This document shows, one piece after another, positions 1 through 33,990 of a stretch of DNA of 33,990 nucleotides. The DNA is taken from contig JAENWF010000046.1 of assembly GCA_016650215.1 (NCBI GenBank), positions 1 through 33,990 of the forward strand, given 5' to 3'. Origin of the DNA: Thermoanaerobaculia bacterium. GTDB taxonomy: Bacteria > Acidobacteriota > Thermoanaerobaculia > Gp7-AA8. Positions within the stretch are counted from its first letter, which is position 1. Every line of letters starts with the position of its first letter. A model generated the notes under the pieces. The model ran no database searches and was not told the DNA's origin. It was given only the letters and a program-made list of their open reading frames with translations. The position numbers and the translations under genes are program-made.

Positions 1-1
1 C

Positions 2-508
2 GCCGGGACGGTGAACAAGTCGCTCGTCGCCGAACTGAACGCGCTCGGCGTCCGCGCAGCCGGCATCTCCGGTGCCGACGGTTCGACGCTCGCCGCAACG
101 AAGCACGAGCCGATCGGCGGCGTAGAGCTCGGCCACGTCGGCCGCGTCACCTCGTCCGACCCGACGCTCATCGAAGCACTGCTTGCCGCCGGCATCCTGC
201 CGGTCGTCTCGTCCGTCGCCATCGGGCCGGAAGGAACATTGCTCAACGTCAACGCCGACACCGCGGCATGCGCGATCGCGCAGTCGCTCGAAGCGGAGAC
301 GCTGCAGTTCATCACCGACGTCGCGGGACTGCTCGACCGCAGCGGCAATGTCGTCTCGAAGCTCACCGCCCTTGACGCGCGCTACTGGCTCGACAGCGAC
401 GCGGTCACCGGCGGCATGAAGCCGAAGCTCGAAGCCGCACTGCACGCGCTCGCCGCGGGCGTCGGCACGATTCACATCGGAGGAGGAACCGAACTTGTTG
501 CTGCATGA
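2..508 (+). CDS. argB: Acetylglutamate kinase, 5'-truncated by window edge
   Basis: ArgB phosphorylates N-acetylglutamate, the second step of arginine synthesis, in the cytoplasm. The reading frame is open from the first bases. The GTG at 11 lies inside conserved family sequence (GTVNKSLVAELNALGV), so it is not the true start. About 90-110 N-terminal residues, including the glycine-rich phosphate-binding loop, lie outside the window. Visible family hallmarks are the GISGADG segment, NVNADTAACAIA, the FITDVAGLLD segment, VTGGMKPKLEAA near the C-terminus, and the final HIGGGTELVAA. The stop overlaps the start of argD by 14 nt, which indicates translational coupling in one arginine operon with argG, argH and argJ downstream. 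Identification is firm; only the N-terminus is unknown. Confidence 0.95.
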   Translation, partial: AGTVNKSLVAELNALGVRAAGISGADGSTLAATKHEPIGGVELGHVGRVTSSDPTLIEALLAAGILPVVSSVAIGPEGTLLNVNADTAACAIAQSLEAETLQFITDVAGLLDRSGNVVSKLTALDARYWLDSDAVTGGMKPKLEAALHALAAGVGTIHIGGGTELVAA

Positions 509-1733
509 CGAATCCCCCGCTGCCGTCGAAGAGCGCGAGAAGTCGTTCGTACTCGGCAATTACGCGCGCGCGCCATTCCATCCGCGAAGCGGAAAAGGAG
601 CGCGCATCACCGATGCGAATGGCAAGGAGTACTGGGACCTTCTCGGCGGCATCGCCGTGAATGCGCTCGGTCACCAGCACCCGCGCATCAAGCGCGTGCT
701 GCGTGAGGAGTCCACCTCGCTCCTGCACGTCTCGAATCTCTACTACCACCCGGCGCAGGGAATCCTCGCGGAGAAGCTCGTCCGCGCATCGGGACTGCTG
801 CGCGCGTTCTTCTGCAACAGCGGCACGGAGGCAAACGAGGCGGCGATGAAATTCGCGCGGCTCGCCAATCCCGGCCGCAGCGGAATCGTCGCGCTGAACG
901 AAAGCTTCCATGGCCGTTCGCTCGGCGCGCTGTCGCTCACCGGGCACGAGGCCTATCGCGCGCCGTTCGAGCCGCTCGTTCCCGGAGTGACGTTCGTCGA
1001 GCCGAATGACGTCGCAGCGCTCGAAGCTGCGGTCAACGAGAACACGTCCGCCATCTTCCTCGAGCCGATCATGGGCGAGGGAGGCATCGTGCCTCTCAGC
1101 GCCGAGTTCCTCATCGCCGCACGGCACGTTGCCGATCGCACCGGCGCGATGCTCGTCTTCGACGAGATCCAGTGCGGACTCGGGCGCACCGGGACGATGT
1201 TCGCGTTCCAGCAAAGCGGTGTCGTTCCCGACATCATCACGCTCGCGAAACCCCTCGGCGGCGGACTCCCGCTCGGCGCGGTCCTCACCGGACCGGCGCT
1301 CGAAGGTCTCGTCAAGCCTGGCCACCACGGCACGACGTTCGGCGGCAATCCGCTCGCCTGCCGCCTCGGCACCGTAGTCTTCGAAGAAACAGAGAAGCTG
1401 TTGCCCACGATCAGGAACCTCGGCATCTGGTTCGAAAACGAACTGAGAACCCGCCTCTGTGTGGCGGCGGGCGCCCCCGCCCGCCGCGATTCCAGCGACA
1501 CATCCCCTGTCACCGCCATCCGCGGCATGGGCCTCATGTGGGGCATCGAGCTCGATCGCCCCGCGGGACCGGTCGTTGCGGAGCTTCGCGAGCGCGGCTT
1601 CATCGTCGGCAGTGCGCGCGAGAAGGTGATTCGTCTTTTGCCGCCTTACATCGTCCCGAAGCAGGCGCTGTCGGAGCTCATCGGCGCGCTCGCCAGCATT
1701 CTCAACATTTCCTCGAAGGAGAAAGCAGCATGA
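495..1733 (+). CDS. argD: Acetylornithine aminotransferase (PLP-dependent)
   Basis: ArgD transaminates N-acetylglutamate semialdehyde to N-acetylornithine, the fourth step of arginine synthesis. It is a class-III PLP aminotransferase of 412 residues. Motifs include SGTEANE (109-115, PLP phosphate region), VFDEIQCGLGRTG with Asp223, and LAKPLGGG with the Schiff-base Lys252. The start is TTG at 495, supported by a strong AGGAGG at 481-486 with an 8-nt spacer; it overlaps the end of argB by 14 nt. The stop overlaps argG as ATGA. One oddity is a GC-rich palindromic stretch (residues about 321-331, CVAAGAPARR) just before the conserved RGMGLMWGIEL. It looks like an in-frame insertion into a surface loop and resembles a second site at 24914-24943. 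Distinguishing ArgD from succinylornithine or other ornithine-type transaminases rests mainly on the arg context. Confidence 0.93.
   Translation: MLLHDESPAAVEEREKSFVLGNYARAPFHPRSGKGARITDANGKEYWDLLGGIAVNALGHQHPRIKRVLREESTSLLHVSNLYYHPAQGILAEKLVRASGLLRAFFCNSGTEANEAAMKFARLANPGRSGIVALNESFHGRSLGALSLTGHEAYRAPFEPLVPGVTFVEPNDVAALEAAVNENTSAIFLEPIMGEGGIVPLSAEFLIAARHVADRTGAMLVFDEIQCGLGRTGTMFAFQQSGVVPDIITLAKPLGGGLPLGAVLTGPALEGLVKPGHHGTTFGGNPLACRLGTVVFEETEKLLPTIRNLGIWFENELRTRLCVAAGAPARRDSSDTSPVTAIRGMGLMWGIELDRPAGPVVAELRERGFIVGSAREKVIRLLPPYIVPKQALSELIGALASILNISSKEKAA
1457..1487. repeat. Palindromic GC-rich insert inside argD
   Basis: A stretch starting CTGTGTGGCGGCGGGCGCC and continuing as a near-palindrome interrupts argD in frame. 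A closely similar string, starting CTGTGTGGCGCCGGCGCCC, lies at 24914-24943 inside another gene. This suggests a small mobile or REP-like palindrome that tolerates insertion in coding sequence. With only two copies visible, chance similarity of GC-rich sequence cannot be excluded. Confidence 0.45.
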
Positions 1734-2962
1734 AGCAGATCAAGAGAGTGGCCCTCGCCTACTCAGGTGGGCTCGACACTTCGGTCATCATTCCGTGGCT
1801 CAAGGAGAACTACGGCTGCGAAGTCATCGCGGTCGCAGTCGACGTCGGCCAGGCGGAAGAGACGACCGGTCTCGCGGAGAAAGCGAAGCGCACCGGCGCG
1901 ATCGATTTTCATCTGATCGACGCGAAGGAGGAGTTCGCCTCCGACTACCTCTTCCCCGTTCTTCGAGCCGGTGCGGTCTACGAGAAGGATTACCTCCTCG
2001 GCACCTCGACTGCCCGTCCGCTGATCGCGCTCAAGCAGGTGGAGGTCGCGCTGCAGACCGGCTGCGACGCACTTGCGCACGGCTGCACCGGCAAGGGAAA
2101 CGATCAGGTCCGCTTCGAGCTCGCGTATCAGGCTCTCGCGCCGGAGCTGACGATCATCGCCCCGTGGCGCGAGTGGGACATCGTCTCGCGTGAAGACGCG
2201 ATCGACTACGCCACCTCGCGCGGTATCCCCGTATCGGTGACGAAGAAAGACCCTTACTCACGCGATCGGAACCTCTGGCATCTCTCGCACGAAGGCGGAC
2301 CGCTCGAGGATCCGATGTTCGAGCCGGAGGAGTCGATGTTCAAGCTGACCGTCGATCCCTCGCTCGCACCGAATGAGGCGGAGAAGGTCACGATCGAATT
2401 CGAGGCCGGCATTCCGGTGAAGGTGAACGGTCAGAAGCTCTCGCCGGCCAGGCTCGTCGAGACGCTGAATCAGATCGGCGGACGCCACGGCGTCGGCCGC
2501 GTGGATCTGGTCGAGAACCGTCTCATCGGCATCAAGTCGCGCGGCGTGTACGAGACACCGGGCGGCACACTGCTCGTGACCGCGCTGAGAGCGCTCGAGT
2601 CGATCACGCTCGATCGCGAATGCGCGCACGAGAAGGAACGGCTCGCTACGCGCTACGCGGAGCTCGTCTACAACGGACAGTGGTTCTCACCGCTGAAGGA
2701 AGCGCTCGATTCGTTCGTCGAGACGATCAGTTCTTCCGTCACCGGAACCGTCACGCTGAAGCTCTTCAAGGGCGCAGCGAGCGTGATCGGACGGCAGAGT
2801 CCCTGCTCGCTCTACTCGCAGAATCTCGCATCGTTCGACATGACCGGCTACGACGTCACCGACTCGGCCGGATTCATCAAGCTCTTCGGGCTGCCGACGC
2901 GCGGCCGCAAGCGGCTCTCGCCGATCGGCGTCAAGTCCGCGCGCGAGGTCGCATCGAAGTGA
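1730..2962 (+). CDS. argG: Argininosuccinate synthase
   Basis: ArgG condenses citrulline and aspartate with ATP to argininosuccinate, the penultimate step of arginine synthesis. The protein has 410 residues, normal for the family. The N-terminal N-type ATP pyrophosphatase loop is AYSGGLDTSV (residues 10-19). Further conserved stretches are GCTGKGNDQVRFE, the KKDPYSRDRNLWHLSHEGG region and GRKRLSPIGV close to the end. The ATG at 1730 is chosen because family homology begins exactly there. It has AAGGAG at 1716-1721 and overlaps the argD stop by 4 nt. The frame stays open far upstream of 1730, but that extension runs antiparallel to no known domain and lies within argD in another frame. The stop overlaps the GTG start of argH. 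Confidence 0.97.
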   Translation: MKQIKRVALAYSGGLDTSVIIPWLKENYGCEVIAVAVDVGQAEETTGLAEKAKRTGAIDFHLIDAKEEFASDYLFPVLRAGAVYEKDYLLGTSTARPLIALKQVEVALQTGCDALAHGCTGKGNDQVRFELAYQALAPELTIIAPWREWDIVSREDAIDYATSRGIPVSVTKKDPYSRDRNLWHLSHEGGPLEDPMFEPEESMFKLTVDPSLAPNEAEKVTIEFEAGIPVKVNGQKLSPARLVETLNQIGGRHGVGRVDLVENRLIGIKSRGVYETPGGTLLVTALRALESITLDRECAHEKERLATRYAELVYNGQWFSPLKEALDSFVETISSSVTGTVTLKLFKGAASVIGRQSPCSLYSQNLASFDMTGYDVTDSAGFIKLFGLPTRGRKRLSPIGVKSAREVASK

Positions 2963-4302
2963 CGAATCAGCTCTGGGGCGGTCGCTTCGAGGCGGCCGCT
3001 TCCGAACTGCTGCGAAGGTTCAACGACTCATTCTCGTTCGACCAGCAGTTGCTGGCCGAGGATGTCGAGGGATCGATCGCCTGGGCGGACGCTCTGGAGC
3101 GGGCGGGCGTGCTGTCGAAAGACGAGGCGAAGAAGACAATCGCTGCGCTCACGCGCGTGCAAGCTCCGGTCGCCGCTGACGGTTACGAGGACGTTCATTC
3201 GTACGTCGAGGCAAAGCTGCGTGACTCGATCGGCGAACTCGCCGGAAAGCTCCACACAGGCCGATCACGCAACGATCAGGTCGCAACCGATCTGAAGCTC
3301 TGGCTGAAGAGGTCGAGCGCCGAGCTCGATCAGCTCATCACATCGCTCGGCACAACGCTGGCGAAACGGGCGGCGGAAGAGAACGCGACGCCGATGCCCG
3401 GTTACACGCATCTCAAGCGCGCCGAGCCGGTCACGTTCGGCCACTGGTGTCTCGCGTACGTGGAGATGCTGCTGCGCGACCGCTCGCGGCTGCGCGATGC
3501 GGCCGAGCGCGGCGATGAATGCCCGCTCGGATCCGCGGCACTCTCCGGCACGCCGATCGCGATCGACCGCGACGCGCTCGCGAAATCGCTCGGCTTCGCT
3601 CGCGCGACCTCGAACTCGCTCGATGCAGTCTCCGACCGCGACTTCGCCGCCGACTATCTCTACACGGCGTCGATGCTGCTGATCCACCTCTCGCGGCTCG
3701 CTGAGGATCTGATTTTCTTCACGAGCGACGAGACGGCATTCGCCGACCTGCCCGACGCGCTGTCGACCGGCTCGTCGCGCATGCCTCAGAAAAAGAATCC
3801 CGACGTGCTCGAGCTGGTCCGCGGCCACGCCGGCCGCTCCATCGGCGAACTGACCGGTCTCCTCGCGTTGATGAAGGGTCTTCCACTCGCTTACGACAAG
3901 GACATGCAGCTCGATAAAGAGCCGCTCTTTCGCATGCGCGCGACACTCATGCTCGCGCTGCCCGCGCTCACGGAGCTGATCGCTAAACTCGCGATCGACC
4001 GCGAGCGGATGAAGAGCGCTGCATCGCATGATCTACTGCTCGCAACCGGGGTAGCCGACGCAATCGCATCGCGCGGCATCCCATTCCGCGAAGCGCACGA
4101 CATCGTCAGCGCCCGCGTAGGACAGGCAATCAAGGAAAAGAAAACACTCCGCGAGCTCGGCACGAGCGACAAGATCACCGCAGCCGATCTCGCCGCACTC
4201 GATGTCGAGAAAGCACTCGGCAAACGAAATACATTCGGCGGGACAGCCCCCGCGCGCGTAGCCGAAGCCGCAACCGTCGCGGTTAGACGGTTAGACGGTT
4301 AA
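2959..4302 (+). CDS. argH: Argininosuccinate lyase
   Basis: ArgH cleaves argininosuccinate to arginine and fumarate, the last step of the pathway. The protein has 447 residues and belongs to the fumarase/aspartase superfamily. It opens with the typical NQLWGGRF, then shows TGRSRNDQVATD near residue 100 and the superfamily signature GSSRMPQKKNPD from about residue 271. A GTG start at 2959 overlaps the argG stop as GTGA. The C-terminus FGGTAPARVAEAA is normal for the family, but the last few codons (RRLDG) are written in a tandem 8-nt repeat (GGTTAGAC). The sequence runs into the argJ start only 5 nt after the stop. Co-translation with argG and argJ is likely. Confidence 0.97.
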   Translation: MTNQLWGGRFEAAASELLRRFNDSFSFDQQLLAEDVEGSIAWADALERAGVLSKDEAKKTIAALTRVQAPVAADGYEDVHSYVEAKLRDSIGELAGKLHTGRSRNDQVATDLKLWLKRSSAELDQLITSLGTTLAKRAAEENATPMPGYTHLKRAEPVTFGHWCLAYVEMLLRDRSRLRDAAERGDECPLGSAALSGTPIAIDRDALAKSLGFARATSNSLDAVSDRDFAADYLYTASMLLIHLSRLAEDLIFFTSDETAFADLPDALSTGSSRMPQKKNPDVLELVRGHAGRSIGELTGLLALMKGLPLAYDKDMQLDKEPLFRMRATLMLALPALTELIAKLAIDRERMKSAASHDLLLATGVADAIASRGIPFREAHDIVSARVGQAIKEKKTLRELGTSDKITAADLAALDVEKALGKRNTFGGTAPARVAEAATVAVRRLDG

Positions 4303-4305
4303 ACG
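4281..4305. repeat. GGTTAGAC tandem octamer at the argH 3' end
   Basis: Two and a half copies of the unit GGTTAGAC followed by GGTTAAAC overlap the final codons and stop of argH. The same units occur inverted at 33801-33823 upstream of the DUF502 gene. This is probably a short dispersed repeat; its function is unknown. Confidence 0.6.
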
Positions 4306-4307
4306 AA

Positions 4308-5480
4308 ATGAAACTACCAAAAGGCTTCCTCGCCTCCGGCATCCGTGCCGGCATCCGCAAGAAGCGGCCGGACCTGGGGCTGATCGTGGCGCCGAACGGG
4401 GCGAACGCGGCTGCTGTCTTTACGCAGAACCTCTTTCAAGCGGCGCCGGTCGTGCTGTCAAAAGCGTCGCTGAAAAAGACGGGGGGGCGCGTCCGCGCGG
4501 TCGTCGTCAATGCCGGCTGCGCGAATGCGGTCACCGGACGTGAGGGACTCGAGGCGGCAAAGCGGGTGCGCACGCGCGCGGCGGAAGTCGTCGCCTGCCG
4601 CGAGGAGGAAGTGTTTCTCGCCTCGACGGGCGTGATCGGCGTCGTGCTGCCGGACGGAAAAATTCGCGAGGCACTTCCAGCTTCCGTCACCAGGCTGTCG
4701 ATCGGCGGTGTCGAGGCGCTGTCGCATGCGATTCTCACGACCGACGTCGGCCCGAAAGTCACGCAAGCTTCGTTCGTCATCGGCGGCAAGCGCGCACGCA
4801 TCGTCGGTGTCGCGAAGGGCGCGGGGATGATTCATCCGAACATGGCGACGATGCTCGCGTTCGTGATGACCGACGCTGCGATCTCGACTACCGATCTGCA
4901 GCGCGCTCTGAAAAACGCAGTCGATGAGAGCTTCAACACGATCTCGGTCGACGGCGACACCTCGACGAACGATACGGTTCTCGTCATGGCCTCCGGCGCG
5001 GCGGGAAATGCGTCCGATGCCGATCTCGGCTCGTTCGCGGTTGCGCTGGCGAAAGTCTGCCGCGATCTCGCGTGGATGATCGTCCGCGACGGCGAAGGGG
5101 CGACACGCGTGATGGAAGTCGAAGTGATCGGCGCGAAAACCGACCGCGACGCGAAACTCGCGGCCCACGCGATCGCGACCTCGCCTCTCGTCAAGACCGC
5201 GCTGCACGGCGGCGATCCGAACTGGGGCCGCATCCTCGCAGCCGTCGGCCGCAGCGGCGCGCGCTTCTCGATCAAGCGCGTCTCACTCTCCGCGGGAAAC
5301 ATCACGCTCGTGACGAACGGCGCCCCTGCGTCCTATCGCGAGAAAGACGCCGCCCGCGTCTTTGCCCGCGAACGCGTCCCGCTGCGCCTCTCGCTCGGCT
5401 CCGGCAACGGCCGAGCCGTCGTCCTCTCGAGCGACATGGGACACGACTACATCAGCATCAATACTGACTACCGGTCGTGA
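4308..5480 (+). CDS. argJ: Bifunctional ornithine acetyltransferase / N-acetylglutamate synthase
   Basis: ArgJ moves the acetyl group from N-acetylornithine back to glutamate, making the arginine pathway cyclic; many members also acetylate glutamate from acetyl-CoA. The protein has 390 residues, normal for the family. The autoproteolysis site is visible as KGAGMIHPNMATMLAF, with cleavage expected between Ala180 and Thr181; Thr181 then becomes the N-terminal nucleophile of the beta chain. GDPNWGRILAAVGRSG is another family block. The ATG at 4308 follows argH by 5 nt and lacks a clear Shine-Dalgarno, so translation probably depends on coupling with argH. The gene ends the arginine run; a repeat element follows. 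Whether it is mono- or bifunctional cannot be told from sequence alone. Confidence 0.95.
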   Translation: MKLPKGFLASGIRAGIRKKRPDLGLIVAPNGANAAAVFTQNLFQAAPVVLSKASLKKTGGRVRAVVVNAGCANAVTGREGLEAAKRVRTRAAEVVACREEEVFLASTGVIGVVLPDGKIREALPASVTRLSIGGVEALSHAILTTDVGPKVTQASFVIGGKRARIVGVAKGAGMIHPNMATMLAFVMTDAAISTTDLQRALKNAVDESFNTISVDGDTSTNDTVLVMASGAAGNASDADLGSFAVALAKVCRDLAWMIVRDGEGATRVMEVEVIGAKTDRDAKLAAHAIATSPLVKTALHGGDPNWGRILAAVGRSGARFSIKRVSLSAGNITLVTNGAPASYREKDAARVFARERVPLRLSLGSGNGRAVVLSSDMGHDYISINTDYRS

Positions 5481-5497
5481 ACCCTGCCGTCCCCCGG

Positions 5498-5693
5498 TAT
5501 CCTGAGCGAAGCGAAGGATCTTCTGATAGCGCTTGGGAGAACGACGCCACGGGAGACGAAAAGCCGCCGGCTTGAGAGCCGGCGCCACATCGTTCGTGGC
5601 AGGATTTCCAACTGTGGCGCTGACTCTTTCGCGGGGGCTAGAGGCGAGTTGATCCCGAGATCGATCAGAAGATCCTTCGCTTCGCTCAGGATA
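5498..5693. repeat. Composite palindromic element with 30-bp perfect inverted ends
   Basis: The ends at 5498-5527 and 5664-5693 are perfect 30-nt inverted copies built around CCTGAGCGAAGCGAAGGATC. The interior holds a REP-like hairpin (GCCGGCT-TGAG-AGCCGGC, 5566-5583) and a small inverted pair (GCGCCACA / TGTGGCGC). It fills most of the 223-bp gap between argJ and the gamma-glutamyltranspeptidase, where I see no gene. A related inverted pair occurs at 14474-14585 and related REP cores at 16911-16977 and 33874-33966. It may also act as the transcription end of the arg operon. Confidence 0.8.
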
Positions 5694-5703
5694 GACTCAC
5701 GCC

Positions 5704-7392
5704 ATGAGACGTCTGATTGCAGTCGTTCTTCTTTTCTCGGCGGTGAGTGCCCACCCGGCATCCCCGGAGCCGCGCCGCGCCCGTTACGGGATGGTCGCTT
5801 CGACAAGCGAGATCGCCTCGCGCGTCGGAGTTCAGATCATGAAGCAAGGAGGGAACGCGGTCGACGCCGCGGTGGCCGTTGCGTTCGCGCTCGCCGTCAC
5901 CTGGCCTTCGGCCGGAAACCTCGGCGGCGGCGGATTCATGCTGATCCGAAAAGCCGACGGCACTTCGGAAGCGATCGACTACCGCGAGCGCGCGCCTCTC
6001 GTCGCAACGCGCAAGATGTACCTCGACGCGCAGGGGAACGTCATCAAGGGTCTGTCGACTGACGGATACAAGGCGGTCGCCGTCCCGGGGACGGTTGCGG
6101 GCCTCTCGCTTGCGCACAGCCGCTACGGGCTTCTCCCGTGGGGTGTCGTCGTCGAGCCGGCACAACGTCTCGCACAGGAGGGCTTCTTCGTCGAGTATCA
6201 CCTGTCGCGCAGCCTTCAGAGTGAGTCGACGAACAGGAAGCTCGGCCCGTGGGCCGAGAGCCGCCGCGTGTTCCAGCGAAACGGCAGTTACTACAACGTC
6301 GGAGACAGACTCGTGCAGCCGGATCTGGCGGCCGCGCTCGCGCGCATCAAGAAAGACCCGAAGGACTTCTACGAAGGCGAAACCTCGCGCTTGATTCTCG
6401 AGGACATGCAGGCGAATGGCGGACTGATCACGGCCGCCGACCTCAAGGGATATCAGCCGACCGTGCGCAAGACGCTCACCACGACCTACCGCGGCTACGA
6501 GATCATCACGATGCCGCCTCCCTCCTCCGGCGGCGTCGCGCTGATCGAGATGCTCCAGATGCTCGAGCCGGTCGATCTCAAGTCGATGGGCTGGAACTCC
6601 GCTGCCTACACGCACACGCTCATCGAAACGATGCGGCGCGCGTTCGCCGATCGCGCCGCGTTTCTCGGCGATACCGACTTCGCGAAGAATGTTCCGGTCG
6701 AAGGGCTGCTCTCCCGCAAATACGCGCTCGAGCGCCGCAAGGACATCGACCCCGCCAAGGCGACCAGCAGCCTCAAAATCGCTTCCGGCCAGCCTGTCCG
6801 CCACGAGTCGAAGGACACGACCCACTTCACTGTCATCGACGTCGACGGCAATGCGGTCAGCAACACCTACACTCTCAACGACAGCTACGGATCGGGCGTC
6901 ACCGCGAAAGGCACCGGCATTCTGCTCAACAACGAGATGGATGACTTCACCTCGAAGCCGGGCGTGCCGAACGACTACCAGCTCATCCAGGGAGAAGCGA
7001 ACGCGATCGAGCCGCGAAAGCGGCCGCTGTCATCGATGACGCCGACGATCGTCGTGAAGGACCGCAAAGTCCGACTCGCGATCGGAAGTCCCGGCGGGCC
7101 GACGATCATCAACACTGTGCTTCAGGTCATCCTGAACGTCATCGAGTTCGACATGGACATCCAGGAAGCGATCGATGCACCGCGGTTTCATCACCAGTGG
7201 TTGCCGGACGAGATCTTCTGGGAGCCTTTCTTCAACGCCGACACGCGGGAAATTCTCGAGAAGATGGGCCACAAGTTTCGGGAGAAACCGACGAGCCTCG
7301 GCGACGCGCAGGGCGTGATGATCAATCCGGAAACAAGCATTCGCACGGGCGCTTCCGATCCGCGCCTCGGCGGCGTTCCCGCCGGCTACTGA
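5704..7392 (+). CDS. ggt: Gamma-glutamyltranspeptidase, exported
   Basis: The enzyme hydrolyses or transfers the gamma-glutamyl group of glutathione and similar peptides; bacterial forms are periplasmic or secreted and self-cleave into two subunits. The product has 562 residues with an N-terminal signal peptide (MRRLIAVVLLFSAVSAHPA). The N-terminal nucleophile is expected at Thr372 in the DTTHFTVID block, the start of the small subunit. The large subunit contains the family stretch GGNAVDAAVAVAFALAVTWP and a glycine-rich NLGGGGFM segment; PPPSSGGVALIEML and GSPGGPTIINTVLQ are further conserved blocks. The start directly follows a palindromic repeat, with no strong Shine-Dalgarno. It is probably monocistronic, since a 177-nt gap separates it from the next gene. 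Distinction from glutaryl-7-ACA acylase-type paralogues is not certain. Confidence 0.93.
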   Translation: MRRLIAVVLLFSAVSAHPASPEPRRARYGMVASTSEIASRVGVQIMKQGGNAVDAAVAVAFALAVTWPSAGNLGGGGFMLIRKADGTSEAIDYRERAPLVATRKMYLDAQGNVIKGLSTDGYKAVAVPGTVAGLSLAHSRYGLLPWGVVVEPAQRLAQEGFFVEYHLSRSLQSESTNRKLGPWAESRRVFQRNGSYYNVGDRLVQPDLAAALARIKKDPKDFYEGETSRLILEDMQANGGLITAADLKGYQPTVRKTLTTTYRGYEIITMPPPSSGGVALIEMLQMLEPVDLKSMGWNSAAYTHTLIETMRRAFADRAAFLGDTDFAKNVPVEGLLSRKYALERRKDIDPAKATSSLKIASGQPVRHESKDTTHFTVIDVDGNAVSNTYTLNDSYGSGVTAKGTGILLNNEMDDFTSKPGVPNDYQLIQGEANAIEPRKRPLSSMTPTIVVKDRKVRLAIGSPGGPTIINTVLQVILNVIEFDMDIQEAIDAPRFHHQWLPDEIFWEPFFNADTREILEKMGHKFREKPTSLGDAQGVMINPETSIRTGASDPRLGGVPAGY

Positions 7393-7569
7393 CTGAGGTT
7401 TTGAGCATCGCTCGATCTCGCCAGCGAAGCACCAGAAATATGTGCTCACCTTTTACACACGTGACGCACTGAAATGAGCCGGTCCTGGTGTAAAGTCCGC
7501 GCGTTCCGTAGAAATCAATCTCGAGGGATGCGTTCGCGTCCCCGAAACTCAAACGATCAGGGGTAAGTC

Positions 7570-10500
7570 ATGAACGCATCGCGGCGCGTTTCTCTGTTGT
7601 TCGTTTCTTTTCTCGTAGTCCTGTTCGGCGCGCAACGCGCCGCCGGCCAGTGCGTCAGTCTGACCACGCTGGGTTCGCCCTCCACACAGAACTTCACGGC
7701 GCTGGCGAACGCAGGAACGAACGTCGCGTGGACGGACAACAGCACGATCGCTGGTTGGTACGCCACGAGGACGACCTACAACGCAGGCACGGGCTCGAGC
7801 AACACTGGAGCGATGTACAGCTTCGGCGTGGCGGGAACGAACCCACTCACCGATCGCGCGCTCGGCGGCGTCGCCTCGGGCGGCACCGGCACGTTTTACT
7901 GGGCCGGCTGCTTCACGAACAACACTGGATCGGCACTGACCTCGGTCGACATCGCCTACATAGGTGAGCAATGGCGCGATGGCGGAGCCACGGTTCCGGT
8001 CGCCCATTCGATGGCCTTCGAATTCCAGACCGCTGCCGCTGGGACCATCACCGACGCCGACACCCCGACCACCGGCTGGACAGCTGTTGCCGCTCTCGAT
8101 TTCGCCAGTCCTACTTTTACGAATACCGGAGCTGGCGTTCTACTCGATGGCAACGCCGCTGCGAATCGAACTGCGAAGGCAGCCACGATCACTGTCGCCG
8201 TCCCCATCGGAAATCAGTTCTGGGTCCGCTGGCGAGACATCAACGACGGAGGAAACGATCACGGTCTCGCTGTCGATGATTTCTCCATCACGCCCCAGGG
8301 CGGCGGCAACGCTCCCGTCGTTCCCACCTGCCCCGCTTCTTTGACGACCACGTCCGGCACCGCCACGTCGGGCGGCGTCAGCGCCACCGACACCGATGGC
8401 ACGGTCATCACCACAACGATCACCAGCATCACTCCCTCGGATCCCGGCACGATCACGCTGACCGGCTTCACTCCAGCCGGCGGTGTGGGCGGCACTGCGA
8501 ACGCGACGCTCAGCGTCTCCGCGGCGACTCCCGCGAATACGTACAGTGTGACGATCCAGTGGGCGAACAACGATGGCGTTCCGCAGACCGCGAACTGCGT
8601 CGTCAGCGTGGTCGTCAACGCTCCGCCGAGCGTCGTCTTCATTCATGACGTGCAAGGCCCCGGTGCAGCCACTCCGATTCCCGGTGCATCGGTCACAGTG
8701 GAAGGCGTCGTCATCGGCGACTTCCAGCCGCTTCCGAACGACACGCGTCTCTCAGGCTTCTTCCTTCAGGAAGAGGATGCGGACGCCGACGCAGACCCCG
8801 CGACCTCGGAAGGCATCTTCGTCTTCTGCAGCGCCTGCCCGACCGATGTGGCCGAGGGACAGCGCGTGCAGGTCACGGGCACCGTGTCCGAGTTCTTCAA
8901 CCTCACCGAGATCACGGCGACGACGCCAGTATCGGTCGTCATCACGAACGCCGGCAACAACCTCGCTCAGGTGACGCCGGCAACGATCGACCTCCCGATC
9001 CCCACGCCGACAATCGACGACTTCTACGAGCCGCGCGAAAGCATGCTGGTCACTTACGTCGACACGCTTACGGTCTCCGAATACTTCGAGCAGACGCGGT
9101 ACGGAAGGATCGAGCTTTTCGAGGGCGGCCGTCCGCGGCAGTACACCGAAGTGAACCCACCGAATGCGGCCGGATATGCGGCGCAGCTCGACAACCTGAG
9201 CCGCCGGCGCGTGTATGTCGATGACGACGACAACGTCGAGTACTCACCTCTGCTGCTTCCCGATGGTAGCGAGTTCGTGTTCCACCCGCGAGCCAACGGC
9301 GGTCTCTCCATTGGTACTCAGGGCACCGATTTCTTCCGCGGTGGTGACCTGATCAACGGTCTTACCGGGATCCTGCACTATTCGTTTTCCGGCGGAACGA
9401 GCCCCAACGAATGGCGAGTTCGCCCGATCGCAGCGACGCCGGCCGGGTTCACCGTGGCGAATCCACGCCCGGCCACACCGCCCGCCGTCGGCGGAGCCAT
9501 ACGAGTGGCCAGCGCGAACGTGTTGAACTACTTCACTACGCTCAACGTCCGCGGAGCCGATAGCGTCGCGGAGCTCAACCGGCAGCGCGAGCGCACATCG
9601 ATCGTGATCTGCAGCCTCGACGCTGACGTCGCCGCACTCATGGAAATCGAGAACGGCAACACGGCAATCGCCGACTTGCTCGCAGACGTCAACATTCGCT
9701 GCGGCGGCGCCAATCCGTACACGTTCGTCAACACCGGCGGCGCGCTCGGCACCGATCAGATCCGCGTGATGCTCATCTACCGCACGGGCATCGTGTCACC
9801 GGTCGGCGCCCCAATCGTCGATCTCGATCTGGTGCATAACCGGCCGCCGACCGCGCAGACGTTCGACGTCGTGGATGCGACGAATCCCGCGTTCGGCGAG
9901 CGTTTCACTGCTATCGCCAATCACTCGAAGTCGAAGAGCTGCGGCGGCGCGAGCGGTGCCGATCTCGATCAGAACGATGGACAGGGCTGCTTCGCCGCGA
10001 CGCGCGTCGCGCAGCACAACCTCCTCATCACCTGGGTCAACGGCACCGTTATCCCGGCCGCGGGCGATCCCGATGTCCTCCTCCTCGGCGACTTCAACTC
10101 GTACGCGCAGGAGACCCCGACGACGACGCTCACCGGAGCGGGCTTCACCGATCTCGAGACCGCGTTCCTCGGCGCGAACACCTATTCGTACCTCTTCGAC
10201 GGCCAGCTCGGCCACCTTGACTACGCCTTCTCGAGCGCCAGCCTCACGCCGCAGGTCACCGGCGTGAACGTCTGGCACATCAATGCTGACGAGAACCCGC
10301 TGTTCGACTACAACGACGAAATCGACGACGGCGCGGCCGAGGCGTTTTTAGAGGAGAAGCCGGACGGATCCGCGCTCGTTCCGCCGCGCGTCCTTTTCCA
10401 GCCTGCGTCACCTTTTCGCGCCTCCGATCACGATCCGGTCATCCTCGGCATCTTCCAGATCGCCGACCTGGTCGTCACGAAGACCGACTCGCCCGATCCC

Positions 10501-12930
10501 GTTTCGGCGGGGAACAACCTCACCTACACCATCACCGTGACCAACAACGGCCCTGACGCAGCGAGCTCCGCATCGTGGAGCGACGCGTTGCCAGCCGGGA
10601 CGACGTTCGTCTCGCTAACCAATGTTGCCGGCTGGTCCTGCACCACTCCGGCGGTCGGCGCGAACGGCACCGTCTCCTGCACCAACCCCAGCTTCGGCGT
10701 CGGCAGCGCGATTTTCACGCAAACGGTCAATGTCCAGGCATCGATCGCCGCGGGAACCGTGCTCACGAATAACGCGACTGCGAGTTCCGCGTCCGCCGAG
10801 GGAAATTCGGGCGACGAAACCGGCACCGCGACGACGACTGTCGCCGCGTCCGCGGATCTTTCGGTTACGAAGACCGACTCTCCGGATCCGGTCACCGCTG
10901 GCAACAACCTCACCTACACGATCACGGTCACCAACGCAGGTCCGAGCGACGCGGCGGGAGTCAGCTTCTCCGACACCCTGCCGGCTGGCACTACGTTCGT
11001 TTCACTTTCATCGCCGGGCGGATGGTCATGCACCACTCCCGCGGTCGGTGCAGGCGGAACCGTTTCCTGCTCGAACCTGAGCCTTGCTGTCGGTAATGCG
11101 GTCTTTACTCTCACAGTAGCGGTTATGCCGTCGACCGCGACCGGCACGGTTCTGTCCAACACCGCGACGGTTTCCTCGGCGACGTCCGATCCGAATACGG
11201 GCAACGAGAGCGACACCGAGACAACGACCGTCGCCGCGTCTGCCGATCTCTCGGTGACGAAGGTCGACACCCCGGATCCGGTCACTGCAGGCAACAATCT
11301 CACCTACACCATCACGCTCACGAACGCAGGTCCGAGCGATGCGGCGGGCGTCAGCTTGTCCGATATCCTGCCGGCAGCCACCACATTCGTTTCCCTTTCC
11401 TCGCCGGGCGGATGGTCCTGCACGACTCCTGCGGTCGGCGCAAGTGGTGGCACGGTCTCCTGCTCGAACGCGAGCCTCGCAGCCGGCAGCGCGGTTTTCA
11501 CGCTGACCGTCGGTGTCCCTCCCAGCGTCCCGGACGGCACCGTCATCACCAATACCGCAACAGCTTCGTCATCCACTAGCGATCCGAACCCCGGCAATGA
11601 GAGCGGAACGGCGACGACGACCGTTGGCGTGGGCTCGGCCGATCTATCTGTGACGAAGGTCGACACGCCGGATCCAGTCACCGCAGGCACCAACCTCACT
11701 TACACCATCACTGTGAACAACGCAGGTCCGAGCGATGCCACGACCGCGACGCTCTCTGACACGATCCCCGCGGGGACGAGCTTCGCCTCGCTGTCATCCC
11801 CGGGCGGATGGTCCTGCACCACTCCCGCGGTCGGCGCGAGTGGCACGGTCTCCTGCTCGAACCCGAGCCTCGCACCCGGCAACGCAGTCTTCACGCTGAC
11901 CGTCGGTGTACCTCCCAGCGTTCCGGACGGCACCGTCATCACCAACACCGCCACGGCTTCGTCATCCACTTCCGATCCGAACCCCGGCAATGAGAGCGGA
12001 ACCGCGACGACTACCGTAGGCGTCGGCTCGGCCGATCTGTCTGTGACGAAGGTCGACACTCCCGATCCGGTGAACGCCGGAAGCAACCTCACCTACACCA
12101 TCACCGTAACGAACGCAGGTCCGAGCGATGCCACAACCGCAACGCTCAGCGACACGATCCCGTCCGGGACAACGTTCGTCTCGCTGCCATCCCCGGCCGG
12201 GTGGTCGTGCGTCGTGCCTGCAGTCGGTGCAGGGGGACCGGTCACATGCTCGAACCCGAGCATGGCCATCGGCAGCAGCGTCTTCACCCTGACGGTCGCG
12301 GTCGACCCGCTGGCTGCCGCAGGAAGCATCATCACCAACACCGCGGCGATTGCATCCGCCACGACCGATCCGGATTCCAGCAATGACAGCAGCACGGCGA
12401 CGACCGACGTTGTCTCGCCGGCCACGATCTCAGGTACGAAGACGGCGTCCGGCACCTTCCTCCCGGGATCGACGGTGACATACACGATCGTGCTCTCGAA
12501 TGCGGGTCCGGCCACGCAGCTGGATAACCCTGGCGACGAGCTCAGCGATGTTCTGCCACCGGAGCTGACACTCCTCACCGCAACCGCAACATCCGGAACC
12601 GCCATCGCAACGATCGGTACGAACACCGTTGCGTGGAACGGCTCGATCCCGGCTGCCGGCTCTGTGACGATCACGATTCAAGCTCTGATCGAAGCAGTCC
12701 CGGTAGGCACGACGATCAGCAACCAGGGGACGATCAACTACGACGCGGACGGCAACGGTACGAATGAGACGGCAACCTTGACCGACGATCCGGCGCAGGG
12801 CGGCACCAACGATCCGACCGTCTTCACCGTGCCGGCGGTCGCTGCCATCCCGGCGCTCGACGGCTTCGGACACGCCGGCCTGGCCGCGCTTATCGCAGGC
12901 ATTGGTCTCCTGGTCATGCGGCGCTCCTGA
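7570..12930 (+). CDS. Secreted ExeM/NucH-like nuclease with DUF11 repeats and IPTL-CTERM-like tail
   Basis: This is a 1786-residue exported protein. Residues 1-26 form a signal peptide ending near QRAAGQ. Residues about 27-245 are a beta-rich N-terminal region, followed by an Ig/cadherin-like stretch (to about 350) and an OB-fold-like segment (about 355-480). An endonuclease/exonuclease/phosphatase domain spans about 643-962, with IRVASANVLNYF, a Glu in ALMEIENG, the GDFNSY catalytic block and terminal SDHDPV. From residue 965 there are five DUF11 repeats of about 130 residues (965, 1095, 1225, 1357, 1488) and a divergent sixth (1618). The last 27 residues (from IPALDGFGHAG, hydrophobic helix, RRS end) resemble an IPTL-CTERM sorting signal. 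By family, this should be an extracellular DNase or phosphodiesterase, perhaps for biofilm DNA or phosphorus scavenging; that role is inferred. A GGGG-type weak ribosome site precedes the ATG. Confidence 0.88.
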   Translation: MNASRRVSLLFVSFLVVLFGAQRAAGQCVSLTTLGSPSTQNFTALANAGTNVAWTDNSTIAGWYATRTTYNAGTGSSNTGAMYSFGVAGTNPLTDRALGGVASGGTGTFYWAGCFTNNTGSALTSVDIAYIGEQWRDGGATVPVAHSMAFEFQTAAAGTITDADTPTTGWTAVAALDFASPTFTNTGAGVLLDGNAAANRTAKAATITVAVPIGNQFWVRWRDINDGGNDHGLAVDDFSITPQGGGNAPVVPTCPASLTTTSGTATSGGVSATDTDGTVITTTITSITPSDPGTITLTGFTPAGGVGGTANATLSVSAATPANTYSVTIQWANNDGVPQTANCVVSVVVNAPPSVVFIHDVQGPGAATPIPGASVTVEGVVIGDFQPLPNDTRLSGFFLQEEDADADADPATSEGIFVFCSACPTDVAEGQRVQVTGTVSEFFNLTEITATTPVSVVITNAGNNLAQVTPATIDLPIPTPTIDDFYEPRESMLVTYVDTLTVSEYFEQTRYGRIELFEGGRPRQYTEVNPPNAAGYAAQLDNLSRRRVYVDDDDNVEYSPLLLPDGSEFVFHPRANGGLSIGTQGTDFFRGGDLINGLTGILHYSFSGGTSPNEWRVRPIAATPAGFTVANPRPATPPAVGGAIRVASANVLNYFTTLNVRGADSVAELNRQRERTSIVICSLDADVAALMEIENGNTAIADLLADVNIRCGGANPYTFVNTGGALGTDQIRVMLIYRTGIVSPVGAPIVDLDLVHNRPPTAQTFDVVDATNPAFGERFTAIANHSKSKSCGGASGADLDQNDGQGCFAATRVAQHNLLITWVNGTVIPAAGDPDVLLLGDFNSYAQETPTTTLTGAGFTDLETAFLGANTYSYLFDGQLGHLDYAFSSASLTPQVTGVNVWHINADENPLFDYNDEIDDGAAEAFLEEKPDGSALVPPRVLFQPASPFRASDHDPVILGIFQIADLVVTKTDSPDPVSAGNNLTYTITVTNNGPDAASSASWSDALPAGTTFVSLTNVAGWSCTTPAVGANGTVSCTNPSFGVGSAIFTQTVNVQASIAAGTVLTNNATASSASAEGNSGDETGTATTTVAASADLSVTKTDSPDPVTAGNNLTYTITVTNAGPSDAAGVSFSDTLPAGTTFVSLSSPGGWSCTTPAVGAGGTVSCSNLSLAVGNAVFTLTVAVMPSTATGTVLSNTATVSSATSDPNTGNESDTETTTVAASADLSVTKVDTPDPVTAGNNLTYTITLTNAGPSDAAGVSLSDILPAATTFVSLSSPGGWSCTTPAVGASGGTVSCSNASLAAGSAVFTLTVGVPPSVPDGTVITNTATASSSTSDPNPGNESGTATTTVGVGSADLSVTKVDTPDPVTAGTNLTYTITVNNAGPSDATTATLSDTIPAGTSFASLSSPGGWSCTTPAVGASGTVSCSNPSLAPGNAVFTLTVGVPPSVPDGTVITNTATASSSTSDPNPGNESGTATTTVGVGSADLSVTKVDTPDPVNAGSNLTYTITVTNAGPSDATTATLSDTIPSGTTFVSLPSPAGWSCVVPAVGAGGPVTCSNPSMAIGSSVFTLTVAVDPLAAAGSIITNTAAIASATTDPDSSNDSSTATTDVVSPATISGTKTASGTFLPGSTVTYTIVLSNAGPATQLDNPGDELSDVLPPELTLLTATATSGTAIATIGTNTVAWNGSIPAAGSVTITIQALIEAVPVGTTISNQGTINYDADGNGTNETATLTDDPAQGGTNDPTVFTVPAVAAIPALDGFGHAGLAALIAGIGLLVMRRS
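10462..12420 (+). repeat. Five tandem DUF11-encoding repeats
   Basis: Units begin at 10462, 10852, 11242, 11638 and 12031, each 390-396 nt, every one opening with an ADL(S/V)VTK motif and NLTYTIT. Units 3 and 4 share a stretch of nearly 60 identical residues spanning their 3' parts and the start of the following unit, and are also very close at the nucleotide level. This indicates recent duplication or gene conversion. A sixth, divergent unit starts at 12421. Confidence 0.92.
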
Positions 12931-12941
12931 TCCGATAACCC

Positions 12942-12975
12942 ATGGGTCAGTCGTACAACGGTACGGCTGACCCAT
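12942..12975 (+). terminator. Strong hairpin after the nuclease gene
   Basis: A 15-bp stem (ATGGGTCAGTCGTAC against GTACGGCTGACCCAT, one G-T wobble) closes a 4-nt AACG loop 12 nt after the stop codon. No clean U-tract follows, so it may be an mRNA-stabilising or weak terminator structure rather than a classic rho-independent terminator. Confidence 0.5.
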
Positions 12976-13095
12976 CACCGGGCTTTATGCCGCGGCGGTC
13001 GAGATCCGCTTGATCAGGACCGTGCGAGTTGCGCTACTCTCCCGGCGCGGCCCGCAGTTGAACCGCAGCCATTCGCAGCAGAACTCGGAGACCAG

Positions 13096-14457
13096 ATGAA
13101 CCTCGACAAGAAATCACTCACCGCGTTCGCAGACAAACAGCGCACTGCGTTCGAGAATACCCTCCGCGAGTTCGTGGAGATTCCCAGCGTGTCCGCCGAT
13201 CCAGCTCGCAACGGCGATATCCGCCGCTGCGCCGAGCTTGCGATGAAAACCATCCGCGAGTTCGGGGGCGAGCCGCAACTCATCGAGACGCCTGGGCATC
13301 CGATCGTCCACGGCCGCTTCGGCAAGGGCAACGGAAAGACGGTCACGATCTACAACCATCTGGACGTGCAGCCGGCATCGAAAGAGACCGAGCCGTGGGA
13401 GAGCGAGCCGTTCACGTTCACAAAAAAAGGTGATCGCTACTACGGCCGCGGCACGACGGATGACAAAGGTCCCGCCCTCAGCGCGCTCTGGGGCCTCCGC
13501 GCTGCGCGCGAGGCGGGCGTCGATCTGAACATCAACGTCCTTTGGGAGTTCGAGGAAGAAATCGGCTCACACAACTTCGAAGCAGCGATTCGCGACAACA
13601 AGACGAAGCTCGCGACCGATCACGTCATCGTCTCCGACACGATCTGGGTCTCGCGCGACAGGCCGGCATGTCCAGCGGGACTTCGCGGACTCCAGGGCTT
13701 CACGCTCACGCTCGAGGTCGGTGAGACCGATCAGCACTCCGGCGTGACAGGCGGCGCCGCGCGCAATCCGATCGGAGAGCTGATGAAGCTCGTCTCGGAG
13801 ATGTACGACGCGCAGACCGGCAAGGTGAAGATCAAAGGGTTCTATGACGACGTTGTGCCGCCGACGAAGAAAGAGCTCGACGACTTTCGCAACTCCGGCT
13901 TCACGGTGAAGGGCTTCAAGAAGGATCATCTCTTCAAGTCGATCCGTACCAACGACGCACTCGAGGTGATGAAGCGGATCTGGGCGATGCCGACGTTCGA
14001 GGTGCACGGTCTGGTCGGCGGATACACCGGTCCGGGGATCAAGACGATCATTCCGCCGCGTGCCGAGGTCAAGATCTCGTGCAGGCTCGTACGAAAGCAG
14101 GACCCGAAGAAGATCGTGAAGCTGGTGAAAGCTTTCGCGAAAGAGCGCAACGCCGACGTGAAGGTCGAGATCGAGAACTCGATGTATCCCTATCTCGCGC
14201 CGACGACCGGGCCGCTTGCCGACGCTGTGAAAGACGCGATGAAGTTCGCCTTCGGGCGCGAGCCGGTCTTCGTCCGTGAAGGGGGCTCGATCGGAGCGGT
14301 GAACTCGATAGAGAAAGTGCTCGACTGCCCCGTCATGTTCCTGGGCCTGTCGTTGCCGGAGCACGGCTATCACGCGCCGAACGAAAACTTCGACTGGCGG
14401 CAGGCGTCCGGCGGGATGGTCGCATTCGCAAAGTACTTCAGCAACGTCGCGGGATAG
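13096..14457 (+). CDS. M20 family metallopeptidase (dipeptidase-like)
   Basis: This is a 453-residue cytoplasmic M20-family zinc peptidase, of the type that cleaves dipeptides or small peptides. Metal and catalytic motifs are visible: NHLDVQPAS (His88, Asp90), GRGTTDDKGP (bridging Asp122) and EFEEEIGS (general base/metal Glu about 153-155). The C-terminal LPEHGYHAPNENF supplies the last metal His. The dimerisation/lid domain lies between about residues 195 and 330. There is no signal peptide. The ATG at 13096 fits the family start; the gene stands alone, with a hairpin upstream and a repeat element downstream. Substrate cannot be predicted; carnosinase, Xaa-His dipeptidase and hydrolase-annotated paralogues share these motifs. 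Confidence 0.9.
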   Translation: MNLDKKSLTAFADKQRTAFENTLREFVEIPSVSADPARNGDIRRCAELAMKTIREFGGEPQLIETPGHPIVHGRFGKGNGKTVTIYNHLDVQPASKETEPWESEPFTFTKKGDRYYGRGTTDDKGPALSALWGLRAAREAGVDLNINVLWEFEEEIGSHNFEAAIRDNKTKLATDHVIVSDTIWVSRDRPACPAGLRGLQGFTLTLEVGETDQHSGVTGGAARNPIGELMKLVSEMYDAQTGKVKIKGFYDDVVPPTKKELDDFRNSGFTVKGFKKDHLFKSIRTNDALEVMKRIWAMPTFEVHGLVGGYTGPGIKTIIPPRAEVKISCRLVRKQDPKKIVKLVKAFAKERNADVKVEIENSMYPYLAPTTGPLADAVKDAMKFAFGREPVFVREGGSIGAVNSIEKVLDCPVMFLGLSLPEHGYHAPNENFDWRQASGGMVAFAKYFSNVAG

Positions 14458-14473
14458 GCAGGACGGCGCGAAA

Positions 14474-14585
14474 TATCCTGAGCGAAGCGAAGGATCAACG
14501 GCGGCACCGCGCCAGTCGTGCTTCGAGCGATGCACGTAGCCGATCCACGGCGGTGCCACCGCTGACCCTTCGCTTCGCTCAGGGT
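14474..14585. repeat. Second copy of the GAGCGAAGCGAAGG inverted element
   Basis: Left arm TATCCTGAGCGAAGCGAAGG (14474-14493) and right arm CCCTTCGCTTCGCTCAGGG (near 14565-14585) are inverted copies of the same core that bounds the element at 5498-5693. An inner inverted pair (CGGCGGCACCG / CGGCGGTGCCACCG-like) lies between them. The element occupies the gap between the M20 peptidase and the mini-gene, in which I see no protein-coding potential. Confidence 0.75.
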
Positions 14586-14651
14586 TGGATTTTTTTAGGC
14601 TTCCCCGCAGGATGTCGCGCGGCGAGCGGAAGCTCGCCGCGCCGCAGACAT

Positions 14652-14714
14652 TTACTTCTTATCTTTTTTGGGCTTCTTCGTTTCTTTCTTGCGGCTGTTG
14701 TTCCCTTTCGCCAT
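14652..14714 (-). CDS. 20-residue Lys-rich mini-protein
   Basis: A tiny gene on the minus strand encodes MAKGNNSRKKETKKPKKDKK. The start codon at 14714-14712 is preceded by an excellent ribosome site (GAGGAAGGATGAGCCA then ATG), and the stop comes exactly after a run of Lys codons. I recall similar MAKGxNSxKKExKKPKK mini-proteins in annotated bacterial genomes, usually as hypothetical proteins. The very basic composition suggests binding to nucleic acid or the ribosome, but that is a guess. It lies 121 nt downstream of the deaminase-like gene on the same strand and may share its transcript. Confidence 0.6.
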   Translation of the reverse strand: MAKGNNSRKKETKKPKKDKK

Positions 14715-14835
14715 TGGCTCATCCTTCCTCAGCGCCTGGTGCGCTGCGTCAGCGGTTCGAACGCCACTATTGTCTCTCGAAACGGCCTGGTTGGCGCCGC
14801 ATAAGTCCGCATTCGGCGAATTCTGCGGTGATACG

Positions 14836-15219
14836 TCAGGGCCGAGACGCACGTCGCGGAAGAAGCTCCGAGAGAGATATCTGCGAATCCGCCCCCACGA
14901 CGATCGCAATGTTCATTGGTTGCGATGTGACTTGCCACAGAAGCTCACGGCAACGGCCGCAGGGCAGAAGAACGCTTCCGTCAGCCCGGACTGCGACAAT
15001 CCGATCGATCTCGCGCTCTCGACCCTTGAGCATCTCAGCGACTGCCGCATGCTCGGCGCAGAAACCGAGACTGCACGTCGTGTCGACGCATATCCCGGTG
15101 TAAACGTTCCCCGCTCGCGTCACGAGCGCCGCGGCGACGCTGCCAGCCGTGCACGTGTCGCTCGCGCGGAACTCTCCGGCGAGATCCGTGGCGCGACGAA
15201 TCAGTTCCCCATTCGTCAT
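14836..15219 (-). CDS. cdd: Cytidine deaminase-like zinc hydrolase
   Basis: This small zinc deaminase should convert cytidine/deoxycytidine to uridine forms in pyrimidine salvage. From ATG 15219 it has 127 residues, the usual size for the homotetrameric family. The zinc site is complete: FCAEHAAV (Cys54, catalytic Glu56) and LPCGRCREL (Cys87, Cys90). A GTG at 15231 would add four residues (MDSD); neither start has a strong ribosome site. The N-terminus lacks the usual YSxFxVGAAL block; instead it reads TCTAGSVAAALVTRAG. This makes it closer to the divergent Cdd/blasticidin-S deaminase-type group, so the true substrate may not be cytidine. It is divergent from the AI-2E remnant. Confidence 0.8.
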   Translation of the reverse strand: MTNGELIRRATDLAGEFRASDTCTAGSVAAALVTRAGNVYTGICVDTTCSLGFCAEHAAVAEMLKGREREIDRIVAVRADGSVLLPCGRCRELLWQVTSQPMNIAIVVGADSQISLSELLPRRASRP

Positions 15220-15288
15220 GTCTGAGTCCACCGGACCATCGAGTCCAGAATAGCGGAGTTCGTCTCTTGATCGGACAAGCCTGAGCCC

Positions 15289-15812
15289 GGCACCTGGCTC
15301 GGAGCGCAGCTCATCCTCGCGTTTCCCTCGCAGGTGCGACGCTCATTTCACTACTCGCGCTGCGCATCCCGTACGCGGTGCCCCTCGCACTCCTCGCAGG
15401 GGTCGGCGAGTTGATTCCGGTGATCGGTCCGATCATCGGCGCGATTCCCGCTCTGGCTGTTGCACTGTTCCAATCGCCATGGCAATTCTGGGCGATGCTT
15501 GCATTCGCGGTGGTCATCCAGCAGATCGAGAACCTCGTGCTGGTTCCTCGGCTCATGGGCACCCAGCTCCACGTCTCCCCCCTCGGAATCTTCATTGCGT
15601 TCACGATTGGAGCGTCGCTCCTCGGCATTGTCGGAGCTATGCCCGCGGCGCCGCTGGCCGCAGTCGCGCAGCTCGTGCTCAACGAGGTCTACATCGGCCG
15701 GCGCGAACGGAGGCAGGACACCAGCCGCGCAGGCGCGATCGCAACGACCGAGGTGATTGAAGAGGAAGAGCGCCAGAAGGAACGTGCGAACGCGGCAAAA
15801 GAGAAGACGTAG
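15289..15812 (+). pseudogene. AI-2E family transporter, 5'-truncated and frameshifted remnant
   Basis: The C-terminal part of an AI-2E/PerM-type membrane transporter is clear from 15333 on. It contains ATLISLLALRIPYAV, the family hallmark GELIPVIGPIIGAIPA, QQIENLVLVPRLMG and a charged tail. Members are usually about 350 residues; only about 160 remain here. Upstream, the preceding family segment (GTWLGAQLILAF) is still recognisable at 15289-15324 but in a different frame from ATLISLL, so a frameshift separates them. Before 15289 homology stops and the deaminase start follows 70 nt away. The frame can be read from a GTG at 15378, so a short product is possible, but it would lack most transmembrane helices. 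I read it as a decayed gene. Confidence 0.75.
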
Positions 15813-15831
15813 ATCGAGCGCGCCGCCCGGG

Positions 15832-16404
15832 CTAACGTGCTTCCGTTGTCGGCAACGTCGGAGTGCCTTTCTGGAAGTACTCCGTAGTCTGCGCGACGAC
15901 GACGCCGAGCTTGCGAATGATCACGCGGTTCAGAACCGTTCTCTCGTCGCCGAGGAGATACATCCAATGCTCCATGCGAACACGGGTCAGGACGTTTCCT
16001 GGCCGCAACTGAAGGGTGTAGACCCAGTGAAATGAATTGCCGTATGCGTAGCCGGTTGCGGGGCCGATGACACCGTTCGCGGTCGCTTCGTAGCGATGCT
16101 CATCGACGCGTTTGATGCGCCAGACGCGCTGCTCCTGGCGGCCATCTTCGAAGGTGAAGTCCTGAGTGATCACGATCTCGTTCCCCTCGCGACGGCCGTT
16201 CAGATCGGCGCGCACGCGGCTCTGCGGCCGTCCGGAGCGCGTCTCGATGACTCCCCAGGAGCGTACCGGACCCTCGAAGAACTTTTCCGGCTCGAACCGC
16301 GGGACAGCCGCGGTGAAGTCTGTAGGCCTGAGACTACTGCAGCCACAGAGAGCGACGAGAAGGAGAACGGCAGTCGCCCGAAGGATCGCATGCGCACGGT
16401 TCAT
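15832..16404 (-). CDS. DUF3833 family lipoprotein
   Basis: The 190-residue protein starts with a lipoprotein signal (MNRAHAILRATAVLLLVALC, then GCSS); Cys22 in the LCGC lipobox is the likely lipidated residue. The mature part fits DUF3833: FEPEKFFEGPVRSWGVIETRSG, then QRVWRIKRVDEHRYEATA, then GNSFHWVYTLQL and MEHWMYLLGDERTVLNR, ending with TEYFQKG. The function of DUF3833 is not known; the fold looks like a lipocalin-type beta barrel by the alternating pattern, which is inference. It is convergent with the AI-2E remnant, with 19 nt between stops. Confidence 0.85.
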   Translation of the reverse strand: MNRAHAILRATAVLLLVALCGCSSLRPTDFTAAVPRFEPEKFFEGPVRSWGVIETRSGRPQSRVRADLNGRREGNEIVITQDFTFEDGRQEQRVWRIKRVDEHRYEATANGVIGPATGYAYGNSFHWVYTLQLRPGNVLTRVRMEHWMYLLGDERTVLNRVIIRKLGVVVAQTTEYFQKGTPTLPTTEAR

Positions 16405-16435
16405 GACCCTCGCCGGTTACATGCAGCGCGCCAAC

Positions 16436-16558
16436 TCACACGAACGTGGATGCGTTCGCTACGCGAATCCACTCGCCGCCGCGTCGCTGGTACACCATGA
16501 TTCCATCGTAAACAAACGCGCTCTGCGGAGAGGGGCGCAGTCCATTGAGCGGAAACCT
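16436..16558 (-). pseudogene. Possible 3' coding remnant upstream of the DUF3833 gene
   Basis: On the minus strand a 40-codon open stretch ends at the TGA at 16438-16436. Its last part reads FVYDGIMVYQRRGGEWIRVA, which looks protein-like (aromatic and acidic residues at regular spacing, GC-rich third positions). There is no convincing start or ribosome site, and an in-frame TAG lies at 16561-16559. It may be the tail of a deleted gene or simply chance. I could not assign a family. Confidence 0.25.
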
Positions 16559-16598
16559 CTACCGACAGAGCTCGTATTCACATACGGAGGTGCTCGAA

Positions 16599-16874
16599 AT
16601 GCTGACCCTGATGATTCTGGCCGGGTTGCTGTTCGCGGCTGTGGTCTGCGTCGTGGCGGTTACGACAGCGCTCGTCCTCACCAAGGCCACGCTCGCACTT
16701 GCATTGATTCCGGTGAAGCTCATATTCATCCCGTTCATTGCGATCGCCGTGATTGTGAAGGTCGGTATCGCGCTGACGGCGATCACCGTCGGCCTCGCGC
16801 TGCTGATTCCTGTGGCAATCGTCATCGGTCTCTGTGCGCTTCCGTTCGCGCTCGTCGCGATGCTCGCCGCGTGA
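16599..16874 (+). CDS. Small hydrophobic membrane protein (unknown)
   Basis: The 91-residue product is almost entirely hydrophobic, with two to three membrane helices (about 2-27, 31-57 and 60-88) separated by single lysines. The ATG at 16599 is chosen over an in-frame upstream start at 16545 because GGAGGTG lies at 16586-16592 with a 6-nt spacer, and because the upstream extension (SGNLYRQSSYSHTEV) is not membrane-like. I do not recognise a family. It stands alone between the DUF3833 gene and a REP-like hairpin, convergent with rfbB. Confidence 0.65.
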   Translation: MLTLMILAGLLFAAVVCVVAVTTALVLTKATLALALIPVKLIFIPFIAIAVIVKVGIALTAITVGLALLIPVAIVIGLCALPFALVAMLAA

Positions 16875-16910
16875 TGCGTGTCGGGAACCACCTCGGCGAA
16901 GCGAAGCGAC

Positions 16911-16977
16911 AGAGGACGGAAAGCCGCCGGCTTGAGAGCCGGCGCCACATCGCTTTCGAATCCTGCCACGACGTGGC
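16911..16977. repeat. REP-like palindrome between converging genes
   Basis: The core AAGCCGCCGGCTTGAGAGCC and following GGCGCCACATCG are identical to the copy inside 5561-5592. The hairpin GCCGGCT-TGAG-AGCCGGC is at 16926-16943. A second inverted pair (GCCACATCG / CGACGTGGC) follows. It lies between the 3' ends of the small membrane protein gene and rfbB, so it could double as a bidirectional terminator. Confidence 0.75.
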
Positions 16978-16979
16978 TG

Positions 16980-18008
16980 CTACTTTGCGCCGTACTGTTT
17001 GTCGTAGTACGCCTTGTACTCGGCGCTACGTTCCTTAATCGCGCGCCACCAGGGCTCGTTGTCCGCGTACCAGCGAACGGTCCGCTCGAGAGCCTGATCG
17101 AAGTTGGTGTCGCAGCGGAAGCCGAGGGCGGCGAGCTTTTCGGAGTCGAGCGAGTAGCGGCGGTCGTGTCCGACGCGGTCGGCAACGCGCTTGATGAGCG
17201 ACTCCGGCTTGCCTAGGATCTCGAGGATCTTGAACGTGATCTCGCGATTCTCCCGCTCGTTGCCGCCGCCAATGTTGTACGTCTCGCTGTTTTCACCCTT
17301 GCCGATGAGGAAGTCGATCGCGGCGCAATGGTCGTCTACGAACAACCAGTCGCGGATGTTTTTTCCGTCGCCGTAGAGCGGCAGCGGCTGGTTGTCGATC
17401 GCATTCGTGACGAAGAGCGGAATCAGTTTCTCGGGATACTGGAACGGGCCGAAGTTGTTCGACGCGCGCGTGACGATGACCGGCAGATCGTAAGTCTGCG
17501 CGTACGCGTACGCCATCCGGTCGCCGCCGGCTTTCGAGGCCGAATAGGGATTGCGCGGATTGAGAGGATCGCCCTCGACGAACGAGCCGGTCTCGATCGA
17601 GCCGTAAACCTCGTCAGTCGAGATCTGCACGAATCGGCGTAGCTTCGGCGCGTGCTTGCGCGCTTCCTCGAGCAACACGAGGACGCCGTGTACGTCGGTC
17701 TCGATGAACGTTCCCGCCTCCATCAGCGAGCGGTCAACGTGCGTCTCGGCGGCGAAGTTGACCACGACGTCGACGCCGGTGCCGTCAACACCTTTGTAGG
17801 CCTCAGCGACGTCTTCCTGCTTCGCGATGTCGCCGTGCAGGAAGCGATAGTTCTTCTTCCCTTCGTACTCCGCGAGGTTCTCGCGGATGCCTGCGTAGGT
17901 CAGCTTGTCGAGGTTCACGACCTGCGCGTCGCTGCCGTATTTGTTGAAGATGTGGCGGATGAAATTCGACCCGATGAAGCCGGCTCCGCCGGTGACGAGG
18001 TAACGCAT
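16980..18008 (-). CDS. rfbB: dTDP-glucose 4,6-dehydratase
   Basis: RfbB converts dTDP-glucose to dTDP-4-keto-6-deoxyglucose, the entry step to dTDP-rhamnose and other deoxysugars for surface polysaccharides. The product has 342 residues, an extended SDR. It shows the NAD-binding TGGAGFIGSNF (6-16), the FAAETHVDRS block, a catalytic NPYSASKAGGDR (Tyr-xxx-Lys) and YGDGKNIRDWLFVDDHC, all typical of RfbB rather than GalE. The start at 18008 is fixed by homology (MRYLVTGGAG) and preceded by GAAGGGAA. The frame stays open upstream to 18167, but that part overlaps the divergent methyltransferase and is not family-like. The usual partners rfbA, rfbC and rfbD are absent here, so this is an orphan or they lie elsewhere. 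Confidence 0.95.
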   Translation of the reverse strand: MRYLVTGGAGFIGSNFIRHIFNKYGSDAQVVNLDKLTYAGIRENLAEYEGKKNYRFLHGDIAKQEDVAEAYKGVDGTGVDVVVNFAAETHVDRSLMEAGTFIETDVHGVLVLLEEARKHAPKLRRFVQISTDEVYGSIETGSFVEGDPLNPRNPYSASKAGGDRMAYAYAQTYDLPVIVTRASNNFGPFQYPEKLIPLFVTNAIDNQPLPLYGDGKNIRDWLFVDDHCAAIDFLIGKGENSETYNIGGGNERENREITFKILEILGKPESLIKRVADRVGHDRRYSLDSEKLAALGFRCDTNFDQALERTVRWYADNEPWWRAIKERSAEYKAYYDKQYGAK

Positions 18009-18088
18009 GGTGGGATTCCCTTCAGATAAGAAACACGGCGTTCTAACACGTCCGGACGGACTCGGCAAGCCGTTACACTGGCGGCTCC

Positions 18089-18910
18089 GTGAGCTACTGG
18101 GAAGAAGTCGAACACTACACCGATCTGGCGCCGATCTGGATGGCGCATCCGCTGGTGCGCGCTGCAATCAATACGCGCGTCGGCGGCGAGGCGTCGGTAT
18201 GGCCGGTCGAGGCACTTCGGCGCGCCCTCGGTCCACGTGCGCCTCTCGCAGAGACGCTGAGCATTGGATGTGGGATCGGCTCGCTCGAGCGGTCCCTCAT
18301 CGATGAGGGCGTGGTCCAGAGGATCACCGCGGTCGATCTCAGCGCACCGGCGCTCGATGAAGCCCGCGCTCAGGCCGGCGACCGTCCCGTCGAGTATCTC
18401 CTCACCGACGCACGTCAGTATCTGCGTGAGCATCGCCAGACCTTCGACGCGATCTTCTTTCATCAGTCACTGCATCACTTCGATGCGCTCGACGATCTAA
18501 TGGAACTCCTCCGCGATGCGCTGCAGCCGGGCGGGTTGCTGTATGTCGACGAATACACAGGTCCATCGCGGGACGAATGGCATTGGTGGCGGCTGGTGAT
18601 CCCGAATCTCGCCTACCGGCTCCTGCCATTCGGAACGCGCCGAGCCCGAATCGTCCGCGCGCCGATCAATCATGAGGATCCGACCGAGGCGCTCCGCTCG
18701 AGCGAGATCATTCGCGCGATCGAAAAACATTTCGTGATCACACATCGGCGCGATTACGGAGGGAACCTGCTGTCTGTGGTCTATCCGAACATGAAGGGGG
18801 GTCCCGCGGCGACACCTGGCGTCAGCCGGTTGATCGTGTTCGAGGATTGGCTGCTACGTCTCGGCGCGCCTTCGTTCTACACCGTCATCCATGCGGAGGC
18901 TCGGTCCTGA
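18089..18910 (+). CDS. Class I SAM-dependent methyltransferase
   Basis: The 273-residue protein carries a Rossmann methyltransferase domain. Motif I is LSIGCGIGSLE (57-67), followed by an acidic TAVDLSAPALDEAR (motif II) and YLLTDARQYL. DAIFFHQSLHHFDALDDLMELL and LQPGGLLYVDEY follow at the position of motifs IV-VI. The C-terminal 100 residues are distinctive, with a WHWWRL segment and a hydrophobic tail. The substrate is unknown. The GTG start lies only 9 nt after a -10-like TACACT (18074-18079), so a leaderless or near-leaderless transcript is possible. It is translationally coupled to the MATE transporter that follows. Divergence from rfbB hints at surface glycan or natural-product work, but that is weak. 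Confidence 0.82.
   Translation: MSYWEEVEHYTDLAPIWMAHPLVRAAINTRVGGEASVWPVEALRRALGPRAPLAETLSIGCGIGSLERSLIDEGVVQRITAVDLSAPALDEARAQAGDRPVEYLLTDARQYLREHRQTFDAIFFHQSLHHFDALDDLMELLRDALQPGGLLYVDEYTGPSRDEWHWWRLVIPNLAYRLLPFGTRRARIVRAPINHEDPTEALRSSEIIRAIEKHFVITHRRDYGGNLLSVVYPNMKGGPAATPGVSRLIVFEDWLLRLGAPSFYTVIHAEARS
18895..18909 (+). promoter_or_regulatory. Ribosome site supporting a CTG start for the MATE gene
   Basis: GGAGG at 18895-18899 sits 7 nt before a CTG codon at 18907 whose last bases overlap the methyltransferase stop (CTGA). No ATG, GTG or TTG occurs in this frame between the TTG at 18847, well inside the methyltransferase, and the first transmembrane helix. Confidence 0.5.
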
Positions 18911-20286
18911 GTCTGCGCGCCGAGCTTCGCCAGCTCTTCCGTCTCGCGCTCCCGCTCGCCGCGGCGCAGGCGGGGACACAACTCATGAGCGTCGTGGACA
19001 TCGCAGTCCTCGGCCGCTACGGTGCGCGTGAGCTCGCCGGCTCCGGCCTGGCGAACGCGCTTTTCTTTGCAGTCTCGATCCTCGGCCTCGGCGTCGTGAT
19101 GGGTGTCGATCCGATGATCTCGCAAGCACTCGGCGCAGGCGACCGCGTGGGCGCGCGGCGCATGCTCTGGCAGGGCGTCTGGCTGGCGATGATCGTCACC
19201 GGCGTGCTGACGATCCCGATGATTCTCGGACCGATGTTGTTGCCGGTCGTCGGAGTTCAGAAGGAACTGATTGAGCCGGCGACCGATTACCTCCTGGTTC
19301 GAGCGACGGGCCTCGCGCCGTTCCTCCTCTTCATCGTGGTCCGGTCGTATCTGCAGGCGTATCACGCGACACGGCCGTTGCTCGTCTCGATGATCGTCTG
19401 CAACGTCTTCAACCTCATCGCAGATATCGTGCTCGTGTTCGGCGGAGACGTGTTGCCGCTGTGGACCGGCCCGTTGCGTCGCATCCCGTCATTCGGCGTT
19501 TCAGGGGCGGCGATCGCGACAGTCGCGGGCTCGCTGATTCAGCTCTGGATCGTGGCTGCGGCAGTTCGCGGGATCCCCGTCGATGTGCCCGATGTCGCGA
19601 AGCTGCACCGATGGAACGGCCCCGAAGTGCGGCGTGCATTCATCGTCGGCTGGCCGCTCGGGCTGCAGATGGGGGCCGAGGTCGGCGTTTTCGCGCTCGT
19701 CGGTCTGCTCGCCGGCCGCCTCGGCACGATGGATCTCGCGGCGCACCAGCTCGTGATCAGCATCGCATCGTTCACGTTCACCATCGCGCTCGGCGTCGCG
19801 GCTGCGGGATCGGTACGCGTCGGCATCGGTGTGGGCGCGGGCGATACTCTCGCCGCACGGCGCGCCGGTCATGCCGCATTCATCGGCGGGCTCGTCGTGA
19901 TGGGTGTCGCGGCGCTGGTGTTCGTGCTCCTGCCCACGCAGCTCTCGCGGATCATCACCGACAACCCGCAGGTGATCGCGATCGCGGTGCCGCTCTTCAT
20001 GGTCGCCGCAGTCTTTCAGCTATCGGACGGCGCACAGGCGGTCGGCGCCGGCGTGCTCCGCGGCGCAGGTGACACGAAGTATGCGCTGATCGCGAATCTC
20101 ATCGGCCACTGGGCGGTCGGGTTCCCGATCGCCATCTACCTCGGGTTCCAGCGAAAGATGGGAATCGTCGGACTCTGGTGGGGACTCTGCGCAGGACTCA
20201 CGGCCGTCGCGATTCTTCTGCTTATCCGTTTCGAGCGTCTGTCGTCGAAGCCGATCGCGAGAATCGCCGACTCGTTACCGCACTAG
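18907..20286 (+). CDS. MATE family multidrug/metabolite exporter
   Basis: The 459-residue integral membrane protein, with about 12 predicted helices, fits the MATE (NorM/DinF) family of Na+- or H+-coupled exporters. Recognisable parts are RLALPLAAAQAGTQLMSVVD in helix 1, GVDPMISQALGAGD in the first half and GAGDTLAARRAGHAAF in the second. GVLRGAGDTKYALIANLIGHW near the C-terminus is the classic MATE block. The best start is a CTG at 18907 with GGAGG upstream and 4-nt overlap with the methyltransferase stop; a TTG at 18847 is the only alternative upstream. The stop codon TAG shares its bases with the stop of the convergent coxD (palindromic CTAG, 20283-20286). Substrate unknown. Confidence 0.9.
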   Translation: MSLRAELRQLFRLALPLAAAQAGTQLMSVVDIAVLGRYGARELAGSGLANALFFAVSILGLGVVMGVDPMISQALGAGDRVGARRMLWQGVWLAMIVTGVLTIPMILGPMLLPVVGVQKELIEPATDYLLVRATGLAPFLLFIVVRSYLQAYHATRPLLVSMIVCNVFNLIADIVLVFGGDVLPLWTGPLRRIPSFGVSGAAIATVAGSLIQLWIVAAAVRGIPVDVPDVAKLHRWNGPEVRRAFIVGWPLGLQMGAEVGVFALVGLLAGRLGTMDLAAHQLVISIASFTFTIALGVAAAGSVRVGIGVGAGDTLAARRAGHAAFIGGLVVMGVAALVFVLLPTQLSRIITDNPQVIAIAVPLFMVAAVFQLSDGAQAVGAGVLRGAGDTKYALIANLIGHWAVGFPIAIYLGFQRKMGIVGLWWGLCAGLTAVAILLLIRFERLSSKPIARIADSLPH

Positions 20287-20597
20287 TACATCACCCAGGC
20301 TCGGGTGAGGTAGTCGGAGAAGATCAGAACGAACAGCACCCCGAGCCAGAGGAAAGAGCCGAGAACGACGACCCACGTGAGTCTCGTCGAGTGGATCAGA
20401 TGCATGAAGAACAGGATGACGAGAGTCGCCTTCACGATCGCGACCGCCATTGCCACCGGAAAGTTCATCACGCCAAGGTCCACGCGCGAGATCCAGACCG
20501 TGATCCCGGTGAGAATCATGAGCGCGAAGAAAATCGCGAAATACACCGGGAGCGGCGTGACGTGATGCGTTGGTGCGTGTCCGTGATGATCGTTCAT
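20283..20597 (-). CDS. coxD: Cytochrome c oxidase subunit IV, prokaryotic type
   Basis: This is a 104-residue small membrane subunit of the caa3 oxidase with three helices and a His-rich N-terminus (MNDHHGHAPTHH). The stretch FPVAMAVAIVKATLVILFFM followed by HLIHSTRLTW is characteristic of prokaryotic COX4 (CtaF/CoxD-like). Its role is structural or in assembly. It is the last gene of the respiratory operon, 7 nt after coxC, with GAGG before the ATG. Its stop overlaps that of the convergent MATE gene. Confidence 0.9.
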   Translation of the reverse strand: MNDHHGHAPTHHVTPLPVYFAIFFALMILTGITVWISRVDLGVMNFPVAMAVAIVKATLVILFFMHLIHSTRLTWVVVLGSFLWLGVLFVLIFSDYLTRAWVMY

Positions 20598-20604
20598 CGT
20601 GTCC

Positions 20605-21282
20605 TCAGACGAGATAGAGCAGCGGGAAAAGGAAGATCCAGACGATGTCGACGAAGTGCCAGTAGAGGCCCATCACTTCGACCGGTCCGTAGTACTCGGG
20701 GCCGAAGTGTCCGGCCCACGCGCGCCAGATCATCCAGATCAGCAGACCCGCGCCGATGACCATGTGCAGCGCGTGCAGTCCGGTCAGCGCGAAGTAGAAC
20801 GTCATGTAGAGCTGTACGCCGGGTGTCAGCGCCGGATTGTTGTGCTCGACGAACGTGAAGTGCTTTCCGGGAAAGAGACCCTCGTGAATATGCTCGGAGT
20901 ACTCGTACATCTTCACGCCGAGGAACACCGACCCGAGGATCAGCGTCAGCGTGAGCATGATCACCGTCAATTTGCGCCGGCCGAGTTGCGCGGCCCAGAC
21001 CGCCAGCGCCATCGTGAGCGAGCTGCCGATGAGAACCGCCGTGTTCCCCGTGCCGATCATCCAGTTCTGATGATGCGAGCCGGCCTTCCACGCGTCGTGG
21101 TACATGCCGCGGTATACGAAGTACGCGCAGAGCACGCCCCCGAAGAAGAGAATCTCCGTCGCGAGGAACATCCACATCCCCAGCGTCGAAGCCTCGTGCT
21201 GCTGGCCGAGATCCTCGAAATGGTGCTGAAGGAACGGGTGGGGGGCGTGATGATCTTCGTGTGTCGGCTCGATGGCGGTCAT
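20605..21282 (-). CDS. coxC: Cytochrome c oxidase subunit III
   Basis: Subunit III stabilises the core of the haem-copper oxidase. From the ATG at 21282 (MTAIEPTHEDHH) the product has 225 residues and about five helices. Conserved blocks are LGMWMFLATEILFFGGVLCAYF cut across helix 1, then FVEHNNPALTPG and the TGLHALHMVIGAGLL motif with its His residues, ending at YWHFVDIVWIFLFPLLYL. AGGTG precedes the ATG. The frame is open further upstream, but that extension is written in the 8-nt repeat of 21303-21401 and is not part of the family. It lies 133 nt after coxA because of that repeat. Confidence 0.95.
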   Translation of the reverse strand: MTAIEPTHEDHHAPHPFLQHHFEDLGQQHEASTLGMWMFLATEILFFGGVLCAYFVYRGMYHDAWKAGSHHQNWMIGTGNTAVLIGSSLTMALAVWAAQLGRRKLTVIMLTLTLILGSVFLGVKMYEYSEHIHEGLFPGKHFTFVEHNNPALTPGVQLYMTFYFALTGLHALHMVIGAGLLIWMIWRAWAGHFGPEYYGPVEVMGLYWHFVDIVWIFLFPLLYLV

Positions 21283-21302
21283 TTCGGCACCTGCTGCGGA
21301 GA

Positions 21303-21401
21303 AGCAAATGCAAAATGCAAAATGCAGAAAGGGCCCCGCTACATCGGGCGAGGCGCTATGCAGAATCTCTTTTTGCATTTTGCATTCTGCATTTTGCATT
21401 T
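21303..21401. repeat. TGCAAAA octamer inverted element, copy 1 (coxA-coxC)
   Basis: The left arm (21303-21330) is a tandem of about 8-nt TGCAAAA/TGCAGAA units. The right arm (21370-21401) is the inverted tandem, with 39 nt of unrelated sequence between. It fills the coxA-coxC gap. In RNA it would form a long A/U-rich hairpin. Any reading frame through it gives the same hydrophobic peptide pattern, so open frames here are not genes. Confidence 0.9.
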
Positions 21402-21415
21402 CGACGCCCTGCCTC

Positions 21416-23071
21416 TCAGACATTCTGAGTCTCCCGCATAGCTTTGAGAAACGCCGGATAGTCGTACGCGTCCCACGTGACGACCGGTGTCACATGAAAA
21501 TTCTCTTTGGGCGGAGGGGAGCTCGTCGCCCACTCGAGGCCGACGGCACCCCACGGGTTCGAACCCGCTTTGCGGCCATACCAGAGCGACCAGAAAAGAT
21601 AGAACATCGGAAGAATGTATCCGGCTGCCAGGACGGTCGCGCCCGCGGTCGAGAGCACGTTGAGCACCTGGAACTCAGGTGCGTATGCGTGATAGCGGCG
21701 CGGCATGCCGACGTAGCCGACGAGGAACTGCGGGAAGAAGGTCAGGTTGAAGCCGACGAAAATCAGAAGCGCCGACAAGCGCGCCCACCACTCGGGATAC
21801 ATCCGCCCGGTGATCTTCGGCCACCAGTAGTGGATGCCGGCGAGATACCCCATGACGGTGCCGCCGACCATGATGTAGTGGAAATGCGCGACAACGAAGT
21901 AGCTGTCGTGCACGTGAACGTCGACACCCATCGCACCGAGGAAGAGCCCCGTGACGCCGCCGATCGTGAAAAGACCGATGAAGCCCATGACATAGAGCAT
22001 CGGTGTCTGCCACGAAACCGACGCGCGATACATCGTGGCAGTCCAGTTGAACACTTTGATGGCCGAAGGCACGGCGACGAGCATCGTCAGGAAGGAGAAG
22101 ATCATCGCCGAGTAGACGGAAATGCCGGCGACGAACATGTGGTGTGCCCAGACGAGGAAGCCGAGGAACGCGATCGCGAGAGATGCAAAGGCGACGAACT
22201 TGTAGCCGAAGATCTTCTTGCGCGTGAACGCGGCGACGCACTCGCTGATGACCGCCATCGCCGGCAGAATCATGATGTAGACGGCCGGATGCGAGTAGAA
22301 CCAGAAGAGATGCTGGTAGAGCACCGGATCGCCGCCGAGTGCCGGATCGAAGATTCCGACTCCGAGCGTCCGCTCGAGCATGAGCAGAAAGAGGGTGATC
22401 GCGAGCACAGGCGTCGCGAGCAGCATCACGAGGCTCGTGGCGTACATGGACCAGACGAACAGCGGCAGGCGGAACCAGGTGAGGCCAGGCGCGCGCATCC
22501 GATGGATCGTGACGATGAAGTTGAGCCCGGTGAGAATCGACGAGAAGCCGGTGATGAACGCGCCGAGGGTCGTCGCGAAGACGTGCGTGTTCGAGTACTG
22601 CGTCGAGAACGGTGTGTAGAACGTCCAGCCGGTGTCGACACCTCCCGTCACGATGACGTAGATACCGAAGATCGCGCCGGTCATGTAGATGTACCAGCTC
22701 AGCAGGTTGATCTTCGGGAACGCGAGATCTTTCGCGCCGAGCATGAGCGGCAGGATGAAATTGCCCAGCGCCGCGGGGATCGCCGGGATCAGGAAGAAGA
22801 AGATCATCACGATGCCGTGCAGCGTGAAGAATTTGTTGTACGTGTCCGACGTCAGCAGATCGCCTTCGGGCGTGAGCAGCTCGAGGCGGAGCATGAACGC
22901 GAAAAACCCGCCGACGAAAAAGAGAAGCGTGACCGAGAGCAGATAGAGGATCCCGATCCGCTTGTGGTCCTTCGTGAGAAGCCACGAGAAGACGCCGTAA
23001 TCCTCGTTGAGGTAGTTGCGAGTCTTCTCGGGCTCGATGAAGCGGACATCGTGAAGTGTCGAAGGGGTCAT
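21416..23071 (-). CDS. coxA: Cytochrome c oxidase subunit I, A2-type (caa3)
   Basis: This is the catalytic subunit that reduces oxygen to water and pumps protons, with low-spin haem and a haem-CuB centre. The product has 551 residues and 12-plus helices. Ligands visible are His85 (TLHG), His261 with the cross-linked Tyr265 (SHPAVY), His310-His311 (CuB) and His396/His398 (VAHFHY). The D-channel glutamate of A1 enzymes (family pattern HPEVY) is replaced here by Ala, and the preceding FWFYSHP gives the YS pair (259-260) that marks A2-type oxidases such as Rhodothermus and Thermus caa3. The ATG overlaps the coxB stop as ATGA. Haem type (a or o) cannot be told from sequence. Confidence 0.97.
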
Positions 23072-24069
23072 TGCACCGTACCTTTATTCTGCGTGGCGGC
23101 CGGACCTGCGCTCGCCGTGGGCGGAGCGACTACCGGCGCCGCAGCCGGCATCGAGCGGATGTACGCGAGCAGCTTGATCAGCTCCTCCTCGTTCACCTGC
23201 CCCTGAAACGTCGGCATGATCGGCTGGAACCCGGCTGCAATCTTCGCCTGCGGGTTGAGAATCGACTCGCGGAGGTAGTTGTCATCGGCGAGCACGCGGC
23301 TGTTGTTCGTCAGCTGAATCTGTTTGCCGTAGAGTCCCGCGAGGATCGGTCCCCGGCCCGTCGCCTCGTTTGTGTGGCAGGTGTGGCAGGCGTACTTCTG
23401 GAAGAGTTTCTCCCCCTGCGATGCGAGCGAGCCTTCGGCGCCGCCCGCGAGCCATCGCTGGTAGGCAGTCGGCTCCATGACCTCGACCCATCCGATCATC
23501 CCGGAGTGCTGGGTTCCGCAGTACTCGGCACAGAAAATGTGGAATCGGCCGGTTTTGGTCGCTTCGAACCACATCGTGCGATAGCGGTTGGGGAGGACGT
23601 CCGCCTTCACGCGGAACACGGGGAACCAGAGGCTGTGGATCACATCCTCGGATGCCATGGTGATGCGAATCGGACGGTTGACCGGGACGTGCAGCGTGTT
23701 GATCTCACGCTGACCGCTCGGATGCTGGAACTTCCACATCCACTGGCGTCCGGTCGCGTAGATATCGAGCGCGTCGTCAGGCACGCGGTTGATGTGGAAG
23801 TAGACCCAGGCGCCGGCGACGAAAATGCCGACGAAGATGATCGCCGGGATGACCGTCCACGCAATCTCGAGCATCTGAGGCGGCTCGATCTCTTCGGCGA
23901 GCTCGTTCTCGGGACGCCGCCGGTACTTGATCGCGAAGTAGAAGACTGCGATCCAGATCAGCAGTGAGACGAGCCCGGTGATGCCGACCAGAAAGAGGTA
24001 GAGCGCGTCGACGTATGGCGCGACGGTCGAGGCCTGCTCTGGAAACAGTGGAAAATCCGAACGCATCAT
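23068..24069 (-). CDS. coxB: Cytochrome c oxidase subunit II with fused cytochrome c (caa3)
   Basis: CoxB accepts electrons into CuA and passes them to subunit I; in caa3 enzymes a cytochrome c domain is fused to it. The product has 333 residues: two helices (about 24-50 and 69-92), the cupredoxin domain to about residue 200, then a c-type domain. The CuA ligands are all present: His145 (VIHSLWFP), Cys180, Glu182, Cys184, His188 and Met191. The haem motif is CHTCH (228-232), with Met285 (PIMPTF) as likely sixth ligand. The C-terminus is an Ala/Pro-rich tail. No cleaved signal is obvious; helix 1 may serve. The start overlaps the sco stop and the stop overlaps coxA, both by 4 nt. Confidence 0.97.
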
Positions 24070-24881
24070 CGATTCCTGTCGTGAATCCGGGGACGGCGGT
24101 CACGCCGCAACATGACGACAACGAACCCGGCGAGGGCGATGAAAGTCGTGACGCCTCCCGCGCGGACGAAGTTCATCGCGTTCCGGCTGTACTTTCCGAC
24201 GGCCGGATCGTAGTGATAGCAGAGAAGTAGAAACTGATCGGTCGCCGTTCCAAACTTGCCGTCCGACGCCTCGACGATCGCGAGACGAAGATCGCGCGGC
24301 TTGTACTCGAAGCCGTAGAAGTAACGTGAGAGCTTCCCTTCCGGTGTGAGGACGAGGAGAGCCGAACCGTGCGCGAACTGGTCGGTCTGGGGGTCGTACG
24401 CGTACTGAAAGCCGACCGCTTCGGTGAACTTCTTGATCGCCGTGTCGTGCGTGGTGAGGAAGTGCCAGCCGTCAGCGGCGCTGAGACGGCCGTAGCGTTT
24501 CACGTACTTGTCCTTCAGCTCCGCGGCGCGCGCCGGCTTGTCGCGCGGATCGATGCTGACGGTGAGCACATCGAACTCCTTACCGATGTCGAACTTCAGC
24601 TCGCTGAGCACGCTCGCGGTGCTCTCGAGCGTCACGGGACAGAGCATCGGACAGCGGAAGTAGACAAAGCCGAGAAGAACGGGACGTCCCTTGTTGAAGA
24701 AGTCCCCGAGGCGGACGATCTCTCCCTGCTCATTGCGGAGCATCAGATCGAGCGGTACCTGCGCACCGATCTTCTGGGAGATCGCGACCTTCCCCGGAAG
24801 CTTCGGCGGCGTAGTCGACGTCTGCGCTGCCGCCGCGAGCGGAAGGAGCAGCAAACCTGCGGCAACAATCACGCGCTTCAT
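24066..24881 (-). CDS. SCO1/SenC-type copper chaperone
   Basis: Sco proteins deliver copper to, or reduce the thiols of, the CuA site of subunit II. The product has 271 residues with a signal peptide (MKRVIVAAGLLLLPLAAAAQ) and a thioredoxin-like domain. The copper site is complete: Cys77 and Cys81 in FRCPMLCP and His171 in QFAHGSA. The extra C-terminal membrane helix (about 240-262) followed by a basic tail is unusual for classical Sco but seen in oxidase-operon versions, so it is probably anchored in the membrane facing the periplasm. It overlaps its neighbours by 4 nt on each side, directly upstream of coxB, its expected client. Confidence 0.93.
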   Translation of the reverse strand: MKRVIVAAGLLLLPLAAAAQTSTTPPKLPGKVAISQKIGAQVPLDLMLRNEQGEIVRLGDFFNKGRPVLLGFVYFRCPMLCPVTLESTASVLSELKFDIGKEFDVLTVSIDPRDKPARAAELKDKYVKRYGRLSAADGWHFLTTHDTAIKKFTEAVGFQYAYDPQTDQFAHGSALLVLTPEGKLSRYFYGFEYKPRDLRLAIVEASDGKFGTATDQFLLLCYHYDPAVGKYSRNAMNFVRAGGVTTFIALAGFVVVMLRRDRRPRIHDRNR

Positions 24882-25432
24882 GGGCGTCGCTCCGAGCTCG
24901 GAGTCGCGGGCTTCTGTGTGGCGCCGGCGCCCTCGCCGGCGCTGGATGTGGTCGGCGCAGAAGTGCCCGCAGCAGGCATCCCCTGCTGCACCTGCATCCC
25001 GCGCTGCACGACGAGCTGCTTGGCGACATCGATTGGAATCCGGACGACGCCCTTCTGCTGATCGACCCAGCCGTACGTCGTCAGTGCCTTCTCTTCCTCG
25101 CGACGCATGTCCGCGAGGTCGTTGACCGGCGTGCTGCGCTGCGGCTGGATCACCTTCCCCTCGCGCTGGCGTGGGAACGGCTGCAGCAGCGGCTGATTCT
25201 TTGGAACCGCAGCGTCGGCCGGCTGCGCGATCGAGGTCAGTCTCGGCTTCTCTTTCCGCTCCATCTTCACGAAACCTTTGTAGAGAAACCAGAGCGCGAT
25301 GTGCGTGAAGATCGAGAAGATGACGAAGATCACGAAAAACCAGATGAGCGCGCGGACGTTGACGTCCGAGCTCTCGTGATGCGTCTCGGGATTGAAGGTC
25401 TCTTCGTCTTCGTAGTGGAGGTGCTCAGGCAT
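24878..25432 (-). CDS. Conserved membrane protein of the ACIII-caa3 operon (unknown)
   Basis: The 184-residue protein has an acidic/His-rich N-terminus, one membrane helix (about 28-50) and a mostly polar C-terminal part. The block ADMRREEEKALTTYGWVDQQ followed by GVVRIPIDVAKQLV is the strongest conserved-looking feature. I recall this YGW...RIPI motif in hypothetical proteins next to ACIII and cytochrome oxidase genes, which suggests an assembly or accessory subunit role (inferred). The C-terminal tail (Ala/Gly/Thr/Pro rich) is encoded partly by a GC-rich palindrome (24914-24943) shared with argD. A GGGAGG ribosome site lies upstream of the ATG, within the end of actF; the gene overlaps actF by 8 nt and sco by 4. 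Confidence 0.75.
   Translation of the reverse strand: MPEHLHYEDEETFNPETHHESSDVNVRALIWFFVIFVIFSIFTHIALWFLYKGFVKMERKEKPRLTSIAQPADAAVPKNQPLLQPFPRQREGKVIQPQRSTPVNDLADMRREEEKALTTYGWVDQQKGVVRIPIDVAKQLVVQRGMQVQQGMPAAGTSAPTTSSAGEGAGATQKPATPSSERRP
24914..24943. repeat. GC-rich palindrome within the 184-residue protein gene
   Basis: The string beginning CTGTGTGGCGCCGGCGCCC is closely similar to argD 1457-1487 and, like it, is near-palindromic (GGCGCCGGCGCC core). It encodes part of the low-complexity C-terminal tail. Two copies in different genes suggest an intragenic REP-type sequence. Confidence 0.45.
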
Positions 25433-26609
25433 TGGTCGAGAGCCTCCCCTCGCGAATTGCTTCCTCGACCCACGTCTCGTGGATCGGGATGATCGTCTGT
25501 CCCTTGAGCTGCTGCACGAAGAACCAGAACCAGATGCCGGCGATGCCGATCAGCACTGCGATGCTCATCCACGAAAAGTAAAAGCTCTCCGGGTAGTGAG
25601 CCGGTCCGACGAGCCAGTAGATCTCGATGTAGCGCATCGCGAGAATGCAGACCGTAACGATGGCGATCGTGTTCGGCCGGTCCTTGATCGTGCGCATCAG
25701 CAGCAGAAAGAACGGCAGGAAGAAGTGGAAGATGACGAGTGCCGCCGCCATCACACCCCACGTCCCGTGCTGCCGCTTGAGGTAGTAAGGGACTTCCTCT
25801 TTCAGATTGCCGTACCAGATCAGGAGGAACTGCGAGAACGCCGTGTAGGCCCACAGCATGACGAACGCGAGCATCAGATTGCCGAGGTCGCGCAGGTGCG
25901 AGGGCTTGAGAATGCCGGACATCGCTTTCGTTTTCGAAAGTTGCGTGAGCAGGAACGTCACGTATGCAAATGCAGAAAGTGCGCACCCGATCGTGAAGCT
26001 GATGCCGAACATGCTCGAGTACCACTTCGGCTCGAGCGACATGACCCAGTCGATCGAGGCGAACGTGAGCGTGAGGACGATCATGAGAAGTCCCGCGGCG
26101 CTCCATTTGCGGCGCGAGATCTCGGTTTCCGGCGCGCGATCCTCGTAGAAGCGGAGAGACAGCACCCGAATGCGCCACGCCCAGAGAATCCAGATCGCGA
26201 AGTAGATCGCTGCGCGGAGCAGGAAGAATGTCGGGTTGAGATACGGCTGCTTGAGATGCAGCAGGTGATCGTTCGCAACGATTTCCGGATTCGCCCACAC
26301 GTAGATGTGCGGCAGGCCGATGGCGATCGGGATGAAGAGCACGGCCATCACGATCATCGTGCGCGCCGCGGCGCCGAGAGGACGCCGGATCAGCACGCCC
26401 CACTCTCCGCCCGTCACGTACTGCAGCATGAGGATCGCGAGCGAGCCGGCGACGATCTCGAACCAGAAGAGGTAGCTCGGCAGATAGGCACGATAGAACT
26501 CGGCCGGGTTCATGACCCAGCCGATGATCGCGGCGATGAAACCCAGGATCCCGACGATCAGCGCAGGAACCTGCGCGCGCACGATGCCTGTGGCCTGCGT
26601 CGTCGTCAA
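25425..26609 (-). CDS. actF: Alternative complex III subunit ActF (quinol oxidoreductase membrane subunit)
   Basis: ActF is one of two large quinol-interacting, PsrC-like membrane subunits of ACIII. The product has 394 residues and about ten helices, with conserved-looking polar stretches such as FYRAYLPSYLFWFEIVAGSL near the start, FASIDWVMSLEPKWYSSMFG in the middle and FHFFLPFFLLLMRTIK. The C-terminus ends in IPIHETWVEEAIREG. The ATG overlaps actE by 4 nt (ATGA). It is usually the partner of ActC in the quinol site and proton path; here its position after actE matches the act operon order actA-B-C-D-E-F. Confidence 0.92.
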   Translation of the reverse strand: MTTTQATGIVRAQVPALIVGILGFIAAIIGWVMNPAEFYRAYLPSYLFWFEIVAGSLAILMLQYVTGGEWGVLIRRPLGAAARTMIVMAVLFIPIAIGLPHIYVWANPEIVANDHLLHLKQPYLNPTFFLLRAAIYFAIWILWAWRIRVLSLRFYEDRAPETEISRRKWSAAGLLMIVLTLTFASIDWVMSLEPKWYSSMFGISFTIGCALSAFAYVTFLLTQLSKTKAMSGILKPSHLRDLGNLMLAFVMLWAYTAFSQFLLIWYGNLKEEVPYYLKRQHGTWGVMAAALVIFHFFLPFFLLLMRTIKDRPNTIAIVTVCILAMRYIEIYWLVGPAHYPESFYFSWMSIAVLIGIAGIWFWFFVQQLKGQTIIPIHETWVEEAIREGRLSTNA

Positions 26610-27214
26610 TGAGCACCCCCGTGCTGCGGCACGGCGGCGGGAACCGGGGCGTTGAGTCTCGCCTGCTCCCCCAGCGGAACATCCGCGACGGTCGCACTCT
26701 GACTGAGTTGCAGCGCGCGGATGTAGGCAACGATCGCCCAGCGGTCATGCACCGGAATCATCGTCCGGTACGCCGGCATCGAAGCGAATCCATTCGTGAT
26801 CACGTCGTAGAAATGTCCTGTCTTCGCACTACGCAGCGTCAGCGTGTGGAACGACGGCGGCCTGCGGAAACCACGCGAAGGAATCATCCCGTTGCCGTCT
26901 CCCGCACGCCCGTGGCATTGCGCACAATAGATGTTGAATCGTTCCTGGCCGCGATCCATCGTCGCGCCCGTGACTGCAAAGGGGAACCCGTCGCCATCCT
27001 GCCCATTGATCTTTCCGGTCTCGAGATATGGATCGTTGAGCAGCTCGCCGCGCGCGACCGTTCCCGCGATTCGCGGACGAGACGCCATGCCGTCTGCGAA
27101 GAAGTCGCTCGGCTCGAGCGGATCGTAGCGCGCCTGGTTGGCCATCTTCTGACGGCACGCTGTGGAGAAGAATGCAAAATGCAAAATGCAAAATGCAAAA
27201 AGGATCCTGCGCAT
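26606..27214 (-). CDS. actE: Alternative complex III cytochrome c lipoprotein ActE
   Basis: ActE is a monohaem cytochrome c lipoprotein that passes electrons out of ACIII. The mature part is typical: CRQKMANQARYDPLEPSDFF, then FPFAVTGATMDRGQERF and the haem site CAQCH (97-101), with Met146 (GFASMPAY) as likely sixth ligand. The lipidated residue should be Cys20. The ATG at 27214 gives the signal peptide MRRILFAFCILHFAFFSTAC; starting later would remove the conserved Cys. The hydrophobic core of that signal (FAFCILHFAF) is encoded by the 8-nt repeat at 27171-27201, a striking intrusion. The start codon lies in the loop of the hairpin formed by this element. The stop overlaps actF by 4 nt. Confidence 0.93.
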   Translation of the reverse strand: MRRILFAFCILHFAFFSTACRQKMANQARYDPLEPSDFFADGMASRPRIAGTVARGELLNDPYLETGKINGQDGDGFPFAVTGATMDRGQERFNIYCAQCHGRAGDGNGMIPSRGFRRPPSFHTLTLRSAKTGHFYDVITNGFASMPAYRTMIPVHDRWAIVAYIRALQLSQSATVADVPLGEQARLNAPVPAAVPQHGGAH

Positions 27215-27259
27215 GAGGGGTGATCCCTTTTTGCATTTTGCATTTTGCATTCTGCATTC
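27171..27259. repeat. TGCAAAA octamer inverted element, copy 2 (actD-actE)
   Basis: The left arm (27171-27201) lies inside the actE coding region and the right arm (27228-27259) in the 64-nt actD-actE gap. On the mRNA the arms, extended by GGGATC/GATCC, can form a stem of nearly 30 bp whose apical loop contains the actE start codon (27214-27212). Any effect on translation is inferred. Confidence 0.9.
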
Positions 27260-27278
27260 GGGCGCGAAGCGCCCGCTC

Positions 27279-27829
27279 TTACCACGGGACATCGACCACC
27301 TCGCGCGGGTTGAACTTGTCGAGGAAGTCACGGACTTCGTCGAGCTGGAACTTCGGATCTCTCGCCTGCAGCACGAGGAAGAACTTGTCGCGCGACGCCT
27401 GATCGAAGCGGCGCACGTTGAAGACCGGGTGATACGGCATCGGCAGGCCGTTGAGAGCGAGCATGCCTAAGACGGCGCCGAGCGCCGCAAGCAGAATTGC
27501 GCACTCGAATGCGATCGGAATCCACGCAGGCCACGAGTTGTACGGCTTACCGCCGATGTTGAGCGGGTAGCTGATGACGTTCGCGTACCAGCACATGAAG
27601 AATCCGCCGATGCCGCCGAGGATCCCCATCGTGAGGACAACCGCCGAAAGCCCCGTCTTCGCGAATCCGACCGCTTCCGCGAGCCCGTGAATCGGAAACG
27701 GAGAGAAGGCATCCATCTCGGTGTAGCCCTCCTCGCGCGCGCTGTTCGCAGCATCGAGCAGCGCCTGCGCGTCGCTGAACTCCGCGATCACTCCGTAAAG
27801 ACCTGTGATCGGTTTGCCGATGCCGCCCA

Positions 27830-27830
<1 letters not shown>
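27279..27830 (-). CDS. actD: Alternative complex III subunit ActD (DUF3341)
   Basis: ActD is a small membrane subunit of ACIII, annotated as DUF3341. The product has 183 residues: an N-terminal ferredoxin-like region (GLYGVIAEFSDAQALLDAAN, AREEGYTEMDAFSPFPIHGL), two helices (about 58-85 and 100-127) and a C-terminal region with FFLVLQARDPKFQ and DFLDKFNP. The start overlaps the actC stop by one nucleotide (TGATG), and AGGAGG lies within the end of actC. Function within the complex is structural as far as known. Confidence 0.92.
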
Positions 27831-29263
<1,433 letters not shown>

Positions 29264-29287
29264 TGTTCGTTACTCGGAAACACCAGG

Positions 29288-29390
29288 GGACGAAATGCAG
29301 AATGCAGAATGCAGAATGCAAAATGCAAAAAGACACATCGTCTCTATTTCTGCATTTTGCATTTTGCATTCTGCATTTTGCATTTCGTCC
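29288..29390. repeat. TGCAAAA octamer inverted element, copy 3 (actB-actC)
   Basis: The arms at 29288-29331 and 29347-29390 begin and end with the same outer motif (GGACGAAATGCA / TGCATTTCGTCC). Each holds about five TGCA-centred 8-nt units, with only about 15 nt between them. It occupies most of the gap between actB and actC. This is the longest and most symmetrical of the three copies. Confidence 0.92.
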
Positions 29391-29397
29391 TCACTCA

Positions 29398-32300
29398 TCA
29401 GTGGTGCTCTTCCAACACGGGAGCGGACGCCAAGAGCTCCGGATTCGGATTGCGAATCGTCGCCAGGTACGTAGTCCGCGGGCGAGTATTCAGCTCCTCG
29501 AGCAGGGTGTAGTTCGTTGGCTCGGCTTTCAGCTTCGCCACCTCGCTCGAGGGGTCAGTCATGTCGCCGAAGACGATCGCCTGTGTGGGGCAAGCCTGCT
29601 GGCAGGCTGTGACGATCTCGCCGTCTTTGACGCGGCGGTTCTGCTTCTCCGCCTCGATCTTTGCGTGATTGATGCGCTGCACGCAGTAGGTGCACTTTTC
29701 CATGACGCCGCGCGTGCGGACGGTGACGTCCGGATTGCGCATCGGCTTGAGCGAGGGCGTGTCGTAGTCGGCGTATTGGAAGAAGTTGAAGCGTCGCACT
29801 TTGTACGGGCAGTTGTTCGAGCAGTAGCGCGTACCGACGCAGCGGTTGTACGTCATGTCGTTGAGGCCGTCCTCGCTGTGTGACGTTGCCTCGACGGGGC
29901 AGACCGGCTCGCAGGGCGCAGCCTCGCACTGCATACACGGCACCGGCTGATGGAAGACTTCGGGGTTCGCGATGTCGCCCTTGTAATAGCGGTCGATGCG
30001 GAGCCAGTGCAACTCGCGCTCGCGGACGACTTCTTCCTTCCCGACGGTCGCGATGTTGTTCTCCGACTGGCAGGCGACAACGCAGCCGTTGCAACCCGTG
30101 CAGACCGAGGTGTCGATGGCCATGGCCCAGGCGTGCTGCTTGTACTCGAACTCCGGATAGAGCGAGTCCTTGCCGTGGACCTTCTCGAGCTCGTGTCCGC
30201 CCTCGTGTACGAAATGCGGATTCTTCTGATACTCGGCGAAGGACGTTTCGCGAATGATGCCGCGCTCGCCGACGTCCTTCGGATCGATCGACTGATGCTC
30301 CTGCGTGCAGGCGACCTTGAACGGATCGCGCGCGGGGATGGTGATCCGCGCTCCTGCCCCGCCGTTGAGTGCATTCGAAAAGCGGAACGGGTAGGTATTG
30401 AAGCCGGCACCGTTAGCGATGCGGCCTCCCTGCTCACGCCCATATCCGTAGCAGATGGTTGCTGTGCCTTCGGCGTGACCCGGAACGACCCAGAGCGGCA
30501 GCATCATCCGAACGCCGCGATACTCGATCTCCGCGAGCCGCGTCCGCTTCTCATTGACGAGGCGCTCGCGCTCCTCGGGGGCGTAGCCGATCTCCTGCGC
30601 CGTGCGCGGACCGACGATCATGACGTTGTCCCACGTCACCTTCGTCTGCGGCTTCGGCAACTCCTGCAGCCACGCGTTGTTCGCGAAGCGTCCGTCGTGA
30701 ATCGTCGGGTCGGGGCGCAACTCGATCTCGATGCCGCTCGCGACCGCCGGAGCGATCTGAGGAATCGACCCCGACACCGAGCCGCCGCGGGCCGGAGCCG
30801 CCGAGCCAGCGACGAATCCGTCGTTGAGCGTTTTGCGCCACGACGTCTCGTTCGCGCCGCGGCCGAACCAGTAGTTGCGAACAGTCGCGTACGGTGTTGC
30901 GTCCATTCCGCCGATGAGAGCGCCGAGAACTTCAATCGCGGCGCGGCCGTTGTAGAGCGGCGCGATGAGCGGCTGCATGATCGTGACCGTGCCGTCGTGC
31001 GCGCGCGCATCGCCCCACGTCTCGAGGTAGTGCGTCTCGGGGATGTGCCATTGCGAGAGCATCGAGGTCTCGTCGTAATAGAGACTGAGGTGGGCGCGGA
31101 ACGGAACCTTCTGCAGCGCGCCCTTGAAGTTGAAGTCGGCCGGCGCGTCGAAGACCGGGTTTCCGCCCAGAATGATCAGCGCCTTCACTGCGCCCGAATT
31201 CATGTCGGTGACGAGCTGTCGCAGCGACTCGAGCTGATTCACCGGCGCGACTTCCACCGGGTCGGTGATCATCACGGTCGCGCCGAGGTTGCCGGCTGCC
31301 TGATTGATCGCGAGGGCGATCGCATGAACGATCGGCGGCTGCTCCTCGCCCGCGACGACGATCGACGCCCCACGATTCGCAGCGAGATCCTTCGCGAGCG
31401 CGGCGATGAACGGCGTCGTAGCGCCACCGCCATTCACACACGCAAGAATCTCCTGCGCGATGCGCGCGATCTCCGATGGCTTGACCGGCAGACGGTGATC
31501 GGCGATCGATCCGGTACTCGAGACGCTCGACTCGATCGCGTAGAGCCGGTTCATCGACGTCGTCTTGCCGTGGCGTACGCGTCGGCGAGATGCAAAGTCG
31601 CGCGCGTAGCGCAGATGCCCCGGACCCTCGTCGAGAAAATCGGAGCCAAGCGAGACGACAACGTTCGCTTTCGTAAAGTCATAAATGACATTTGCGTAGC
31701 TGCCGAATGCCTGGCGCGAGCCTTCACGCGTGTTATCGCCGCCTGCTGCTTCCCACTGATGCCACTTCATCCCCGGGTACTGCGTAAGGAGAGCCTGCAT
31801 CTGCGAGCCGAGGGTCGGCGAGGTGAGGGTCTGCGTCAGAATCCGGAGTCCGGCGCCGTTGGCTTTCGCGCCGGCGAGCACCGGCTGGATCGCACCGATG
31901 AACTCGCTCCACGTCGCGATCTCGCCGGTGCGGCGGACGACCTGCGAGCGGTCGGGATCGTAGAGCCCGAGGATCGACGCCTGCATGAACGCGTCGCTCG
32001 CGCCGAGCGATGACGGATGGTCGGGATTCCCCTCGATCTTCGTCGGCCGGTTCATGTGGCTCTCGACGAGCACGCCCTTCGCGTAACCGCCGAGCGGCAT
32101 CGCGGAAGCGAAGAAGATCGGCTTGCCTGGAATGAGGTTTTCGGGCTGGTTCACGTACGGAATGATTTTCTCGTCGGGCGGGCGGCATGCGGTGAGGCCT
32201 GCCATCGCGACCGAAGCACCCATGAGCTTCACGAAGTCGCGGCGGTCGACGCCCTTGTCGAGTGCCAGCGCCTGCTGCGGAAACTCGCTGTGAAAGAAGT

Positions 32301-32415
32301 CGTCGAAAACCTCGCTGCGCGACAGCTCTTCGAGGCTCCGCCAGTACTCCTTGCCGCGCAGATCGCCGATGCGCTCGCGGAAGTCGGTGAAATTCAGTTC
32401 TTTCGTGTCGCTCAT
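29398..32415 (-). CDS. actB: Alternative complex III iron-sulfur/molybdopterin-like subunit ActB
   Basis: ActB is the large periplasmic subunit of ACIII: a molybdopterin-oxidoreductase-like domain without the cofactor in studied enzymes, fused to a ferredoxin-type domain. The product has 1005 residues. A twin-arginine-like motif (DRRDFVKLMGASVAMAGLTA, from residue 57) lies well inside the N-terminus, as is usual for ActB. The Mo-like domain covers about 80-740. The iron-sulfur part (about 765-960) has 15 cysteines arranged as CTGCNGCVVAC, CMQCEAAPCEPVC, CVGTRYCSNNC, CTYC and CQQAC. That number fits three [4Fe-4S] and one [3Fe-4S] cluster, as known for ACIII. It follows actA by 22 nt. Confidence 0.95.
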   Translation of the reverse strand: MSDTKELNFTDFRERIGDLRGKEYWRSLEELSRSEVFDDFFHSEFPQQALALDKGVDRRDFVKLMGASVAMAGLTACRPPDEKIIPYVNQPENLIPGKPIFFASAMPLGGYAKGVLVESHMNRPTKIEGNPDHPSSLGASDAFMQASILGLYDPDRSQVVRRTGEIATWSEFIGAIQPVLAGAKANGAGLRILTQTLTSPTLGSQMQALLTQYPGMKWHQWEAAGGDNTREGSRQAFGSYANVIYDFTKANVVVSLGSDFLDEGPGHLRYARDFASRRRVRHGKTTSMNRLYAIESSVSSTGSIADHRLPVKPSEIARIAQEILACVNGGGATTPFIAALAKDLAANRGASIVVAGEEQPPIVHAIALAINQAAGNLGATVMITDPVEVAPVNQLESLRQLVTDMNSGAVKALIILGGNPVFDAPADFNFKGALQKVPFRAHLSLYYDETSMLSQWHIPETHYLETWGDARAHDGTVTIMQPLIAPLYNGRAAIEVLGALIGGMDATPYATVRNYWFGRGANETSWRKTLNDGFVAGSAAPARGGSVSGSIPQIAPAVASGIEIELRPDPTIHDGRFANNAWLQELPKPQTKVTWDNVMIVGPRTAQEIGYAPEERERLVNEKRTRLAEIEYRGVRMMLPLWVVPGHAEGTATICYGYGREQGGRIANGAGFNTYPFRFSNALNGGAGARITIPARDPFKVACTQEHQSIDPKDVGERGIIRETSFAEYQKNPHFVHEGGHELEKVHGKDSLYPEFEYKQHAWAMAIDTSVCTGCNGCVVACQSENNIATVGKEEVVRERELHWLRIDRYYKGDIANPEVFHQPVPCMQCEAAPCEPVCPVEATSHSEDGLNDMTYNRCVGTRYCSNNCPYKVRRFNFFQYADYDTPSLKPMRNPDVTVRTRGVMEKCTYCVQRINHAKIEAEKQNRRVKDGEIVTACQQACPTQAIVFGDMTDPSSEVAKLKAEPTNYTLLEELNTRPRTTYLATIRNPNPELLASAPVLEEHH

Positions 32416-32437
32416 TTTTTTTCAGGGCCGAGGGCGC

Positions 32438-33085
32438 TTAGTAGTGACATGTCGAGCAGCTCGTCAGTTTCTTGACGTTGTATTCGGTGACCAGCCGCGG
32501 TCCGTCGATCTGCTGATTCGCCGGGCGGTAGCCCATGTTGAAGACCTGGTCGCGCGGGCGGATGTGCTTTTCAGGCGCGCGATGGCAACTGAGGCACCAT
32601 TCCATCGTCAGCGGTGAGGCCTGGTACGTGAGATTCATCTTGTCGATGCGACCGTGGCAGCTCTCACAGCCGATACCTTTGTTCACATGGATGCTGTGAT
32701 TGAAGTGGACGAAGTCAGGAAGGCGATGGACGCGGCTCCAGACGAGCGGACGGCCGCTCGCGAAGCTCGCGCGAACCGGCGCGAGCATGTCGGCATTGGT
32801 CCAGATCTGCGAGTGGCAGTTCATGCATGTCGAGGTTGGCGGGATACCGGCGAAATTCGAGGTCTCGACCGAGGTATGGCAGTAGCGGCAGTCGATCCCG
32901 AGTCCGCCGACGTGATGCTGATGGCTGAAGGGAACAGGCTGCTCGCGCTGGATGCCCTGGTTGGTAAAGTATGGAGAACGGACGATCCCGCCGATCACCC
33001 AGAGAGCGAAACCGGCGATGAAGATCGCGCCGAAGATCGTGACGCGAGAGAGCGTGTTGGCACTACGGTGGAAAATCTGCGCCAT
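32438..33085 (-). CDS. actA: Alternative complex III pentahaem cytochrome ActA
   Basis: ActA is the multihaem cytochrome c of ACIII. The product has 215 residues with one N-terminal membrane anchor (about 14-36). Five CXXCH motifs are visible: CRYCH (66-70), CMNCH (87-91), CESCH (140-144), CLSCH (164-168) and CSTCH (210-214), the last only one residue from the C-terminus. Extra His residues (SHQHHVGG, HFNHSIHV) may supply sixth ligands. Its position first in the operon is normal for act loci. The ribosome site is weak. A sigma-70-like promoter lies 70 nt upstream. Confidence 0.95.
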   Translation of the reverse strand: MAQIFHRSANTLSRVTIFGAIFIAGFALWVIGGIVRSPYFTNQGIQREQPVPFSHQHHVGGLGIDCRYCHTSVETSNFAGIPPTSTCMNCHSQIWTNADMLAPVRASFASGRPLVWSRVHRLPDFVHFNHSIHVNKGIGCESCHGRIDKMNLTYQASPLTMEWCLSCHRAPEKHIRPRDQVFNMGYRPANQQIDGPRLVTEYNVKKLTSCSTCHY

Positions 33086-33154
33086 TCCGGTCAGCTACCG
33101 TGCAGCGAGCGAGAAACAAACGTGGGGGCGATGCGCCTGGCGCAATGCTGCGCG

Positions 33155-33182
33155 ATCATACTGAAAAACGGCGCCAGTGCAA
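33155..33182 (-). promoter_or_regulatory. Putative sigma-70 promoter of the ACIII-caa3 operon
   Basis: Reading the minus strand, TTGCAC (33182-33177) is followed after 16 nt by TATGAT (33160-33155). Expected transcription begins near 33147, giving a leader of about 60 nt before the actA ATG (33085). Both hexamers are close to consensus and lie in the 145-nt gap between the DUF502 stop and actA, where I see no gene. Confidence 0.6.
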
Positions 33183-33230
33183 GACCAGCGATTCAGTGAC
33201 GCGCGTTGCTGTTGAGCGTGACGAGATGTC

Positions 33231-33773
33231 TCACACCTGCGACACTCCGCCCGACATCACCATCGCCATCACGCTCGTCGAATCGGCCGCGAGCGGTGTG
33301 ATGCGCGAGCGCGGCACGACGATCAGGCAGCCGTCCCACGTGTACGAGAACGGCACGTACACGGCGACGTGGCCCGGCATCGCGAGCGATCCGAGGTCGT
33401 CGCGCGTCACGAATCCGAAGAGCCGGATGTCGCTTCCGTCGATCAGCGAAACGGTGACCGGACGATCGAAACGGCGCTTCTTGCCGACAAACGCTTCGAG
33501 CAGATCTTTGATCGCCGCGTAGACGATCCGGATGATCGGCGCCTTGGTGAAGATCGTCTCGGTGAGCATCAGAAATCGTCTTACAAAGAAGTTGCCGGCG
33601 AGCACCCCGACCGCGAGGATGCCGGCGACGATGATCGCGAGCCCGAGCCCGGGCGTCTTCAGGTTCAACATCCGGTCGATCGCCGTGAAGGTCTGATACA
33701 CGAGATACGCCGTCAACGCGATCGGCACGACGATCACGAGCCCGCGAAGGAAGTTCTTGAGGAGCCAGTTCAT
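33231..33773 (-). CDS. DUF502 family membrane protein
   Basis: The 180-residue protein has two N-terminal helices (about 8-30 and 44-66) and a soluble C-terminal domain. The pattern MNWLLKNFLRGLVIVVPIAL, then TPGLGLAIIVAGILAVGVLAG cut by helix 2, PIIRIVYAAIKDLLEAF and GHVAVYVPFSYTWDGCLIVV with the PRSRITPL block matches DUF502. Function is unknown. It precedes actA on the same strand but is separated by 145 nt with its own promoter in between, so it is probably not part of the respiratory operon, although read-through is possible. Confidence 0.88.
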   Translation of the reverse strand: MNWLLKNFLRGLVIVVPIALTAYLVYQTFTAIDRMLNLKTPGLGLAIIVAGILAVGVLAGNFFVRRFLMLTETIFTKAPIIRIVYAAIKDLLEAFVGKKRRFDRPVTVSLIDGSDIRLFGFVTRDDLGSLAMPGHVAVYVPFSYTWDGCLIVVPRSRITPLAADSTSVMAMVMSGGVSQV

Positions 33774-33800
33774 TGAGTGCGTTAGCGGGTTGGGGCCGCT

Positions 33801-33823
33801 GTTAACCGTTAACCGTCTAACCG
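33801..33823. repeat. Inverted copy of the GGTTAGAC/GGTTAAC units
   Basis: Read on the minus strand this is CGGTTAGACGGTTAACGGTT followed by AAC, matching the tandem octamers at 4281-4305. It lies just upstream of the DUF502 start. Its function is unknown. Confidence 0.55.
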
Positions 33824-33873
33824 TAGCGCGACTCGGGTGCGTTTGTCATTCTTAGCCGCGAAGACTGGAGAGG

Positions 33874-33966
33874 ACGAAAAGCCGCCGGCTGAAGCCGGCG
33901 CCACGTCAACCGCGAATGCTGCCACGAGAGCCGTGCTCGACGTGGCGCCGGCTTCAGCCGGCGGTC
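33874..33966. repeat. REP-like doublet with 26-bp perfect inverted arms
   Basis: The arms 33882-33907 and 33939-33964 are perfect inverted copies. Each also contains its own hairpin (GCCGGCT-GA-AGCCGGC at 33884-33899). The left arm matches the cores at 5561-5592 and 16921-16952 except for a two-base shorter loop (GA for TGAG) and CACGTC for CACATC. The layout, two REP units in opposite orientation, resembles a REPIN. The stretch from 33774 to the window end holds no gene that I can see. Confidence 0.8.
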
Positions 33967-33990
33967 TTCCGTTCCCGTTTGACGTCAAAC

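Follow-up and report, generated by a model that had tools for sequence, protein, structure and literature searches.

Between argJ and a gamma-glutamyltransferase gene, both on the + strand of a 33,990-nt stretch of Thermoanaerobaculia DNA (here the window), a 223-nt gap holds an element with long inverted ends (positions 5498-5693; Table 1). The question that this locus raises is whether these ends are those of a transposon and, if not, what sort of repeat they represent and what sort of enzyme could have copied it. A sequence-only reading had described perfect inverted ends of 30 bp around a REP hairpin, and the ends are real, the arms at 5498-5527 and 5664-5693 being exact reverse complements over 30 nt and matching at 90% over 41 nt. 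The folded element lies about 9 s.d. above shuffled sequences in stability, and it folds far better than these both as RNA and as DNA. Each 30-nt arm is a 21-nt REP hairpin and not a transposon end, with GGT and TCT at the tag positions of the two units in place of GTC. The REP enclosed at 5555-5592 is unrelated to the arm unit and equally dispersed, and its core does recur at two other places, as had been reported. Because the arm extensions are those of a 75-nt spacing class while the interior is enlarged by this second REP copy, the element is a nested composite. At 33869-33972 the second REP family forms an inverted pair of its own (GTGGCGCCGGCT...AGCCGGCGGC), with 41-nt arms and 17 nt between them. 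A search of the window against Rfam gave no family at the gathering score and a single weak, meaningless match.

Table 1. Coordinates of the repeat units, the composite element and the flanking genes in the window.
Feature	Position	Strand	Remarks
Composite element	5498..5693	.	Head-to-head dimer of TGTC-type tandem-GA REP units; second REP family in the loop
Left REP unit, ATCCT-GA-GC-GAA-GC-GA-AGGAT	5499..5519	+	GA strand is the + strand
Right REP unit, identical in sequence to the left unit	5672..5692	-	
Left arm extension CTTCTGATAGCGCTTGGGA	5520..5538	+	Typical of the family's 75-nt spacing class
Right arm extension, counterpart of CTTCTGATAGCGCTTGGGA	5653..5671	-	8 nt perfect, divergent beyond
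Embedded second REP family GACGAAAAGCCGCCGGCTTGAGAGCCGGCGCCACATCG	5555..5592	.	More copies at 16902 and 33869
argJ, upstream gene	4308..5480	+	Stop codon 17 nt ahead of the element
Gamma-glutamyltransferase gene, downstream	5704..7392	+	
Second dimer, left unit (ATCCT/AGGAT subtype)	14475..14495	+	
Second dimer, right unit (ACCCT/AGGGT subtype)	14565..14585	-	Compensatory stem change

A second dimer, at 14474-14585, has arms that match at 91% over 34 nt and encloses a different interior. The two arm pairs had been taken to be the same, which holds for the core, whereas exact identity is limited to the 17-mer CCTGAGCGAAGCGAAGG, because the right arm of the second dimer is of the ACCCT/AGGGT subtype. 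Directly after this dimer and behind an M20 peptidase gene, positions 14586-14597 read GGATTTTTTT, with seven T, a terminator-like copy of a kind that is rare in the family. Searched genome-wide, as had been suggested, the arm-core 17-mer gives 218 exact matches in the 3.19-Mb genome and its reversed control none; together with the stability of the fold, these counts mean that the arm repeat is not a product of chance.

Other counts within this genome come mostly from a 1.04-Mb sample, about a third of the total, whose stretches were partly picked for holding units. There the 21-mer unit is present in 84 exact copies and in 12 more with one mismatch. The perfect ends, from which a recent insertion had been argued, are thus the consensus of the family and do not mark this copy as young. 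The 5-bp stem is fully complementary in 121 of 140 units, against a mean of 62 and a maximum of 77 when the partners are shuffled, and the stem types include ATCCT/AGGAT (82 units), ACCCT/AGGGT (35) and ATGCT/AGCAT (3); the first two stem pairs are A-T in the first of these, and the second retains the first pair alone. Since exact copies far exceed those with one mismatch, while copies with two compensated changes are common and also outnumber the one-mismatch copies, the stem is maintained by compensatory change. TGTC, CGTC or GGTC is the commonest tag before ATCCT units (36 of 82), and is less frequent with the ACCCT subtype. In the same sample GTGGCGCCGGCT, of the second REP family, has 70 copies (reversed control 2), and the 13-mer of the unit is found 244 times in the whole genome and 81, 40, 26 and down to 1-3 times in other genera of the family. 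On contig C33, at 44789-44939 (L035 ~4792-4939), three units follow one another in the same orientation every 67 nt, which suggests local tandem duplication of half-elements.

Repeats of another design are also present in the window, at three intergenic sites where tandem TGCAAAA/TGCAGAA heptamers form inverted arrays, the arms reaching 44 nt (21299-21408, 27169-27265 and 29288-29390); 16 array cores were counted over the 1.04 Mb, against 0 for the reversed control, and a relative (L075) repeats the design with an ATTTTGG unit. Within a coding sequence, the 1786-aa protein encoded at 7570-12930 contains a tandem series of five to six DUF11-type repeats, each about 130 aa long (10439-12404); at the DNA level, two of them share 90% identity.

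On one strand, the arm unit consists of a 5-bp stem, facing GA/GA steps and a GCGAAGC tip. We take the facing GA/GA steps to form sheared G.A pairs, and the opposite strand would presumably carry TC/TC mismatches; the tandem G.A step and the GNA mini-loop are confined to one strand. Variants of the core in the same genome retain GA/GA with an altered inner helix (GAGCCGCGAAGACGGCGA, 17 times, GAGGAGCGAAGCGACGA and others). Written out by parts, the variants, in which the inner helix or the loop changes in a paired way, include GA-GCCG-CGAAGA-CGGC-GA (17), GA-GC-GCA-GC-GA, GA-GC-GGA-GC-GA, GA-G-GA-GC-GAA-GC-GA-C-GA and GA-GCTG-CGAAGA-CAGC-GA.

The arrangement of the units is as constrained as their fold. 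In the 1.04-Mb sample, neighbouring units are head-to-head in 33 cases and tail-to-tail in none, at discrete dimer spacings (58, 75, 79, 90 and 105); single and tandem units also occur, and elements with identical ends have wholly different interiors. Placement in this sample was counted over gaps longer than 100 nt, with genes from a codon-usage caller built for this analysis, and elements lie in 30 of 61 convergent (49%), 40 of 181 tandem (22%) and 3 of 78 divergent gaps (4%), the median distance from the upstream stop codon to the first unit of a tandem gap being about 27 nt. Dimers sit just behind gene 3' ends and avoid divergent promoters. Intragenic copies, considered as a source of exact empty sites, were set aside, two in-gene core matches being chance matches devoid of the stem and the others lying at gene ends; likewise, a 1.1-kb interval between inverted units on contig C33, considered as a transposon, holds an ordinary gene and no transposase. 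In the roughly one third of the genome that was read, no transposase gene bounded by units was noticed. Units at gene ends (L246, L047, L041, L050) translate to peptides such as HPERSEGS and ILRFAQDD, and a literature search for the unit sequence or these translated peptides found nothing relevant. Translated units are an annotation hazard, being a likely source of spurious protein ends of this sort.

The sequence-only reading had also suggested a comparison with empty sites in relatives. The relatives available belong to other genera, whose intergenic DNA is not alignable, and the slot was compared by its flanking genes. Six other genera of the family retain the adjacency of argJ and the transferase gene, and the unit is missing from the slot in all of them, where other sequences of 50-122 nt, mostly hairpin-forming, are found instead. 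No relative whose argJ-ggt gap can be compared has the element, in a comparison between genera that is not base-exact, since the DNA of these relatives is too diverged to yield a base-exact empty site. Behind argJ (L073, L074, L075, L078, L080, L081 and L084) the sequence changes from genus to genus and is mostly palindromic, L084 having a near-perfect palindrome some 80 nt long and L081 an inverted repeat of ACCACAGAGACACAGAGA.

Beyond the family, a scan of 84,980 species genomes with ATNNTGAGCGAAGCGAANNAT, in which the phylum was taken from the record title, found loci in at least 16 phyla, isolates among them (Mucilaginibacter, Pedobacter, Hymenobacter and Helicobacter marmotae). Among the cross-phylum matches listed, 86 of 91 units have complementary free stem pairs, GTC precedes the unit in 84-87 of 91 and C follows it in 87 of 91, all three features lying outside the ATNNTGAGCGAAGCGAANNAT query; after the conserved C, the rest of the 3' tail is mostly CT or CC. 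Dimers among the matches listed are head-to-head in 29 cases versus 7 tail-to-tail, and are often heterodimers with different inner helices. At E 0.05, none of 5,426 E. coli genomes gave a match, and the few plasmid matches are all in Planktothrix and Calothrix. Recurrent neighbours of the units in 80 cross-phylum loci include no transposase-like family and form small, seemingly ordinary clusters (signalling, chaperone, aminotransferase and sugar-metabolism types). In a wider search for any GTC-tagged 5-bp hairpin in these 80 cross-phylum and 80 viral loci, GA/GA greatly outnumbers any other inner step (113 of 245 GTC..C hairpins, against 0 of 278 with four scrambled tags), and inner segments are self-paired in 55 of 82 distinct cases (shuffles 6.9, maximum 15), the variant units from related loci not being phylogenetically independent. 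Some inner helices run to seven pairs and have unrelated sequences, for example GTCCGCC-GGA-GGCGGAC.

The tip of the unit has a counterpart in structural work on DNA. GCGAAGC forms an ultra-stable DNA mini-hairpin, with a Tm of about 78 C, and what defines its class is a GNA or GNNA loop seated on G-C pairs. The d(GCGAAGC) of Hirao, Yoshizawa and colleagues matches the apical GCGAAGC exactly; the published molecule is a short synthetic DNA, whereas in the unit the motif caps a repeat of natural genomic DNA (cited in PMC4686876). Among the GTC-tagged hairpins of the 160 loci, 11 of 22 triloops are GNA, and of 15 tetraloops six are GNNA and four TTTA. This DNA-type loop preference points to recognition at the level of DNA; it is suggestive and not proof, since tandem G.A steps are stable in RNA too.

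Among known systems, the closest is the CGTC-tagged REP superfamily of Di Nocera, De Gregorio and Rocco (2013, PMC3733652), to which the arm unit by most tests belongs, as a tandem-GA variant that goes beyond the text description in that paper. As there described, these REPs share with the arm unit a CGTC/TGTC tag, A-T pairs starting the stem and a 3' C, the prevalence of head-to-head pairs with tail-to-tail rare and heterodimers common, a location between convergent or unidirectional genes near 3' ends, an occurrence in several phyla and the lack of a transposase gene bordered by the repeat. The published stem is 8-9 bp with a loop of 4-5 nt, whereas the arm unit has 5 bp, a tandem G.A step and an inner helix with mostly a 3-nt GNA loop; the 3' tail is CCA in the former and CTT, CCC or CTA in the latter, with the first C common to both and the rest a possible difference, and the text counts five phyla, Acidobacteria not among them, as against at least 16 here (PMC3733652). 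Overlap with one of the four published families is possible, the arm unit being set apart from them by that text and not by the sequences of its Figure 2. Described as abundant, patchy and devoid of a transposase, CGTC REPs have been orphans since 2013, with an enzyme unknown to the authors of that paper.

Resemblance to other systems is more partial. GTAG-tagged REPs and REPINs with their RAYT are likewise short intergenic hairpins with a 5' guide, forming dimers and reaching high copy number, but their tag is GTAG (GTGG) instead of GTC, and the repeat borders a cognate RAYT, whereas no RAYT gene is bordered by the arm unit. TIRtrons, TIRYT genes flanked by GGGGWSAS repeats (PMC3733652), are represented in this genome by a gene of that type on C109, whose GGGGTCAGGTC ends have dispersed copies; TIRtron repeats bear no sequence relation to the arm unit. 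High-copy hairpins of Acidobacteria tied to an atypical Y1 class, class 3 TnpA-Y1 (PMC6006769), are like the arm unit in copy number and host, but have a CnGA foot, and no class 3 gene is linked to the arm unit here.

Who moves the units can be asked of the transposases in the genome itself. The sequence-only reading had envisaged movement in trans by a REP-associated transposase and named a Y1 gene as the thing to look for, and the genome encodes two REP_Tyr_transpos (NF047646) proteins, so that the lack of any Y1 transposase, named there as part of what would refute the reading, does not apply. The RAYT on C93 (L032) has inverted GTGTGGCGGCGGGCG repeats on both sides, dispersed in the genome, and the 326-aa Y1 on C109 (L031) has inverted GGGGTCAGGTC repeats on both sides, an 11-mer with 19 dispersed copies in the 1.04-Mb sample. 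That RAYT-linked REP movement takes place here is shown by the argD-like aminotransferase gene at 498-1733, in which an in-frame REP of the GTGTGGCGGCGGGCG family (1459-1494, about 12 extra residues) is missing in 14 relatives and reads as a clean insertion by a family other than the arm unit. However, the repeats bordering C93 and C109 both differ from the unit of 5498-5693, neither gene is flanked by the unit, and the unit is without a GTAG tag; an exact unit lies within about 1.5 kb of a Y1 gene at none of 30 loci in this genome and its relatives, no Y1-like ORF is found near units in the 80 cross-phylum and 80 viral loci, and the number of Y1 genes has no positive relation to that of units (Spearman -0.41, p 0.16). 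The earlier description as a REP-type, non-coding, genome-wide repeat thus stands, while the local RAYTs find no support as its movers, and we regard movement by them as quite unlikely.

The strong bias to gene 3' ends and convergent gaps, the long and stable RNA hairpin, the replacement of the element in six relatives by other, mostly hairpin-forming sequences and the seven T after the dimer at 14474 would all suit an RNA element, a bidirectional terminator or an mRNA 3'-end stabiliser kept by selection and spread by recombination instead of transposition. We consider this unlikely, in that T5 follows only 4 of 100 transcript-sense element ends, lone units face either way with respect to the gene, without bias (9 sense, 12 antisense), the loops are of DNA type, and what is common to many phyla is the sequence of the unit itself, beyond its hairpin shape. 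A classical MITE, in which the 30-nt ends would serve a DDE transposase as terminal inverted repeats, would account for the perfection of the ends and for the discrete sizes of the elements, but no target duplication is seen at dimer ends at any boundary or length tested, units also occur singly or in tandem, each end is a hairpin conserved independently, and interiors are wholly different between elements with identical ends, which makes this origin very improbable.

It is likely, in our view, that 5498-5693 is a head-to-head dimer of a CGTC/TGTC-tagged REP with another REP inside, that is, a non-autonomous element of REPIN/BIME-like type. Copy number, patchy distribution and the absence in other genera at this slot suggest that the unit is mobile. 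The unit would be recognised as single-stranded DNA, for example on the lagging-strand template, by a trans-acting enzyme that engages the hairpin and its 5' GTC guide and copies dimers to new sites. This enzyme is probably neither RAYT found in the genome, since both adjoin other repeats. Because IS200/IS605 and REP Y1 enzymes use a hairpin together with a guide tetranucleotide 5' of it (PMC6006769), a Y1-type mechanism would, by analogy, be the natural candidate class. Copies would persist mainly behind genes because insertion would be harmless there; their transcripts would form long hairpins, which may shield the 3' ends of mRNA, so that a secondary benefit at the RNA level may be conferred by the units.

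Tentatively, and as a serious possibility rather than an expectation, the tandem-GA GTC-tagged hairpins of at least 16 phyla could form one class; a structural code could mark them for recognition in single-stranded DNA, and an enzyme of broad compatibility, travelling or present across these phyla, could copy them. The code, proposed with the same reserve, would comprise the GTC guide, an A-T foot, the sheared G.A step, any inner helix and a GNA or GNNA mini-loop. As a strand-specific DNA mini-hairpin, the unit predicts what the missing enzyme of the CGTC REPs must bind, it gives a search pattern (GTC-N5-GA-helix-GNA-helix-GA-N5'-C), and its natural variants, spanning phyla, provide a set for binding assays.
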